Shown here one piece after another: positions 1 through 64,000 of a stretch of 64,000 nt of DNA (its first letter is position 1; every line of letters begins with the position of its first letter). The position numbers and the translations under genes were made by a program. The stretch is from Terriglobia bacterium (lineage in GTDB: Bacteria; Acidobacteriota; Terriglobia; JAIQFV01), in assembly GCA_028716525.1 (NCBI GenBank), contig JAQUPQ010000004.1:62001-126000 (forward strand). Direction: 5' to 3'. The notes beneath the pieces are model-generated. The model did not search any database, had not been told where the DNA came from, and saw only the letters and a list, made by a program, of their open reading frames with translations.

Positions 1-1
1 C

Positions 2-427
2 ATCCGAGGATTCAACGGAGACGCCAACCTGCGGACGTGGATCTACCGGATTGCCCTGCGCGAGGCTGCGAACTGGCATCGATGGTGGTTGCGTCGGCAC
101 TTCAACCGCACGGTGTCGCTGGATTTGACCGATTCTGAGGACGGCGAAACCCGGATTTTTGAGAATGTGGTTGAAGATCATCGTCCCCTTCCTTCGGAGC
201 GCTTGTTGCACGCCGAATTGGAGGCACGCATCCAGTCGGCACTCAGAACCCTCCCCATCAAGTACCGGTCGGCCGTGGTCTTGCGGGATTTGGAGGAGTT
301 CTCGTATGAGGAAATTGCCAGGACCTTGCACATTTCCGTGGGCACGGTGAAATCACGGATTTTAAGGGGGCGAGAGCTTTTGAAAAGGAAGTTGAAGACC
401 CTTCTGGATAAGGAGTGGCCGTTCTGA
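2..427 (+). CDS. ECF-type RNA polymerase sigma factor, 5' end missing
   Basis: The frame is open from the window edge, so the N-terminus lies outside. The visible part begins inside sigma region 2 (residues reading NLRTWIYRIALREAANW, typical of the -10 recognition helix). It continues through a linker into region 4 with an HTH (SYEEIARTLHISVGTVKSR) that would contact the -35 element. It ends at TGA 425-427. The downstream zinc-finger protein starts about 26 nt later and is presumably its cognate anti-sigma factor, the usual ECF arrangement. What signal it answers cannot be read from the sequence. Family assignment is firm; the subgroup (RpoE-like) is an inference. Confidence 0.9.
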   Translation: MRGFNGDANLRTWIYRIALREAANWHRWWLRRHFNRTVSLDLTDSEDGETRIFENVVEDHRPLPSERLLHAELEARIQSALRTLPIKYRSAVVLRDLEEFSYEEIARTLHISVGTVKSRILRGRELLKRKLKTLLDKEWPF

Positions 428-453
428 GGGTGAGGTTGCAGAAAGAGGCAGGT

Positions 454-1119
454 ATGAACTGCAAGACATTCATGAAAATGATCCCGCAAGCGCTGGACAA
501 TGTGTCCCTGCGCACGTCCGAATTTGAATCCCATCGTGACTCTTGTGTTTTATGCCGTCGCGAGTGGGAGCAGCTGGAGCGAACAAAGCACTGGGTCCAT
601 TCCTTGCCGCGCCACACGGTGCCGCATGATTTGGACATGGCCATCCGCGTGGAGGCTTCCCGACACTCTTCTTTCAGTTTTGGAGACCGTTTTTGGATGC
701 GCATTGAAGATGCCCTCCGACCGTTAGCGCTACCGGCCTTCGGGGGACTGGCGTTGGCCGTCATCTGCTTTGCGATGATGCTGAACACGTTGTGGATGAC
801 CCCGTCCTTGGCCAATAACAGTGATGATATCCAGGTGCAGGTTCGGACGGCGCCGCGAACGCGTCCCAACAATTATCTGACCATTGCCACGGAGGGGAAC
901 AGCAATCTCCCGGATGAACCCCTCCTCGTCGAGACGCACATCGACCCGAGGGGCCGGGTTTACGATTTCAAGGTTTTGAGCGGACCGGACACGCCCAGCG
1001 TGATTCACAGCTTGGAACAAGTGCTGTATTTCACGGTCTTCGATCCGGCCACGTCCTTCGGACGGCCTACCGACGGCAAGGCGATATTGTCGTTCCGCAA
1101 AGTCAAAGTGTTGGGCTAA
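454..1119 (+). CDS. Membrane anti-sigma factor (zinc-finger type) with TonB-like C-terminal domain
   Basis: A 221-residue protein. The N-terminal part carries the anti-sigma zinc-finger spacing H-x3-C-x2-C (SHRDSCVLC), followed by a helical sigma-binding region. One hydrophobic segment (LALPAFGGLALAVICFAMML) spans the membrane. The outer part resembles the C-terminal domain of TonB-type energy transducers (positive strand-loop pattern VDPRGRVYDFKVLSGP, then FDPA..FGRPTDGKAILSF). I chose ATG 454 because it follows a purine-rich GAAAGAGGC. An in-frame GTG at 415 would overlap the sigma gene. It probably holds the upstream sigma factor inactive and senses envelope state. The sensory role of the C-terminal domain is inferred. 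Confidence 0.8.
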   Translation: MNCKTFMKMIPQALDNVSLRTSEFESHRDSCVLCRREWEQLERTKHWVHSLPRHTVPHDLDMAIRVEASRHSSFSFGDRFWMRIEDALRPLALPAFGGLALAVICFAMMLNTLWMTPSLANNSDDIQVQVRTAPRTRPNNYLTIATEGNSNLPDEPLLVETHIDPRGRVYDFKVLSGPDTPSVIHSLEQVLYFTVFDPATSFGRPTDGKAILSFRKVKVLG

Positions 1120-1138
1120 TCTCGGAAGTTTTGTAAGA

Positions 1139-1170
1139 AGCGCTCCGCAGTCAGGAGCGCTTTTTGTTTT
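1139..1170 (+). terminator. Rho-independent terminator after the sigma/anti-sigma pair
   Basis: Perfect 8-bp stem AGCGCTCC / GGAGCGCT with a 7-nt loop, followed by TTTTGTTTT. It lies 19 nt after the anti-sigma stop codon. Confidence 0.85.
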
Positions 1171-1222
1171 AAGCGGCGGTGTTGGGATGACCGTTCCCGG
1201 TATTTCCCGGGGCAAAACGGCG

Positions 1223-1251
1223 TTGACAAAGACTAGACCCTATGGTAGTTC
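1223..1251 (+). promoter_or_regulatory. Predicted sigma70-type promoter for the RsbW-like gene
   Basis: TTGACA (1223-1228), 17-bp spacer, TAGTTC as a weak -10. The predicted start lies near 1258, ahead of the AAGGAGG at 1278-1284. A similar TTGACA-17-TAGTTT arrangement precedes gcvT in this window. Confidence 0.45.
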
Positions 1252-1299
1252 TAGTCCGCTCCAGTGGGTCAAGCCTGAAGGAGGTTCCCACCGCGCGGG

Positions 1300-1746
1300 A
1301 TGAAAGGCACCGAGAAGAAAGCTTCCGTGAAATTGCGGAGTAATTTCGACAGCGTGGAATTAGCCGAGAGATTCTTTCATTCGGTGATCGATCAGTCACG
1401 TATCCAGGATTCCGATTCGCATCGCATGGAGATGGCCGTTCGCGAATCCGTCATCAATGCCATTCAACACGGCAATGGATGTGACGAGTCCAAGCAGGTG
1501 GAACTTTCCATCAGTGTGACGCCGGCCAAGATTACCATTTGGGTCCGGGACGAAGGTCACGGTTTTGATGCCGGGTCCGTTCCCAATCCCTTGGAAGAAA
1601 ACAATCTGTTGAAGACCTCGGGGCGCGGTATCTTCATTATCCGGTCCTTTATGGATGAGTTTTCGGTGCGCCGCGTTCCCAATAACGGCAGCGAAGTGGT
1701 GATGGTGAAACGTTTGTCCTCCAATTCAAATTCCAACTCGAGATAG
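1300..1746 (+). CDS. RsbW/SpoIIAB-like anti-sigma serine kinase
   Basis: A 148-residue GHKL ATPase of the anti-sigma regulatory kinase family. The N-box (RESVINAIQHGN), G1 box (DEGHGFD) and G2 box (SGRGIFII) that bind ATP-Mg are all present. Such proteins bind a sigma factor or another partner and phosphorylate a STAS antagonist on serine. The next gene, 20 nt downstream, encodes exactly such a STAS protein, so the two probably form a partner-switching pair. No phosphatase or dedicated sigma factor lies beside them. The ATG at 1300 is 15 nt from AAGGAGG, a slightly long spacing. The C-terminal tail is Ser/Asn-rich (SSNSNSNSR) and probably unstructured. The downstream target is unknown. Confidence 0.85.
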   Translation: MKGTEKKASVKLRSNFDSVELAERFFHSVIDQSRIQDSDSHRMEMAVRESVINAIQHGNGCDESKQVELSISVTPAKITIWVRDEGHGFDAGSVPNPLEENNLLKTSGRGIFIIRSFMDEFSVRRVPNNGSEVVMVKRLSSNSNSNSR

Positions 1747-1766
1747 CTTGAGGAGAGGATGAGGCT

Positions 1767-2111
1767 GTGACTATGCAACTAAAAACACGAAAGATCGGCG
1801 AAGTCAACGTGGTGGATATCAACGGGAAGATCACGCTGGGCGAAGGCAATATTATTCTCCGCGATACCATCCGGAACTTGCTGTCCCGCGGAGAGAAGAA
1901 GATCCTGCTTAATCTCGGCGATGTGACTTATATCGACAGCTCCGGCATTGGCGAACTGGTCTCCAGTTTCACGACCACCACCAATCAGGGCGGTCAGCTG
2001 AAGCTCTTGAATTTGACCAAGAAAGTGCAGGATCTGCTCCAGATCACCAAGTTGCTGACGGTATTTGAGGTGTTTACGAACGAAGGCCAAGCGGTCAGCA
2101 GCTTCAAATAG
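1767..2111 (+). CDS. STAS-domain anti-sigma factor antagonist (SpoIIAA/RsbV-like)
   Basis: A 114-residue single STAS domain. The diagnostic segment YIDSSGIGELVS contains the serine normally phosphorylated by the partner kinase. The fold pattern matches SpoIIAA/RsbV: an N-terminal strand (VVDINGKITLGE), then helix, strand and phospho-site. It follows the RsbW-like kinase and is probably its substrate. GTG 1767 sits 8 nt after GAGGAGAGG; ATG 1773 in the same frame is the alternative start. When unphosphorylated it would titrate the kinase and free the bound partner. That role is family knowledge, not shown here. Confidence 0.88.
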   Translation: MTMQLKTRKIGEVNVVDINGKITLGEGNIILRDTIRNLLSRGEKKILLNLGDVTYIDSSGIGELVSSFTTTTNQGGQLKLLNLTKKVQDLLQITKLLTVFEVFTNEGQAVSSFK

Positions 2112-2154
2112 ATCCCGCGGACCCGTTAAGGGCGACATCTCTTCTTTCTAATGA

Positions 2155-2190
2155 CCGGACACGGATGGGAACGTGTCCGGTGTTTTTGTT
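2155..2190. terminator. Terminator between convergent genes
   Basis: Perfect 9-bp stem CCGGACACG / CGTGTCCGG with an 8-nt loop, followed by TGTTTTTGTTT on the plus strand. It ends the kinase/STAS unit. The regulator on the other strand ends at 2215. Confidence 0.85.
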
Positions 2191-2214
2191 TATAGGGTCC
2201 GTCGAGCCGCGGTT

Positions 2215-3615
2215 TCAGGACCGCGATTTGGGGGTCTGAATCAGAACATCCCGCCGGGAAATGCCGAACTTCTCCAGCCGGTACTGCATGGTACGAAAGC
2301 TGATGCCGAGTAATTGGGCCGCCTTGGTGATAGACCCGTTAGATCGTGTCAGGGCTTCCAAAAGCAACTGTTTTTCATGCTCCTCGAGCGACATTCCGCC
2401 CTCGGGAATTAAAGTGGTTTTTTGAGATGTCATGAACGACGGACGGCGAATTTCAATGGGCAAGTCTTCCAATTCAATTTGATCTCCCTCACCCAGAAGA
2501 ACCGCGCGTTCAATAGCGGATTCCAGCTGCCGGACATTTCCCGGCCAGGAGTAGTCGTGAATAAACTCACGGGCCTCGTCGGAAACGCGCACCACCGTTC
2601 GCCTCACGGCGGCGGCATGTTTCTTGAGGAAATGGTCGACCAGGGAATCGATGTCGTTCTTCCGGTCGCGCAACGGGGGAGCCACAATTGTGATGACGTT
2701 GATGCGGTAATATAAATCCTCTCGAAAACGCCCGTCCTTCATCAGTTGCGCCAAATCCTGATTGGTGGCGGCGATGATGCGGACGTTCACCTTCACCGGC
2801 TGCGCCCCGCCGATACGAACGATTTCGCGCTCCTGCAGGGCGCGCAACAGCTTGGCCTGCATCATGAGGCTCATATCGCCGATTTCGTCCAGAAAGAGGG
2901 TTGAACGGTCGGCCATCTCGAAAAGGCCAAGCTTGCGTTGCAGGGCCTGAGAGTGTGAGCCTTTTTCAAATCCGAACAATTCCGATTCCAGCAGGGTGTC
3001 CGGAAGCGCCGCACAATTGATGGCATAGAAAGGGAACTCGCTGCGCGGACTGTTGGAATGAATCATGCGGGCGATCAGTTCCTTGCCGGTGCCGCTCTCC
3101 CCGCACAGGAGAACCGTGGAATTGGTGTGGGCCACCTTGGCAATCATCTTGAGGACATCCCGCATTCGCGGAGAGTCCCCGATCAACATTTTCTTCAAAC
3201 GCTGCAGCTTGTCGAAGACCTCGGTCACTACGGTCAGGAGTTCGGCCTTGTCGAAAGGTTTTGTCAGATACTTGAACACGCCCTTCTTTGTGGCTTCCAC
3301 GGCGGATTCGATGGATCCGTGCGCCGTGATCAAAATGACGGTGATGGTGGGGTCGGCGGAGCTGATTTCCTCCAGCAGTTTGATCCCGGAAATGCCCGGC
3401 ATCTTGAGATCGGTCAGCACCAGGTCGAATCGGCTGTTCTTCATGACCCGCAGGGCTTGTTCTCCGCTGACCGCGGTGGTGACCGCATAGCCTTCATCCT
3501 CCAGAATGGCTTGTAAGATTTCCCGCTGGCGTCCTTCGTCATCAACAACCAGGATCGATCCCTGTCCCGCCGTCACCGCGGAAGCGTCTTTATTTACCGA
3601 ATGAGTCATAGTCAT
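2215..3615 (-). CDS. NtrC-family response regulator with altered GAFTGA loop
   Basis: About 466 residues in the order receiver, AAA+ ATPase, Fis-type HTH. The receiver keeps its acidic pair (VVDDE) and phospho-acceptor (LTDLKMPG, Asp69). The ATPase keeps Walker A (GESGTGKE, 172-179), Walker B (LFLDEIGDMS), sensor I (AATNQ) and the arginine-finger region (FREDLYYRINV). The HTH reads ITKAAQLLGISFRTMQYRL. The L1 loop that normally reads GAFTGA and contacts sigma54 reads GSHSQA here (219-224), while the flanks ELFGFEKG and QRKLGLFEMA are standard. The start is uncertain: ATG 3615 and ATG 3609 are candidates, and a TTG at 3642 gives the longest frame. No kinase gene is adjacent; the nearest is at 22 kb. 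Confidence 0.9.
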   Translation of the reverse strand: MTMTHSVNKDASAVTAGQGSILVVDDEGRQREILQAILEDEGYAVTTAVSGEQALRVMKNSRFDLVLTDLKMPGISGIKLLEEISSADPTITVILITAHGSIESAVEATKKGVFKYLTKPFDKAELLTVVTEVFDKLQRLKKMLIGDSPRMRDVLKMIAKVAHTNSTVLLCGESGTGKELIARMIHSNSPRSEFPFYAINCAALPDTLLESELFGFEKGSHSQALQRKLGLFEMADRSTLFLDEIGDMSLMMQAKLLRALQEREIVRIGGAQPVKVNVRIIAATNQDLAQLMKDGRFREDLYYRINVITIVAPPLRDRKNDIDSLVDHFLKKHAAAVRRTVVRVSDEAREFIHDYSWPGNVRQLESAIERAVLLGEGDQIELEDLPIEIRRPSFMTSQKTTLIPEGGMSLEEHEKQLLLEALTRSNGSITKAAQLLGISFRTMQYRLEKFGISRRDVLIQTPKSRS

Positions 3616-3705
3616 ATGATGCAGAATCGAAACAAGAGGCAACCCTTAACCGACCAGCGCGGCAGCAAAGGCCAGCCTCGTTTCTTCGGAGGAAATCTGC
3701 GAAGC

Positions 3706-5004
3706 TTATTTCCCGAAGACTCGCTTGAAAATCCGGTCCACGTTCCGCAGCGGCCGCTTCACATCGAACAGCCGGCGCACTTCGGCGGGCCGGAGGTGCT
3801 TTCGAATGTCCGGGTCATTAAGAAGCACCGTCTCGAAATCCAGCGATTCATTGCCCCACACGCGAAGCGCGTGGCGCTGGACCCAGGCATAAGCGGTTTC
3901 ACGCGCCACCCCTTTCTCGGTCAGCGCCAGCAGCAACTCACCCGAAAACACCAAGCCGCGGGTGAGTGCGAGATTCCTCTTCATGCGCTCGGGATAGACG
4001 AACAGGCGGCCGATCAGCGCCGTGGTCTTGGCCAACATGTAATCCAGAAGGATGGTGGAATCCGGCAAAATGATGCGTTCGACCGAGGAGTGAGAGATAT
4101 CGCGTTCATGCCACAAGGCCACATTTTCCAACGACGCTCCGGCATGGCCGCGAATGACCCGTGCCAATCCGCAGATTTGTTCGCAGGTGATGGGATTCCG
4201 CTTGTGCGGCATCGCCGACGAGCCTTTCTGCCCTTCGGAGAAGAATTCCTCCGCCTCCCTCACCTCCGTCCGTTGAAGATGGCGAATTTCCAGCGCGAAT
4301 TTTTCGAGCGACGCCGCCATCACGGCCAGCGTGGTCATATAGAACGCGTAACGATCCCGTTGAATGATTTGTGACGATACGGGCGCGACCTTCAAACCCA
4401 ATCGCCGGCACACCGCTTCCTCGATGGCGGGATCGAGATGCGCCGAGGTGCCCACGGCCCCGGAAATCTTCCCCACGCGCATCTGTTCGCATGCCAGCCC
4501 GAAACGTTCTGTATGACGCCGTATCTCATCGTACCAAATGGCCAGCTTTAATCCGAAGGTTGTGGGCTCGGCATGAATCCCATGCGTCCGGCCAATCATG
4601 GCCGTGTGCTTGAACTCCATCGCCCGCCGTCGCAGCACCGCCAGAAGATCCTTCAGATCCTTTTCAAGAATTCGCGAGGCTTCCATGACGCGCAAGGCGT
4701 TCGCGGTATCGACCACGTCGGAAGAGGTCAGACCGAAATGGAGATATCGGCCGGACGGGCCGACGTGTTGTGCCACGTTGGTCGCAAAGGCAATGACGTC
4801 ATGCTTCGTCCTGGCTTCGATGGCGTGGATTCTCGACACGCTGAAGCGGCCGCGGCGGCGGATATCGCGGGCCGCAGATTTCGGAATCAAGCCCCGCGCC
4901 GCTTCCATCTCCGCCACGGCGATTTCAACGTCCAGCCACTTGCGGTATTGATTCTCCTCCGTCCAGATGCGTCCCATTTCCGGCCGGGTGTAACGTGGGA
5001 TCAA
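3706..5004 (-). CDS. purB: Adenylosuccinate lyase
   Basis: A 432-residue fumarase/aspartase-superfamily enzyme. It splits SAICAR to AICAR and adenylosuccinate to AMP, both releasing fumarate. The signature SSAMPHKRNP lies in the flexible catalytic loop, and TSSDVVDTANA plus RTHGIHAEPTTFG are the other active-site segments. I chose TTG 5004 because GGAGG lies 6 nt upstream and homologues begin at this point (IPRYTRPEM). The open frame runs further upstream without support. The other purine genes in the window lie 15-24 kb away, so this copy is unlinked. Identification is secure. Confidence 0.95.
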   Translation of the reverse strand: MIPRYTRPEMGRIWTEENQYRKWLDVEIAVAEMEAARGLIPKSAARDIRRRGRFSVSRIHAIEARTKHDVIAFATNVAQHVGPSGRYLHFGLTSSDVVDTANALRVMEASRILEKDLKDLLAVLRRRAMEFKHTAMIGRTHGIHAEPTTFGLKLAIWYDEIRRHTERFGLACEQMRVGKISGAVGTSAHLDPAIEEAVCRRLGLKVAPVSSQIIQRDRYAFYMTTLAVMAASLEKFALEIRHLQRTEVREAEEFFSEGQKGSSAMPHKRNPITCEQICGLARVIRGHAGASLENVALWHERDISHSSVERIILPDSTILLDYMLAKTTALIGRLFVYPERMKRNLALTRGLVFSGELLLALTEKGVARETAYAWVQRHALRVWGNESLDFETVLLNDPDIRKHLRPAEVRRLFDVKRPLRNVDRIFKRVFGK

Positions 5005-5135
5005 TGATTTCCTCCAAATGGGGCAAACTCGTCGATGGGCGGTTTTGATTTCCGGCGCACCGATGATCAGGAAAAGCCGAAAAATACTAACATTAGAAAA
5101 AACAGCGGAAAAGGAAAATAGAGGCGGCCGAAACT

Positions 5136-5912
5136 TCAAAACCGCAAAAGAGGCGCCGGTTCGTCCTGGTGGGTCAGCTGAATCTTCTCCGGAGGCAGGC
5201 CGCGGCTTTCAAATACCTGCACCATCGACATGCGCACGATTTCCGGATGGTTGTTTTTCTGGCTGATGTGCGCCAACAACACATGTACGGCCTGGCCATC
5301 GTAATCTTCGGCGAAGAATTGCGCGGTTGTATCGTTGGACAAATGTCCGTGCCGGCTCATGACCCGCTGTTTTACGAACCATGGGTACGGCCCCACCTTG
5401 AGCATCTCGAGATCGTGATTGGATTCAAAAACCAGACAATGACTGCCGGCGACACGCTGCTTCACCAGCTCGGGTATGTAGCCGAGGTCGGTGACGATGC
5501 TGGTCTTAATGCCTTCCGCCACCACACAAAATGCCAGCGGTTCCACCGAATCGTGAGGGATGGCGAACGGTTGCACCCGGATGTCGCCGACCGTAAAACA
5601 CTCCTCCGCCCGGATGGGTTCGACAGGATACTTGTTCCGGCTGATGCGCGAGGCCTCAAAAGCGGCGGGGGCAATGAAAACCGGGATGTTCAAATTCTTG
5701 ACGAGAGTTTCCACTCCGTGAATATGGTCGGCATGTTCGTGCGAAATCACAATGGCTTGGATGGATTCGAGGGGAACCTGAATCGTCGCCAGACGTCGAG
5801 CCGTTTCCTTCATGCTGAATCCGGCGTCTACGAGCAGGCGCGTCTTGGGGGTTCCAATGTAGGTGCAGTTGCCCCCGCTGCCGCTTCCCAAAACGCAAAT
5901 GTCAACGCTCAT
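5136..5912 (-). CDS. MBL-fold metallo-hydrolase, WalJ/YycJ family
   Basis: A 258-residue beta-lactamase-fold protein. The metal-binding motif H-x-H-x-D-H is present (SHEHADHIHG, H58, H60, D62, H63), with further ligands in VTDLGY and ESNHD. The N-terminal phrase VLGSGSGGNCTYIG is typical of the YycJ/WalJ branch, linked in Firmicutes to cell-wall/WalK signalling and in other bacteria thought to be a 5'-3' exonuclease. It precedes purB with a 131-nt gap on the same strand. GGAAGG sits 7 nt before the ATG. The family is clear; the substrate is not known. Confidence 0.82.
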   Translation of the reverse strand: MSVDICVLGSGSGGNCTYIGTPKTRLLVDAGFSMKETARRLATIQVPLESIQAIVISHEHADHIHGVETLVKNLNIPVFIAPAAFEASRISRNKYPVEPIRAEECFTVGDIRVQPFAIPHDSVEPLAFCVVAEGIKTSIVTDLGYIPELVKQRVAGSHCLVFESNHDLEMLKVGPYPWFVKQRVMSRHGHLSNDTTAQFFAEDYDGQAVHVLLAHISQKNNHPEIVRMSMVQVFESRGLPPEKIQLTHQDEPAPLLRF

Positions 5913-6052
5913 CGCCGAACCTTCCGCTTTCGAACAAGAATTTCAAATCACGATTTTCAGCTGATGCCTATCTGAGGCCATATAGAAACCGATTGATGAT
6001 TACTTTCTTCGGGGGTTTGCCGCCCCGCTTGAATACCCTGGCAGAAGGCCGA

Positions 6053-7318
6053 TCAGCACTCCAAAATATCCCGCTCCACACGAAGACCGTTGAGTTTTCC
6101 AACCAACGACAGCGCGATGGCGGTGGAGTGAAAGGAATCTCTGGCAACTTCCCTCACTTCCTCCGCCGACACGCGTTCGACATTTCGCATGAGTTCCTGG
6201 ATGGAGGTGTAGGACCCGAAGTAGAGTTCCTGACGCGCCAGATTGCCCATGCGGCTCCCCGTCGACTCCAATCCTAAAACCAGTCCGCCCTTCAGGTGAT
6301 CTTTAGCCCGCCGCAATTCTTCCTTTTCCACAAGCGTGCGTTTGCTCTTGCGCAGTTCTTGTACGATCAAGGAAATGGTCTTGCCCGCGGAGGCCGGCGC
6401 CGTGGCCGCATAGATCGAGAAACAACCGGTGTCGCTGTAGGGATCCAAATTCGAAAACACCGAATAGGCCAATCCGCGCTTTTCCCGGATATTTTGGAAC
6501 AGCCTGGAACTCATTCCCCCTCCCAGAATGACATTGAGTACATAACAGGCATGGCGTTTGGGGTGAGCCATGGGATAAGAAGGCACGCCCAAGCACAAGT
6601 GGATTTGTTCCAGGGAGTTCTTGGGCTTGAGATGAATTTCGGCATAGCTCTTTGGAGCCGGCGAAGAGGCCGGAGCCGGGGCCTTCGGAAGTCGCGAGAA
6701 CTTGCGCTCCAACGCTTCGACGAGCCGTGAATGATTCAAGCGCCCGGCAGCCGCGATGACCATGTTCTCAGGGACATAACATTCACGAAAATATCTTTGA
6801 AGAGGAGCCCGGTGTATGCCCGCCAACGTGTTCTCGGTTCCCAGGATCGGCCATCCCAAAGGATGGTTCTTCCAAAAATTCTGTATGAAAATCTCGTGAA
6901 CCAGATCATCGGGGGTGTCTTCAACCATCTTGATTTCTTCGCGAATGACGTCCTTTTCCTTCTCGATATCGCGCGGATCCAGGCGGGGATGAAGCACCAG
7001 GTCCGACACAATGTCGACCGCCAAGGGTAGGTGTTCGTCCAGCACCTTGATGCTGAAGCTGGTGCATTCCTTGGCCGTGAAGGCGTCGAGGTTGCCTCCG
7101 ATGGAATCCACGTTCCGCGCGATCTCTTCCGCCGATCGCTTTGTGGTTCCCTTGAACAACATGTGTTCGATGAAATGGGCGATGCCGTTCTGGTCCTTGG
7201 TTTCGCGGCGGGAACCGCTTCGAAGCCACACGCCCAGAGCCACCGAGCGCACATGGGGAATGGACTCGGTCACAATGGTCAGGCCGTTGTCTAAAATCGT
7301 TTTGTGAATATCTTCCAT
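6053..7318 (-). CDS. M16-family zinc peptidase (processing-peptidase-like)
   Basis: A 421-residue pitrilysin-family protein. The inverted zinc motif H-x2-E-H is intact (HFIEHMLFKG, H48, E51, H52), and the distal glutamate segment (EEIKMVEDTPDD) is present, so it should be catalytically active. Length and order fit the bacterial homologues of mitochondrial processing peptidase beta (YmxG/PqqL type) with N- and C-terminal LuxS-like halves. I placed the start at ATG 7318 (MEDIHKTILDNGL) because homologues begin there. The open frame has 34 more upstream codons with no SD. No signal peptide is seen, so a cytoplasmic role is likely. Physiological substrates are unknown. Confidence 0.88.
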   Translation of the reverse strand: MEDIHKTILDNGLTIVTESIPHVRSVALGVWLRSGSRRETKDQNGIAHFIEHMLFKGTTKRSAEEIARNVDSIGGNLDAFTAKECTSFSIKVLDEHLPLAVDIVSDLVLHPRLDPRDIEKEKDVIREEIKMVEDTPDDLVHEIFIQNFWKNHPLGWPILGTENTLAGIHRAPLQRYFRECYVPENMVIAAAGRLNHSRLVEALERKFSRLPKAPAPASSPAPKSYAEIHLKPKNSLEQIHLCLGVPSYPMAHPKRHACYVLNVILGGGMSSRLFQNIREKRGLAYSVFSNLDPYSDTGCFSIYAATAPASAGKTISLIVQELRKSKRTLVEKEELRRAKDHLKGGLVLGLESTGSRMGNLARQELYFGSYTSIQELMRNVERVSAEEVREVARDSFHSTAIALSLVGKLNGLRVERDILEC

Positions 7319-7420
7319 GCGGATAGAAGCCGCACCCACTCTAACATAGCCACCCACGGCTGACAATCGGAAGGGGTTGATGACCTGAATTATTCCGCGG
7401 GTCGAGTCCAGGAGCGTCAC

Positions 7421-7450
7421 TTGTTCCTTATGGCGGGCTGATGCTAAACT
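7421..7450 (+). promoter_or_regulatory. Candidate extended -10 promoter; rlmN transcript may be leaderless
   Basis: TTGTTC (7421-7426), 18-bp spacer ending in TGC, then TAAACT (7445-7450). A start 7 nt downstream would fall at the rlmN ATG (7458). No SD is visible in the short interval. Confidence 0.4.
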
Positions 7451-7457
7451 TCTCTAA

Positions 7458-8561
7458 ATGAAATCTGAGAGAAAGACAGATTTGTTGGGAATGGAACTGT
7501 CCCGACTGGAAGCTCTGTTTGCCGACATGAGCCTGGAGCGTTTTCGGGCCCGCCAGGTATTTCATAACGTGTATGGGCGCCTGCGAACCGAGTTCTCTTC
7601 GATGACGGATTTGAGCAAGCCCCTTCGAAATGACTTGGCGAAGCGATTCACCATAAAGCTTCCTCACATCACGCGACGTACCGAGTCCTGCGACGGGACC
7701 ATCAAGTATCTTCTTCAACTGGAGGATACCGAAACGGTGGAATCGGTTTACATTCCGGAAACACATCGCACCACACTGTGTCTCTCCACCCAAGTGGGAT
7801 GTTCGTTTCGTTGCCGGTTCTGTTTGACTGCCAGTTTGGGTTTTAAGAGAAATTTGACGTTCGGTGAGATCGTCGGCCAGGTCATGTCCATTCTCTCGGA
7901 TCACAACGGGACTCTGAATTCCAGCTCGCGTTTGAATGTGGTGTTCATGGGAATGGGCGAGCCGCTGCTTAATTATGAGAACGTCATGGAAGCGATCCGT
8001 GTGATGGCTCATCCTGATGGGTTGGCGATTTCTCCGAAGCGCATGACGCTTTCAACCGCGGGCGTTATCCCGCGTTTGAGCGATTTGGGGCGCGAAAAAG
8101 TGCGGCCCCACTTGGCCGTTTCTCTGAGCGCCACGACCGAGGCGCAACGTAATGCGTTGATGCCCCACAACAGAAAATATTCCCTCGAAAGCTTGCTGGA
8201 AGCCTGTCGCCAGTATCCGTTATCAGCTCGTGAGCGGTTGACCTTCGAGTATGTTCTTTTGGACGGAGTGAACGATTCTTTGGACGATGCTCGGCGCTTG
8301 GTCAAACTCTTGGATGGAATTCGTGCCAAAATAAACCTGCTGGCATTGAATGAAGCGGCGGAATTACCGTTTCGTGCCTCGCCGCCCGAGCGCGTACATC
8401 AGTTTCAGGAATATCTGGCATCGAAACATGTCTCCGTGTTTGTTCGGAAACCGCGCGGACTCGATATTCTAGCAGCCTGCGGCCAGCTGAAGCGGGAGGT
8501 GGACCCGGCGGGGCTGGAGAATTTCAGGTCCAGGATCGATTCGGTGGCTCAACCGGCATGA
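7458..8561 (+). CDS. rlmN: 23S rRNA (adenine2503-C2)/tRNA (adenine37-C2) methyltransferase
   Basis: A 367-residue radical-SAM enzyme. The SAM/[4Fe-4S] motif C-x3-C-x2-C is at C115, C119 and C122 (GCSFRCRFC). The C-terminal cysteine that resolves the methyl intermediate is at about C341 (LDILAACGQL), and the second catalytic cysteine is not resolved by eye. FMGMGEPLLNYENV and LAVSLSA are characteristic RlmN/Cfr segments. The N-terminal region (FRARQVFHNVYG) is RlmN-like rather than Cfr-like. It modifies A2503 near the peptidyl-transferase centre and A37 of some tRNAs. It stands alone, divergent from the M16 peptidase. Identification is secure. Confidence 0.95.
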   Translation: MKSERKTDLLGMELSRLEALFADMSLERFRARQVFHNVYGRLRTEFSSMTDLSKPLRNDLAKRFTIKLPHITRRTESCDGTIKYLLQLEDTETVESVYIPETHRTTLCLSTQVGCSFRCRFCLTASLGFKRNLTFGEIVGQVMSILSDHNGTLNSSSRLNVVFMGMGEPLLNYENVMEAIRVMAHPDGLAISPKRMTLSTAGVIPRLSDLGREKVRPHLAVSLSATTEAQRNALMPHNRKYSLESLLEACRQYPLSARERLTFEYVLLDGVNDSLDDARRLVKLLDGIRAKINLLALNEAAELPFRASPPERVHQFQEYLASKHVSVFVRKPRGLDILAACGQLKREVDPAGLENFRSRIDSVAQPA

Positions 8562-8600
8562 GTGAGTGTCAGTCCAGGGATGATGTTGTCTATGAATAAA

Positions 8601-8744
8601 TTCCAAAAGCTAAATGAGCTCCAAATCTCACCCTTCAAATTCCAATCCGCAACGTGATGAGGGTGGACGGTGAGAATGGATTTCGTTTGGTAATTGGGTT
8701 TTGGATTCTATTTGGACTTTGGATACTGGAACTTGGAATTTTAA
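8601..8744. repeat. Low-complexity CCAA / TTGG intergenic block
   Basis: The rlmN-rhodanese interval (8562-8827) has no gene. Its left part (8601-8648) repeats short CCAAA and CAAATTCCAA phrases. Its right part (8685-8744) repeats the complement, TTTGG and TTGGAATTTT. The best arm is about 9 bp (8635-8644 with 8733-8742). The whole could fold into an imperfect long hairpin. Confidence 0.4.
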
Positions 8745-8827
8745 ACTTATTATTGCTGAAGAACGGAAACGCAGCCTTTTTAGATTAGTGGACAAATTCA
8801 GATCCGGGTCCTTATCGGAGGTTCATC

Positions 8828-9196
8828 ATGGAGCATTCACCCGCATTCTTGGCGTTGGTAAATGACGCCAAGTCGAGGATCAAGCAGTTAACGGTGGAGC
8901 AGGTGGTGGAGAAAATGAAGCGCGGCGACAAGTTCATTTTTGTCGACACACGCGAGGACAACGAATGGACTGCCGGGCGCGCCCAGGGGGCCATTCATTT
9001 GGGCCGCGGCGTTATTGAACGCGACATCGAGAAGGCCATTCCCGACCACCAGGCCGAAATCATTCTTTATTGCGGGGGCGGATTTCGTTCCGCTCTGGCG
9101 GCGGACAATCTTCGGAAAATGGGGTACGCCAACGCCATCTCGATGGATGGCGGCATTCGGCGCTGGCGGGAACTGAAATTGCCCGAAGAGAAGTAG
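8828..9196 (+). CDS. Rhodanese-domain sulfurtransferase
   Basis: A 122-residue single-domain rhodanese. The active-site loop begins at Cys82 (YCGGGFRSAL), which would carry the persulfide. VDTREDNEW and GAIHLGRG are the structural CH2A-like segments. CGGAGG lies 6-7 nt before the ATG. It is followed after 76 nt by the molybdoenzyme gene. Because some molybdoenzymes need a terminal sulfido ligand, a supply role is conceivable, but the sequence does not prove it. A general sulfur-relay or detoxification role is equally possible. Confidence 0.9.
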   Translation: MEHSPAFLALVNDAKSRIKQLTVEQVVEKMKRGDKFIFVDTREDNEWTAGRAQGAIHLGRGVIERDIEKAIPDHQAEIILYCGGGFRSALAADNLRKMGYANAISMDGGIRRWRELKLPEEK

Positions 9197-9272
9197 AGCC
9201 GCTTCGTGTCGAGAGCGGATTTCTCGGGATGTCGTCCGGAACGAGACTGTTGAAGACCTCAACTAACAGTTT

Positions 9273-11462
9273 ATGTCCTTAACTCAATTCATGCCCTTCG
9301 GTTTGGGACATTCCAAGCCGAAGCATTACCGCTCCATGGCTCAGGCGTTCTGGGAGAACCGCGATAACCTCTCTCATGGTTGGCGTGTGTTGCGCCATGG
9401 TGTGTGTGATGGCTGTTCACTGGGCCCCCGGGGTCTGCGGGATGACGTCATCCCGGGAGTCCATCTCTGCATGACGCGGCTCAATCTGCTGCGCCTGAAT
9501 ACCATGGGGGCAGTGCCGGACGAGGCTTTTTCCGATATCGAACAACTGCGCCGGCTTTCCAATGAGGAGCTGCACCGGCTGGGCCGCTTGCCTTATCCCA
9601 TGATCCGGCGGCGCGGCGATCGTGGTTTCACCCGCCTCTCCTGGAGCGCGGCAATGGAACAGATACGCGCAGAGCTTCAAAACATCCCTCCAAATCGCAC
9701 GGGTTTTTTTGCGACCTCGCGCGGGTTGACCAATGAGGCCTATTACACTTTTCAGAAACTGGCTCGCCTGTGGGGCACGAACAACATCGATTTGTGTTCG
9801 CGGCTCTGCCATGCCGCTTCGGTTTACGGATTGAAGGAGACCCTCGGAGTGGGCGCTCCCAGCTGCTCGCTCTCCGATTTTATTGGAACGGATCTTTTGG
9901 TCCTGTTTGGAACCGATCTGGCGAACAATCAACCGGTCACAACCAAATACATGCACTACGCGAAGAGGCAGGGTACGCGCATCGTGGTGGTTAATCCCAT
10001 GCGCGAACCGGCTCTGGAGCGTTATTGGGTACCTTCTGTACTCTCCAGTGCCGTGTTTGGAACCAAGTTGATGGACGATTTCTTTCAGGTCAACGTGGGC
10101 GGCGACCTGGCTTTTATCAACGGTGTCATCAAGCATTTGTTTGAGAAGGGCTGGCTGGATAGCGAGTTTATCGAAAAACATACGACCCATTTTGACGCCC
10201 TGCGGATGGAATTGAACCGACAACCCTGGGAAGCCTTGGAGTTGCAATCGGGGTTATCCCGTCAAGAGATGCTGCGGTTTGCGACCCTGTTCCACGAGGC
10301 TCGGACGGCGGTTCTCTGTTACAGCATGGGACTGACCCAACATGCCCACGGTGTCGACAACGTGAAGGCCATCGCCAATTTGGCGTTGTCGCGAGGAATG
10401 CTGGGACGCGAAAAGTGCGGAATCATGGCGATTCGCGGACACTCGGGCGTTCAAGGCGGAGGCGAATGCGGGGTCGATGCCGACAAATTTCCCGGTGGGT
10501 TCGAGGTGAATTCCGAGAATGCCCAACGCTTCACCGCATTGTGGCATCGCTCCATTCCCTCGGGCAAAGGATTAAAGACCGCCCAAATGATCGAGGCCGC
10601 CCATCGGGGAGAAATTGAAGCCTTGTACACCATCGGTGGGAATCTTCTGGAAACGATGCCCGACCGCGATTTCGTGCGGCAGGCCATCCAGCGTGTGAGG
10701 GTACGCATTCATCAGGACATTGTTCTCAACAGCTATGCCGTGTTTGATGATACCGAGTTGCTGATTCTGCTTCCCGGTCAAACACGCTATGAAAGTGGCG
10801 GGACCTCCACCTCGACTGAGCGGCGCATCCGATATTCTCCGAAAATTCCGGGACACGGGATGGCGGAAACATTGCCGGAGTGGGAAATACCCTGTCGCAT
10901 CGGCCAGACCCTCCTGCCGGATTGCAAAAATGAATTTCGTTATGCCGACGACGGAGAAATTCGCCGGGAAATGGCGCGCGCCATGCCGATGTACAAGGGG
11001 ATCGAAAATTTGAAGGAGGAAGGCGATAGTCTGCAGTGGGGCGGCCCTTTTCTACATCGTGGCGGCGTCTTTGAGAAGATGCCGCAAGGTCGCGCCCGAT
11101 TCGCTCCCTTGCGGCTTCCGCCTTGGGAGATACCGGTCGGGAAGTTTCTATTAACAACGCGTCGGGGAAAACAATTCAATTCCATGACGCAGGGATTTGA
11201 GGATTCCCTGGTGGGGGTGAAACGCCGGGATACTATTTTCATTTCACCTCAGGATGCAGAGAAGTTGGGTCTTGAGGAGGGGTGTCCTGTGGTGGTGCGT
11301 TCCCCGTGCGGATCCCTGCGTGGAGTGGCTCACCTCTGCGACACCAAACCCCGCAATCTCCAAGCCTATTGGCCGGAAGCCAATGTTCTCATCCCTCGGC
11401 GTTACGACCCCGTCTCCGGCGAGCCGGATTATAACTGTCTGGTCGAGGTGGTGAAAGATTAG
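9273..11462 (+). CDS. FdhF/YdeP-family molybdopterin oxidoreductase
   Basis: A 729-residue bis-MGD enzyme of the formate dehydrogenase alpha-like YdeP subgroup. The N-terminal CDGC (C45, C48) and HLC (C66) replace the four-cysteine cluster motif of classical FdhF, so any Fe-S site is atypical. Cys179 (CSRLCHAASVYG) stands where FdhF has selenocysteine and would ligate molybdenum. The molybdopterin-binding stretches (FGTDLANNQP, VVNPMREPALERYW) and the C-terminal guanine-dinucleotide domain (TRRGKQFNSMT, DAEKLGLEEG) are present. No twin-arginine signal is seen, so it is cytoplasmic. No partner electron-transfer subunit or fdhD is adjacent. The substrate is unknown: formate is possible, and an acid-resistance role is known for E. 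coli YdeP. Confidence 0.88.
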   Translation: MSLTQFMPFGLGHSKPKHYRSMAQAFWENRDNLSHGWRVLRHGVCDGCSLGPRGLRDDVIPGVHLCMTRLNLLRLNTMGAVPDEAFSDIEQLRRLSNEELHRLGRLPYPMIRRRGDRGFTRLSWSAAMEQIRAELQNIPPNRTGFFATSRGLTNEAYYTFQKLARLWGTNNIDLCSRLCHAASVYGLKETLGVGAPSCSLSDFIGTDLLVLFGTDLANNQPVTTKYMHYAKRQGTRIVVVNPMREPALERYWVPSVLSSAVFGTKLMDDFFQVNVGGDLAFINGVIKHLFEKGWLDSEFIEKHTTHFDALRMELNRQPWEALELQSGLSRQEMLRFATLFHEARTAVLCYSMGLTQHAHGVDNVKAIANLALSRGMLGREKCGIMAIRGHSGVQGGGECGVDADKFPGGFEVNSENAQRFTALWHRSIPSGKGLKTAQMIEAAHRGEIEALYTIGGNLLETMPDRDFVRQAIQRVRVRIHQDIVLNSYAVFDDTELLILLPGQTRYESGGTSTSTERRIRYSPKIPGHGMAETLPEWEIPCRIGQTLLPDCKNEFRYADDGEIRREMARAMPMYKGIENLKEEGDSLQWGGPFLHRGGVFEKMPQGRARFAPLRLPPWEIPVGKFLLTTRRGKQFNSMTQGFEDSLVGVKRRDTIFISPQDAEKLGLEEGCPVVVRSPCGSLRGVAHLCDTKPRNLQAYWPEANVLIPRRYDPVSGEPDYNCLVEVVKD

Positions 11463-11561
11463 CCGCCGGCCGATGAGATTGATCCTGTTGTCTGGACAGT
11501 TTTCCATAGCTGCTTTAAAATTTCGGTTTTGAATGTTGAAACCGGATGCGAGGAGCGCCGC

Positions 11562-12944
11562 TTGGCAAGTTTTTACATCATCAATTTTGGATGTCGTGCC
11601 ACGCAGGCCGATGGCGGCGAGATTGAACAGGCCCTGCGGGCCCAGCGCTACGTCAAGGCGAACGGGCTGGAAGACGCCAATGTCGTTGTGTTGAACACCT
11701 GTACGGTAACTGCAGCTGCCGACCGGGACGCGCGGCAGACGATCCGGCGCGTTCAGCGCCAGAATCCCACGGCCAAGATCGTGGTCACGGGCTGCTACGC
11801 TCAGCGCGCACCCGAGGAGATTCTGGAAATGCCCGGCGTCCACTTTGTGGTCGGGAATTCGCACAAGGATCGATTGGTCGAGATTGTCGATGCCCGATTG
11901 CAAGGCTTCGCGACTGAAGGCTCTCCTGTTCATGAGGGAACAGATCGAAACGAAGGCTTGTCCTGCACAGCCGAAGTTTATGTGGAAGGTTTCTCCCGGC
12001 GCGAGCGGATTCCCTTTGTTTCGCAAACGTTCTTTGGGGCGGCCGACCGAACCCGACCCTCCCTCAAGATCCAGGACGGATGCGATGCCAACTGCTCGTT
12101 TTGCATCATTCCCACGGTGCGCGGCCGCAGTCGAAGCTTGGACCCAATCGAGGTGAAAAAGCAGGTGGCTGCATTGGCGGCTCAAGGATACCGGGAGGTT
12201 GTGCTGTCGGGGATTCATCTTGGCAGCTATGGACGCGATCGTGGAGATGGATCGACACTGTTGAAACTTTTGGAATCGCTCGAGGAGATCGAAGAGCTGG
12301 GTCGAATCCGCCTCAGTTCCATCGAGCCGCTGGAAGTGAATGCCGCATTGATCTCTCACGTGGCTCAGTCGAAGAAATTTGCCAAACATTTCCACGTCCC
12401 GATGCAGAGTGGCGTTGATCGAATTTTGCGGGCCATGCGCCGGCCCTACACCTCGGCACAGTATGCGGAAGTGGTGTCGTCCATTCGTGAAAATATCCCG
12501 GATGCCGCCATTGGGGCCGACGTCATTACGGGGTTTCCCGGTGAGACGGAATTCGAGCATCGATCCACGCTCGAGTTCGTCGAAGCCTCTCCACTGACTT
12601 ATCTCCATGTGTTTTCGTTCTCACCGCGCCCCGGAACACCTGCCGCGTTGATGCGGGGCAGCATTGCGCCTGAGACGATGAAGCGCCGGAGCGGCGAGCT
12701 GCGGCAATTGGGACTGAAGAAAAAATTGGGGTTCCAGCAAGAGATGGTGGGGCGCATTCTGTCCGCAGTGACGCTGGATCGCGCAGGCAACGATTTGACG
12801 GAAGCGATGAGTAGCAATTTCCTCGAAATCAGGATTGAGGGTTCTCGGCTCGCACCCAACCTCTTCCTCGATGTGGAGGTGAAGGCCATTGAAAACAGCG
12901 TGCTCCTGGGAACAGTGCGGAAGGCGGGGCCTTCCGTGGTTTAA
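11562..12944 (+). CDS. mtaB: tRNA (t6A37) C2-methylthiotransferase MtaB
   Basis: A 460-residue methylthiotransferase. Three N-terminal cysteines of the UPF0004 domain (C11, C47, C78) hold the auxiliary cluster. The radical-SAM triad is C174, C178 and C181 (GCDANCSFC). The lead phrase FGCRATQADGGEIEQ is typical of the MtaB branch. It converts t6A37 to ms2t6A37 in tRNAs reading ANN codons. TTG 11562 is preferred because AGGAG lies 6 nt upstream and homologues start there; another in-frame TTG at 11529 lacks an SD. The C-terminal TRAM-like region appears shortened. A paralogue, miaB, lies at 60.4 kb. Confidence 0.9.
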   Translation: MASFYIINFGCRATQADGGEIEQALRAQRYVKANGLEDANVVVLNTCTVTAAADRDARQTIRRVQRQNPTAKIVVTGCYAQRAPEEILEMPGVHFVVGNSHKDRLVEIVDARLQGFATEGSPVHEGTDRNEGLSCTAEVYVEGFSRRERIPFVSQTFFGAADRTRPSLKIQDGCDANCSFCIIPTVRGRSRSLDPIEVKKQVAALAAQGYREVVLSGIHLGSYGRDRGDGSTLLKLLESLEEIEELGRIRLSSIEPLEVNAALISHVAQSKKFAKHFHVPMQSGVDRILRAMRRPYTSAQYAEVVSSIRENIPDAAIGADVITGFPGETEFEHRSTLEFVEASPLTYLHVFSFSPRPGTPAALMRGSIAPETMKRRSGELRQLGLKKKLGFQQEMVGRILSAVTLDRAGNDLTEAMSSNFLEIRIEGSRLAPNLFLDVEVKAIENSVLLGTVRKAGPSVV

Positions 12945-13013
12945 CTTGGATCTGATTCTTGCCATTGAGATTTTCCAGTCAAAATCTACGGAGCTTGTAG
13001 TCCATCGACAGAG

Positions 13014-13222
13014 TTCAACAGGTTGCTGAAAAACCTAATTCAAGGAAAGTGATGCGAAAGTTTGGAGTGCGCCGCCTAGGGCGGCGCTTTGGATGGGGTT
13101 AGCAACCCTTTTGCTTCGGCCATCCCATCTTTCATGCCCTGTTTCAATGCGAGAATCCAAAGCGGTCCGCCTGGGCGGATTGCCGCCGCACTCTACAAAA
13201 TTGTTTTGCAGCAACCTATTAA
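13014..13222. mobile_element. MITE-like palindromic insertion element
   Basis: The ends are inverted copies of each other: left AACAGGTTGCTGAAAAAC (13017-13034), right TTGTTTTGCAGCAACCTATT (13201-13220). Inside each end sits a GC-rich palindromic unit in opposite orientation. One is GCGCCGCC-TAG-GGCGGCGC (13069-13087), followed by TTTGGAT; the other is at 13156-13194, preceded by ATCCAAAG. The roughly 209-bp element encodes no transposase. It fills most of the mtaB-pgeF interval (12945-13271), and its 3' part is read through by the upstream extension of the pgeF frame. Confidence 0.6.
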
Positions 13223-13271
13223 TCGTGCACTGAAATCCACCGCGTCAATCGACGGCAGGAGGCCCTGGCGA

Positions 13272-14072
13272 TTGTTTGAAGAATTAGAAAAAAACGGCTT
13301 AGTTATTCTTCAAGAAAAATCCCTGTCTGAGCTCCCGTGGCTACGGCACGGTTTTTCCACCCGTCCGGGAGGCGCGAGCGCTTTCCCGAAGGATTCCCTT
13401 AACCTTGGATTTGTGCCGGAGGACTCGCGAGATGCCGTCCTGGCCAATCGCAAGCTGTTTTATGAGGCCGTGGGAGTAACCGGCTTCGCGCATTTGCAAT
13501 TGCGCCAAGTGCATTCCGATCGGGTCCTGTGTGCGAATAATCTCGAAGATATCGAAACAAGAAATTCGGCCGATGCCGCCATCACGGGATTGCCGAAGTT
13601 GGCATTAACGGTCTTGACGGCCGATTGCGTGCCCGTGATTGTGGCCGATCCGGACCGTCATGTGATATCCGTAGTTCACGCCGGATGGCGCGGAACGCTG
13701 CAGCAGGTTCTGTACAAAACATTGGAGCGCCTTCACGCAGATTTTCAATGCAGCCCCGGGAATTTGCGGGTGGCCTTGGGTCCTTCGATTCGGGCGTGTT
13801 GTTATGAGGTGGAAAATGACGTTCGTGAGGCTTTCGAAACCGCAGAGATTTCCACCGAGCCGTGGTTCATCTCGATAGACGCGGCCTCTAAAAAATTTCG
13901 TATGGATTTGATAGCGGCGAACTTGGAGCAGCTGAAGTCCGCGGGAGTTCCACCGAGTAATGTCGCCGTAGCTCCTGATTGTACGGCCTGCCACACTGAA
14001 AAGTATTTTTCACATCGCCGGGAAGCAGGAAAAACAGGTCGCCTGATGGCGCTCGTGGCCATCAGCCCATAG
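13272..14072 (+). CDS. pgeF: Peptidoglycan editing factor / multicopper-type laccase-domain protein (YfiH)
   Basis: A 266-residue PgeF-family protein. The metal/nucleophile motifs LTADCVPVIV, HAGWRGT and GPSIRACCYEV, and the late DCTACH...FSHRR, are all present. The E. coli member removes L-Ser-containing errors from UDP-MurNAc peptides; others oxidise phenols or deaminate adenosine. TTG 13272 has AGGAGG 9 nt upstream and gives the usual family length. The open frame continues upstream to 13089 only because it crosses the MITE-like element. The next gene is 93 nt downstream. The family is secure; the exact substrate is not. Confidence 0.88.
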   Translation: MFEELEKNGLVILQEKSLSELPWLRHGFSTRPGGASAFPKDSLNLGFVPEDSRDAVLANRKLFYEAVGVTGFAHLQLRQVHSDRVLCANNLEDIETRNSADAAITGLPKLALTVLTADCVPVIVADPDRHVISVVHAGWRGTLQQVLYKTLERLHADFQCSPGNLRVALGPSIRACCYEVENDVREAFETAEISTEPWFISIDAASKKFRMDLIAANLEQLKSAGVPPSNVAVAPDCTACHTEKYFSHRREAGKTGRLMALVAISP

Positions 14073-14165
14073 AACTGGTGAGGTGAGAAGTGAATGGAGA
14101 TCCATCGGACCTCCGGGTCTATAATCGACAGGCACGTTGAGAGGGGTAGGGAAAAAATCGGTTTT

Positions 14166-15074
14166 ATGATCTCGAAATTTCAAGGAGTGATATTGGGAGC
14201 GGCTGTGGGGGATGCCCTATCGGCGCCCGTGCAGTTTCTGTCGCGTCGGGAAATTCAGGATCAGTACCAGGAAGTGCGCGACATGATGGGCGGCGGATGG
14301 CTCAATCTGCGGCAAGGCGAATTTTCGCATGACACTCAAATGATGTTGTGCACGCTGGAATCTATCCTGGAGTCGGGCCGGTTTGAGGTTGACCCCAGCA
14401 TTCAGAAGCTTCTTTTGTGGTACAAGAAACGGCCCAAGGGCATCGGCAAAACTACCCAGGAATCGCTCAAGCGGATCAGCAGGGGAGAATCGTGGAGGTC
14501 GGCTTCTCAGGAAGTGTATCGGAAACGGCCGCACATGAGCGCCGGGGATGGTGCCCTCATCCGATCATTACCGATCGCGTTGCGGTACACCTCGGATCTC
14601 AACTCCCTGGTCACACACTCCACGGACTCGGCCATGATTACTCACGCCGATCCCATGGCTGCAACCGGTGTGGTGTTGCTCAATATGATGATTTCGGAGC
14701 TCCTGCAGTCGACCCAGAAAGACCCCAGGCCGGTGTGTATGGACCGGCTTTTCGGCGCCCAGAACAATCTTTGGAAAAACATTTTTGATGAGATCGATTA
14801 CCTGGATGAAGACGATTTGATTGCTTCGGGTTATGTGGTCGACACCCTGCAGTCCGCCTTGTGGTGTTTTTTGAAAACCCGTAGTTTTGAAGAGGCCTTG
14901 ATCATGGCGGTCAATCGGGGAAACGATGTATACGCCCTCGCCGCGGTCACCGGTGCTCTTTCCGGAGCACATTATGGTGTTAAGAATATTCCATCACGTT
15001 GGTTGGACGCTTTGGAACATCGCGACGCTTTAATGGGACTCTCCGGAAAAATTTACGCCCTCATTCATCAATGA
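14166..15074 (+). CDS. ADP-ribosylglycohydrolase-family protein with depleted metal site
   Basis: A 302-residue member of the DraG/ARH fold. The N-terminal segment GVILGAAVGDALSAPVQF and the C-terminal VTGALSGAHYG are clearly of this family. The usual paired acidic ligands are changed. The first T/S-D-D site reads S-H-D (54-56, in FSHDTQMM). The second G-D-x-D-T site reads N-D-V-Y-A (253-257, in NRGNDVYALAA). One of two Asp is therefore lost at each site, plus the Thr. Removal of ADP-ribose may be weak or absent; it may bind ADP-ribosylated ligands or do something else. ATG 14166 starts at the conserved domain; an in-frame upstream start at 14094 is less likely. No partner ADP-ribosyltransferase is nearby. 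Confidence 0.8.
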   Translation: MISKFQGVILGAAVGDALSAPVQFLSRREIQDQYQEVRDMMGGGWLNLRQGEFSHDTQMMLCTLESILESGRFEVDPSIQKLLLWYKKRPKGIGKTTQESLKRISRGESWRSASQEVYRKRPHMSAGDGALIRSLPIALRYTSDLNSLVTHSTDSAMITHADPMAATGVVLLNMMISELLQSTQKDPRPVCMDRLFGAQNNLWKNIFDEIDYLDEDDLIASGYVVDTLQSALWCFLKTRSFEEALIMAVNRGNDVYALAAVTGALSGAHYGVKNIPSRWLDALEHRDALMGLSGKIYALIHQ

Positions 15075-15134
15075 ACCTTTTTCTCGGCTTGCCGCCGCTT
15101 TCCAAACCTCAATTCCTTCAAAACATCTAGGGTC

Positions 15135-15164
15135 TTGGCAAATCAAAATGTTGTGTGCTAGACT
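15135..15164 (+). promoter_or_regulatory. Predicted promoter upstream of smc
   Basis: TTGGCA (15135-15140), 18-bp spacer, TAGACT (15159-15164). It lies about 90 nt before the smc GTG. Confidence 0.5.
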
Positions 15165-15256
15165 CCCAATGATTCAATAGGTTGTATGTTCCGACCAATA
15201 TTGTGAACTGCAGTGGGGCAGTCTTTTTCCATCAAACTCCGTTTAAAGGTTGAATT

Positions 15257-18200
15257 GTGCTTCGCTTATCACGCATCCAAATGATCGGCTTCAAATCGTT
15301 TTGTGAGAAAGCCGAGATTATGTTTGCCGAAGGCGCCGGCGTAACCGCCATCGTCGGTCCCAACGGTTGCGGAAAATCCAATATCGCCGACGCCATCGCG
15401 TGGGTTTTGGGTGAGCAAAGCGTGAAAAGCTTGCGCGGCTCTTCCATGGAGGACGTTATCTTCAATGGAACACGTGAGCGCCAACCCATGGGCCTGGCGC
15501 AGGTGTCATTGACACTGGTCGACCCCGAATTTACGCGCGAATCTGTGGGCGAAGTATCCCCGGTGGAACAGGAGGAGATGTTTGAAGAAGCCGCCAGCCC
15601 GGCCGGTCAACTTTCGGGCAGTGAATCCGAACCAGCGGCTGTTGCACGGCGCCGAAAACGTTTTGAGCCCAAACCCGGAGAAGTGGTTGTCACACGCAAG
15701 CTCTACCGCTCCGGGGAAAGTGAGTATTACCTCAACGGTCGCCTGTGCCGCTTGCGGGACATTCAGGAATTATTTTTGGGGACGGGTTTGGGGCCCAATT
15801 CCTACGCCATTATCGAGCAGGGACGGGTGGGGCAGATCCTGAGTTCCAAGCCCATGGACCGGCGCATGTTGATCGAAGAAGCCGCCGGCACGACAAAATA
15901 CAAAGCCAAACGAAAATTGGCGGAAGCCAAATTGGAATCCGCCAAGCTGAACCTGTCGCGCGTAAACGACATCATCGAAGAAGTCACGCGGCAGTTGAAT
16001 TCGCTCAAACGACAGGCCGCCAAGGCCCGACGCTATCACGAGCTGCGCGAGGAGATGCGGGCGAAATTAACCGCCATCCTTTTCAGCCAACTCATTGAAT
16101 TCGAAGAAACCATTCAAAACACCCAACAGGAATTGGCGGCGGCCAGTTCCAAAGCCGAAGAATCACGCCAGACTTTACAGGCCCAGGAATCGGAGCAGCA
16201 GGCCACCCAACAGCGCAGTTTCGAACTGGAAGATTTATTGCGCCGCCAACAGGAAGAGCTGGCTGAAAATCATTTGCAGCTGGATCGGGCCCAGCATAAG
16301 AAGGTTTACAGCCACGAGCAACTGGGGGCGATTGAACAGCGGCTCGCCGATTTCGAAAAAGAACTCGGGGTTTTGGCGGAGCAGATCCAATCACGTCAAA
16401 CCGAGATCGATGTCAAACGCCAGGACGACGCCGGAATTCAAAACGAACTGGCTGCGGTTGAAGCGGAGACGGCTGAGAATGAAGCCGCAGTGGCCCTTTT
16501 GGGCGAGCAACATCAAGCCGGTGAAGTTTCTCTCAGCGCTCTCAGGGCCAAAGTGTTGGATACGGTCCAGCGCGCCGCCACTCTCAACAATCAAATTGTG
16601 CAGATTGATGACGCCGAAGCCCGTATGGCCGCACACGATCAACGCTTGCAGCGGGAATGGGCCGAAGCGCAATCCGAACAAGGGGAGCTCACGAAGTCGC
16701 AGACGCACTTGAAAGACTCCCTGCAGAGTGAAACCGCCGCATGGAAGGACGTGACCGCTGAATTACAGGCCCTTTCATCGGAATGTGAAGCGGCCCGTTC
16801 CGAACTGTCGGACCGCCAGACGCGTTGGGATGTCCTCAAGCAGCAACAAGCCGACGGATTGGCACGTCAACACTCCCTCGAAGAGATCGTCAAACACCAT
16901 GCTTACGTGGATGAAGGGGTGCGCCAGCTCTTGTCGGGGGAGGTGTCGCCACCATCCAGTACCTTCAAACCCCTCGGAATTCTCGCCGATTTTGTGGAAG
17001 TGGAATCGGAGTTTGAGGCCGGGATAGAAGAATTTCTCAAGGATGAGCTGGAGTTCATTCTGGTGGAAACGAGCGACCTGGCTCACCGCGGAATCGAGAT
17101 TCTTCGGAACCAGACGGGCGGACGTTCCACCTTCGTGGTGGCGCGCCGCGAAAGAATCGAACATGCGGCCTTGACGCCGCAGGAAAAAATACTCGGCGAG
17201 CAAGGTGTGGTGGCGACGGTCGCATCCAAAATCCGATTTGAAGGCCCGTTCGCCGCAATCGTCGATCAGATTCTCCCCGGTTTGTCGGATGCCTATGTGG
17301 TCCAATCGTTCGAGGCGGCCGACCGGCTTTCGACCCGCTACCCCGATGCCGTGTTTGTCACGATGGAGGGTGATGTCTTCCAGGGTTGCTGGATTCGAGG
17401 AGGCCGAAAGAGTTCTGTGGGGCCGCTCGCTCTGAAACGGGAGCTTCGTTCGTTGGCTTCAACCCTGGCCGGAATTGAGAAGGAGATCGTTCAAACGGAG
17501 AAGGACCGGGCCGATTTAAAAGAACGTATTGCGAATTTGGAAGCGACCATCCAATCCAGGACGGCACGGAAAATCGAGCTGGAGAAAGAGCAAGTCGTTC
17601 TGGATCATCAAACGCAGCAAATGGAATCGGATCTGGCCCGCGTTCTTCAAAAGGTGGCCCTGCTTGGATCGGAGCGTTCCCGGCTTGAAACGGAGCGTCA
17701 GGAGGCAAGAACCGCTCAAGCCACCATGCGCCGGGAATTGGAGGCCTGTCAGTCGGCGCAGCAATCCATCGATGCGGAAATTGCTGCCGTGACTCAATCG
17801 TTTGGGGCGTTAAAGGCGCAATCGGAATCAATCAACGCCCGGATTTCCGAGTTGAAATCCAGCCGGGCAGCGCTTTCGGAACGCAAGACCTCCAGTCAGA
17901 AGGTGCTGGATCGATTGGAAGAGCAGCTTCTGGAGGCGCGACAACGGCGAGAGCGTATCGAACAACAACAAGCCGCGGCGCTGGAAGAGCAACGGTCCTT
18001 GCGACTTTCCTTGGTGGAGACGGAGGCCGGGATAGCCCAGCTCGCTCAGAATCAAACCGATTTGGAGCAGAACATGACGACACGGCAAAGGGAAGCTGAA
18101 GAAAGCCGACGCCGTCTGTTGGAGCTGGAAGAACAATTGAAAGTGCAGCGTGAGATGCTTTCAGGCCTGATGGAAGCCCGATCGGGCATCGAAGTTCAGT

Positions 18201-18958
18201 TGGCCAAACAGGAGTCCGAACTGGCGCACGTCCGCCAAGCCAGTCAGCAGGAATTGGATCGGCCCTGGGAGGAGTTGCGCTTGCTGCAAACCACCCGACT
18301 CCAGGGAGAAGCGTTGTCGTTGGCCGAGGCCGAGTACGGCGAGATGCGGCAAAAGATTGAAAGTATGGGCGCCATCAATATGATGGCGCTGGAAGAGTAT
18401 GGAGAGTGTGAACAGCGCTTCAACTTTTTGAGCACTCAACGCAAAGATCTTCTGGATTCGATTGCCGATACCATCCAGACCATCCAGGAAATTGAAACCG
18501 TTTCGCGCCAGCAGTTCCAGGAAGCCTTTGAATGCATCAATGAATACTTCCGGGAAACCTTCAAGCAGCTGTTCGGCGGCGGCTCCGGTTCCATGGAATT
18601 GACCGACGCCACGGACCTCCAGCAGAGCGGCATTGATCTGCAAGTGCAGCCTCCGGGGAAAAAGCTGCAGAACGTGTTGTTGCTTTCCGGAGGAGAGAAG
18701 GCGTTGACGGCGATCGCGCTGCTGTTGGCCATCTTTCGCTATCAACCCAGCCCCTTCTGTGTGCTGGATGAAGTGGATGCGCCGCTGGATGAAGCCAATG
18801 TGGACCGTTTTTCACGCATGATTGCCACCCTGAGCGGCGAAACACACTTCATCGTCATCACCCACAACAAGAAAACCATGGAAATTGCCCGCGCCATGTA
18901 CGGCGTGACCATGCAGGAAGCCGGAGTTTCGAAGTTGGTTTCGGTTCGATTCGAGTAG
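15257..18958 (+). CDS. smc: Chromosome partition protein SMC
   Basis: A 1233-residue condensin ATPase. Walker A is at 34-41 (GPNGCGKS). Two long Glu/Gln-rich coiled coils flank a hinge (LGILADFVEVESEFEAG to MEGDVFQGCWIRGG). The C-terminal head has the signature LLSGGEKALTAIALL and Walker B CVLDEVDAPLDEANVDRF. Between the first strands of the N-terminal head there is an acidic/serine-rich insertion of about 40 residues (around residues 98-140). The start GTG 15257 follows AAAGG. It would act with ScpA/ScpB, which are not in the window, and with the ParB system at 58 kb, to compact and segregate the chromosome. Confidence 0.97.
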   Translation: MLRLSRIQMIGFKSFCEKAEIMFAEGAGVTAIVGPNGCGKSNIADAIAWVLGEQSVKSLRGSSMEDVIFNGTRERQPMGLAQVSLTLVDPEFTRESVGEVSPVEQEEMFEEAASPAGQLSGSESEPAAVARRRKRFEPKPGEVVVTRKLYRSGESEYYLNGRLCRLRDIQELFLGTGLGPNSYAIIEQGRVGQILSSKPMDRRMLIEEAAGTTKYKAKRKLAEAKLESAKLNLSRVNDIIEEVTRQLNSLKRQAAKARRYHELREEMRAKLTAILFSQLIEFEETIQNTQQELAAASSKAEESRQTLQAQESEQQATQQRSFELEDLLRRQQEELAENHLQLDRAQHKKVYSHEQLGAIEQRLADFEKELGVLAEQIQSRQTEIDVKRQDDAGIQNELAAVEAETAENEAAVALLGEQHQAGEVSLSALRAKVLDTVQRAATLNNQIVQIDDAEARMAAHDQRLQREWAEAQSEQGELTKSQTHLKDSLQSETAAWKDVTAELQALSSECEAARSELSDRQTRWDVLKQQQADGLARQHSLEEIVKHHAYVDEGVRQLLSGEVSPPSSTFKPLGILADFVEVESEFEAGIEEFLKDELEFILVETSDLAHRGIEILRNQTGGRSTFVVARRERIEHAALTPQEKILGEQGVVATVASKIRFEGPFAAIVDQILPGLSDAYVVQSFEAADRLSTRYPDAVFVTMEGDVFQGCWIRGGRKSSVGPLALKRELRSLASTLAGIEKEIVQTEKDRADLKERIANLEATIQSRTARKIELEKEQVVLDHQTQQMESDLARVLQKVALLGSERSRLETERQEARTAQATMRRELEACQSAQQSIDAEIAAVTQSFGALKAQSESINARISELKSSRAALSERKTSSQKVLDRLEEQLLEARQRRERIEQQQAAALEEQRSLRLSLVETEAGIAQLAQNQTDLEQNMTTRQREAEESRRRLLELEEQLKVQREMLSGLMEARSGIEVQLAKQESELAHVRQASQQELDRPWEELRLLQTTRLQGEALSLAEAEYGEMRQKIESMGAINMMALEEYGECEQRFNFLSTQRKDLLDSIADTIQTIQEIETVSRQQFQEAFECINEYFRETFKQLFGGGSGSMELTDATDLQQSGIDLQVQPPGKKLQNVLLLSGGEKALTAIALLLAIFRYQPSPFCVLDEVDAPLDEANVDRFSRMIATLSGETHFIVITHNKKTMEIARAMYGVTMQEAGVSKLVSVRFE

Positions 18959-18975
18959 ATTTTTTCTGTTGACAC

Positions 18976-19010
18976 AATTGGTGGGGCGGAAAGATTTATT
19001 CGCCCCAATT
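18976..19010. terminator. Possible terminator hairpin after smc
   Basis: AATTGG-T-GGGGCG pairs with CGCCCC-AATT across a 12-nt AT-rich loop, 17 nt after the smc stop. A T-run (CCTTTTTT) comes only about 12 nt later, so termination is plausible but not canonical. Confidence 0.4.
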
Positions 19011-19110
19011 CCTTCAGCCGTCCTTTTTTCTCTCCGTTTCTGAAAATTCCCTCGGACGATTTGTCAAACTGTTTTTCAAATCCCTCAAAAATTCTTTTTT
19101 GACCGTCAGC

Positions 19111-19139
19111 TTGACAAATGTTTTCCTTGGAAATAAATT
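19111..19139 (+). promoter_or_regulatory. Predicted strong promoter for purC
   Basis: Consensus TTGACA (19111-19116), 17-bp spacer, TAAATT (19134-19139). Transcription would start near 19146, which rules out the longer purC frame beginning at 19118. Confidence 0.65.
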
Positions 19140-19171
19140 GCTGGGGCTCCTGGAGTCCATCGCATACCGTT

Positions 19172-20068
19172 ATGAACCCATCCATTCTTTTGAAGGCGAA
19201 CCTTCCCGGTATCGAAATTTTCATTCGGGGCAAGGTTCGGGATGTTTATGCTCTCGGGGAGCGGTTGTTGATCGTGGCCACGGATCGAATTTCAGCATTT
19301 GATTATGTGCTGGGATCGGGGATACCGGGTAAAGGTCGGGTGCTGACGCAGCTTTCGCGGTATTGGTTCGAAACGCTGGCCTCCCTTGTTCCGCATCACT
19401 TGGTTTCGACACAAATCGACGATTTCCCCGAAAGTCTGCGCGCATTCCGCGATCAGTTGGACGGGCGATCCATGCTGGTGCGGCGGACCGAAATGATTCC
19501 TGTGGAATGTGTGGCCCGCGGTTACCTTTCAGGATCAGGCTGGAAGGAATATCAAACCACGGGGAAGGTTTGTGGCATTGCGCTGCCGGCGGGGTTGAAG
19601 GAATCGTCCCGGTTGCCGGAACCGATTTTTACGCCGGCCATCAAGGCCAAGAGCGGCCATGATGAGAACATCGATTTTGAGCGTTTTGCGCGGGTAGTCG
19701 GAGATGGAAAGCGGGCCAGCCAGCTGCGCGATATCACCTTGAGGCTGTACCAAACGGCGGCTCGAGCGGCGGAATCGCGCGGGATCATTATTGCCGACAC
19801 GAAGTTTGAATTTGGGTTGCTTGATCAGAAGTTGGTTCTGATCGACGAATGTTTGACGCCGGATTCCTCGCGCTTCTGGCCGCTGGAAGGGTATCGAGCC
19901 GGAGGCCCACAGCCCTCGTTTGACAAGCAGTACGTCCGCGATTATCTGGAATCGATCCGTTGGAACAAACAGCCGCCGGCGCCGGCCTTGCCGTCTGATG
20001 TGGTTCAAGCCACCAGTGAAAAGTACTTCCAGGCTTACCGTCTGTTGACCGGAAAAGATCTGGTTTGA
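19172..20068 (+). CDS. purC: Phosphoribosylaminoimidazole-succinocarboxamide synthase (SAICAR synthetase)
   Basis: A 298-residue enzyme joining CAIR and aspartate with ATP to give SAICAR. Signature segments are GKVRDVYALGERLLIVATDRISAFD (the ATP loop), ECVARGYLSGSGWKEY, AKSGHDENI and IIIADTKFEFG, plus the late DEICLTPDSSRFW equivalent (DECLTPDSSRFW). ATG 19172 is chosen because the predicted promoter places the transcript start after the longer alternative. A good SD is not seen. It is separated from purSQLF by cvpA, a Fis-type gene, lepB (opposite strand) and a kinase gene. Confidence 0.95.
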   Translation: MNPSILLKANLPGIEIFIRGKVRDVYALGERLLIVATDRISAFDYVLGSGIPGKGRVLTQLSRYWFETLASLVPHHLVSTQIDDFPESLRAFRDQLDGRSMLVRRTEMIPVECVARGYLSGSGWKEYQTTGKVCGIALPAGLKESSRLPEPIFTPAIKAKSGHDENIDFERFARVVGDGKRASQLRDITLRLYQTAARAAESRGIIIADTKFEFGLLDQKLVLIDECLTPDSSRFWPLEGYRAGGPQPSFDKQYVRDYLESIRWNKQPPAPALPSDVVQATSEKYFQAYRLLTGKDLV

Positions 20069-20135
20069 ATGGGCCGCACCGGCGGGGGAAGGGAATCACT
20101 GTCGGTTCAAACGCCGTGTGGGAGACGTGAAATTT

Positions 20136-20678
20136 ATGTCCAGTTCATTTAATACCCTGGATGTGGTGGTGGTCGTCCTGATTCTGTACTCGATTGTTCA
20201 GGGGATCTTCCGCGGCGTCACCCGACAGATCATCTCCCTGGGAGCATTGGTGGTGGGATTGTTCCTGGCGGGGTGGTATTACCAGAAAGCGGCCACGCTG
20301 CTCCTTCCGTATGTTCGACATTGGGAACTGGCGGCGTTTTTGGGATTCATCGCGATTTTTATTGCCGTCAAATTGGTAGGAGCGGCCGTGGGTTTTGTGG
20401 TGGGAAAATTGGTTTCCGCTGCCGATTTGAAATGGTTTGATCGGGTCATTGGCGGAGCGTTCGGCTTTGTTAAAGGTTTTTTGTTGAGCTCGGTGCTTTT
20501 TCTGGGGTTGCTGGCGTTCCCGTTTCAGTTGAAATGGGTGAACAACGCGGCGACGGCGCCTTATCTGATTGATGGGGCAAAATTCATCGCCGCGGTAACG
20601 CCGCCGGAAGTCAAAGCCCGATTTGAAGAGGGGATCGACCGGCTGCGAAAGATCTGGCAGAATTCCAGCAAAATTTAA
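20136..20678 (+). CDS. CvpA-family membrane protein
   Basis: A 180-residue membrane protein with four hydrophobic segments, starting with LDVVVVVLILYSIVQGIFRGVT, the usual CvpA opening. In E. coli CvpA is linked to colicin V secretion and to bile-salt resistance, and its gene often sits beside purine genes, as here after purC. GGAGA lies 10 nt before ATG 20136; GTG 20118 is a possible longer start. The molecular function is not established for the family. Confidence 0.82.
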   Translation: MSSSFNTLDVVVVVLILYSIVQGIFRGVTRQIISLGALVVGLFLAGWYYQKAATLLLPYVRHWELAAFLGFIAIFIAVKLVGAAVGFVVGKLVSAADLKWFDRVIGGAFGFVKGFLLSSVLFLGLLAFPFQLKWVNNAATAPYLIDGAKFIAAVTPPEVKARFEEGIDRLRKIWQNSSKI

Positions 20679-20745
20679 GGTGCGGCCCCTGCCCGGGTAC
20701 GACGTTCATCGATTTTTCAATGGAAAAGTATTGGAGACACCTGCC

Positions 20746-20949
20746 GTGAAAGAACAACTTGATTCTTTAATCAACCAAATGGTGGAGCGGGGAATTCTTT
20801 ACGACGAAGCGTTGATGGAATTCGAGAAGAAATTTATCAAGAAGGTTTTGGAGCGAAACCGCTGGAATCAATGCAAGGCGGCGCGCGTCCTGGGAATTCA
20901 TCGCAACACCCTGAGCAAGAAGATTTCAGAGTATAAATTGCATTTATGA
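20746..20949 (+). CDS. Small Fis-type helix-turn-helix protein
   Basis: A 67-residue protein that is almost entirely a Fis/NtrC C-terminal HTH (FIKKVLERNRWNQCKAARVLGIHRNTLSKKI) after a short helical N-terminus. GTG 20746 has GGAG 9 nt upstream. The frame is open as far as 20623, but that part overlaps cvpA. It probably binds DNA as a dimer and may act as a nucleoid-associated or local regulator. Targets are unknown. It follows cvpA by 67 nt and may share its transcript. Confidence 0.78.
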   Translation: MKEQLDSLINQMVERGILYDEALMEFEKKFIKKVLERNRWNQCKAARVLGIHRNTLSKKISEYKLHL

Positions 20950-21069
20950 AAAGACAAATTCGAAGGACTGTAAAAGGAAGAAGTCTTGCCCGTCATTCCC
21001 GATGTGGGAAGATTTGATTCAATCTGCCTGGGATGAGCGACTGCGCGCTTCTCCTGCCGATCCAAACCT

Positions 21070-21834
21070 CTAAAAGAGCTTGCCGGTCCGGTTCCAACGG
21101 GTTCGGTCGAAGAAGTGCAGCAACACGGAAGAATAGAACTTCAACTTGCCTTCCACACCCGGGCTCAGCCATGCCTGGGTGGGTGCATCGTAGGACCAGA
21201 ACACAAACAGCGGCTCTCCCACAATGTTGTCCAGGGGTACCAGGCCCCAAAAGCGGCTGTCATAGCTTAAATCGCGATTGTCCCCGAGCGCGAAGAAGTA
21301 TCCGGGCGGGATGGTGATCGAAGCCATGTTGTCGCGAAGACGGAGGTCGGCAGGGATAAAATCATGATCACCGTAGGTTTGGGAATCGGAATGGACCACA
21401 TAGGGTTCATCCAGTCTTACGCCGTCGACAAAAACCTGTTTCCTGCGGATCTGAACTGTTTCCCCCGGCACCGCAATGACGCGTTTAACATAGGTGAGGG
21501 AAGGGTCGAGCGGGAAGCGGAAAGCCACGATATCTCCGCGATGGATCGATTTCAGTGCGGGGAAGCGGAGGTCCGTGAAGGGAATGCGGGGGCCGTACAG
21601 CAGCTTGCTCAGGAAGAGATGATCCCCGATAAGGATGGTGCGCTCCATGGAACCGGTGGGAACCACGGTCGCCTCGATTACAAAAGAGCGGATGAAAAAT
21701 ACCGCGATAAGCACGAACAACAACGACTTGACGTTTTCCCACAGGACTCGTTTCCAGGTCGCCGAGGGCGGCACGGCAACGACTTCTCCCGGGGCGGCTG
21801 GTGTTTCCGCCGCTTCTTGAATGGAATCTTCCAT
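21070..21834 (-). CDS. lepB: Signal peptidase I
   Basis: A 254-residue membrane serine protease that removes secretory signal peptides on the outer face of the inner membrane. One hydrophobic segment (LLFVLIAVFFIRSFV) is followed by the catalytic Ser62 (PTGSMERTI) and Lys117 (YVKRVIAVPGE). Box D/E is seen as FFALGDNRDLSYDSR. The start is preceded by GGGAGAAAAG. The gene is read toward the small Fis-type gene (convergent) and away from the kinase gene. An acidic/proline-rich N-terminal tail of about 25 residues precedes the membrane segment. Confidence 0.95.
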   Translation of the reverse strand: MEDSIQEAAETPAAPGEVVAVPPSATWKRVLWENVKSLLFVLIAVFFIRSFVIEATVVPTGSMERTILIGDHLFLSKLLYGPRIPFTDLRFPALKSIHRGDIVAFRFPLDPSLTYVKRVIAVPGETVQIRRKQVFVDGVRLDEPYVVHSDSQTYGDHDFIPADLRLRDNMASITIPPGYFFALGDNRDLSYDSRFWGLVPLDNIVGEPLFVFWSYDAPTQAWLSPGVEGKLKFYSSVLLHFFDRTRWNRTGKLF

Positions 21835-21959
21835 CTTTTCTCCCTGAACACGATCGCAAGAATCTAACGGCCATTATACCGGAAGCCTCCGGACTTGTGC
21901 GGAGATTTTTCAGGCGGAGCTGCAGCTGATGGGCTGCGCGGAGGTGTGTCACATGGTGA

Positions 21960-21989
21960 TTGACGCCTTTCAGAGCGCTGGGCTAGAAT
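21960..21989 (+). promoter_or_regulatory. Predicted promoter for the sensor kinase gene
   Basis: TTGACG (21960-21965), 18-bp spacer, TAGAAT (21984-21989). The predicted start near 21996 leaves almost no 5' leader before the TTG/ATG codons at 22002-22005. Confidence 0.6.
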
Positions 21990-22004
21990 CGGGCTTACTG
22001 TTTG

Positions 22005-23498
22005 ATGACCGTTATGGAGCGCCCCTTCAACCGTCGTAAATTTTACCGCTTCCGCTCTCGCATGATCCTGGTCATGGTGTTGGTCATGATCGCGATCGTG
22101 ACCGTCATGGTCTTGCTGCACGATTTGAATACCCGCATGGTCAATCAGCATGTGGTCGACACCACCACGGAACTTCTGAACATCATCCAAATTGCTGAAA
22201 CGAAAATTCCGGCCGACGATCCTCCTCAGGCGGCTGTCGAAAAATACGTGCAGGAACTGGAGCAGCACGGCGTGTCCGCGGTCCGTGTGGTGGACGCCTC
22301 GGGATCAAACTCCATCATCGCCAGTACCAATCCCAAGGAGGTGGGCAAGCGCATTACGCCCAAGCGGGAGTCCAAAAGGAAGGGGCCGTTCAGGGTGTAC
22401 GGCCGCGTAGGCGAGGATGACCAGAGCACCCAGGAGCCCTACCGTATTACCTTTCCGGTTATCCAAGGGGAAGAAGTCATCGGTTACAGTGTTCTGGACA
22501 TGCCTTTGGACGATTTTCAAAAGCTGCTGAACCGACTTTATTTTGAACGCATTCTGGCCACAGTTGCTATTCTTCTTCTCGGGGGCATTTCCATCGTTTA
22601 TCTGGCCTTTCGATTCACTCGTCCTATCGACACCCTGGTGGAGGCAGCGCACCAAGTCGCTGCCGGGAACTTGGGATTTTCAATCCCCATCAAGGAGAAG
22701 GATGAAATCGGCACTCTCTCGGCCACGTTCAACGAGATGATTGAAAAACTCCGGGAGTCGAAGAAGTTGGAGGAACGGCTTTATCAGGTGGAGAAGCAAT
22801 CCACGGTGGGGCGCTTGGCCTCCGGCATCGCTCATGAAATCCGAAATCCGCTGAATTACATCAACTTGTCGATCGATTATGTGAAATCCAAATTTGAGCC
22901 TGAGGACCGCACCAAGGCACAGGAGTATCAAAAGACTCTGGATAACATCAAAGATGAGATTTCGCGGCTCAAGAAGATGGTCAGCGATTTTTTGGAGTAT
23001 GGAAAACCCACAAAGCTGGCGCTGCGGGCCTGGCCCCTGCGGCCGTTAATTTCAGACGTCGTGAACTTGCTTTCGCGGAAAATTGAAGATCAGCAAATCG
23101 AACTGCGAACGGAATTTCCCCGGAACGAAGCCTGCATTGTGGCTGATCAGGAGCAGATCAAAACCTGCCTCATGAATATTCTCATCAATTCTGTGGAATC
23201 CATGCCGACCGGGGGCACCTTGACGATTCTCGCGAAAGAAGACATGGAACGACAGGTCGTGTCTCTCACCGTTTCCGATTCCGGCGAAGGCATTGCCCAA
23301 GAGGTTCAAGGAAGTGTGTTTGAACCTTACTTTTCGACGAAGGAAACGGGTGTGGGTTTGGGCTTGGCCATTACGAAGAAGATTATCAACGATCATGGTG
23401 GAAAGATCTGGTTGGAGAGTGAGTTGGGCCGGGGAACGCGCGTCCATGTGGAATTACCTTTGGCGATGGAGGCGGCCTTGGCAGGCGCCGAACCGTGA
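22005..23498 (+). CDS. Membrane sensor histidine kinase (NtrB/AtoS-like)
   Basis: About 497 residues. A membrane segment at about 20-38, an extracytoplasmic sensor of about 140 residues (double-Cache-like by pattern, not proved), and a second membrane segment at about 183-203. These are followed by HAMP (FTRPIDTLVEAAHQVAAGN), a HisKA dimer helix with His277 (GIAHEIRNPLNY), and HATPase with N (NILINSVESM), G1 (DSGEGI), F and G2 (GVGLGLAITKK) boxes. No response regulator is next to it. The NtrC-type protein at 2.2 kb is a possible partner by family only. The start may be TTG 22002, ATG 22005 or ATG 22014, none with an SD. Confidence 0.9.
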   Translation: MTVMERPFNRRKFYRFRSRMILVMVLVMIAIVTVMVLLHDLNTRMVNQHVVDTTTELLNIIQIAETKIPADDPPQAAVEKYVQELEQHGVSAVRVVDASGSNSIIASTNPKEVGKRITPKRESKRKGPFRVYGRVGEDDQSTQEPYRITFPVIQGEEVIGYSVLDMPLDDFQKLLNRLYFERILATVAILLLGGISIVYLAFRFTRPIDTLVEAAHQVAAGNLGFSIPIKEKDEIGTLSATFNEMIEKLRESKKLEERLYQVEKQSTVGRLASGIAHEIRNPLNYINLSIDYVKSKFEPEDRTKAQEYQKTLDNIKDEISRLKKMVSDFLEYGKPTKLALRAWPLRPLISDVVNLLSRKIEDQQIELRTEFPRNEACIVADQEQIKTCLMNILINSVESMPTGGTLTILAKEDMERQVVSLTVSDSGEGIAQEVQGSVFEPYFSTKETGVGLGLAITKKIINDHGGKIWLESELGRGTRVHVELPLAMEAALAGAEP

Positions 23499-23565
23499 GA
23501 GAAATAGTATATTCAGGAGCCCCCGGGACAATAATTCGCAAACCGTTGGGCGATTGGGGAATGAA

Positions 23566-23811
23566 ATGAGAGCCCGCGTTATCGTCAGTTTGAAAAGAAC
23601 GGTGCTGGATCCGCAAGGCAAGGCGATCCATCATGCCATTGCGAGCCTTGGATTCAAGACGGTGGTTGGGGTCCGTCAAGATAAGGTGTTTGAAATTGAT
23701 TTGAACGGTGTTCAGGATGCCGGTGCGGCGCGTTCGGAAATTGAGCGCATTGCCCGGGAAGTCCTGACCAATCCTGTCATCGAAGAGTTTTCGTTCGAAA
23801 TCTTGGAATAA
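23566..23811 (+). CDS. purS: FGAM synthase subunit PurS
   Basis: An 81-residue PurS (RARVIVSLKRTVLDPQGKAI ... VFEIDL), which bridges PurQ and PurL in the three-component phosphoribosylformylglycinamidine synthase. GGGGA lies 5 nt before the ATG. It starts the purS-purQ-purL-purF run; the kinase gene ends 67 nt upstream. Confidence 0.95.
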   Translation: MRARVIVSLKRTVLDPQGKAIHHAIASLGFKTVVGVRQDKVFEIDLNGVQDAGAARSEIERIAREVLTNPVIEEFSFEILE

Positions 23812-23925
23812 GAAGATACGCGGTGGAAGCATCCATCATGCGGAGCGGGCGGGCCTGAATGCACGGGGGGATCAGTTGTCCTGTCCCGGTTGTGCAGCGG
23901 CCTGGAAAGGGGTGCGAGCGCAACG

Positions 23926-24654
23926 ATGAAATTCGGTGTCGTAGTATTTCCAGGAAGCAATTGCGACCACGACGCGTTTTATGTGATCGACCGGGTTATG
24001 CGTCAACCGGTCGAGTGGGTGTGGCATGAAACCGACCAGCTCAAAGGATTTGATGCCATCATTCTTCCGGGCGGGTTTTCGTATGGAGATTATTTGAGGA
24101 CCGGCGCCATTGCCAGGTTTTCTCCCGTGATGAAAGCCGTTCGGGCGTTTGCCGAAGGCGGAGGATTGGTCCTGGGGATTTGCAACGGATTTCAGATTCT
24201 TTGCGAATCCGGCTTACTCCCTGGAGCTCTGATGCGGAATCGAGGTTTGAAATTCGTGTGCCGGCACGTGTATCTGCGTACGGAGAACAATGCGCTTCCA
24301 TTCACGCAACGTTTGTCGGCGGGCCAGGTGTTGAAGATTCCGATCGCTCACATGGAGGGCAATTACTACGCCTCAGCGGACACACTCGATGAACTGGAGT
24401 CCCAGGGACGGGTGGTATTTCGATATTCGACGCCCGAAGGAGCGATCGATGAGGCCGCCAATCCCAACGGGGCCGCGCGCAATATTGCAGGAATATGTAA
24501 TCGGGCCGGCAATGTCATGGGCATGATGCCGCACCCGGAGCGCGCCAGCGAATCGCTTCTCGGTTCGGCGGATGGCCGGGGTATTTTTGAATCGATGGTC
24601 AAAGCGTTGGTGTCGGCTCCTTCTTCTCGATTGGCGGAAACCGTTCATGATTGA
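23926..24654 (+). CDS. purQ: FGAM synthase subunit PurQ (glutaminase)
   Basis: A 242-residue class I glutamine amidotransferase that supplies ammonia to PurL. The nucleophile Cys86 is in [10 protein letters not shown], and His/Glu of the triad are in [11 protein letters not shown] 23926 begins the conserved [14 protein letters not shown]. The purQ stop overlaps the purL start by 8 nt (24647-24654), which implies translational coupling. Confidence 0.96.
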
Positions 24655-26989
24655 AGCTCTCATCTCTCCTGAAGTGGTTGAACAGCACGGGATCACCCCC
24701 CAGGAGTATCTGCGGATTGTGGCCATTTTGGGACGCGACCCCAACCTCACGGAGCTGGGTATTTTCTCGGTCATGTGGAGCGAACACTGCTCTTACAAGA
24801 GCTCCCGGGTGCATCTCAAACGATTGCCCACTGCAGGGGCGTGTGTTTTGCAAGGGCCCGGAGAGAATGCCGGCGTGGTGGACCTCGGCGACGGATACGC
24901 CATCGCGTTTAAAATTGAATCGCATAATCACCCCAGTCTAGTCGAACCCTTCCAGGGTGCGGCCACCGGCGTTGGTGGAATTCTGCGTGACATTTTTACG
25001 ATGGGCGCGCGTCCCATCGCCGCCATGAACAGTTTACGGTTCGGACGAATTAAATCCAGCGAGTCGATGGAATCTCCTCCCCAGGGAAGAGCCGGGTCTT
25101 CGACCCCGGATAACGAAGAATCGGAGTTGCGGCAGAATCGCCGAATTCTAAGCGGGGTGGTCGGCGGCATTGGATTCTACGGAAATTGTTTTGGTGTACC
25201 CACCGTGGGGGGGGAAATCTATTTCGAAGACTGTTACGCAAAGAATCCCCTGGTCAATGCTTTTGCCTTAGGTTTATTCGAGCGCGATTCCCGAAGCGGC
25301 AAGCCGCGCATATTCTTGGGACGCGCCAGCGGCCCCGGTAACGCCGTGATCTATGTCGGGGCGAAAACCGGTCGGGATGGAATTCATGGAGCCTCCTTGC
25401 TGGCCTCATCGGAATTTGATGAGACCACCGCTTCGAAACGCCCCAATGTTCAGGTGGGTGATCCGTTCCTCGAAAAGTGTTTGTTGGAGGCGTGTTTGGA
25501 GACCATGGAGGCGGATGCCATTGTGGGGATTCAAGACATGGGCGCAGCGGGCCTGACGTGTTCGACTTCTGAAATGGCGGCTCGCGGAGATACGGGAATT
25601 GAAATCGAGCTCAATCATGTTCCACAGCGCGAGACCGGCATGTCCCCTTACGAAATCATGCTCAGCGAATCGCAGGAGAGAATGCTGTTGGTGGCCGAGC
25701 GGGGAAGAATGCCGGATATTCAAGGGATTTTTTCAAAGTGGGGACTGGACGCAGTTGAAATCGGACGCGTCACGAAGGACGGAATCCTGCGTGTACGAGA
25801 TCACGGGGAAGTGGTGGCAGAAATTCCCGCGAAGGCCCTGGCCGATGAAGCCCCCCTCTACAATCGACCCATGAAAGCTCGGAAACCCCTGGCGCTGTTG
25901 GAAAAATCGAGCCCGCGCTTGAAGAACCTCGAGTCCGTTCAACCCGGGGACGCTTTCATGCGATTGTTGTCGAGCGAGAATCTATGCAGCCGGCGATGGG
26001 TGTATCAGCAATATGATCACATGGTACGAACCAACACCTGCATTCTACCGGGGGCCGATGCCGCCGTGATTCGAATCAAGAATACAAATCGGGCCATTGC
26101 CATAACCTTGGATGGAAACGGGCGATACTGCTATGTGAATCCGCGTGAAGGCGCCCGATTGGCGGTGGCCGAGGCGTGCCGCAATCTCGTGTGTGTGGGG
26201 GCCCAACCGTTGGCGGCCACGAACTGCCTGAACTTCGGTAATCCCGAAAAACCCGAAATCATGTGGGCCTTCAGCGAGGTCATCGATGGGATGAAAGAGG
26301 CCTGCGAGGCCTTTCATACTCCCATAACGGGCGGCAATGTCAGTTTCTACAATGAGACGTTCGGGAAAGGCATTTATGGGACCCCGGTTATGGGGATGGT
26401 GGGTGTAATTGATGATCTTGCACATCTCACCTCGCCGGGTTTTAAGAGGGAAGGCGATGTCATCGCGGCTTTAGGCGATCTGACGCCTCCAACGGAGAGA
26501 GAGTTCTTGAATCAAGGAACCGAATTTGCAAGGGTTCTTTTGAACGCATCCGGGGCTCAGGTTCCGGCCCTCATTTTGGAACGCGAAAAACGACTGCAGG
26601 ACACGATTCTGACGCTTATCCATCAGGGGACGCTCCATTCATGCCACGATGTTTCTGAAGGCGGGCTGGCTATCGCCTTGGCGGAGTGTGCTTTCGCGAG
26701 CGGACCGCCTTTTCTGGGGTGTGAGATTGAAATTCAGTTTGGAATCGAAGGGTTGTCGGCATGGTGGTTCAACGAAAACCCATCGCGAGCCGTGATCAGT
26801 TTCGAAGTGGGACAACAAAGCCGGATCGAGGCGATTTGTCGCCGACAGGAAATTCCCTTCCAGATTCTCGGGCGGGTAAGGAAGCACGACTTTAAACTTA
26901 AGCATCTAAATAATTGGATTATTCAACAACCGGTCGACAAACTTTTTGGTCTTTGGGACCAGGAATTGGAACGCCTTTCAACTTTATAA
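24647..26989 (+). CDS. purL: FGAM synthase subunit PurL (small form)
   Basis: A 780-residue ATP-dependent synthetase converting FGAR to FGAM. Its size is that of the small PurL that works with separate PurS and PurQ, both encoded just upstream. Recognisable segments are [49 protein letters not shown] and [12 protein letters not shown] Ser/Glu/Pro-rich insertion of about 25 residues ([15 protein letters not shown]...) lies between the MNSLRFG and SGVVGGIG segments. The start ATG 24647 lies inside the purQ end. Confidence 0.96.
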
Positions 26990-27001
26990 AGGCGAAGAAT
27001 A

Positions 27002-28453
27002 ATGAACGCGACACTCCCATCGGAGGCATCAGTGGTTTTGGACAAGTTTCACGACGAGTGCGGCATATTCGGGGTTTTCAATCATTTTGATGCCGCCCGC
27101 CTGACCTACCTTGGATTGTATGCCCTGCAGCATCGAGGGCAGGAGAATGCCGGCATTGCCACGGCCGACGGGGATCAGGTGAAGTGTGAAAAAGGGAACG
27201 GCTATGTGGCCGAGATATTTTCCGAGGAGAAACTGAACGGGTTGACGGGCACTCTGGCGATCGGGCACACGCGCTATTCCACAGCGGGAGGAAGCGGATT
27301 ATTGAATGCCCAGCCGGTTCTGGTGAATTGTAGCAAAGGGCAGGTGGCCTTATGCCACAACGGCAATCTGACTAATGCGGATGAACTGCGGGCGGAATTA
27401 GAAGGCCAGGGGTCCATCTTTCAGACTACCAGCGACAGCGAAGTCATTCTTCATTTGATTGCCCGCTCTCAGGAGACCAATTTTGAGGACGCTCTGAAGA
27501 CCTCGCTCCGCCGTGTCGAAGGTGCCTATTCCTTGTTAGTGATGACCCCGAACCGTCTTTACGCCATTCGGGATCCGCGGGGTTTCCGTCCGCTGTGTTT
27601 GGGGAGACTTGGCGATGCTGTGGTTTTTGCTTCCGAGACTTGTGCGTTTGACCTCATTGAAGCCTCCTACATCCGCGATGTGGAACCCGGAGAAATTTTT
27701 GTGATCGAAGGGGCCGGAGAGCGGAGTTTTCGATGGACGGAGACCCAGCCCCATTCCTTCTGCATCTTCGAACACGTCTATTTTTCTCGCCCCGACAGCA
27801 TCATCTTTGGGCGGCCGGTTCAGCGCAGTCGGGAGTTACTGGGCCGATCCCTGGCGCAGGAAGCTCCCGCCGATGCGGATATCGTTGTTCCGGTACCGGA
27901 CTCCGGCGTATCTGCAGCCCTCGGTTTCGCCCACGAGTCCGGTCTGCCATTGCAGTTTGGATTGATTCGAAACCATTACGTCGGGCGAACATTCATTGAA
28001 CCCAAACAAACTATCCGGCATTTTGGGGTCAAGGTGAAATTAAATCCTGTCCGCGAAATCCTGAATGGTCAGAGGGTGGTGTTGATCGATGACTCTATTG
28101 TGCGCGGGACCACCAGTCAGAAGATTGTCCGGATGGTCAGGAGCGCCGGTGCCCGAGAAGTGCACGTCCGCATCAGCTGTCCGCCGACGGTCTCGCCGTG
28201 CTTTTACGGGATCGATACACCCACTAAGCGGGAACTGATTGCGGCCAACCAATCCATCGAAAAAATCCGCGTGTTCATCGAGGCCGATTCTTTGGCCTAT
28301 CTTTCCTTGGAGGCCCTCAAACAATCCGTGGAAAAAGATGCCCCGCAGTATTGCACCGCCTGCTTCACCGGGAACTACCCCACCGTATTGCCGCAAAGCA
28401 CTCTGAAGAAACTGGCAACCGAATCCGAGGAAGCCTCCCACAGCCACAAATGA
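27002..28453 (+). CDS. purF: Amidophosphoribosyltransferase
   Basis: A 483-residue enzyme making phosphoribosylamine from PRPP and glutamine, the committed step of purine synthesis. Cys20 (FHDECGIFGVF) would become the N-terminal nucleophile after propeptide removal. The glutaminase segment ALQHRGQENAGIA and the PRPP loop VVLIDDSIVRGTTS are intact. Cysteines for an oxygen-sensitive [4Fe-4S] cluster are visible (FCIFEHV, SPCFYG, YCTAC), as in the Bacillus type. It starts 12 nt after purL and ends the cluster. The interval 28454-28623 has no gene. Confidence 0.96.
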   Translation: MNATLPSEASVVLDKFHDECGIFGVFNHFDAARLTYLGLYALQHRGQENAGIATADGDQVKCEKGNGYVAEIFSEEKLNGLTGTLAIGHTRYSTAGGSGLLNAQPVLVNCSKGQVALCHNGNLTNADELRAELEGQGSIFQTTSDSEVILHLIARSQETNFEDALKTSLRRVEGAYSLLVMTPNRLYAIRDPRGFRPLCLGRLGDAVVFASETCAFDLIEASYIRDVEPGEIFVIEGAGERSFRWTETQPHSFCIFEHVYFSRPDSIIFGRPVQRSRELLGRSLAQEAPADADIVVPVPDSGVSAALGFAHESGLPLQFGLIRNHYVGRTFIEPKQTIRHFGVKVKLNPVREILNGQRVVLIDDSIVRGTTSQKIVRMVRSAGAREVHVRISCPPTVSPCFYGIDTPTKRELIAANQSIEKIRVFIEADSLAYLSLEALKQSVEKDAPQYCTACFTGNYPTVLPQSTLKKLATESEEASHSHK

Positions 28454-28623
28454 AATCCATGTAAAGGCGCGTATGTGAAATCGTAAGTCCGCGCGCCAGG
28501 GGAGTCGTTTGTCGGACTGGCAGGGAATAAATTCTTTTCTTCAGATCACAACGAAATGCAAGCGCGAGAGTATTTCGACGAGATGAAGGAAGGGCCTCGG
28601 ACCACAAGGTTCTTTATGAATAA

Positions 28624-29706
28624 TCAGGGCGTCTTGGTTGCTTCCATCACATCCCGCAGAATCTTCATGTCGTGCATTACTTTGGCGGCTTCTTCGGCGG
28701 TCGGCTGTTCCTTAAGAAAGCCCTCCAGCTGTTGATAGGCCTCGGTCAGCTGGGATTGCTTGATGTAAATATTGGTGAGTTGCAAACGCGAATAACTACC
28801 CAGCTCAGGATCGAGCATCATCGCGCGCTTCAAATGTTTCTCCGCTTCGTCGAGGCGGTTTAATTTATAGTCCACATACCCCAGAAAGTAGAACGGGGCG
28901 GCTCTCTCCGGCGACAAAGCCGCACTCTTATCGAAGTAAGAACTCGCTGAATTGAAATCTTTGCGATTTAAATAGCAAAGACCCAGATACAAGTTTACTT
29001 TGGTGGATTTGGGATTCACTTTCAGAGCGGCCTGCAATGGCGCAATGGCGTTGTCGGGTTGATGGGCGAGATAGTAGGCCACGCCCAGGTTTCGCTGGGC
29101 CGAGTAAAAATCAGGAGCCACCTGAAGCGCCTCTTTTAAGGTGGCGATCTCTTCAACACCCTGCTTCTTGGAGTGAAAATCCAGCGATTTTCTATACAGC
29201 TTCATGGCTTTCTTGGGGATTTTCTGTAAAAGCAACGAGACCGTGACGGCATTGGTTAATTCATCATCGGCTTCCAAGGCCTGAGCTTTTGTTCTCTGTT
29301 CCTTCCTGGCGGTGAGAACCACAGCAATGTAGTACTCTTGAGAGATCTTCCCGTCCAACAGAACGCGCTGGTTGACGTCCTCAAATTTATCGTCGTGAAT
29401 CTTGACGGTATATTCACCTGAGGGCAGACTGTCGAACTTGAAGTTGTGATCGCCGTGGATGAAAGTTTCCTGAACCGGGCCCTGAATATTTTCCAACTTC
29501 ACCTCCAGGATTTCGGGAATCGGGGCATTGGAATCCCCCATGACGTTTCCTCGGATTGTGACCAGGGGTACGTTCAGGGGACCGGAGCCTCGTGCCGGCG
29601 CCGTCGATTGCTGGGCCCATGCCATGAGGGAGGACATAGCGAGAAGCGCGAAAACCACCATGAACCGTTTGACGGCAACGGCAATTCCATTCGTTGATGG
29701 CGACAT
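28624..29706 (-). CDS. Exported tetratricopeptide-repeat protein
   Basis: A 360-residue protein. An N-terminal signal peptide (MVVFALLAMSSLMAWAQQ) is followed by a beta-rich domain resembling carboxypeptidase regulatory/CarboxypepD_reg folds (VTIRGNVMGDSNAPIPEILEV ... LPSGEYTVKIH). About four or five TPR units follow (for example SAQRNLGVAYYLAHQPDNAI and VNLYLGLCYLNRKDFNSA). ATG 29706 has GGAGG 8 nt upstream. It is probably periplasmic or outer-membrane associated and mediates protein contacts. No partner can be named. It is divergent from tag. Confidence 0.8.
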   Translation of the reverse strand: MSPSTNGIAVAVKRFMVVFALLAMSSLMAWAQQSTAPARGSGPLNVPLVTIRGNVMGDSNAPIPEILEVKLENIQGPVQETFIHGDHNFKFDSLPSGEYTVKIHDDKFEDVNQRVLLDGKISQEYYIAVVLTARKEQRTKAQALEADDELTNAVTVSLLLQKIPKKAMKLYRKSLDFHSKKQGVEEIATLKEALQVAPDFYSAQRNLGVAYYLAHQPDNAIAPLQAALKVNPKSTKVNLYLGLCYLNRKDFNSASSYFDKSAALSPERAAPFYFLGYVDYKLNRLDEAEKHLKRAMMLDPELGSYSRLQLTNIYIKQSQLTEAYQQLEGFLKEQPTAEEAAKVMHDMKILRDVMEATKTP

Positions 29707-29798
29707 CGGGGTATCCTCCCCCAAACCGCGAGTTTACCAGTCTGAGGGCACAACGCTATTACGAATGACTTCAAATGTCCATCGAAAAGGAACCGCCG

Positions 29799-29815
29799 TC
29801 GACACGTCGTGTCGA
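29799..29815. promoter_or_regulatory. 17-bp palindrome in the divergent TPR/tag interval
   Basis: TCGACACG-T-CGTGTCGA is a perfect inverted repeat with 8-bp arms, 93 nt upstream of the TPR gene start and 116 nt upstream of tag. It has no T-run, so an operator is more likely than a terminator. The binding protein is unknown. Confidence 0.4.
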
Positions 29816-29930
29816 TGCGGAGGTTAATGCAAAAGCATGGCCGAGCGGAAACTTTTGGAGTAATATGAATCATTCCAATTTCCAGTTGATCGCATGATAG
29901 CGGGCGGCTGAGTTCCAGTGGAGGTCGTAT

Positions 29931-30500
29931 TTGAGGACTCAAGACGGACGTTGCCCTTGGGCGAACCAAGATCCTCTATACATTGCTTACCACGATGAAG
30001 AATGGGGTGTGCCGGTGCATGATGACCGGCGATGGTTCGAGTTCCTTCTGCTGGAGGGCGCGCAGGCGGGTCTCAGCTGGTTGACCATTTTAAAGAAACG
30101 CGAAAACTATCGCCGCGCCTTCGATCAGTTTCAACCCCACCGGATATCCCAATATGATTCCAAAAAGGTGGCGGCCCTCTTGAATGATTCCGGCATTGTT
30201 CGCAACCGGCTCAAGATAGAAGCGGCGATTAAGAATGCCGGAGCCTTTCTGAAAGTTCAGGAGGAGTTTGGAAGTTTCGACACGTATGTTTGGAGATTTG
30301 TGAACGGCAAGACCCGTCACAATTCCTGGAAAGCACTGCGCCAGGTGCCGACTCGAACGTCCGAATCGGATCGCCTGAGCAAAGACTTGATACAACGGGG
30401 ATTTAAGTTTGTGGGGACCACCATCTGTTATGCTCACATGCAGGCCACGGGGATGGTGAATGATCACTTAGTCACCTGCTTCAGACACTCTCAGGTGTAG
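29931..30500 (+). CDS. tag: DNA-3-methyladenine glycosylase I
   Basis: A 189-residue HhH-superfamily glycosylase that excises 3-methyladenine from alkylated DNA. The zinc ligands are present: Cys8 and His21 in the N-terminal part (GRCPWA, AYHDEEWG), His179 and Cys183 at the C-terminus (NDHLVTCF). The LLEGAQAGLSWLTILKKRE segment contains the catalytic region. TTG 29931 has GGAGG 6 nt upstream and matches the family start. It stands alone between a divergent TPR gene and the GH35-like gene. Confidence 0.95.
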   Translation: MRTQDGRCPWANQDPLYIAYHDEEWGVPVHDDRRWFEFLLLEGAQAGLSWLTILKKRENYRRAFDQFQPHRISQYDSKKVAALLNDSGIVRNRLKIEAAIKNAGAFLKVQEEFGSFDTYVWRFVNGKTRHNSWKALRQVPTRTSESDRLSKDLIQRGFKFVGTTICYAHMQATGMVNDHLVTCFRHSQV

Positions 30501-30559
30501 GGCGTTATGCCCAAGGGATTGATGCGGCGATCATGTCGTTGAAGCGTCGGAATTGAGGG

Positions 30560-33500
30560 ATGGTGTTTAAAGTTCCGCACAGATCAAGTCACGGTTCCTT
30601 CGGGAAATCCATGCGTTGCGGTCTTCGACTCGGCTTGGCGGGAGTGTTTCTTTTCACGGCCTTGGTGGAAACTCATCGGGCCCAGAATTCCAAGGTCCAA
30701 ATCGAGATGGTGAACTCCTACCCGGAGCTCCGAGTAGACGGGAAACCTTTTCTTATCCATAGCGCGGCGTTTTTTTACGATCGCTTGCCGCAAGAGGAGT
30801 GGGAGACCTCCTTGAGACGGCACCTTGCCCTGGGAATCAACACGATTGATCTTTATATCCCATGGAATTGGCATGAGCCTCAGGAGGGAAAACTAGACTT
30901 TGACGGCACCACCAATCCGCGGCGAAATCTTGAGGGTTTGCTCAAATTGATTTCGGGATTGGGGCTCAAGCTCATCGTACGTCCCGGCCCGGTTATCTTG
31001 AACGAATGGAAGAACGGCGGTTACCCCGACTGGCTTCTACTGAGACCGGAATACCAGGAATCGATGCAAGACGTGCTCGAGGGGCGTTATCCGCGACTTT
31101 CCAATCTGTCCCCCGCGCAGTCGGAGGATGCCTCGCGTCAATGGCTGGCCAATGACACCCATCTTCAATACACGCGCCAATGGTACTTCGATGTGATGAG
31201 GGTTCTTTCTCCCTATCTGGCATCCCATGGCGGAAATATTTTGTTCTTTCAACTGGACGATGATCAGGCCATCAATCGGTCCAACTACAGCGGACCGAAT
31301 TTCTGGCGGTATATGCAAGTTTTGCGCCAGGATTTGGAGGACGCCGCTGAGGCCGCCGGGGGACGGGCTGATGACATCTTCGCCTTCATCAATCCCACCG
31401 ACATGCGGGTCACGGCCGCGGGATTTGATCCCTCGCTCCATCCTCCGATCGCGGCGATGGGGCAGTGGTACATGAGCTCCGGCAATGAGCATCTCACCTT
31501 CGATGATGTGAACTCGCTTTCATTTTATGTGGAAGAGTTGAAAACACAGCCCCGATTTCCTCCCATGATCATTGAGTTTCAAGCCGGATGGTATGTTCCG
31601 GGGGACGACACGCGGCCGAAGTATTCGCAGCCTGAGAATACCATCCTGGCGTCTCGGACCTTGCTGGCGCATGGGTTGCGAGGACTTAATTATTTTCCAG
31701 CCCAAGACACCTTATATCCGGCGGGATATGAGGTTCCTTGGACCAATCATTTCTACACGTGGGATGCAGGACTGGATGTCAATTCGAATTTGACGCCGCG
31801 CAGCGCTTATATTTATAGAAATGGCCGCCTCATTCATGGTATGGGGGAGTTAATAGCCCAAACGCATCAACATTCATCGGCGGGGATCGTATATACCCTG
31901 GGGGATTGGCGGCCCCAGGATCAATTAACGCGGTCGGACGTGGCCGAGATGTCCGCGCGCGCATTGGCTTTGCAGCAGTATGCGCTGCAAAACAAAATCA
32001 GTACGGAGTTCGTTGATCCTCAATACGAAACACTCCAGCAACTGCAAAGACACTCTGTCTTGTTGATGCCGATCATCAATCCGCCGGCTGAACGCGGCTT
32101 GGGCTTGGATGCCGCTGCCGAGAAAAACCTGGCGGAGTTTGTTGAGAACGGTGGCACCTTGATTACCTATCCTCAAATGCCCACACAGGGGCTCCTGGCG
32201 AAGTGGTTTGAAGGGATCTCGGCTGAGAAATTGAATGTTGAGCCGGGGGATCCCGTCTCCTTGGATCTGAACAAGTCGGAACAGGTCATTCCAGAGGGCG
32301 CGATTGAAACTTACGAATTGTCGAACGGTCCGGACCCACAAGGATCAATCCATCCGTTGGTCTTTCACAATACACCGCAGGGGACCGAAGTTTGGGCGGG
32401 ATTCGAGAAACCACAAGGCAAAGGTCATCTGATCCAGCTGGGATTTGATTTTACGGCCGTGGCTCCTCAAAGAACGCAAGGGGTGACGAACGTGACGTTT
32501 GTGCAACCCTCCACGGACTCAACAGGAGTGGGGAATTCTGCTCCCAATTCGAACAGCGTCCTCCGCACGCTGCTGAATCTTGCCGGCTCGCCCCCGGTCT
32601 TGAATTGGTCGATTGCCGATGCTGGAATGGAGTCGCGCGATATGGATGTGCAGCTTCAAGAAGCGGATGCCTGCAATGGATTCGGGTTCGTCAGTGCGGT
32701 GAACTTTTCAGAAGATCAAATTCGAACACTTCATCTCTCCCTTGAGAAAGGAGATCGCTGCCTTTTGCCGGTCGAATTTCCGCCTCTTACCCTCATGCCG
32801 CACGATGCGCTTTGGCTGCCGGTTCATCTGCCTTTGAATAAGTTTGTCAGTGGTGTCGGAGATGCTGAAGTGGTGGCGTCCAACTCTGAACTGGTCAAAG
32901 TGGCAGGCCGGGAAAACGCAATAGAGTTAACGCTCTCGGGACACGCTATGAGCCAGGCGGAGGTCATCCTGCGATTGGCTGATCCCTCAGCCTGGCAATT
33001 CAATTCCGGCACAGAGAAGCTGCAACCTGTGATTCAGGGCAACCTCGTTCGATTGAGCTTTCCTCTGACAGAGGGATTGTTGGGGAAGACGGTCCTGGTT
33101 CTTGAAAAGGTTTCACCGGCGGCAAATAACAAGGGCGCCGGAGCCGGTGTTCAAAAGGATGCCGGCCGGGGATCCGCAGCTTTCCCCTTCAACGAAGGAA
33201 ATTCCGGCGTTCAGATCAATCTGCGAACGAGTTTCTCTTTGCCGGTAGAAGATCCCATAGGTCTGCGAGCAATTCCGCCCATTCTTGTGTTGGAAACCAG
33301 TGCCCCGACCCGTTTGATTATGGAAGTCAAGAACGGCACGGCCGAACCGGCCCGTTACTCTGTCTCCATGAAAGTCAATGGCTACAGCTTAAATACCGCC
33401 ATCAAGAAGATTGAGGTGGACCCTCATTCCGTCAAAGACTTTGATTTCAGCATGTACCTCTTTTTGAAAGGCTGGATCAATCCCAAAACAAAAGTGGCGC

Positions 33501-34240
33501 CCGGAGAATTAAGGTTGAAAGGGATGGGGCAGGTCATTGTCAAGAATTTTACAATGGTGACGTTGGATCCTGGAACGGCAGTCGCCTACGCTACAGATTT
33601 GGATCAGGATGGCTTTCCAGAGGTGATCATCGAGAATTCCGAGCTTCGCCTGATCGTGACACCGAATGCCGGCGCCCGAGCTTTTGTACTCTATGACAAA
33701 CGATTGAAGCGAAATTTCTTCACGAGTGTGGGAGCCTTGCGGGATCGATTTGCGTGGAATGAAAATCCAGCCATTCGAACACAGCCTCGACAAATCCGCG
33801 GTTACTTCGGCCTCCATAATCGACCTTATTCTTACGAAATACTGGCATCGGGTGGCGAAACGGCGGTCGCTCGCTTCACTTATGAGGCGCCGGATGTCGC
33901 TCCCCAAGGTGTCCTGATTCAAAAAACCATCACCTTGAAAGGCAGCGCGGGATTTTTTGATGTGGCTTATGAAATCACTCCACACGGCTTTTCGGATGCC
34001 ATTCCTCAAGCCTTCATTTCGGTCAATTCAGTTAAGAAAACTGCTTTGGAAGGACCGGAGTCTCTGGAATTCCGGCTTCAGGAGCCATCGGAAACGAGCT
34101 TGGACCGCGTAGAGCGCGTCAGTCATACCTACTCCGGGGAGGTGAGGCTGCATTTCAGGCCTTTTCAGAAAGATGTTGCCGAATATTCTTACCGTTTTCG
34201 CTGTTCACTGCCGTTGGAGATTTCTCAGAATTTGAGATAA
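30560..34240 (+). CDS. Large secreted GH35-like (beta-galactosidase-type) protein
   Basis: Up to 1226 residues. A signal peptide is seen at about 18-42 (LRLGLAGVFLFTALVETHRAQ). The next 400 residues resemble glycoside hydrolase family 35: FLIHSAAFFYDRLP, LYIPWNWHEPQEGK, LIVRPGPVILNEWKNGG. The nucleophile region is MIIEFQAGWY (Glu339). The usual acid/base phrase QVENEYG reads QLDDDQA (231-237), so the acid/base Glu is replaced by Asp. The remaining ~750 residues are beta-rich, of GH35 accessory type, with a late domain (LRLIVTPNAGARAFVLYDK). The start is uncertain: ATG 30560 or ATG 30611. Export and polysaccharide binding or cleavage are likely; the substrate is unknown. Confidence 0.7.
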   Translation: MVFKVPHRSSHGSFGKSMRCGLRLGLAGVFLFTALVETHRAQNSKVQIEMVNSYPELRVDGKPFLIHSAAFFYDRLPQEEWETSLRRHLALGINTIDLYIPWNWHEPQEGKLDFDGTTNPRRNLEGLLKLISGLGLKLIVRPGPVILNEWKNGGYPDWLLLRPEYQESMQDVLEGRYPRLSNLSPAQSEDASRQWLANDTHLQYTRQWYFDVMRVLSPYLASHGGNILFFQLDDDQAINRSNYSGPNFWRYMQVLRQDLEDAAEAAGGRADDIFAFINPTDMRVTAAGFDPSLHPPIAAMGQWYMSSGNEHLTFDDVNSLSFYVEELKTQPRFPPMIIEFQAGWYVPGDDTRPKYSQPENTILASRTLLAHGLRGLNYFPAQDTLYPAGYEVPWTNHFYTWDAGLDVNSNLTPRSAYIYRNGRLIHGMGELIAQTHQHSSAGIVYTLGDWRPQDQLTRSDVAEMSARALALQQYALQNKISTEFVDPQYETLQQLQRHSVLLMPIINPPAERGLGLDAAAEKNLAEFVENGGTLITYPQMPTQGLLAKWFEGISAEKLNVEPGDPVSLDLNKSEQVIPEGAIETYELSNGPDPQGSIHPLVFHNTPQGTEVWAGFEKPQGKGHLIQLGFDFTAVAPQRTQGVTNVTFVQPSTDSTGVGNSAPNSNSVLRTLLNLAGSPPVLNWSIADAGMESRDMDVQLQEADACNGFGFVSAVNFSEDQIRTLHLSLEKGDRCLLPVEFPPLTLMPHDALWLPVHLPLNKFVSGVGDAEVVASNSELVKVAGRENAIELTLSGHAMSQAEVILRLADPSAWQFNSGTEKLQPVIQGNLVRLSFPLTEGLLGKTVLVLEKVSPAANNKGAGAGVQKDAGRGSAAFPFNEGNSGVQINLRTSFSLPVEDPIGLRAIPPILVLETSAPTRLIMEVKNGTAEPARYSVSMKVNGYSLNTAIKKIEVDPHSVKDFDFSMYLFLKGWINPKTKVAPGELRLKGMGQVIVKNFTMVTLDPGTAVAYATDLDQDGFPEVIIENSELRLIVTPNAGARAFVLYDKRLKRNFFTSVGALRDRFAWNENPAIRTQPRQIRGYFGLHNRPYSYEILASGGETAVARFTYEAPDVAPQGVLIQKTITLKGSAGFFDVAYEITPHGFSDAIPQAFISVNSVKKTALEGPESLEFRLQEPSETSLDRVERVSHTYSGEVRLHFRPFQKDVAEYSYRFRCSLPLEISQNLR

Positions 34241-34317
34241 GTCCTTTCATTCCTGAAAGAAACCTGCTGTTTCGAGCTAATCCATTAAAAACAAACAAGT
34301 TGGAAGATTGCAATTGA

Positions 34318-34350
34318 GCCCATTGATCTTAGGATGGGGGTGCTTTTTTT
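34318..34350 (+). terminator. Probable terminator after the GH35-like gene
   Basis: A short stem CCCAT / ATGGG (plus outer GCA/TGC pairing) is followed by a run of seven T (34344-34350). Confidence 0.5.
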
Positions 34351-34359
34351 CATTAAGTT

Positions 34360-34389
34360 TTGACAAATAATGAAAACTGATAATAATAG
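34360..34389 (+). promoter_or_regulatory. Predicted promoter for the dehydrogenase gene
   Basis: Consensus TTGACA (34360-34365) followed by an AT-rich stretch TGATAATAATAG. The best -10 hexamer starts at 34381-34384, depending on a 15-18 bp spacer. Confidence 0.5.
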
Positions 34390-34507
34390 AGTAGAAATGC
34401 CGCTTTACGTCAGGTCTACGAGAACTTAGGATTGAATGCCGGGTTTTTTTGGACGGGCCAAAGTGGTGAAAATAGCCTTGCCCCTGCGGGTTCTGCAGGG
34501 GGCTTTT
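34390..34507 (+). ncRNA. Candidate structured leader with terminator-like hairpin
   Basis: About 100 nt between the predicted promoter and a strong hairpin CCCCTGC-gggttct-GCAGGGG (34481-34501) followed by GCTTTT. The dehydrogenase ATG is 47 nt further on. The arrangement fits an attenuator/riboswitch leader or a short independent RNA. I recognise no known RNA family in it. Confidence 0.35.
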
Positions 34508-34554
34508 CAATCAAATCGCGAACAACCTAACGCAATTCGTGTTGAGTCCGCACT

Positions 34555-35571
34555 ATGACCATATTCGAAAAGCTCCGCGCCGAAAACTGTGAGCGACTTC
34601 TTGCCTTCGACGATGAAAGCAGCGGGCTGCGGGGGTTCATTGCTATTCATACCCTCCGAAAAGGCCGAGCGTTGGGGGGCATCCGACTTTGGAATTATCC
34701 TAGTGAAGAGGCAGCCCTGGACGATGCCATCAAGCTGGCGGTGACGATGACCCGCAAGGTGGTGATGGCCGATCTTCCTTGTGGGGGCGCCAAGTGCGTG
34801 GTGTGGAATCACGAAAAGTTAAAACGTAAGCCGGCTCTCCTTCGCCTGGGAGAGATGATTGAGTCTTTACAGGGCATTTTCTTTGCGGGGCGGGATCTTG
34901 GGATTTCGCCGGTCGATTTGGCCATCTTGGCGAAAGCCTCTGAGTATGTCGTCAACGAGAACAAGACCGGGGACTTGAGTTTTTATACGGCTCTCGGGGT
35001 GATTCAAGGCATGCGAGCCGTTCTCAAGTTTGTCAATGGAAGCGACAAGCTGCAGGGAGCCACGGTCAGTCTTCAAGGGGTTGGCGAAGTGGGATCGGCT
35101 GTGGCAAAAATGCTGGCCAAGGAGAAAGTGAAACTGGTGGTGACCGACATCGATCGCCATCGAGCACAAGCCATCGCGAAGAAATACAAAGCCACGTTGG
35201 TGGAGCCTGAGGAAATTTTCACAGTTCGCTCCGATATTTTTTCACCCTGCGCCGTGGGAGGCGTTTTGGACGAGGTTCATGTAAAACGGCTGAGGGCCAA
35301 GGCGGTGGTCGGAGCCGCCAATAACCAGCTGGCCTCTCCGGAGATGGGGCAGGAACTTTTAAATCGAGGAATTCATTATGCGCCGGACTATGTCACCAAT
35401 GCCGGTGCGGTGATTCACGGGGCTCGTTTCAGCCTGGACGGCAAAAAAGACAATACCAAGGAAATTCACAGGATCTATGAACGGGTGCTCTCGATTGCTT
35501 CGATCGCCAAGCGCCGGGGGGCTCCCACCAATCTGATTGCGGATGAAATTGTCCGTAAAAAGATGGGATAG
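34555..35571 (+). CDS. Glu/Leu/Phe/Val dehydrogenase-family amino acid dehydrogenase
   Basis: A 338-residue NAD-dependent oxidative deaminase of the leucine dehydrogenase size class. Substrate-binding GGIRLW is present, with Lys68 (MTRK) and catalytic Lys80 (LPCGGAKCVV, usually LPxGGGK). The Rossmann motif is GVGEVGSAVAKML with VTDID after it, and AANNQL and YVTNAGAVIHG belong to the nucleotide domain. It would deaminate a branched-chain or aromatic amino acid to the 2-oxo acid with NADH. Exact specificity cannot be read. It may be controlled by the leader/hairpin upstream. Confidence 0.87.
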   Translation: MTIFEKLRAENCERLLAFDDESSGLRGFIAIHTLRKGRALGGIRLWNYPSEEAALDDAIKLAVTMTRKVVMADLPCGGAKCVVWNHEKLKRKPALLRLGEMIESLQGIFFAGRDLGISPVDLAILAKASEYVVNENKTGDLSFYTALGVIQGMRAVLKFVNGSDKLQGATVSLQGVGEVGSAVAKMLAKEKVKLVVTDIDRHRAQAIAKKYKATLVEPEEIFTVRSDIFSPCAVGGVLDEVHVKRLRAKAVVGAANNQLASPEMGQELLNRGIHYAPDYVTNAGAVIHGARFSLDGKKDNTKEIHRIYERVLSIASIAKRRGAPTNLIADEIVRKKMG

Positions 35572-35584
35572 ATTCAACCCGCCA

Positions 35585-35746
35585 TCATCCCAGCAAGCCT
35601 TTCTTCCAACCTTCCCTGAGAATCTGCTTCTCTGCCTTTCTCGAGGGTCTCTTCTTCCGGGGCACGACCTGGGTCTTGGGATTTCGAACCCAATGTCGGC
35701 GTGGGGGCGTCAGCTCTTTTTTCTCGATGCGAATAATTCTTTTCAT
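35585..35746 (-). CDS. Small basic protein, unknown function
   Basis: A 53-residue, strongly Arg/Lys-rich frame (segments RIEKKELTPPRRHWVRNP and KTQVVPRKKRPSRK). It starts 55 nt after the VWFA gene on the same strand and ends just before the convergent dehydrogenase stop. GGGG lies about 7 nt before its ATG. The W-x-x-NP-x-T-x-V pattern recalls short basic hypothetical proteins seen in many bacteria, but I cannot name a family. A nucleic-acid-binding or ribosome-associated role would fit the charge; that is a guess. Confidence 0.45.
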   Translation of the reverse strand: MKRIIRIEKKELTPPRRHWVRNPKTQVVPRKKRPSRKAEKQILREGWKKGLLG

Positions 35747-35801
35747 GCCAGACCCCGCCAGCCGCAGAAACCTGCCCGGTTTTCCGCCGGCGTCCCGAGT
35801 T

Positions 35802-36674
35802 TCACTCCACCGCGACGATCTCCACTCGGACGTCCTTCCTCCTCGCCCGGATCTTGATACGGCTGCTCTCCGCACCGGTCACTCGAGTTTCCGTTCTTGT
35901 CACGGCCCGATAGGTATGAGTTTCGCGATCGTAAATTTCTGCGGATACTTTGAGGATGTCATCCAAATTCTTCAAACGGTAAGACTGCCCGCCCGTTTGT
36001 TCCGCCAGTTTGATCAGATCTTTATCGTAAAACCGATAGTCGAAAATGGCTCTCATGGCCTGAATATGATTGATCAAATAAAGCACATATTTGCCGGAGG
36101 TGATGGTTTTGACGGCTTGGCCCCAGGCATCGCCGCTCGAGGAATCGGTTCCATCGGTAATGAGAACCAGGACGCGTCGCCCCGGTGTTGCCTCAGAGTC
36201 TGATTCGAAGCGTTTGAGCGAAGCCACAATTGAATCGGAGAGGGGCGAATCGCCTCCCAATTTGATTTTTTGTAAGTTGTTGACCAATTCATCATTGGAA
36301 GTTTCATACGCGCTGAGGAATTGAGGCGGTTGACTGATCGCGCCTAAGGCAATCCGCATGTATTTGGGTTTGGAATCCAGGAATGCCGCGACCAGGTCTT
36401 TGAGCAACGACCTGTTGTTTAAAGCCGTGTAGCCGGCATCCACCAGGACGATCATTCGCGGGGGAGGATGGGGAATCCAGGTCAATGATTCCACCACCAG
36501 TGGCTGACCGTCCAAGGTAGCCTCAATGTCGCCGGGTGTGAGATTTCGGACCAGCTGATTTTCTTTGTTGAAAGCCAGCAGATCGATCCGCAGCGGGTTT
36601 TGCGCCCGGATTGAAGTGCACTCCGAGAGCATCGCCAGCACTAAAGCGGCCAGTCCAAGTGTTATTTTGCGCAT
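35802..36674 (-). CDS. Exported VWFA-domain protein (acidobacterial type)
   Basis: A 290-residue protein with a signal peptide (MRKITLGLAALVLAMLSE ... AQN). A short N-terminal segment (FNKENQLVRNLTPGDIEATLDGQ) is followed by a von Willebrand A domain (RMIVLVDAGYTALNN ... VLVLITDGTDSSSG). The MIDAS motif D-x-S-x-S reads D-A-G-Y-T, so metal binding may differ. This arrangement is common in Acidobacteria ('VWFA-related' proteins). ATG 36674 begins the signal peptide; the frame extends 10 codons further without an SD. It probably acts in the periplasm or on the surface. Confidence 0.78.
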   Translation of the reverse strand: MRKITLGLAALVLAMLSECTSIRAQNPLRIDLLAFNKENQLVRNLTPGDIEATLDGQPLVVESLTWIPHPPPRMIVLVDAGYTALNNRSLLKDLVAAFLDSKPKYMRIALGAISQPPQFLSAYETSNDELVNNLQKIKLGGDSPLSDSIVASLKRFESDSEATPGRRVLVLITDGTDSSSGDAWGQAVKTITSGKYVLYLINHIQAMRAIFDYRFYDKDLIKLAEQTGGQSYRLKNLDDILKVSAEIYDRETHTYRAVTRTETRVTGAESSRIKIRARRKDVRVEIVAVE

Positions 36675-36830
36675 TGGTGTGCCCAACCGCCGACCCGGCA
36701 ACATTGATGGCGGGATTCTAATGAGACCCGCGGATAAGTGTCAACTCGCAGGTGGAAGATGTGCTTTCTGGTTTGAAGAGAAGCCGAGGACTTAAGCGCC
36801 GAACCCGTTGGCGGGCAACCTCCCATCGAT

Positions 36831-38516
36831 TCACGACCTGACGAACACATCGTGAATCTCTCCCAATTCGCGCGCCGAAGGCGTAATAAGGGTTTTGGAG
36901 TGGATTCTGATCTTTTCGTTGGATTCCACGGCCAGTCGAACGTCACTCTCACAGACGAAATCGACCGCCGGAGAGCTCGCCGGTCTCTGCTCGATCAGCG
37001 TTTTTTTTTCAGCCGGAGAGGACGAGGCGGCGGGACCGATTCCCTTCGAGGCCAGGAATCGTTCCACCACGTTCGCGATGAGAGAGCGGTCCGGTTGGAG
37101 TTCCGTGGAAGCCGAAGGGGCCTTCAATGCACCTGTGTGGGCCGCGGAGGCTTGATATTCCCGCAATTCGAAGGCGACGCGGCGAATATTCAAAAGGTGC
37201 ATGGGCGAGATATTGTCCGACGTGATGTTGCCGCCGGGAGCACCGCAGCCGAGCGTCATGGAAGGGAATAAGCCGGTCGTATAGCCCACCGCGCCGACAG
37301 AGGCCAGCGTGTTCACCACCAGGCGAAACACCGGTTTGTGAAGCGCAAACTCCCGAATGACGGCATCGTCGTTGCAATGCAGCGCCAAGGTGTGCCCCAG
37401 TCCGCCAAAATTCAAAATTTCAATACATCGATCGCATCCCTCCCGCCAGTCCTTCACCACGTAAAATGACAACACCGGAGAAAGCTTCTCGATCGACAGC
37501 GGGAATTTCTTTCCAACTCCTGCAAGCGGGGCAATCAACACCCGCGTTTGAGGCGGGACACTGAATCCGGCTTGTTCGGCAATATGCGCAGCCGGTTTTC
37601 CCACAATCATAGGATTGGCCGTGAACTTGTCCGTCACCACCACGCGCGATACCTTCGAAACCTCTTCTTCATTGAGAAAGTAAGCGCCATTCTTCTTGCA
37701 TTCTTCAATGACGCTGTCTCGGATAACGTCATCGCATACGATGGATTGCTCTGACGAACACAAGGTGCCGAAATCAAAGGTCTTTCCATTAATGATGTCC
37801 CGCACGGCTTTGGGCACCTGGGCGGTCTTTTCGATATAGGCGGGAACATTTCCCGGTCCGACGCCGAAAGCCGGGCGGCCGGAGCTGTAGGCCGCTTTAA
37901 CCAGACCATGCCCACCGGTGGCTAGAATCACAGCCGTTCTCCGATGCGACATCAATTCCTGAGTGGCCTCGAGCGTGGGGCTGGAAAGACATCCGATGAG
38001 GCCTTCCGGAGCGCCGGCGCTTCGCGCTGCCTGATCCAAGATGCGCGCCGTTTCCGCAATGCAACGTTTTGCCGAAGGGTGCGGGCTGATGACCACTCCG
38101 TTTCGCGCCTTCAAGGAAATGAGGACCTTGAACATGGTCGTTGACGTGGGATTGGTGGAGGGGATGATGGCCGCGACAACACCCAGGGGAGAAGCCACCT
38201 CCCAGATCTTGCGCTCCGCGTCCTCGCGAAGAATGCCTACTGTCTTCATGCCCTTGATGGCCTCATAAAGATTGACGCAGCAGAACTGATTCTTGAGTGT
38301 CTTGTCGGGCACGTTGCCAAAACCCGTCTCCTCATGAGCCATCTGTGCCAAGGGCACACAGGCCGTCTGCGCGGCTTTGGCCATGGCGGCCACTACCGCA
38401 TCCACTTTTTCCTGAGAGAATTCCGCGAAAAGCTTTTGAGCTTCGACGGCTCGTTCCATCAGGATTCGAACTTCTTGAATGGCCAGCAGATCGTTGTCAC
38501 GAAGAGTTGAGGTCAT
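36831..38516 (-). CDS. BMC-associated CoA-acylating aldehyde dehydrogenase with encapsulation-like helix and extra tail
   Basis: A 561-residue protein. Residues 1-460 are an EutE/PduP-type aldehyde dehydrogenase, converting an aldehyde plus CoA and NAD to acyl-CoA. Cys253 (GTLCSSEQ) is the nucleophile, and IIPSTNPTSTTMFK and GVGPGNVPAYI are cofactor segments. After the fold comes an amphipathic segment (SLIANVVERFLASKGI, about 478-493) like the encapsulation peptides that target enzymes into bacterial microcompartments. Then follow a Ser/Pro/Ala linker and a final tail (about 518-561; ESDVRLAV and TLITPSARELG) resembling the short ITPxARDL modules of other compartment enzymes. The upstream gene, 39 nt away, encodes a shell protein. 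Confidence 0.87.
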   Translation of the reverse strand: MTSTLRDNDLLAIQEVRILMERAVEAQKLFAEFSQEKVDAVVAAMAKAAQTACVPLAQMAHEETGFGNVPDKTLKNQFCCVNLYEAIKGMKTVGILREDAERKIWEVASPLGVVAAIIPSTNPTSTTMFKVLISLKARNGVVISPHPSAKRCIAETARILDQAARSAGAPEGLIGCLSSPTLEATQELMSHRRTAVILATGGHGLVKAAYSSGRPAFGVGPGNVPAYIEKTAQVPKAVRDIINGKTFDFGTLCSSEQSIVCDDVIRDSVIEECKKNGAYFLNEEEVSKVSRVVVTDKFTANPMIVGKPAAHIAEQAGFSVPPQTRVLIAPLAGVGKKFPLSIEKLSPVLSFYVVKDWREGCDRCIEILNFGGLGHTLALHCNDDAVIREFALHKPVFRLVVNTLASVGAVGYTTGLFPSMTLGCGAPGGNITSDNISPMHLLNIRRVAFELREYQASAAHTGALKAPSASTELQPDRSLIANVVERFLASKGIGPAASSSPAEKKTLIEQRPASSPAVDFVCESDVRLAVESNEKIRIHSKTLITPSARELGEIHDVFVRS

Positions 38517-38555
38517 GAGTTTAGTGGCAGTTCTGCGTATGAAACAGCGCTGAGG

Positions 38556-38855
38556 TTATCTCCCCTTGGAGGAGCCGGCCGCAGTTCCTGCTTTCGGAAT
38601 GAATTTTTCAGCTTCCTCGTGCGGTCGGGGAATGACGTGAACGGCAATCAGTTCTCCGATTCGACGGGCGGCCGCTGCGCCGGCGTCGGTGGCGGCTTTT
38701 ACGGCTCCCACATCCCCACGCACAAACACCGTGACATATCCGGAGCCGATGTATTCCTTTCCGACCAGCAATACGTTGGCACATTTGACCATAGCATCGG
38801 AAGCTTCAATCGCGCCAACCAGACCCTTAGTCTCAATCATTCCAAGTGCTTCCAT
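38556..38855 (-). CDS. Bacterial microcompartment shell protein, hexamer-forming (BMC-H)
   Basis: A 99-residue single BMC domain ([27 protein letters not shown] ... [24 protein letters not shown]), like PduA/EutM/CcmK. Such proteins tile the facets of a protein organelle, with a central pore for substrates. The C-terminal tail after the fold is short and Ala/Gly/Ser/Lys-rich. It is the first gene of a two-gene unit with the aldehyde dehydrogenase. No BMC-P vertex gene, BMC-T gene or signature enzyme is present in this window. Confidence 0.94.
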
Positions 38856-38998
38856 GAGGGGACGATCTCCGTCAGTTGAAAGGTCGTGTGAGAGTGGAAC
38901 CCGCCGTCAAAACAGCCATAACTTATCATTGGCGGAATTTGAACGTCAAGGAGAATGCCGTTTAACCCGCGTCGGACGCCGGCAGAGTCGAAACGACG

Positions 38999-39028
38999 TT
39001 GACAGTGTATGCCGACTTTTCCTAAGAT
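38999..39028 (+). promoter_or_regulatory. Predicted promoter for the RodZ-like gene
   Basis: TTGACA (38999-39004), 18-bp spacer, TAAGAT (39023-39028). The predicted start near 39035 excludes the longer frames beginning at 39009 and 39027. Confidence 0.6.
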
Positions 39029-39053
39029 GACAGCAGAGGTCGGAGCGGAGAAT

Positions 39054-40004
39054 ATGGCGTCATTTGGTGAACACCTCAAGCAGATTCGAGAAAACAAAGG
39101 GTACTCCCTCGAGACTTTTTCACAGCTCACAAAGATCAATGCTCACGCCCTCGCGGATTTGGAGGCGGAGCGATTTGACCGGCTTCCCGGAGGTGTGTTT
39201 TCAAGGGGTTTTATCAAATCCTATGCCCGGTTTTGTGGAGTCGATTCCCAGGAGCTACTGAAGGAATACGAAGCCGCTTGGGCACCGGGAAAATCTCCCG
39301 AGATGAAGGATCCTTATTCGGAACGGCCGGCAACCCCTCTTGGTTCGTTCAGCACCGAAACACTCGTCATTGGTGGCGCTGTGATATTGGTTTTGATTGG
39401 AACCCTGATTGGAGTTGTGTATCACACCTGGGCTCAGCACAGTATTTCGACCGATGTTTCTTCAACCGAGCATTCGGGGGAACGCGCAGAAGTTCCTCCG
39501 GCCGAGACTCCGAGCGGCACGGCCGGCGCCCCCTCGGGAATTCCCCCGGTGTTGCCGTCGGACATGACTGGCGGGAAGTCGCCTTCGGGAGACGAAAAGG
39601 CGGGACCTTCCAAGGATGCTCATTCAACCGGCAATCCTCCAGCCCCGGCCGGGTCAGGAAGTACCCCCGTGGGTTCACCCGCAGCCAAGAATGAAAATCC
39701 CCTTGAGAAATCGCTGCCCAATCCTGTTTCTCCAGCCAATTCACCCCAGGCAGGGACCTACATTCTCCAAATCAGCGCCACCGAGGCGGCGTGGATATCG
39801 GTGAAGCGGGATGGGGTTGAAGTGTTTCGTCGCATCCTGCGACCCAACGAAACGGTCAAGTTCAACGCCAAAGGTCGATTTGATGTTTTGTGTGGCAACG
39901 CCGGCGGAATTTCCATCAGCATCGATGGCAAAACCGTTTCTCCGTGGGGCCGACGCGGGGAAGTTAAATCACAAGTTTTTGAACGGTCAGCCCCGAATCA
40001 ATAG
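39054..40004 (+). CDS. RodZ-like membrane-anchored HTH protein
   Basis: A 316-residue protein. An N-terminal HTH of the RodZ type (FGEHLKQIRENKGYSLETFSQ ... GGVFSRGFIKSYARFCGVD) is followed by one membrane span (LVIGGAVILVLIGTLIGVVY). Next comes a long Pro/Ser/Gly-rich periplasmic linker and a C-terminal DUF4115-like beta domain (TEAAWISVKRDGVEVFRRILRPNE). RodZ links MreB filaments to the rod-shape machinery, so a role in cell shape or envelope organisation is likely. GGAG lies 8 nt before ATG 39054. No mreB is in the window. Confidence 0.85.
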   Translation: MASFGEHLKQIRENKGYSLETFSQLTKINAHALADLEAERFDRLPGGVFSRGFIKSYARFCGVDSQELLKEYEAAWAPGKSPEMKDPYSERPATPLGSFSTETLVIGGAVILVLIGTLIGVVYHTWAQHSISTDVSSTEHSGERAEVPPAETPSGTAGAPSGIPPVLPSDMTGGKSPSGDEKAGPSKDAHSTGNPPAPAGSGSTPVGSPAAKNENPLEKSLPNPVSPANSPQAGTYILQISATEAAWISVKRDGVEVFRRILRPNETVKFNAKGRFDVLCGNAGGISISIDGKTVSPWGRRGEVKSQVFERSAPNQ

Positions 40005-40016
40005 TTCCACGCCCGA

Positions 40017-41135
40017 TTGTGGAGGGCAGCGATCGGTTCTCCAATTCTTCAACAACTGAAATCAGGGGAAGCGCCACCCAGCCTCAAGCAGGCGGCGGCG
40101 CGCGGTCTTCTCCCTGTGGCCCAGGAGGAACTCATCGAGATCCTGGTGTTTTTGTCGGACGATCTTGATGGTGGAGTGGCGGGGCAGGCTCGACAGACGC
40201 TGGCGGCCTATCCCGAAGATGTGATACGCCCTTTGTTGGCCAGCTCCTTCACCGCGGAGCCGGTTTTCGAATATTTCTCACGTCCCGCCGTACGATCCCG
40301 AGTTCTTTTGGAAACCATTATTCTGAACACGGCTGCGCCGGATTCGCTCATCCTGCGTCTGGCCGATCAGGTGGAAGCGGCCTTGATTGATGCCATTCTG
40401 ATCAATCTCATGCGCCTCTTGAGAACGCCGGAAATTTTGTTCGCCTTGGAAAACAATTCCAACAACACTCCCGATACGCGACGACGGCTGGGGGAAATCC
40501 GGCTGGAATTTTTTGACAAGCGAAACACTTTTGTTCCCGTGACGCCGTTTTCCATGAGTGAGTCGGTTGAGGAATCTACCGCCGCTGAGGAGGTAGAAGA
40601 GAGCACCCAAGTCGAGAAGCCTTTAACTACCCATGCTCCGGCGGATGCTGTCGTGCACGACACAGCCAAATTAATTGAAGAAGATGGGGAGACGCTTCCC
40701 ACGGAACGCCTCACCACCTTGCAAAGAATCGCCCAAATGACCGTGGCAGAACGCGTTCAATCAGCCATCAAAGGCAGTAAAGATGAACGTTTGATCCTGA
40801 TCCGCGACAGCAACAAGGTTGTCTCACGGGCGGTCGTGCAATCCCCCAAACTTTCTGAAAACGAAGTGGAGTGGTTTGCACAAATGCGAAACGTTAACGA
40901 AGAAGTGTTGCGCCTGATTGGAATTTCTCGGACCTGGTCGAAGAGTTATGGGATCATTCACAATCTCATCCGGAACGCCCGGGCACCACTGTCCGTGACA
41001 CTGCCGATGTTGAAGCGGTTGATGACTCGCGATCTGAAAGCCCTGGCCAGAAATCGAGGTGTGCCCGAGGTGCTGCGCCGAACGGCCCAAAAACAAGTTC
41101 AATTGAGAGAGCAGGGAAGCGCCAGCCAGAGATAG
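40017..41135 (+). CDS. Uncharacterised helical protein, acidobacterial/deltaproteobacterial type
   Basis: About 372 residues, predicted mostly helical, with no signal peptide. The N-terminal part (to about 160) looks like short helical repeats (LIEILVFLSDDLDGGVAGQARQTLAAYP). An acidic, Glu/Ser/Thr-rich linker follows, then a better conserved C-terminal part: IAQMTVAERVQSAIKGSKDERLILIRDSNKVV ... LKALARNRGVPEVLRR. That part resembles hypothetical proteins common in Acidobacteria and deltaproteobacterial groups. It begins 12 nt after the RodZ-like gene and probably shares its transcript. TTG 40017 is the only upstream start, without an SD; a GGAGG at 40021-40025 precedes no standard start codon. 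Function is unknown. Confidence 0.7.
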   Translation: MWRAAIGSPILQQLKSGEAPPSLKQAAARGLLPVAQEELIEILVFLSDDLDGGVAGQARQTLAAYPEDVIRPLLASSFTAEPVFEYFSRPAVRSRVLLETIILNTAAPDSLILRLADQVEAALIDAILINLMRLLRTPEILFALENNSNNTPDTRRRLGEIRLEFFDKRNTFVPVTPFSMSESVEESTAAEEVEESTQVEKPLTTHAPADAVVHDTAKLIEEDGETLPTERLTTLQRIAQMTVAERVQSAIKGSKDERLILIRDSNKVVSRAVVQSPKLSENEVEWFAQMRNVNEEVLRLIGISRTWSKSYGIIHNLIRNARAPLSVTLPMLKRLMTRDLKALARNRGVPEVLRRTAQKQVQLREQGSASQR

Positions 41136-41183
41136 AGAAGAAGGCGACGAAGTAAGCCCCGGACGAAAACCGATCGCGTGAGG

Positions 41184-43712
41184 TCAGTTGGACTTGAGGG
41201 TGCAAAGAACCGATTCATCGTCATTCAGGGTGATGTGATTCGGTTTGAACCGGCCTTGCGGAAGGCGAATGCGGAAAGCGGTCTCCGCGCCGGAAACAAC
41301 CACGGAGGACAAACGGACGTCACGATTTCCGTAGTGGGCGAATACGGGAACCGGCATCTCGAACAAGCTTGAAACCCCGGACTGCGTGATTTTTCCGGAA
41401 ACAAAGAACCCTTTTTCCGCCGAGCCTCCAATGGAATAACGAAGACGGTACTCGGGAATCCCCACGTCGTAAACCCACTCATCAAAGAACCAATCGAGCG
41501 ACCGGTTCTTGTCCAGGTTCATCTGGGCCGTCATGTGCTTTTCGAGAGCGCGCTGAAAGTCTGCGCTGCTGACAGCCGCCTCCTTGTACTCTGTCAAAAA
41601 TGATTTCAGAGCGGTAATGAACCGTTCATCGGATTGAGTCGAGGGATCGCGCATCATCATTCGCATCATGTGTATGATCCACGTCGCCTTGTCATAAACC
41701 GCGTTGTAATATCCCGATGGCGACTTCGAAGATTCCAGTCTCCAACCCAACCAGATGGGGCCGGCGCTTTCGTTGGTGGCTCCTTCATGGGTTCTTTCCA
41801 AAAGACGATCCTTCATCTTTTGAAGTTCCTGATCGAGGGTCTTCTGCTTGGAATCTTTCTCATTGGCATAAAGAAGCGAGGCATAATTTGCCATGCCTTC
41901 GATCAACCAGGTTTCGTGGTAGGTTTGGGGGACCACGAGATTTCCCCACCACTGATGCGCAATTTCATGGGCCTGCATCAGGCCGGCAAAAAGGACTTGG
42001 GCGTCGCGTGACATCCCCAAGCTTTCCTGCTGGTCCGGCGTGAGGAAAGCCAGGGTCGAGACGTAGCACAGGGTCGGCCAGCCCTGGCCGAACCGCCCGG
42101 GAATCTGAGAAATGGCTATTTTCGAAAAAGGATAAGGCCCGAACCAGGATTCATAAAATTTCAATGCCGCCGCCGTGGCCTCATTGATGTTATTCAAAAG
42201 CACCTCGCTGCTGATGGCGGGTAGGGGAGGGAGGTCCACGGTTGGAAACGAAGGAATTCCGCGGGGGCGTGTGTTCTCCGGTGTGGCCGTCGCCATGCGC
42301 GCGCTTTGAATTTGTTGGCGGAGGACTTGGAGCTGCCGCACGTAGTCTTCCAATGACCGGTTGGCATAGACCTCCAGTTCCACCGGCCCGAGAGATTGCT
42401 TCTTCTCGATGTAATCCCCGTAATTGAATCCGGCCACACCGATTGGAGTTTCCGAATCCCATTCCGAGGACTTTTCCTTTTCTTGATTTGCCTCGTGGAT
42501 GAGTTTTCCGGTGGCCACCAGGTTCATCGAAGCGGGATAAAGGAATTTGAGATGGTAGCGAGCCAGGTCAGTCAGCCCGTGATTGGGATACCAAGTACCG
42601 CGAGCGCCGACAAAATAGACGCCGTTTCCGAGATCCGTAATGACAGACCCGGCATAATGAAAAGTCAGCTCAATAGATTCCCCGGCTTGTTCCGGCCCGG
42701 GCAGAAGCACGTACACTTGATCGTTTCCACGTCGCATGGCCTCGCCCGGCGCCAGAAGATCATTTTGAAAAAATGTAAGGGAATGATGGGAATCATCTTC
42801 TACCGCGTTGATTTTGAGCCCGCGGGAAAGCTCGAAGGGAATTAATCGTTCTCCATCCGCCAGAAAGCTCAAGTTCAACCGGGCCGTGGCGTCCAAAGCC
42901 GCGGTTTCCGAGATATGGGCATCGATGGATACTTCCTTCAAATCATAGAGCGCCAGGCGTCGCTGCCCCATGGGATCCCGCACAATAGGATCACGGGGGG
43001 AACGGAAAGAGCACCAGATGTCGGGATAATGAATACCTTCTTTGACCGTCACACGTCCCAGCACAATGGGTTCCAGAGCCCGGCCATCTTGTACCGCTTC
43101 AAACCAGCCTTGGGTGAGGCCGTCCAAGGAGGCATGGAAGTAGGCTGGAGGATGCTTTGACAACAGATTTTGAAGGATGTTGTAGTTCAGATTGAGGGAT
43201 AGATTCCGTACGCCTTCATCCCAGGTTTCCTTCAGGCTTACGTCGGTGTGAATTGAGGCACTGGATTCCCTGAGCGTTCGTGTGACCTGAGCAAAGGTGT
43301 CGTCGGTAAAACGAAAAATCGCAGCCGGAAAAGCCTCCGTTAGAATCGGGGAGTCGGTGAATTTGTTGAGCTGCAGTTTTTCAATAGGGTTGGGCGGGAT
43401 GACCAGGATCTCGCCCGCGCCCAGAAACACGGCACCCGTCACAACGCCGCGCACGGGTGTAAAGAAGGCTAAGACTCCACGGTGCAACGTAAAGTGCAGG
43501 GCATCGCGGTCGATGTTAATCTCTTGAACCTGGAAGGTGTTTTGGGGATCGATGGAAACGCGGGACAACTCGGAGAAAAGGGCTTTGGCATCGTCGGAGT
43601 TGGCTCTCGAAGAAACGGCAGTCCGAGAGGACGCGGCTGCCGTTGTGAAGCCAAGGCACGCGAGCGTCCAGCCCACCACAAGTACTTTAAGATGTCGCCG
43701 CGATAGAAGCAT
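41184..43712 (-). CDS. Exported M1-family metallopeptidase
   Basis: An 842-residue protein with a signal peptide (VLVVGWTLACLGFTTAAA). The gluzincin zinc motif H-E-x-x-H (AHEIAHQWWGN), followed by the distal Glu in LIEGMANYAS, is intact. The exopeptidase motif usually reading GxMEN is replaced by PGRFGQGWPTLCYVS, so substrate N-terminus recognition may differ. A long N-terminal beta-rich region precedes the catalytic part. The C-terminus is short, without an ERAP-like helical domain. ATG 43712 begins the signal peptide, with GGAG 5 nt upstream. It is likely periplasmic. Confidence 0.85.
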   Translation of the reverse strand: MLLSRRHLKVLVVGWTLACLGFTTAAASSRTAVSSRANSDDAKALFSELSRVSIDPQNTFQVQEINIDRDALHFTLHRGVLAFFTPVRGVVTGAVFLGAGEILVIPPNPIEKLQLNKFTDSPILTEAFPAAIFRFTDDTFAQVTRTLRESSASIHTDVSLKETWDEGVRNLSLNLNYNILQNLLSKHPPAYFHASLDGLTQGWFEAVQDGRALEPIVLGRVTVKEGIHYPDIWCSFRSPRDPIVRDPMGQRRLALYDLKEVSIDAHISETAALDATARLNLSFLADGERLIPFELSRGLKINAVEDDSHHSLTFFQNDLLAPGEAMRRGNDQVYVLLPGPEQAGESIELTFHYAGSVITDLGNGVYFVGARGTWYPNHGLTDLARYHLKFLYPASMNLVATGKLIHEANQEKEKSSEWDSETPIGVAGFNYGDYIEKKQSLGPVELEVYANRSLEDYVRQLQVLRQQIQSARMATATPENTRPRGIPSFPTVDLPPLPAISSEVLLNNINEATAAALKFYESWFGPYPFSKIAISQIPGRFGQGWPTLCYVSTLAFLTPDQQESLGMSRDAQVLFAGLMQAHEIAHQWWGNLVVPQTYHETWLIEGMANYASLLYANEKDSKQKTLDQELQKMKDRLLERTHEGATNESAGPIWLGWRLESSKSPSGYYNAVYDKATWIIHMMRMMMRDPSTQSDERFITALKSFLTEYKEAAVSSADFQRALEKHMTAQMNLDKNRSLDWFFDEWVYDVGIPEYRLRYSIGGSAEKGFFVSGKITQSGVSSLFEMPVPVFAHYGNRDVRLSSVVVSGAETAFRIRLPQGRFKPNHITLNDDESVLCTLKSN

Positions 43713-44016
43713 GTCAACTCCGCCCGAACTGAGTCGATTGGATTGAAATCCAGCCGGTTCTAAGTTCTTGCGTACCGATTCGGCAACAGCTCCACGGCCG
43801 GTCCGGACCCGAGGCATATCGTAGCACTTCGACACATCAGCGGGCTAATCCTGAGGGCGCGATGGGGCGCGATTACAAGTCACAACGATTATCGAGGAGA
43901 ACACACTTCTTTAGACACCACGGCATGCAGCCGGTGCCAATTTCTTGATGGGGAAGTGGAGCGGGTAAACGTGCGGCGGTGCTCGAAGTCCGTTTCGGCG
44001 CCTGCGGCGTGGAATT
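43713..44016. other. Gene-free interval between the M1 peptidase and rho
   Basis: 304 nt on the rho/M1 strand. I see no credible ORF, tRNA or clear terminator. A GC-rich region near 43985-44010 may form weak hairpins after rho. Confidence 0.5.
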
Positions 44017-45354
44017 TTATCCCTGACTCATCGATGCCAGAAACTCCGTGTTCGATTTCTTCTTCGACAGGCGTTCAATCAGCAGCTCCATGGATTCCGT
44101 AACCGAAAGGGGACTCAGCACTTTGCGGAGCACCCAAATACGGTTCAATTCATCTTTGGTGATCAGCAACTCTTCCTTACGAGTGGCGCTGCGGTTGATA
44201 TCGATGGCCGGGAAGACGCGCTTGTCGACCAGCTTGCGATCGAGGTTGATTTCCATGTTGCCGGTGCCTTTGAACTCTTCGAATATGACGTCGTCCATGC
44301 GGCTGCCGGTATCGATCAGCGCCGTAGCGATGATGGTCAAAGATCCGCCCTCTTCGATGTTGCGAGCCGCGCCAAAGAAGCGCTTGGGGCGTTGCAGGGC
44401 GTTGGAGTCGACGCCGCCGGAGAGGACCTTGCCCGAGGGCGGCACAATCGTGTTGTAAGCGCGTGCCAGTCGGGTGATGGAATCAAGCAGGATGACCACG
44501 TCGCGTTTGTGCTCCACGAGGCGTTTGGCCTTCTCGATGACCATCTCGGCGACTTGAACGTGGCGAGTCGCGGGCTCGTCGAAGGTCGAACTGATGACTT
44601 CGCCCTGAACCGTCCGTTGCATGTCGGTGACTTCTTCCGGCCGTTCATCAATCAGTAACACGATGAGCGTGATTTCAGGGTGATTGGTCGTGACGGAATT
44701 GGCAATCGTTTGCAGCAACATGGTCTTTCCGGTGCGGGGCGGCGCCACAATCAAGCCGCGTTGACCTTTTCCGATAGGGGTCAACAGGTCCAGCACCCGG
44801 GCGGAAATGTTTTCGCTGACGGTTTCCAACTTGATGCGCTTGTTGGGATAGAGGGGCGTCAGGTTATCAAAAAAGATCTTCTGGCGGGCCTCGTCGGGCG
44901 GCTCAAAGTTGACCGCTTCAACTTTGATCAATGCGAAATAACGTTCGCCATCCTTGGGCGGTCGAATCTGGCCGGAGATGGTGTCGCCGGTTCGCAGGTC
45001 GAACTTGCGGATTTGCGACGGCGAAACGTAAATGTCGTCGGGTCCGGGCAGATAGTTGTAATCCGGCGCCCGGAGGAATCCGAATCCATCCGGCAACGTT
45101 TCCAACACGCCTTCCGAGAAGATCAGCCCGTTTTTCTCCGTCTGCGCTTGCAGGATCTTGAAGATCAATTCCTGCTTGCGCATCGTGGAGGCGCCAATCA
45201 CTCCCAGATCTTTGGCGATCTGCATCAGATTCGTGATGTTCATCTCTTTCAGGGCGGATATGTCCATAACATCTCCAGAGACGGCGGGTTCGCTGTCTTG
45301 TGGGGGGACGGTGGTTCCGTTTGAATTGGTTTTGCTGGGGTACTTTCTAGTCAT
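44017..45354 (-). CDS. rho: Transcription termination factor Rho
   Basis: A 445-residue hexameric RNA-dependent ATPase. An N-terminal region ([22 protein letters not shown]) is followed by the cold-shock RNA-binding domain ([22 protein letters not shown]). The ATPase has Walker A (APPRTGKT) and Walker B ([16 protein letters not shown]), the Q-loop ([11 protein letters not shown]) and the R-loop ([13 protein letters not shown]). An acidic/Asn N-terminal extension of about 28 residues precedes it. GGGAG lies 5 nt before the ATG. It follows engB by 61 nt on the same strand. Confidence 0.97.
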
Positions 45355-45415
45355 TGCGACTCCCGTGAATCCCGGTGACGTGCAAGCACGACCGAGAGAT
45401 TCAGTTGTTTAGATT

Positions 45416-46045
45416 TTAAAAACCTGACTTTCGACTTCCGAGCTCCTTAGCGATTTGGGAGGAGGTTGGGTCTGATTCTACCGCCGAATGAATAACCCGC
45501 CACAGTTGTTGTCGTCCCGAATCGTGAATCGCTGAATAGTGGACGATCGCTGTCTGGTGGCTCCACTGCAACACTCGCTGGTGTGCTTCCTGCAATTCAC
45601 GAGATGACAATTTGTCAATCTTGGTCAGCACCAGGGTGAGCGGTTTTCGGCAGGCAGCGAGTTGTTTCCACATGCGCTGGTCGAGGGCGGTGGGCGCCAC
45701 CCGACAGTCGAGCAGCAGCACAATCAGCTTCAAGAATTCCCGTTGCTTAAAATATTCCTCCATGAGCGCCTGCCACTGGCGGCGGAGATTTTCAGGGACG
45801 CGGGCATATCCATAACCAGGGCAGTCGACAAAGTAAAAACTCTCATTGACCAAGAAGAAATTAATCAACTGCGTTCGGCCCGGGGTGGCGCTGGTCCGGG
45901 CCAGCTTTGAACCCAGCAGACTGTTAATGACGCTGGATTTTCCAACGTTGGAACGGCCCAGAAAGGCCACTTCAGGCAACCGATCCCGCGGCGCCTCGTT
46001 CAACCGCGAGATACTCTTAAGAAATCGGCCGGTCACTTTGCTCAA
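45416..46045 (-). CDS. engB: Ribosome-biogenesis GTPase EngB (YsxC)
   Basis: A 209-residue TrmE-Era-EngA-type GTPase needed for late large-subunit assembly. G1 is GRSNVGKSS (30-38), G2 TPGRTQ, G3 DCPGYG, G4 TKID and G5 SA (YSAIHDSG). It starts at TTG 46045, 6 nt after the lon stop, indicating coupling; GTG 46036 is the alternative. Confidence 0.94.
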   Translation of the reverse strand: MSKVTGRFLKSISRLNEAPRDRLPEVAFLGRSNVGKSSVINSLLGSKLARTSATPGRTQLINFFLVNESFYFVDCPGYGYARVPENLRRQWQALMEEYFKQREFLKLIVLLLDCRVAPTALDQRMWKQLAACRKPLTLVLTKIDKLSSRELQEAHQRVLQWSHQTAIVHYSAIHDSGRQQLWRVIHSAVESDPTSSQIAKELGSRKSGF

Positions 46046-46051
46046 ACGGTT

Positions 46052-48487
46052 TCAATGAGTCATCGAATCGTGCTGAGAACTCGGAGGTCCTTCTTCCTTA
46101 ATGGGCGGCTCAAAGTCTTGCGGCATGTCCAATATGGCGTCGGCCGGATGATTCTTCGGAACCAACGGCTCCGCCAGGGCAATTTTCAGTACTTCATCCA
46201 TGTTGTCGACGAAATACAGGTGGAACGCTTTCTGAATTTCCGGCGGGATGTCCGCCAAATCTCTTTCATTGTCCCTCGGCAAAATCACCGTGGTGATGCC
46301 GGCGCGATGAGCGGCCAGCACTTTCTCCTTCAATCCGCCGATCGGCAATACCTTTCCGCGCAACGTAATTTCACCGGTCATGGCCACATCGCGGCGCACG
46401 GGAATACCGGTCAGCACGGAAACCAGTGTGGTGGCCATGGTGATGCCGGCCGACGGGCCGTCTTTCGGAATGGACCCCTCGGGCACGTGAATGTGAATAT
46501 CAAAATGCCGGTAAAAGTCTTTGGCAATCCCGAAGGTCTCGGTGCGTGAACGGACATAACTCATGGCGGCCTGGGCCGATTCCTGCATGACGTCGCCCAG
46601 TTTTCCCGTCAGTGTAAGTTTGCCTTTGCCCTGCATCAACGTGGCTTCGGTGGAGAGGATTTCGCCTCCCACCTCCGTCCACGCCAATCCCATCGTCAGG
46701 CCCACTTCGTTCTTTTCCTCGGATTTCTGATTGCGGAATTTCCGCACCCCCAGAAAATTATTGAGATTCTCCGGGGTCACCACGACCTGGGCCTTCACTT
46801 CATCCTTGACGACTTTGCGGGCAACTTTTCGACAGACTGATCCAATTTCCCGCTCCAAGTTCCGGACTCCGGCTTCGCGGGTGTAATACTCGATAATGTC
46901 ACGTAGCGCGCCATCATTGAACTCTAATTGTTCGGGTTTCAGACCCGTATGACCCAACTGTTTGCGGACCAGAAATCGCTTGGCGATCTCCAGCTTCTCC
47001 GGCTCAGTGTACCCGGACAAGCGAATGACCTCCATGCGGTCTTGCAACGGCTGTGGGATGGTGTGGATGACGTTGGCGGTGCAAATGAAAAAAACCTGGG
47101 AGAGATCGTATTCGACGTCGAGATAGTGGTCCACGAAGGAATGGTTCAACTCCGGATCCAGCACCTCCATGAGAGCCGCCGAGGGGTCCCCTCGGAAGTC
47201 CATGGACATCTTGTCGACTTCGTCGAGCAAAAACACGGGATTCTTCGTGCCGGCCTTCTTCATCATTTGGATAATCTGGCCGGGCAACGCGCCGATATAG
47301 GTGCGGCGATGTCCGCGAATCTCAGCCTCGTCGCGCACCCCGCCCAAGGACAGGCGCACAAACTTGCGGCCGGTCGCCCGCGCCACCGATTGTCCCAGCG
47401 AGGTCTTGCCCACTCCCGGCGCGCCTACAAAACAGAGGATCGATCCGCGAGGGTTCTTGACCAATTGCCGCACCGCTAAAAACTCCACAATCCGTTCTTT
47501 GACCTTCTCCAGACCGTAATGGTCCTCGGCCAGCACCTTTTCAGCAATCTCGAGGTTGCGGATTTCCTTGGTACGACGCTTCCACGGCACGGCCAGCAGC
47601 CAATCCAGATAATTTCTGGAGACCGTAGACTCCGCCGACATGGGCGGCATCATTTCCAACTTCTTCAACTCCTCCAGGGCCTTCTTCAAGACCTCCTTGG
47701 GCATGCCGGAGGTTTCGATCTGTTTCTTGAGCTCATCGAGCTCGCTCTTCTCGTCCTTGCGGCCCAGTTCCTTCTGAATGGCCTTGATCTTTTCGTTGAG
47801 GTAATACTCTTTCTGAGCCCGCTCCATCTGTTTCTTCACACGATTCTGAATGCTCCGATCCATGTGAAGTTTTTCAATTTCAATATCCAGAATTTCAATG
47901 ATGCGGTTCAGACAATCGATGGGGGAGGCGATCTCCAGGAGCTGCTGTTTCTCCTCCACCGGGATCGACAAGTTGTCGGCGATGGTGTCGGCCAGTTTTT
48001 GAGGATCATCCACCTTCACGGCCGCGATCATGGTCTCATAATTCAAGTTCTGGCTCAGCTTGACGTATTGTTCGAACAGCGAGCTGGCCTGCGTCATGAT
48101 GCTTTCATAAGCCGAAGGATTGGCGATTTTAAGGGTGGTTAACTGGGCCGTGGCCTGGTAATACCCTTCGTTGTTCTCCAGATGCAGGATACGGGCGCGT
48201 TCCAACCCTTCCATGAGGACACGCACGTTGCCGTCGGGAAGCCGCAGCGATTGAACGATATTGGAAACCGTTCCGACGGGGTAGATTTCTTCCCCTTTGG
48301 GGTCGTCCACGGTGGCATCGTGCTGAGTGGCCAGCAAAATGCGCTTATCCCGTCGCAAGGCTTCTTCCAGAGCCCGAACCGAGGGTTCTCGTCCCACCAC
48401 AAACGGAATGAGCTTATGCGGGAATATCACCACATCCCGGATGGGCATCATGGGAATCTTGAATGTGTCGTCCTTTTCTTTGCTCAT
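46052..48487 (-). CDS. lon: ATP-dependent protease Lon
   Basis: About 811 residues. The N-terminal substrate-binding domain ([19 protein letters not shown]) and helical middle are followed by the AAA+ module, with Walker [10 protein letters not shown] and Walker [10 protein letters not shown]. The serine protease domain has the catalytic Ser in PKDGPSAG and Lys in [14 protein letters not shown]. It degrades misfolded and short-lived regulators in the cytoplasm. The start is uncertain: ATG 48487, ATG 48493 and GTG 48508 are in frame, without a clear SD. It follows clpX and precedes engB. Confidence 0.97.
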
Positions 48488-48561
48488 AAACATAGGGCCG
48501 ATTGCCACTCGCTTCTGTTTGAGATTTCCGGGCGGCGCGGGCCTCCAGCCCGCACGGTCGA

Positions 48562-49809
48562 TTAACCTGCTTTCTCGAGGAGGTCCAGAGAAATTTCTTT
48601 CGCCTCTACCATCTGCTGTGTGACGGAAAATTCCCGGACCTTTCGCTGTGACGGCACGTGGTACATCAAATCCAACATCAGGTCCTCAAGGATTACTCGC
48701 AATCCGCGAGCCCCCACTTTGCGGTCAAAAGCCTGGCGGGCGATGGTTTCAATGGCCTCAGGAACAAAATGCAGTTTCACGTTCTCATACTCGAACAGCT
48801 TCTGATATTGACGAATCAAGGCATTCCGCGGTTTCGTCAAGATTTCAACCAGGGCCGCCACATCCAGTCCGTGGAGTGTGCCCACCACCGGCAAGCGGCC
48901 GACAAATTCGGGTATGAATCCATATTTGATCAAATCTTCCGGCTGGACCTTTTCCAGTATGGCGGTGTTCCGCAGGTTCTCAGGGCTTTGGACTTGAGCA
49001 TGGAAGCCCAGCGCCTTCTTTCCAAGCCGGCGTTCGACAATTTTCTCCAGGCCCACAAACGCGCCCCCGCAAATAAACAAAATGTTCGTCGTGTCGACCT
49101 GCGTAAATTCCTGGTGCGGATGTTTGCGCCCGCCCTGGGGCGGGACATTGGCCACCGTTCCTTCCAAAATCTTCAAGAGCGCCTGTTGAACGCCCTCGCC
49201 GGACACATCGCGTGTGATGGAGGGGTTCTCATCCTTGCGGCAAATCTTATCGACTTCGTCGATGTAAATAATTCCTTGCTGGGCCCGGCCGACGTCATAG
49301 TTGGCCGCCTGCAGCAGCTTGAGAATGATGTTCTCAACGTCTTCGCCTACATAGCCGGCCTCGGTCAGCGTGGTGGCATCCACGATGGCAAAGGGGACAT
49401 CCAGCATGCGGGCCAAGGTTTGTGCGAGAAGCGTTTTGCCCGTTCCGGTCGGCCCGATCAGCAGAATATTCGATTTAGTCAGCTCCACGTCGGACCGATA
49501 CTTGGCCAATTCAATGCGTTTGTAGTGATTGTAGACGGCCACGGCCAGCTTTTTTTTGGTTTTTTCCTGCCCGATGACGTACTCATCGAGGAAGGAATGA
49601 ACCTCATTCGGCTTGAGGAGCTTCTTCTGGGCCAGGAGGGCCTGCTCGGCGCGATCGTCTTCCAAAATGCTGTTACAGACGGCAATGCATTCGTCGCAAA
49701 TAAAAGCCCGGGGAAACTCATTGGGCGAAGAGATGAGTTTGCGCGCCTTATCCTGCGTTTTGAAGCAGAACGAGCATTTCAAAACGTCTTCACTATCACT
49801 ACGTCGCAA
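48562..49809 (-). CDS. clpX: ClpXP protease ATPase subunit ClpX
   Basis: A 415-residue AAA+ unfoldase. The N-terminal zinc-binding domain has C12, C15, C38 and C41 (KCSFC, ICDEC). Walker A GPTGTGKT is at 119-126, Walker B is [10 protein letters not shown], and the pore loop GYVGEDVE is present. IGF-like ClpP-docking loop residues are not pinned down by eye. The start is TTG 49809 with a weak SD. It lies 27 nt after clpP on the same strand. Confidence 0.96.
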
Positions 49810-49836
49810 GCACCGACTCGCTTTCTTGGGTTTGGG

Positions 49837-50430
49837 TTATCGTTGGCTGATGACCTGATCAATTATACCATACTCTTTGGCCTGGTCGGCCGTCATGATG
49901 AAGTCGCGATCCACGTCGCGCTCAATCCGTTCCAACGGTTGGCCCGTGTGTTTCTCCAAAATCTGATTCGTCATTTCCCGCATCCTCAAAATTTCCTTGG
50001 CCTGTATATCGATGTCCGAAGCAAAACCGGAGATGCCTCCGGCCGAAGGCTGATGAATCAGAATACGGGAGTTTGGCAAAGCAAAACGCTTGCCCTTCGC
50101 CCCGGCTGCCAACAATAGCGCCCCCATGGAAGCCGCTTGCCCGAGACAGTAGGTGGTGATATCGGGTTTTATGAAATGCATCGTGTCGTAGATTGCCAGA
50201 CCGGCCGTAATCACCCCGCCCGGACTGTTTATATAGATGGAAATATCCTTCTCCGGATCCTCCGATTCCAAAAATAATAGCTGCGCTATCACGAGGTTGG
50301 CGATGTTGTCATCGATGGGTGCTCCGATGAATATAATATTGTCTTTGAGCAAGCGAGAATAGATGTCGTAAGCTCGTTCTCCGCGGCTCGTTTGCTCCAC
50401 AACCATTGGAACTAACGTCATTGTTTCCAT
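49837..50430 (-). CDS. clpP: ATP-dependent Clp protease proteolytic subunit
   Basis: A 197-residue serine peptidase forming the tetradecameric chamber. The catalytic triad is Ser101 (GQAASMGA), His126 ([10 protein letters not shown]) and Asp176 (VDRDFIM). It lies between tig and clpX, the classical order, and forms the degradation chamber for ClpX. Confidence 0.97.
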
Positions 50431-50484
50431 TGCGATGTCTTTGATTACGTCAAGTTAAGAGGTTAGATAGTAAGATGGGCCTTC

Positions 50485-51795
50485 TTATCTGTCCAGTTCA
50501 GCGGGGCCATTGATGATCTCGGCATTTTCGTATAGGAAGTTTAATGTTTTCTGATGCGTAAGCTGAGACCGGAGTTTATCGAGCGCCTCCTCCTTTGTCA
50601 AGTGCTGCTTGACTGCAGAAAAGGCTTGCTTGGTGCGTTCTGCGATCTTGCCGATTTCGACATCAATATCCTGGTCGCTCACCTCCAAATGTTCCTGTTG
50701 GGCAATCGACTCCAAAGCCAACATGCCCTTGACCTCGCGCGTGGCCGCCGTGCGATGTTCTTCACGGAGCCGCTCCCAGTCCACCGACAGCTGCTGAGGA
50801 TTGACTCCCTGTTGATGCAGGGATCGAAGCATACCCTGCAAGCGGGTTTCAATTTGCGCCTCCACCAGGGCCCGAGGGACAGGAAAAGGATTGGCTTCCA
50901 AAACCTGATCGACCAGTTTTTCCGTGGTCTTTTCCCTGGCGCGCTGCTTCTTATTGGCTTCAAGGTCGGATTTGATTTTATTCTTCAAATCCGCGAGCGT
51001 ATCAAATTCTCCCAGCGTCTTGGCCAACTCATCGTTGATGTCGGGCAATGACTTTACTTTGATGGCTTCCACCTTGACATGATAAGCAACGGAGCGGCCG
51101 GCCAGCCGTTTATCCGCAAAATCGTCCGCATAGTCCACTGCAAATTGCGCTTCGTCTCCCACTGATTTTTGCAGCAAGTTCTCGGTAAATTCCTTGACCG
51201 TTCGCTCTCCGCCCAGTTCCACCACCACATCTTTTCCTTGAAACGACTTTTCCGGCTTGCCTTCACTCTTCTTGGACGGGTAGGCGGTAAAGGTGACGGT
51301 GACAAAATCTCCCGTTTGTGAAGGCCGATTTTCAGCCACCAGAAACTCTGCAGACTGCTCCCGCAAACCCTTCAGAGTGTTTTCGACTTCTTCGTCGCTG
51401 ACTTTGACCGGCTCTTCTTCGGCCTTCAGTCCTTTGTAGCCGGCAATTTCAACTGTTGGAAGAATTTCAAACTGAGCCTTGAAGGTCAAAGGTTTGTTTT
51501 CTTCAAGCACCAGATCTTTGACTTCAGGTTGGGTGAGAATCTTGAGGTTGTTCTCCTTGGCAGCCGCCTCAATGGTCTTGGGAAGGAAATCTTTGAGCAA
51601 CTCCGATCGAATTTCGTTTCGAAACCGTTGCTTGACCACGGTCACAGGAACATGTCCGGGTCGAAAGCCGGGTACATGGGCCAGCTTGGCAAAATCCTTG
51701 GCCAACTTCTCGGTTTCTGATTGCCAATCCTCAGCCGGGACCTCGATATCGAGTTCCCGAGCGCAATCTTCCTTTTCAATCAATACGGATTTCAA
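50485..51795 (-). CDS. tig: Trigger factor (ribosome-associated chaperone)
   Basis: A 436-residue chaperone and peptidyl-prolyl isomerase. The N-terminal ribosome-binding domain holds the signature region LAHVPGFRPGHVPVTVVKQRF (GFRxGxxP). A FKBP-type PPIase domain and a long helical C-terminal domain follow. TTG 51795 is chosen because AAAAGGA lies 5 nt upstream and homologues begin at this point (LKSVLIEKED). The longer frame would run into the tRNA gene. It starts 54 nt after tRNA-Leu. Confidence 0.94.
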   Translation of the reverse strand: MKSVLIEKEDCARELDIEVPAEDWQSETEKLAKDFAKLAHVPGFRPGHVPVTVVKQRFRNEIRSELLKDFLPKTIEAAAKENNLKILTQPEVKDLVLEENKPLTFKAQFEILPTVEIAGYKGLKAEEEPVKVSDEEVENTLKGLREQSAEFLVAENRPSQTGDFVTVTFTAYPSKKSEGKPEKSFQGKDVVVELGGERTVKEFTENLLQKSVGDEAQFAVDYADDFADKRLAGRSVAYHVKVEAIKVKSLPDINDELAKTLGEFDTLADLKNKIKSDLEANKKQRAREKTTEKLVDQVLEANPFPVPRALVEAQIETRLQGMLRSLHQQGVNPQQLSVDWERLREEHRTAATREVKGMLALESIAQQEHLEVSDQDIDVEIGKIAERTKQAFSAVKQHLTKEEALDKLRSQLTHQKTLNFLYENAEIINGPAELDR

Positions 51796-51849
51796 ATGGG
51801 TCCTTTTGATCTGGGATTTTGAGACACGCGATCGTCTTAAACCGTATTC

Positions 51850-51935
51850 TGGTGGGCAAGGAGGGAGTTGAACCCTCACTCCACTGAGGAACGGGATCCT
51901 AAGTCCCGCGCGTCTGCCAATTCCGCCACTTGCCC
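51850..51935 (-). tRNA. tRNA-Leu (anticodon UAG)
   Basis: An 86-nt class II tRNA with encoded CCA end (51850-51852). The acceptor stem GGGCAAG pairs with CTTGCCC. The D-arm contains GGCGGAATTGGCAGACGC. The anticodon loop CTTAGGA sits in the CGGGA/TCCCG stem. The variable arm CGTTCCTCAGTGGAGTG is long, as for leucine, and the T-loop reads GGTTCAACTCC. A possible -10 (TATTCT on this strand, 51970-51975) lies about 35 nt upstream. tig follows on the same strand. Confidence 0.95.
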
Positions 51936-51950
51936 TCGTTTCGCATCTTC

Positions 51951-51969
51951 ACCGGCCCATGCCGGTTTT
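51951..51969. other. Hairpin ACCGGC-CCAT-GCCGGT
   Basis: A perfect 6-bp stem with a 4-nt loop just upstream of tRNA-Leu. On the plus strand it is followed by TTT. On the minus strand it sits in the 5' leader of the presumed tRNA-tig transcript. Confidence 0.45.
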
Positions 51970-52083
51970 AGAATACGACAGTCTGTTGATCCGCAATCTT
52001 TCTGCGCGTGTCCCAAAAAGACCCACACCCGGATAGCAGGAGACTCGATTTCGAATTGTGGCGTCGGACTTTTCGAAAGGCCC

Positions 52084-52100
52084 TAGGAAGAAGCTTCCTA
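52084..52100. repeat. REP-like palindrome TAGGAAG-AAG-CTTCCTA
   Basis: A 7-bp perfect inverted repeat flanked by GGCCC / AGAGCCC, which extend the pairing imperfectly. It lies in the roughly 270-nt gene-free interval between tRNA-Leu and the small ORF, and nothing else is recognised there. Confidence 0.4.
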
Positions 52101-52206
52101 CAGAGCCCCGAGGGATCCTTCAGAGATGCGATTAAACCTCAGGAGCGCATTATTTTCAAGAGGAAAAGTGAAGGGGGTGTCGTCGAACTCTTGTATTCGC
52201 AAGCCA

Positions 52207-52467
52207 TTAGGAACGCATGGGGAAAATCCCGCCCGACGTTCCTTCAGCCATCTGCGACGGTGAAATCTCGAATTCCTCGATTTCAGAGACGGAGACCCAT
52301 GGACACTTTTGAAGATGCACCCGAGATTTGGGATGATGTCTTCGCAGAGCCCCCATCTTCTGGAGCGCGGCATGGCGCTTCAGGTAACGGTATTTCGCGG
52401 CCAAATAAATCTCACCTTTGGAGTTGTAGCACTTCAAATCGACTTCATAATAGTAATGACTCGACAT
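52207..52467 (-). CDS. Small hypothetical protein
   Basis: An 86-residue frame beginning SSHYYYEVDLKCYNSKGEIY, rich in Tyr and basic residues in its first half. AAGGA lies 6 nt before the ATG, a credible SD. The codon pattern resembles the neighbouring genes. No family is recognised. It is transcribed in the same direction as the receiver-PilZ gene upstream (76-nt gap) and the tRNA downstream. It could be a short regulatory or DNA-binding protein, but no motif supports that. Confidence 0.45.
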   Translation of the reverse strand: MSSHYYYEVDLKCYNSKGEIYLAAKYRYLKRHAALQKMGALRRHHPKSRVHLQKCPWVSVSEIEEFEISPSQMAEGTSGGIFPMRS

Positions 52468-52543
52468 AAGAATCCTTATCCTTGCCTCAATACGCCTAGC
52501 TTCGAGTATTCCGAGAGAGAAAGCCTTCGATTTCTCCGCTCCT

Positions 52544-53233
52544 TCAGGAACTGATTACCAATTGCGGCGATGTCCGAAGAAATTCCAATCCATGACGGTA
52601 GGGCCCCAATCCGCCCTCTCCTTCATTCCAGACCACGCGTGCTTCGGTGGCATCCGGCTGTATCCCACCGTAGGGATCGAAGCTCTGGCGGATCAATATC
52701 AGGTCTCCCACAGGGATTTTAAACGGTAACGGCACCAGCGCGCCGAACCGGCTGACATCTTCGGTGTCGGATCGCACTTCGAATTTCTCGCCATAGGAAT
52801 ATCCTCGGATGAGAACATGAATTTTCATACGGACGCGCTGGGCCCGACGGCGTTCCACCGGCGCCAATGCCAGCGTGCGCTCTACTGTCTTTCGAATCTC
52901 ATCAATCGTGAACGGCTTTTCGACGAATTCAAAGGCCCCCAATTCCTGCACTAAGGGCCAAACGTCTCTTCGCGGTTTGGCGCTCATCATCACGATGGGA
53001 ATCAAGCGCGTGGGCTTGATGGATTTCAAAATTTCACACAGCATAAAGCCGCCCATCTGCGGCAACATGACATCCAGAAAAATGCAGTTGGGTTGCTCCA
53101 GCACAGCCCGACGGATGGCCTCTTCACCCGAACGCGCTGTCAACACCTGGTAGTTTTCACTCAGAGTTTCATCCAATAGAGCTCGAATGGGCTCTTCGTC
53201 GTCAACAACCAAGATCTTCTTCTGGGTCATCAT
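52544..53233 (-). CDS. Response regulator with PilZ domain
   Basis: A 229-residue protein with an N-terminal receiver (VVDDEEPIRALL; phospho-acceptor Asp54 in FLDVMLPQMGG) and a C-terminal PilZ domain. The PilZ part has the arginine motif (ERRRAQRVRMKI) and DVSRFGAL matching the D/N-x-S-x-x-G consensus, so it probably binds cyclic di-GMP. It would join phosphorelay input with c-di-GMP output, typically for motility, exopolysaccharide or surface attachment. ATG 53233 sits just after GGAGGAG; ATG 53230 is an equally good start. No kinase is adjacent. Confidence 0.88.
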   Translation of the reverse strand: MMTQKKILVVDDEEPIRALLDETLSENYQVLTARSGEEAIRRAVLEQPNCIFLDVMLPQMGGFMLCEILKSIKPTRLIPIVMMSAKPRRDVWPLVQELGAFEFVEKPFTIDEIRKTVERTLALAPVERRRAQRVRMKIHVLIRGYSYGEKFEVRSDTEDVSRFGALVPLPFKIPVGDLILIRQSFDPYGGIQPDATEARVVWNEGEGGLGPYRHGLEFLRTSPQLVISS

Positions 53234-53377
53234 ATCTCCTCCTTCGAAGAAGAGGGGTAACCTCGGAGGCCGGCAGATCGAAACGTTCCGATGAACCCAA
53301 GGGATCGATCTCGCCTCCATAGGCAGCTATTCTACGGGGTCTAAATCTTTAATGGAGTGATTGTTGTCACACTTAGG

Positions 53378-53391
53378 TGAGATTGATCTCA
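53378..53391. promoter_or_regulatory. Palindrome TGAGAT-TG-ATCTCA
   Basis: A perfect 6-bp inverted repeat with a 2-nt centre, followed by a third half-site ATCTCA (53395-53400). It is about 145 nt upstream of the receiver-PilZ gene, in the 311-nt gap before gcvPB. The rest of this gap has no convincing gene. Confidence 0.35.
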
Positions 53392-53544
53392 TGGATCTCA
53401 TCTGAAAAGACCGCTCTAACATACCGAAAAGAGGAGGGTTATTGATTCAAGAACGGGGTCGTGATGTAGCCCGGGTGATGGGAAATACAATTCCAAGCGT
53501 GTCACCGGATGGTGTTGAGGATGGATCGGGGATTGCACTTCCTT

Positions 53545-55044
53545 TTATTTGGAATCGGGTTTCCACCTCAAAATCGGATGGCGGGCTGCGCCCACTTCAT
53601 CGAGGCGGCGGACTCGGGTGTGATGGGGCGCTCCTTTTACGAGTTCAGGATTCTGTTCGCATTCCTCGGCGATCGACTGCATGGCGTGAACGAATTCATC
53701 TAGCTCGTCCAGCGATTCCGATTCCGTGGGTTCAATCATCAGCGCCCCATGAACAATGAGAGGAAAATATACAGTGGGCGGATGAAATCCGTAGTCAATC
53801 AGCCGCTTGGCGATATCCATCGTGCTGACCCCGAACTTGCTTTGGAGTTTGTCTGAGAAAACCACCTCATGCAACGAAGGCGAGGAATAGGGGAGATCGT
53901 AGACTCCTTGGAGCTTTGATCGAATGTAATTGGCGTTGAGGACGGCGTCTTCGGTGGTTTGCCGCAAGCCGTCGGGACCGTTGGCCAGTGTGTAAGCCAA
54001 GGCGCGGACATGCATTCCGAAATTGCCGTAGAAAGACCGGACACGGCCGACAGATTGCGGTCGGTTGAAATTATAGAGGAGCAATCCCTCCTCATTCTTC
54101 TCAAGCACCGGCGTGGGCAAGAAAGGTTCGAGAGGCGTTTTGACGGCCACAGGTCCGGACCCCGGCCCGCCCCCGCCGTGCGGTGTAGAAAAGGTTTTAT
54201 GAAGATTCAAGTGCATGACGTCGACGCCCATGTTGCCGGGCTTTGTGATCCCGACCAGGGCATTCATGTTGGCGCCGTCCATGTAAACCAATCCGCCCCG
54301 GGAATGCACAATTTCGATGATCTCTACGAGGTCGCTCTCATAAACTCCCAAGGTGTTGGGATTGGTTAGCATGAGGGCGGCAACGTCATCGGTCATGGCG
54401 GTTCGCAACACGGCGGGATCAATGCAGCCACGCTCCCCTGATTTCAAATTCTTAACTTGATACCCGGCAATGGCGGCGCTGGAGGGATTCGTGCCGTGCG
54501 CCGAGTCGGGAATCAAAATGTAGGTGCGCGGGTTTCCTTTTGATTCCAGGAAAGCGCGTATCATCAAAATGCCGGTCAGCTCGCCTTGCGCTCCTGCGGC
54601 CGGCTGCAGACTCACCGCATCCATGCCGGTGATTTCCTTCAAACACTCCATCAAGAGATGCTGGATCTTCAGGTTTCCCTGGACCAACGAATAGGGAAGA
54701 TAGGGATGTGAATGAGCCAGCCCCGGGATACGCGCCACATTTTCGTTGATCTTGGGATTGTATTTCATGGTGCAGGAACCGAGCGGATACAAGCCCAGAT
54801 CGATGGCATAGTTCCAGGTCGACAGGCGCGTAAAATGACGCACGACGTCGACTTCTGTGACCTCGGGAAAGTCTTCAATGGTTTCGCGCAGCAACTTCCT
54901 GTCCAGCAACTGCTCCGGCGACACCCGGGGAACATCACAATCCGGGAGAGCCACTCCCCATTTTCCCGCCGCGCTGCGCTCGAAAAGGAGGCCTTCATCC
55001 TGACTGACATGGGTAGAAGCTTTGGTTATTTTTTCAGAGGCCAT
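53545..55044 (-). CDS. gcvPB: Glycine dehydrogenase (decarboxylating) subunit 2
   Basis: A 499-residue beta half of the split P-protein. It carries the PLP lysine in LNLHKTFSTPHGG and the glycine-rich GGGGPGSGPV. It acts with GcvPA to decarboxylate glycine and pass the aminomethyl group to lipoylated GcvH. ATG 55044 is 10 nt after the gcvPA stop; a 29-codon upstream extension overlaps gcvPA and is unlikely. Confidence 0.95.
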   Translation of the reverse strand: MASEKITKASTHVSQDEGLLFERSAAGKWGVALPDCDVPRVSPEQLLDRKLLRETIEDFPEVTEVDVVRHFTRLSTWNYAIDLGLYPLGSCTMKYNPKINENVARIPGLAHSHPYLPYSLVQGNLKIQHLLMECLKEITGMDAVSLQPAAGAQGELTGILMIRAFLESKGNPRTYILIPDSAHGTNPSSAAIAGYQVKNLKSGERGCIDPAVLRTAMTDDVAALMLTNPNTLGVYESDLVEIIEIVHSRGGLVYMDGANMNALVGITKPGNMGVDVMHLNLHKTFSTPHGGGGPGSGPVAVKTPLEPFLPTPVLEKNEEGLLLYNFNRPQSVGRVRSFYGNFGMHVRALAYTLANGPDGLRQTTEDAVLNANYIRSKLQGVYDLPYSSPSLHEVVFSDKLQSKFGVSTMDIAKRLIDYGFHPPTVYFPLIVHGALMIEPTESESLDELDEFVHAMQSIAEECEQNPELVKGAPHHTRVRRLDEVGAARHPILRWKPDSK

Positions 55045-55054
55045 GAATCGCCCG

Positions 55055-56410
55055 TCATCCAATCTTATAAAGATCAACCAACTGATCGATCGCTTCCTTC
55101 GGCGTCTGTTCTGTGACGCACAACAGTTCATCGTTCTTCATTTTTCGGGAAAACCACTTCAAAGGCACGCCGCCGATCAGTTTGTGCTTCCACAACTTCT
55201 TGTCGCTGAACTTCCGCCTTCCTTTGTTGCGAACGACAAATTCATTGAATCGCGGCCCGGGATACAGAAGTTCCACTGTCTCCACCGTTTTGAACCGCTC
55301 CACGGCGTAATTCAGTTTCGAAAGATTCTGCAGTGCCACTTCACGCAGGCCCTGTTTTCCCAGGAGAGACATGTAAATCGTCGCCATCAAGGCGCACAGC
55401 GATTGGTTGGTGCAAATATTGGAAGTGGCTTTTTCGCGGCGAATATGTTGTTCCCGCGTTGAAAGCGTGAGCACGAAGCCGCGCCGGCCCGATTGATCGC
55501 GAGTTTGCCCCACCAGACGGCCTGGCATTTGTCGGACATTCCGATCGCGAGTGGCAATGAATCCCAAAACAGGACCGCCATAGCCGGGGGGAATTCCCAA
55601 AGACTGACCCTCGCCGGCCACGATGTCGGCGACCGGATTGCCCTCTGCGCCGGGTTGTCCCGGAGGCCGCAGGAGCCCCATTGAAATCGCCTCCGCGACT
55701 GTCACAATAAGCAATGCTCCCTTTTGATGCACGGCCTCGGCAATCTCTTCCAAGGATTCGACATTTCCGAAGAAATTGGGAGATTGAACGACCACCGCGG
55801 CGACCTTTTCGTTCAGCTTTTTGTTGAGATCACCCGGGTCCAATTGACCGCTGGCGGCGAAGGCGACGGTGCGGGTCTTGAAGCGGAGATGTCGCGTGTA
55901 GGTCGCAAGCGTGTCGCGGTATTCCGGATGGACCGTTTCCGCCAGCAGGAATTGATCACGTCCCGTGAGGCGTTGCGCCATCAAGCAGCTTTCGGTCATG
56001 GCGGTGGCGCCATCATACATGGAGGCATTGGCCACCTCCATCCCCGTCAGCTGACACATCAACGTTTGAAATTCAAAGATGGCTTGGAGCGTTCCCTGGC
56101 TGATCTCGGGTTGGTAAGGCGTATAGGCCGTATAAAACTCCGCCCGCGAAATCAGATGATCGATGACCAGGGGAATGAAGTGGCGATAAATTCCGGCGCC
56201 CAGGAACGACGTGAAATCCGTGGCATTCTCACGAGCGCAGGCTTCGAAGTAACCCAAAAGGGCTGTTTCTGAGAAAGCGGGAGGCAGATTTAAGGGTTGT
56301 TTCAGTCGAACGGCGTCCGGCAGGCTGGAAAAAAGCTGATCGACGGAGGCCACACCCATGGCCCGCAGCATCTCGGCCCGCTGGGAGTCGGATTTGGGAA
56401 GATAGCGCAT
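55055..56410 (-). CDS. gcvPA: Glycine dehydrogenase (decarboxylating) subunit 1
   Basis: A 451-residue alpha half of the split P-protein (RYLPKSDSQRAEMLRAMGV; SYTPYQPEIS-equivalent YTPYQPEISQGTL; SLGIPPGYGGPVLG). It pairs with GcvPB to form the heterotetrameric enzyme. Its ATG overlaps the gcvH stop (TAATG), indicating translational coupling. Confidence 0.95.
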   Translation of the reverse strand: MRYLPKSDSQRAEMLRAMGVASVDQLFSSLPDAVRLKQPLNLPPAFSETALLGYFEACARENATDFTSFLGAGIYRHFIPLVIDHLISRAEFYTAYTPYQPEISQGTLQAIFEFQTLMCQLTGMEVANASMYDGATAMTESCLMAQRLTGRDQFLLAETVHPEYRDTLATYTRHLRFKTRTVAFAASGQLDPGDLNKKLNEKVAAVVVQSPNFFGNVESLEEIAEAVHQKGALLIVTVAEAISMGLLRPPGQPGAEGNPVADIVAGEGQSLGIPPGYGGPVLGFIATRDRNVRQMPGRLVGQTRDQSGRRGFVLTLSTREQHIRREKATSNICTNQSLCALMATIYMSLLGKQGLREVALQNLSKLNYAVERFKTVETVELLYPGPRFNEFVVRNKGRRKFSDKKLWKHKLIGGVPLKWFSRKMKNDELLCVTEQTPKEAIDQLVDLYKIG

Positions 56411-56805
56411 TATTCGGCAGCCTCTTCCCGGATGTACTCCTCATATTCCTCGGCCGATAGCAGATCTTCCAATTCAGCCGGCTTCTTAATGTTGATCTCA
56501 ATCAACCAGGCATCGCCGTGAGGGTCGTTGTTGATCAATTCCGGCGAATGGACCACTTTTTCATTCGTCTCCACGACTTCTCCCGATACCGGGCAGTAAA
56601 TCTCAGAGACCGCCTTCACCGACTCTACGGTCCCGAACGATTCGTTGGTGGCAAAGTGATCCCCCACCTTGGGGAGTTCGACGAAAACCACATCGCCCAA
56701 TTGCTTTTGGGCGTAGGCGGTGATGCCTACTGTTCCTTTTTTGCCTTCCACTCGAATCCATTCGTGCTCTTTGGTGTACAAAAATTTTTCAGGATAGGTG
56801 CTCAT
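56410..56805 (-). CDS. gcvH: Glycine cleavage system H protein
   Basis: A 131-residue lipoyl carrier. Lys64 (ESVKAVSEIY) is the lipoylation site, and the EVVETNE segment follows. It shuttles the aminomethyl group between P and T proteins. About 136 nt separate it from gcvT. Confidence 0.96.
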   Translation of the reverse strand: MSTYPEKFLYTKEHEWIRVEGKKGTVGITAYAQKQLGDVVFVELPKVGDHFATNESFGTVESVKAVSEIYCPVSGEVVETNEKVVHSPELINNDPHGDAWLIEINIKKPAELEDLLSAEEYEEYIREEAAE

Positions 56806-56941
56806 GTTTCCTCAAATGAATTGAAATAGGTGATGCAACCACGGTTCGAAGCAGGAAACTTCGAACCCTCCGCTCAAAGGACGAATTCAATTGAACAGAA
56901 GAATTGCCAAACCGCTTGAATCCCGCCAACTCTCGACGGCC

Positions 56942-58054
56942 TTACCTGTTGCGTTTATAAAAAGGCGTGGGGATGATTTTGGCGCCCACGGACCGCTGTC
57001 GAACTTGAATTTGTAATGGCGTGCCCGCTCTGGAGTGTTCCACAGGAACATAGGCCATCCCAATATTCCTTTTCAGAAAAGGCGCCGGAGACCCGCTGGT
57101 CACGTGTCCTGCGGGCTTGCCATCGATCAACACGGGGTAATGATCCCGCGCGATTCCGGGTTCCACCATCTCAAATCCCACCAACATGCGTTTTACGCCT
57201 TCCTGCTTTTGCCGGACCAGCGGCTCGCGGCCAAGAAATTCACCCTTGTTGAGTTTGCAGATCCAGCCGAGGTTGGCTTCAAACACCGTCGTGGTGTCAT
57301 CGATCTCGTGTCCGTAAAGAGCCATGGAGGCTTCCAATCGAAGCGTGTTGCGCGCCCCTAATCCTACCGGAACAATGCCGGCGCTCCGGCCGGCTTCCAT
57401 AACACGATTCCACAGCTGCTGGGATTGCGAGGGATCAAAATAAATCTCGAATCCGTCTTCGCCGGTATATCCGGTCCGCGCGATCAGAGCCTCAACGCCA
57501 TCCACTTTTCCAAAGGTAAACCAGTAATATTTGATCGCAGCCAGATCCGTGGCGGTCAACGCCTGCAAAACGGAAAGCGCGCGCGGGCCTTGAATGGCTA
57601 GTTGAGTGTATTGGGGACTGAGGTTCTTTACCTCGGCAGCAAAACGGTTGTTGGAGACAATCCAATTAAAATCTTTATCCGTGTTGGAGGCATTGACACA
57701 TAAAAAATAATGATCGGAGTGAATGCGGTGAACCAGCAGGTCGTCGACAAAAGTTCCGTCGGGAGTCATCAGGCCGGCATACTGGATCTGTCCATCCGCC
57801 AATTTGGCCGCGTCGTTGGAAGTGACATGCTGGACCAGCGCCAAGGCTTCCTGGCCTTGAATATCAATTTCTCCCATATGGGAAACGTCAAACATCCCGA
57901 CGGCCGTCCGCACAGCCTGATGTTCTTGAACAATGCCCGAGTACTCGACGGGCATTTCCCATCCGCCAAAGTCCACCATTTTGGCGTGGAGGCTGTGATG
58001 AAGGGAATTGAGAGCGGTTTTTTTCAGGGTTTGACTCTCAGCGGCGGTTGACAC
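56942..58054 (-). CDS. gcvT: Aminomethyltransferase (glycine cleavage T protein)
   Basis: A 370-residue folate-dependent enzyme that releases ammonia and makes methylene-THF from lipoyl-bound aminomethyl. Segments MVDFGGWEMPVEYSG, FDVSHMGEI, RTGYTGEDGFEIYF and LGARNTLRLEASMALYG are typical. GTG 58054 is chosen because AGGAAG lies 5 nt upstream and it fits the promoter; the frame extends 31 codons further. It is the first gene of the gcvT-H-PA-PB unit. Confidence 0.95.
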   Translation of the reverse strand: MSTAAESQTLKKTALNSLHHSLHAKMVDFGGWEMPVEYSGIVQEHQAVRTAVGMFDVSHMGEIDIQGQEALALVQHVTSNDAAKLADGQIQYAGLMTPDGTFVDDLLVHRIHSDHYFLCVNASNTDKDFNWIVSNNRFAAEVKNLSPQYTQLAIQGPRALSVLQALTATDLAAIKYYWFTFGKVDGVEALIARTGYTGEDGFEIYFDPSQSQQLWNRVMEAGRSAGIVPVGLGARNTLRLEASMALYGHEIDDTTTVFEANLGWICKLNKGEFLGREPLVRQKQEGVKRMLVGFEMVEPGIARDHYPVLIDGKPAGHVTSGSPAPFLKRNIGMAYVPVEHSRAGTPLQIQVRQRSVGAKIIPTPFYKRNR

Positions 58055-58085
58055 GGTGACTTCCTGCGCAGAAATTCGAATTTGA

Positions 58086-58114
58086 AAACTAGCATAGCGG
58101 TTCTGGGGTGTCAA
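58086..58114 (-). promoter_or_regulatory. Predicted promoter for the gcv operon
   Basis: On the minus strand: TTGACA (58114-58109), 17-bp spacer ending TGC, then TAGTTT (58091-58086), an extended -10. The leader before gcvT would be only about 25 nt, so there is no room for a glycine riboswitch. Confidence 0.6.
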
Positions 58115-58162
58115 GCTGGAAGCGGGATGGATTTGCTGTGAACCCAATCAGATTTTCTCTCA

Positions 58163-58993
58163 CTAATGCGAGTCCCGCTCCAACTGATTTAGGATGGCTC
58201 TCAATGCGCGAATGACTTCTTCCCGTTCCACCTGCGAGCGGCGGAAACGCAGGTCCAAGGTAAAGTCTTTGGACGGGGGCATAAAGTGGAACACATAGTT
58301 CTGGGCGCGTTTAGCCGCCTCCGGTTTGCGCTCCAGGCGCGAAGCTTCACGAGTCAATCCCTGTTGTTTCATGCGGCGAATTGCCGACGCCATTTTTTCG
58401 CGCGAGGGCTGCCGCACCACTTCCAAGAGCATGGTCTTGGCCGTAATTCCGGCTTCGCGACAGGACTTCTTGATTTCATCGGGAAGGGAATTGATGGAGA
58501 GCGCTTCGGTCACGGAGGATCGGGATTTGCCGATCTTCTTCGCAATGTCGTGGTGGGTATATCCGAACCGGTCCGCCAAAGACTTCAATCCTTCGGCTTC
58601 TTCGAAGGCCGTCAAATCCTTTCGCTGCAGGTTTTCGATCAGCGCGATTTCAGCCACCTCGGAATCCGTGGCTTCTTTCTCAATGCACGGAACTTCTTTC
58701 AATCCGGCGCGGACGCTGGCCATGTAACGGCGCTCTCCGGAGATGATCATGAACTTTTGCGTTTCCCCGTTGTAGCGCACCAGAATGGGTTCCAACACGC
58801 CTTTTTCCTTGATGGAGGCCACCAGCTCATCCAATTCACCCATGGACTGGCGGGGTTGGTCGGGGTTGGGTTCAATGCGGTCCAGGGCAATCATGCGTCC
58901 CAACGGTGCGCCGGTCTTGGAAGTGAGCGCGTCGACGTAATGTGCGTCGTGGCGCATGTGCAGAACGGTCGGTAATCCAGCACGCTTAGGCAC
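58163..58993 (-). CDS. parB: Chromosome-partitioning protein ParB
   Basis: A 276-residue CTPase/DNA-binding protein. The N-terminal ParB/Srx motif set is visible: IEPNPDQPRQ, ISGERRYMA and IENLQRKDLTAFEEAEG. A KorB-type HTH (HHDIAKKIGKSRSSVTEALSI) and a C-terminal dimer segment follow. GTG 58993 has GGAGG 9 nt upstream and overlaps the parA stop by 8 nt. The longer frame (to 59128) lies inside parA. It loads SMC at parS sites. I found no parS copy by eye in this window. Confidence 0.92.
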   Translation of the reverse strand: MPKRAGLPTVLHMRHDAHYVDALTSKTGAPLGRMIALDRIEPNPDQPRQSMGELDELVASIKEKGVLEPILVRYNGETQKFMIISGERRYMASVRAGLKEVPCIEKEATDSEVAEIALIENLQRKDLTAFEEAEGLKSLADRFGYTHHDIAKKIGKSRSSVTEALSINSLPDEIKKSCREAGITAKTMLLEVVRQPSREKMASAIRRMKQQGLTREASRLERKPEAAKRAQNYVFHFMPPSKDFTLDLRFRRSQVEREEVIRALRAILNQLERDSH

Positions 58994-59741
58994 GTCTGAG
59001 AACCTCCTCCGAAAGTTTGTAGTACTCGGCCGCCCCGGTCGAGTCCGGAGCGAAGGTAAAAATGGATTCTCGATAGGCGGGACTCTCTTCCAGGCGCACG
59101 CTCTTCGAGATGGTGGTCCTGAATACATTATCGGAAAACACCTTGCGAATCTGCGAGGTGATATCCTTGGAGAGCTTGGTGCGTTTGTCGACGAGCGTAA
59201 TCAGCACCCCGATGATTTTCAAATTAGGATTTGCCCGGGCTTTCACCTTTTCGATTGTTTCCAACAAATCGTCTGTTCCTTCCAGCGCAAAGTAGGAGGC
59301 TTGAATGGGAACCAGCAAATGGGAGGAGGCCACCAGTGCATTTACCGTGGAGATTCCAAGTGCGGGCGGCGTGTCAATGACAATCACATCGTATTGCCCG
59401 CGAACCCGTGCCAGGGCTTCTTTGAGTCGAAAGGGGGCATCCAGATCGCCCGCCAGCTGGCTTTCCAACTTGGCCAACGAGATACGAGCCGGCGCTATGT
59501 CCAGATTCTTGATGGCCGTGTGGATGATCACCTCTTTGACGTCGAATAAGGGATTGGCGAGGACGTCATACGTAGAATGTTGCAACGCCAACACATCGCA
59601 GAAGACAATCGAAGAGTTTGCTTGAGGGTCGATATCCACGAGAAGCGTGCGCTTCCCGCGCCGCGCCAGCGCCGAGGCGAGATTGATAGCCGTTGTTGTC
59701 TTTCCAACGCCACCTTTTTGATTGGCGATGGCCAGGATCAC
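58986..59741 (-). CDS. parA: Chromosome-partitioning ATPase ParA (Soj)
   Basis: A 251-residue deviant-Walker ATPase. The P-loop is KGGVGKTTT (about 9-17) with the signature lysine. The other motifs are LLVDIDPQANSS and VIVIDTPPALG. It forms gradients on the nucleoid that move ParB-parS complexes. GTG 59741 lies 5 nt after GGAGG; TTG 59744 is directly upstream. It is the first gene of parA-parB. Confidence 0.94.
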   Translation of the reverse strand: MILAIANQKGGVGKTTTAINLASALARRGKRTLLVDIDPQANSSIVFCDVLALQHSTYDVLANPLFDVKEVIIHTAIKNLDIAPARISLAKLESQLAGDLDAPFRLKEALARVRGQYDVIVIDTPPALGISTVNALVASSHLLVPIQASYFALEGTDDLLETIEKVKARANPNLKIIGVLITLVDKRTKLSKDITSQIRKVFSDNVFRTTISKSVRLEESPAYRESIFTFAPDSTGAAEYYKLSEEVLRRA

Positions 59742-59900
59742 CAAATCCTCCGCATTCGGGATGATGAAACGCGGTTACACGAACTCAACGCCATCCAATT
59801 CATCGGAAAAAGGTCGCCTCCGAACGGGCCGATCGGACAGTCGTATTCTAATCTGGAACTTGTTTATAGAGAAAGACTTTTCTTTGATCCTTAGGAAGGC

Positions 59901-60386
59901 TTACATCTTGTATTTGCCCATGTCTTCGCCGCTCAGATTTTCCAACCACCGCCTCAAGTTTTCATCCTTGAATTTGTCGGAGTTGATGACGGCCGACTTC
60001 GAAGCCTTCAACACTTCTTCATCCACGAAAATGGGCGAATCCATGCGCAATGCCACTGCCAGCGCATCGCTGGGCCGGGAATCGATGGAAACCAGCTGGC
60101 CGTCAATGCGTAACCATACCACGGCGTAAAAGGTGTCATCTTTCAGCTCGTTGACGACCACGCGTTGGACTGTGGCCCGCATGCCGATCAGAATGTTCTT
60201 GATCAGATCATGGGTCATGGGGCGCGGTGTTTGCACCTTCTCAATCTCGATGGCAATGGCGCTGGCTTCATAATTGCCGACCCAAATCGGCAACAGGGAA
60301 GGACCTTCGGCCTCTTTCAAGACCACGATGGGCATGTTGGTGACTGGATCCAACATCAAACCGCGAATTTTCATTTCGATTTCCAT
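59901..60386 (-). CDS. Bifunctional nuclease-family protein (DUF151)
   Basis: A 161-residue DUF151/BFN protein (MKIRGLMLDPVTNMPIVVLKEAEG ... SRPSDALAVALRMDSPIFV). Plant and Mycobacterium relatives have RNase/DNase activity; the fold is otherwise known in many bacteria without a defined role. GGAGG lies 5 nt before ATG 60386. The gene starts 13 nt after the miaB stop codon, so the two are probably cotranscribed. Function here is unknown. Confidence 0.85.
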   Translation of the reverse strand: MEIEMKIRGLMLDPVTNMPIVVLKEAEGPSLLPIWVGNYEASAIAIEIEKVQTPRPMTHDLIKNILIGMRATVQRVVVNELKDDTFYAVVWLRIDGQLVSIDSRPSDALAVALRMDSPIFVDEEVLKASKSAVINSDKFKDENLRRWLENLSGEDMGKYKM

Positions 60387-60398
60387 GCTCTCCTCCAC

Positions 60399-61775
60399 CT
60401 AGGTACCCATGCTAATTGCTTCGATGGTGCGGTCAGGCAGGATGTTGTCCCGCCCTTCCGGCTCTACAAGCAAACCCCACAAACTATTGGCCCCTGATCT
60501 TAAAATCTGGACGTGGACATACTGACCCGGCAAGGAAGCCGGTCCGTTGAAGTTCACCACGTAATTTGTGGCCGACCGGCCGCTCAGGGTGTTTTCATCC
60601 TTCACACTGCGACCGTCCACCAATACTTCCACGGTCCGACCGATCATCCTCTGAGCGAGTGTCACTTGAATTTCGTGCTGCCGATTCTGCAGGAAGGCGA
60701 GGCGGCGCGATTTTTCCTCGGCCGGAAGTGTGTCGGTGAACCCTTGGGCCGCCGTGTTCGGCCGGGGAGAATAGATGAAGGAATACATTTGTTGATAACC
60801 CACGGCCTCGACTAAACTCACTGTCTCTTCAAATTCCTTTTCGGTTTCGCCGGGGAATGCCACGATAACATCGGTGGAAATCGCTATCTCCCGTGGCGAA
60901 CGTCGGATGAATGCCACCTTGCGTAGATACTCTTCGCGGGTGTATTCGCGCCGCATGCGGGAAAGAACTGTGGAGGAACCCGACTGCACGGGTAGATGCA
61001 CGGCGTTGCACAAAGCCGGGTGGGCATCGATGGCTTCGACAATTTCAGGGACAAAGTTCTGAGGATTGGAGGTGGCAAATCGCACCCGACGGATGCCCGG
61101 AACCTCGGCGACGGCTCCCAACAGTTGCGCAAAGGTCCGTCGGCCGAGCGGGTCGCGGTAGGAATTCACATTTTGTCCGAGGAGTTGGACCTCGGTGTAA
61201 CCGGCATCGACCAGTTTCAGGACGTCTTCAAGAACTTGTTGGCTGGATCGGCTGCGCTCCGGGCCACGGGTAAAAGGCACCACACAAAACGCGCACACAT
61301 TGTTGCAGCCTTCGATGATCGTGATGTAGGCCCGATAGGGATGGAGCCGTTGGGTGATCTCGGTTTCAAAGCAATGATCGTCGTCTTGCGATGTGTCAAT
61401 GACCTGATCCAGGCCGGCTTCAACTTGGCGCACCAGATGCGGCAGATTATGGTAACTGGCCGAACCCACCACCAGGTTCACGTTGGGCGCCCGTTTGAAA
61501 AACCTGGTGCCTTCCTGCTGAGCCACACAGCCCAGAACGCCCACCTTCTTTTGCGGCGCCGTTTTGCGCAAGACCCCAAGACGCGAGAAAACCTTTTCCG
61601 CAGCTTTTTCCCGGATGCTGCAGGTGTTGAAGAAAACAAATCCGGCCTCTTCGACCGATTCCACGGGCTCATAACCGAGGGTTCTTAATGTGCCCGCCAC
61701 CTTCTCGGAGTCGTGGACGTTCATGGCACAACCGAACGTTTCGATGTAGAAGGTCTTTCTGTTCTTTGGGTTCAT
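60399..61775 (-). CDS. miaB: tRNA-2-methylthio-N6-dimethylallyladenosine synthase MiaB
   Basis: A 458-residue methylthiotransferase. N-terminal cysteines C16, C52 and C83 (TFGCAMN, NTCSIR, LGCVAQ) bind the auxiliary cluster. The radical-SAM triad is C157, C161 and C164 (GCNNVCAFC). A C-terminal TRAM segment is present (GRTVEVLVDGRSVK ... YVHVQI). It adds a methylthio group to i6A37 of tRNAs reading UNN codons. ATG 61775 is the family start; the frame extends 22 codons upstream. Confidence 0.95.
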   Translation of the reverse strand: MNPKNRKTFYIETFGCAMNVHDSEKVAGTLRTLGYEPVESVEEAGFVFFNTCSIREKAAEKVFSRLGVLRKTAPQKKVGVLGCVAQQEGTRFFKRAPNVNLVVGSASYHNLPHLVRQVEAGLDQVIDTSQDDDHCFETEITQRLHPYRAYITIIEGCNNVCAFCVVPFTRGPERSRSSQQVLEDVLKLVDAGYTEVQLLGQNVNSYRDPLGRRTFAQLLGAVAEVPGIRRVRFATSNPQNFVPEIVEAIDAHPALCNAVHLPVQSGSSTVLSRMRREYTREEYLRKVAFIRRSPREIAISTDVIVAFPGETEKEFEETVSLVEAVGYQQMYSFIYSPRPNTAAQGFTDTLPAEEKSRRLAFLQNRQHEIQVTLAQRMIGRTVEVLVDGRSVKDENTLSGRSATNYVVNFNGPASLPGQYVHVQILRSGANSLWGLLVEPEGRDNILPDRTIEAISMGT

Positions 61776-61912
61776 CGTATGTATGGTGACCTTGGCCGTG
61801 CGGCACCGGTGGAAAATCCGATCGGGGCCATGTCCGGTCACTTCTCAGCCGGTAGAGAGACAAATCACCGTTTAGGGCCTGTCGCCCTCCAAGTCCAGAG
61901 CCGTACTCTCAC

Positions 61913-63583
61913 TCAATCACGGCTCTGTTTGATCAATTCTCGCGCGTGTTCTTTGACCGCGTCGGTGATTTTAGCACCGCTCAGCATTCTTGCCAATTCG
62001 TTAATCCGGGCCGCCTCGCGCAAATACTCGATCCGGGTTACGGTGCGCCCGCGCTGTTCCACTTTTTCGACGAAATAATGATGATCGGCGAACGAAGCAA
62101 TTTGGGGCAGATGGGTGACGCACAAAATCTGGTTGTGTTGTGCCAGGCCTTTCAACTTGCGGCCCAACACTTCCGCCGTTCTTCCACCGATTCCGGAGTC
62201 GACTTCGTCGAACACCAGAGTTTTGATTTTCGAATCCGCCTGGGTGATGGTTTTGAGCGCCAACATCAACCGCGAGATCTCTCCGCCGGATGCGATTTTC
62301 GATAAGGGTTTCAATTCTTCTCCGGGATTCGGCGATAGAAGATATTCCACGGCGTCGATTCCCAGGGGGGAGAATTCGACCGCGGCCCCGCTGAATTTAA
62401 TTTTGAATCGCGTCCGTTCCATCGCCAGTTCTTGAAGTTCCCGCTCCAGACGTTTCTCAAGCGAGGAGGCGGAGCGTTGGCGTGCGGCGGACAGCGCCTC
62501 GGCCTTTTTCTTGTAGCGGGCGGTCAACTGCTCCCACTGATCCGCCAGTCGTTTCAATTCCTCGTCACGATTTTCCAGGGAGCTCAATCGTTCAACCACC
62601 TGATCATAGAACCTAAGAATATCTTCCACGGTGGAGCCGTACTTGCGTCGAAGCTTTTCAATTTCAGCCAGACGGCTTTCCACTTGCTCCAATTTTTCGG
62701 GGCGGGCATCGATCTTCTGAAGATAGGCCCGCATGCTCGCCGCCACATCTTCAACCTGAATTCGAGTGGTGCGCAGTTGATCCAGCAATACCTGCAGCTT
62801 CTCATCGATGCGAGCCATCGATTCGAGCGTTTTTTCCGCGGCCGCGACATGCTGGGCGGCGGATCCCTCCGACTCGTAGAGCAAGCCGGACACTTCGCTG
62901 GCGGTCTCATAAAGCTTTGAAGCGTTCGCCAACAAGCGATGTTCCACGTTTAGTGTTTCATCTTCCCGGGGTTGGAGCCGGGCCGCCTCGATTTCCTGCC
63001 TTTGAAAATTCAGCAGATCCAGCAAGCGATTGCGGTCGGTTTCATTTTGCTCCAGGGAGTCTTTTTTCGCGCGCAGAACCGAGATTTCTGCCGACAAACT
63101 CGACAGCTCTTCCCGGGCGCTGTCGTGCCTGGCGAAAGCATCAAGCAGGTTCAGTTGCGCCTCCGCTTCCGTGAGTGCCTGCTGCTCGTTTTGTCCATGA
63201 ATATCGACGAGCCAATGCCCCAGATTCTTGAGAGTAGCCGCTGTCGTGGGCTGCTGATTAATGAAAGCCCGGCTCTTTCCTTCCCGCGAAATTTCACGCT
63301 TCAAAATGAGCTCATGGTCTTCTACAAGCAGACCCAGGTCGTCTAAAAATTGATTCAGCTCGGGGATCTTTTGAATCTGAAAGACGCCGGAAATAGACGC
63401 CCGATCGGAACCTGTTCGTACCATCTCGGGGGAAGCTTTATTTCCCAGCAATAATCCCAAGGCATCCACTAGAATCGATTTTCCCGACCCGGTTTCGCCC
63501 GATAGAAGGTTCAAGCCGGACTGCAGGTTCAGTTCAAGCCGGTCGATCAGGGCGTAATTGGTGATGTACAAATGCTTCAACAT
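61913..63583 (-). CDS. recN: DNA repair protein RecN
   Basis: A 556-residue SMC-like ATPase in double-strand-break repair. Walker A GETGSGKS is at 29-36, followed by coiled coils. The C-terminal head has signature ASGGEISRLMLALK and Walker B TLVFDEVDSGIGG. ATG 63583 begins the conserved MLKHLYITNYALID. It stands at the head of the recN/miaB/BFN gene run on the minus strand. Confidence 0.95.
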   Translation of the reverse strand: MLKHLYITNYALIDRLELNLQSGLNLLSGETGSGKSILVDALGLLLGNKASPEMVRTGSDRASISGVFQIQKIPELNQFLDDLGLLVEDHELILKREISREGKSRAFINQQPTTAATLKNLGHWLVDIHGQNEQQALTEAEAQLNLLDAFARHDSAREELSSLSAEISVLRAKKDSLEQNETDRNRLLDLLNFQRQEIEAARLQPREDETLNVEHRLLANASKLYETASEVSGLLYESEGSAAQHVAAAEKTLESMARIDEKLQVLLDQLRTTRIQVEDVAASMRAYLQKIDARPEKLEQVESRLAEIEKLRRKYGSTVEDILRFYDQVVERLSSLENRDEELKRLADQWEQLTARYKKKAEALSAARQRSASSLEKRLERELQELAMERTRFKIKFSGAAVEFSPLGIDAVEYLLSPNPGEELKPLSKIASGGEISRLMLALKTITQADSKIKTLVFDEVDSGIGGRTAEVLGRKLKGLAQHNQILCVTHLPQIASFADHHYFVEKVEQRGRTVTRIEYLREAARINELARMLSGAKITDAVKEHARELIKQSRD

Positions 63584-63743
63584 GCTGGCAGAGTCTACCA
63601 TAAGGGAAGCGTGTGAAGTAGCGGGCCGCAAACGCGGACGAAGACGGAAAATCGCCGGAGCAAGAGAGCCCCAACCAACCTTACGAGGTCACAGTTTCGT
63701 TTGCAAATTCAAGGAGTTAGCATTCCGGCAGTGGAAAAATGCG

Positions 63744-63772
63744 TTGACCTGTCGGAAGCACTATACTAAATT
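63744..63772 (+). promoter_or_regulatory. Predicted promoter for the TolQ-like gene
   Basis: TTGACC (63744-63749), 17-bp spacer, TAAATT (63767-63772), the same -10 as the purC promoter. It lies about 60 nt before the gene and 160 nt from the divergent recN start. Confidence 0.55.
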
Positions 63773-63835
63773 GGCAGTTGAAACAACGGACCCAAACTTC
63801 AAGATGCAATCAAGCACGTGACAAGAGGAGGAACG

Positions 63836-64000
63836 TTGAGTGTCATGATTCCGTTGGGGTTGTTTTCCGCATCGTTTCTTTCGGATCGATATGTCAACAT
63901 GGTGATGCAATCGGGATGGATGGCGAAATTCGTTTTGATCATCCTGCTGTTTTTCTCGTTGCTTTCGTGGGCCATCATTTTGAAAAAATACAGTGTTTTT
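63836..64000 (+). CDS. TolQ/ExbB/MotA-family proton-channel protein, 3' end missing
   Basis: The first 55 codons only. The sequence reads as an N-terminal tail, then a membrane span (AKFVLIILLFFSLLSWAIIL) ending in KKYSVF, the usual start of TolQ and ExbB. AGGAGG lies 4 nt before TTG 63836; ATG 63845 is a less well-placed alternative. Partners such as TolR/ExbD would lie beyond the window. With the proton motive force it would drive an envelope complex (Tol-Pal or TonB). It cannot be assigned to TolQ rather than ExbB from this fragment. Confidence 0.78.
   Translation, partial: MSVMIPLGLFSASFLSDRYVNMVMQSGWMAKFVLIILLFFSLLSWAIILKKYSVF

Follow-up and report, generated by a model that had tools for sequence, protein, structure and literature searches.

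The ARH gene and its neighbours

The 64,000-nucleotide stretch of DNA analysed here, which we call the window, comes from a Terriglobia bacterium of the Acidobacteriota and carries a block of housekeeping genes in the order mtaB, pgeF, a gene for a protein of the DraG-like ADP-ribosylhydrolase fold (the ARH gene), smc, purC, cvpA, a Fis-family gene and lepB (Table 1); the names mtaB, cvpA and lepB were assigned by eye over Pfam matches. The window genome (G000) is a draft assembly of 4.2 Mb in 104 contigs. Two further Acidobacteriota genomes of the same family, G001 and G002, which are all the family genomes in our search for relatives, encode an ARH orthologue with 71% identity to the window protein and share the gene order, with the Fis-family gene present in G002 and absent from the list of open reading frames of G001. 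In all three genomes pgeF directly precedes the ARH gene, and no other gene adjoins it in all three, at distances of 93, 55 and 93 nt in the window, G001 and G002. Because this adjacency is conserved with gaps of 55-93 nt, the ARH gene is probably co-transcribed with pgeF.

Table 1. Features discussed in the text (window positions unless a contig or locus is named)
Feature	Position	Strand	Remarks
Molybdopterin oxidoreductase gene	9273-11462		
mtaB-like radical SAM methylthiotransferase gene	11529..12944	+	PF00919 and PF04055; syntenic
pgeF	13089..14072	+	PF02578, 242.7 bits; immediately upstream of the ARH gene
ARH gene, DraG-like ADP-ribosylhydrolase-fold CDS	14166..15074	+	302 aa; probable pseudoenzyme
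Q23, replacing the Glu-flap glutamate (DraG E28)	14232..14234	+	from alignment columns
S54-H55-D56, replacing T-D-D (DraG 59-61)	14325..14333	+	S-D-D in both orthologues
G92, replacing DraG catalytic D97	14439..14441	+	G in all three orthologues
D128, replacing Asn of the G-N-G loop	14547..14549	+	N in both orthologues
D254-V-Y256-A257, replacing D-x-D-T (DraG 243-246)	14925..14936	+	identical in three orthologues
smc	15257..18958	+	PF02463 and PF06470; syntenic, downstream of the ARH gene
Gene between ARH gene and smc, G001	L073:7960-9015	opposite	
Gene between ARH gene and smc, G002	L074:8489-9655	opposite	
Macrodomain gene, window genome	G000:C6:77302-77667		
Macrodomain gene, G001	G001:C25:52016-52381		
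Macrodomain gene, G002	G002:C22:55383-55745		

The block is not identical in every detail. An acpS-like gene lies beside pgeF on the opposite strand in G001 and G002 (PF01648, 73.8 and 71.4 bits), and both genomes have an extra gene between the ARH gene and smc; that of G001 matches S1/P1 nuclease at 20 bits (cut-off 29.5) and that of G002 has no match. A molybdopterin oxidoreductase gene stands in the window between a rhodanese-like gene and mtaB, two genes that adjoin in G002; in G001 none is listed there.

The PF03747 profile covers the ARH protein over its full length with 231.1 bits (E 2.9e-68, curated cut-off 26.2), and its start, MISKFQG, is common to both orthologues. The initial annotation had described an ADP-ribosylglycohydrolase relative lying between pgeF and smc in a housekeeping region; this profile match to the open reading frame, the Pfam matches of the neighbours and the order common to the three genomes bear it out. 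An AlphaFold2 model built with 47 sequences has a mean pLDDT of 96.2 and a pTM of 0.94. In a structure search with this predicted model the highest match was the Tri1 immunity protein 6drh (Z 42.1, 1.7 Å over 287 residues), which is best counted as tied with DraG 2woc (Z 41.3, 1.9 Å over 286 residues, 32% identity); Lmo0067 (8za7) followed at Z 40.0. Z values of 31-42 against DraG, ARH1 and ARH3 structures, together with a PF03747 score above cut-off, assign the protein to the ARH fold. The more specific models are less generous: the DraG equivalog TIGR02662 gives 194.6, 209.6 and 196.3 bits in the three genomes, below its equivalog cut-off of 337.05, and the NCBIfam Tri1 model gives 162.2 bits for the window protein, under its cut-off of 490. 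PF03747 is single-copy in the window genome, G001 and G002 alike (3/3), which leaves unsupported the idea of a pseudoenzyme that regulates an active paralogue.

Active-site residues

The ligand columns were set by alignment with DraG 2woc and 3g9d, which we take to be the R. rubrum and A. brasilense proteins, with the Tri1 immunity protein 6dre and with Lmo0067 8za7; DraG numbering is the 2woc chain position minus 5. The alignment has 69 rows, and column statistics refer to the 66 that are not orthologues. Four rows (L008, L009, L011 and L012) were left out because too little of the profile was covered, and one duplicate of the window sequence was removed from every count.

Active ARH and DraG hydrolases hold a binuclear metal site with T/S-D-D and D-x-D-T/S. 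The window protein has S-H-D and D-V-Y-A in these places, and the orthologues S-D-D and D-V-Y-A. Within the first motif T59 becomes S54, a conservative change (S in 10/66 other rows), D60 becomes H55 and D61 is retained as D56; the D60 column is D in 64/66 rows and the D61 column in 54/66. H55 is private to the window genome, with D in both G001 and G002. In the second motif D243 is retained as D254 (D in 50/66), whereas D245 is replaced by Y256 in a column that is D in 63 of the 66 rows and Y in none, and T246 by A257 where 62/66 rows have T or S and only 2/66 have A. Since the D60, D245 and T246 columns are near-invariant in the other rows, these replacements are not to be put down to chance.

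Further changes surround the metal site. The flap glutamate of active hydrolases is Q23 in all three orthologues (codons CAG, CAA and CAA); its column is E in 52/66 other rows and Q in three, and those three also lack a metal Asp. The DraG-specific Asp97 is G92 in 3/3 orthologues. In the passages of PMC7050489 drawn on here, Asp97 is called crucial in DraG and is described as absent from active ARH1 and ARH3, while E28 can be changed in DraG with minor effect and its counterpart is crucial for ARH3. The D97 column is D in 42/66 other rows and G in 10, nine of which have all four metal Asp intact. G92 alone therefore proves little; it appears to be the weakest of the changes, carrying little weight outside a strict comparison with DraG. 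The adenine contact E121 of DraG is H, H and Q in the three orthologues, and E in just 8/66 other rows. Asp97 and Glu121 were both considered as proof of inactivity, and both are weakened by these counts. D128 is confined to the window protein, in a column that is N in 46/66 other rows and D in 0/66.

Other parts of the cleft are kept: the clade retains DraG His158 together with the G-x-G...R loop, and the Tyr212 column is Y or F, so that the cleft is not simply ruined. The changes also fall preferentially on catalytic positions. In 55 site-intact relatives 26 columns reach a conservation of 90% or more; of these the clade alters 4/6 catalytic columns against 3/20 others (Fisher p 0.028). This is moderate support, given that possession of the four Asp was what selected the 55 rows, a choice that favours the test.

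The initial annotation had listed the losses as S-H-D and D-V-Y-A, that is, two of four Asp and one Thr, and had left open whether an alignment would move them. The DraG, Tri1 immunity and Lmo0067 columns put them where it did, and its list is right for the window genome; it passed over Q23 and G92, however, and of the altered residues whose conservation it wished to see measured Y256 and A257 recur in 3/3 orthologues, while the change to H55 does not.

Orthologues, selection and ancestry

Q23, S54, G92, Y256 and A257 are common to the three orthologues, and H55 and D128 are found in the window protein only. The window lineage has gone further than its orthologues, though the proteins are 71% identical. 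Synonymous codons differ among the three genomes at Q23, S54, G92 and Y256; the same odd residues in different synonymous codons indicate that the residue itself is held.

The ARH gene is under purifying selection and is not decaying, as its dN/dS of 0.108 between G001 and G002 demonstrates; this pair alone was used, because comparisons with the window are at or near saturation at synonymous sites. For the same pair the neighbours give 0.014 (cvpA), 0.067 (lepB), 0.084 (smc), 0.114 (purC), 0.151 (mtaB) and 0.262 (pgeF). The amino acid identity between window and G001 is 0.709 for ARH; the neighbours have 0.475 (pgeF), 0.641 (mtaB), 0.619 (smc), 0.622 (cvpA), 0.705 (lepB) and 0.748 (purC). For the G001-G002 pair the ARH value is 0.871, higher than that of pgeF (0.780) and mtaB (0.834) and lower than that of smc (0.892), purC (0.890), lepB (0.925) and cvpA (0.989). 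The lid segment 198-222, where the three orthologues agree at 20/25 positions, was considered as a specially conserved region and dropped when a permutation showed such agreement to be expected (P 0.998); clade-specific residues are nonetheless numerous at 200-215, a stretch that varies across the wider family.

Gene decay or errors in the sequencing could be suspected from an assembly in 104 contigs in which H55 and D128 occur in one genome only. Such an explanation has next to no probability, however: the frame is open in all three genomes, the dN/dS is low at the value given above, and the codons of the two private residues (CAT against GAC for H55, GAT against AAC for D128) are each two bases apart, one of the two changes being synonymous in kind. 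For the shared losses Y256, A257, Q23 and G92, present in three genomes, it is refuted.

Among 399 genomes of the class and 396 of the phylum, each set an even sample of a larger group, no further match was better than E 4.1e-52, and a search of named genomes for further orthologues returned, besides G002's own record, just a distant Treponema protein. A phage or plasmid origin was rejected, as all 117 matching plasmid records and all 37 phage records are below 60% identity; for each kind the 20 records listed range over 26-40%. In the tree the clade is long-stemmed, with a support of 100/99, and sits beside DraG at an unsupported 49/81. All six relatives examined from outside the phylum keep TDD and DxDT; they comprise 3/117 haloarchaeal plasmid proteins (at most 39.5% identity), 1/37 phage proteins (Erwinia) and 2/2 viral contigs. 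Because these six are intact, an active ancestor with later loss would be the simpler reading of this unrooted tree.

The erosion is not confined to the window clade. At least one metal Asp is missing in 20/63 aligned Acidobacteriota rows, the three rows of the window clade included; since the eroded clade itself served as the query from which the best-matching rows were taken, the fraction is not an unbiased share. On a tree of 67 rows, from which two more, one of them partial and the other a short Treponema sequence, were left out, absence of a metal Asp needs at least four state changes, a count by which loss and regain are indistinguishable. One clade of eight (group f41: L048, L051, L055, L058, L059, L061, L064 and L067) lacks D243 throughout and shows graded erosion, up to the loss of all four metal Asp in L064 and L067. 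Another, of seven (groups f90 and f45: L045, L047, L050, L053, L056, L062 and L063), lacks D243 and has I or K for the flap Glu. The bridging D245 is lost outside the window clade just in L059 (A), L064 (N) and L067 (A), of 69 rows.

Consequences for catalysis and binding

The losses can be read against human ARH3, whose numbering was transferred by motif (T76-D77-D78, D314-x-D316-T317). According to the relevant passages of PMC8141533, T76, D77, D78 and D316 hold Mg-A and D314, D316 and T317 hold Mg-B; each of the mutants D77A, D78A, D314A and D316A is without serine de-MARylation and impaired in PAR hydrolysis; D77A loses Mg-A and is inactive, binding ADP-ribose 23-fold tighter; and D314A loses Mg-B, with an affinity for ADP-ribose that is 44-fold weaker. 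By motif, one of three Mg-B protein ligands would be left in the clade, the Asp bridging both metals being lost, and of the Mg-A ligands 3/4 in the orthologues (S-D-D) and 2/4 in the window (S, D). Judged from the alignment, each of the three orthologues has a metal site II without bridging Asp, Thr or flap Glu. From these losses, read against the ARH3 and DraG mutants, hydrolysis by the clade proteins is unlikely and binding of ADP-ribose through metals doubtful.

We consider it probable that the window protein has kept a DraG-like ADP-ribosylhydrolase fold without its chemistry and is maintained as a pseudoenzyme, probably as a binding or scaffold protein. The window clade combines lost metal residues with a conserved protein, and the reading draws on the three orthologues in our sample. 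In such a protein the damage to metal site II (bridging Asp, Thr and Glu flap) would abolish hydrolysis, site I would be damaged as well in the window lineage, Tyr256 would stand where the metal-bridging aspartate was, and the old substrate cleft may be reused in a binding, scaffold or regulatory role. The pseudo-hydrolase proposed in the initial annotation is thereby well supported: an orthologue with an intact site at the same locus would have spoken against it, and those found there share Y256, A257, Q23 and G92.

Against this stands the possibility that one metal is still bound, by D56 and D254 and, in the orthologues, S54-D55-D56, with His55 as a possible ligand. An enzyme with one metal or an altered one, keeping site I, giving Tyr256 and Gln23 new roles and carrying out another reaction on a ribose-containing substrate, would fit the retention of S54, D56 and D254 in all three orthologues, the octahedral Mg-A that ARH3 D314A reportedly keeps (PMC8141533, in part) and the invariance in the clade of D-V-Y-A, which has differing synonymous Val and Tyr codons, as if selected. 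We nevertheless hold it to be unlikely, with the ligand bridging both metals gone, a position 55 that is D in two orthologues and H in the third, which would be strange in a catalytic ligand, and all four single-Asp mutants of ARH3 devoid of de-MARylation. A tentative and rather unlikely extension is that the invariant cleft of Q23, S54, G92 and D-V-Y-A is a newly built site and no ruin, and that DraG-like proteins of Acidobacteriota may repeatedly have abandoned the hydrolysis of ADP-ribose and been rebuilt for another ligand or reaction, here in a protein of the pgeF-smc block that possibly acts with PgeF.

A reader that binds ADP-ribose or an ADP-ribosylated protein without cleaving it had also been suggested. 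The change D55H on its own would favour this, position 55 being the motif equivalent of the tighter-binding ARH3 D77A, and His158 and Tyr212 (Y/F here) are retained. A macrodomain gene is present once in each of the three genomes, on contigs other than that of the ARH gene. The suggestion is weakened because the site that bears the affinity is the most damaged: it is Mg-B, whose loss cost ARH3 44-fold (PMC8141533, in part), that is stripped of bridging Asp, Thr and flap Glu, which makes a plain ADP-ribose reader less likely. The H/H/Q at the E121 contact points the same way and counts for little. The DarT and KptA families were found in none of the three genomes, in searches with positive profile controls; DRAT and ADPrib_exo_Tox were likewise found in 0/3, which says little, as 0/14 DRAT controls matched and those of ADPrib_exo_Tox were silent too. 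Taken together, we regard a reader as quite improbable.

None of the eight window neighbours checked with Pfam is an ADP-ribosyltransferase, in line with the initial annotation, and PADLOC returned no match, so that membership of a defence system was set aside. These neighbours bear on an orphan immunity protein, which would cover an ADP-ribosyltransferase toxin without catalysis. The tied top match to 6drh and the score with the NCBIfam Tri1 model, even under its cut-off, are consistent with one, but Tri1-type proteins have a transferase toxin gene next to them, and here the neighbours are pgeF, mtaB, smc, purC and the like, a housekeeping block within which the gene is inherited. The N-terminal extension of the Tri1 immunity protein covers the toxin; the ARH protein lacks it, 6dre aligning from residue 68-70 onward. 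An orphan immunity protein is thus very improbable.

Comparison with known systems

A protein of this kind would be named a hydrolase by family-based annotation, which is probably wrong, and other members of the family in Acidobacteriota call for similar care (the 20/63 rows above, from a biased sample). Pseudo-ADP-ribosylhydrolases are described for vertebrates (ADPRHL1); among the titles and abstract openings listed in searches of open-access literature, none describes a bacterial example. The bacterial ARH-like activity on RNA ends presented in the parts of PMC11833690 cited here is an activity, not a pseudoenzyme. Small, single-copy, well-folded and conserved, and with two orthologues one step less eroded, the window protein offers a convenient test of how an ARH cleft may be reused.

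With DraG it shares the fold, a TIGR02662 match (194.6 bits) and a neighbouring, unsupported place in the tree. It differs in lacking E28, D60 (in the window alone), D97, D245 and T246 and in falling far under 337 bits; DraT was found in none of the three genomes, in a search whose control was silent. The Tri1 immunity proteins (6dre, 6drh) and Lmo0067 (8za7) are alike in fold, tied or nearly so with DraG, but have T/S-D-D and D-x-D-S/T intact and, going by their PDB titles, belong to toxin-immunity pairs. The ARH fold also recurs in large assemblies, in mt-SAF23 (6sga, Z 26.2) and ARHL (8xks and 8xqw, Z 36.2), which by their PDB titles are parts of eukaryotic organelle machines.

The closest parallel is vertebrate ADPRHL1 (ARH2), also a PF03747 protein, which has lost metal Asp (3/4 in mammals) and is nonetheless conserved and needed, its old cleft being required without catalysis as far as the consulted sections of PMC7390403 describe it. 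The residues lost are others, and ADPRHL1 belongs to the vertebrate heart and has a di-arginine loop, whereas the window protein is bacterial, DraG-like and encoded in a housekeeping block. We suggest a parallel to ADPRHL1, short of membership.
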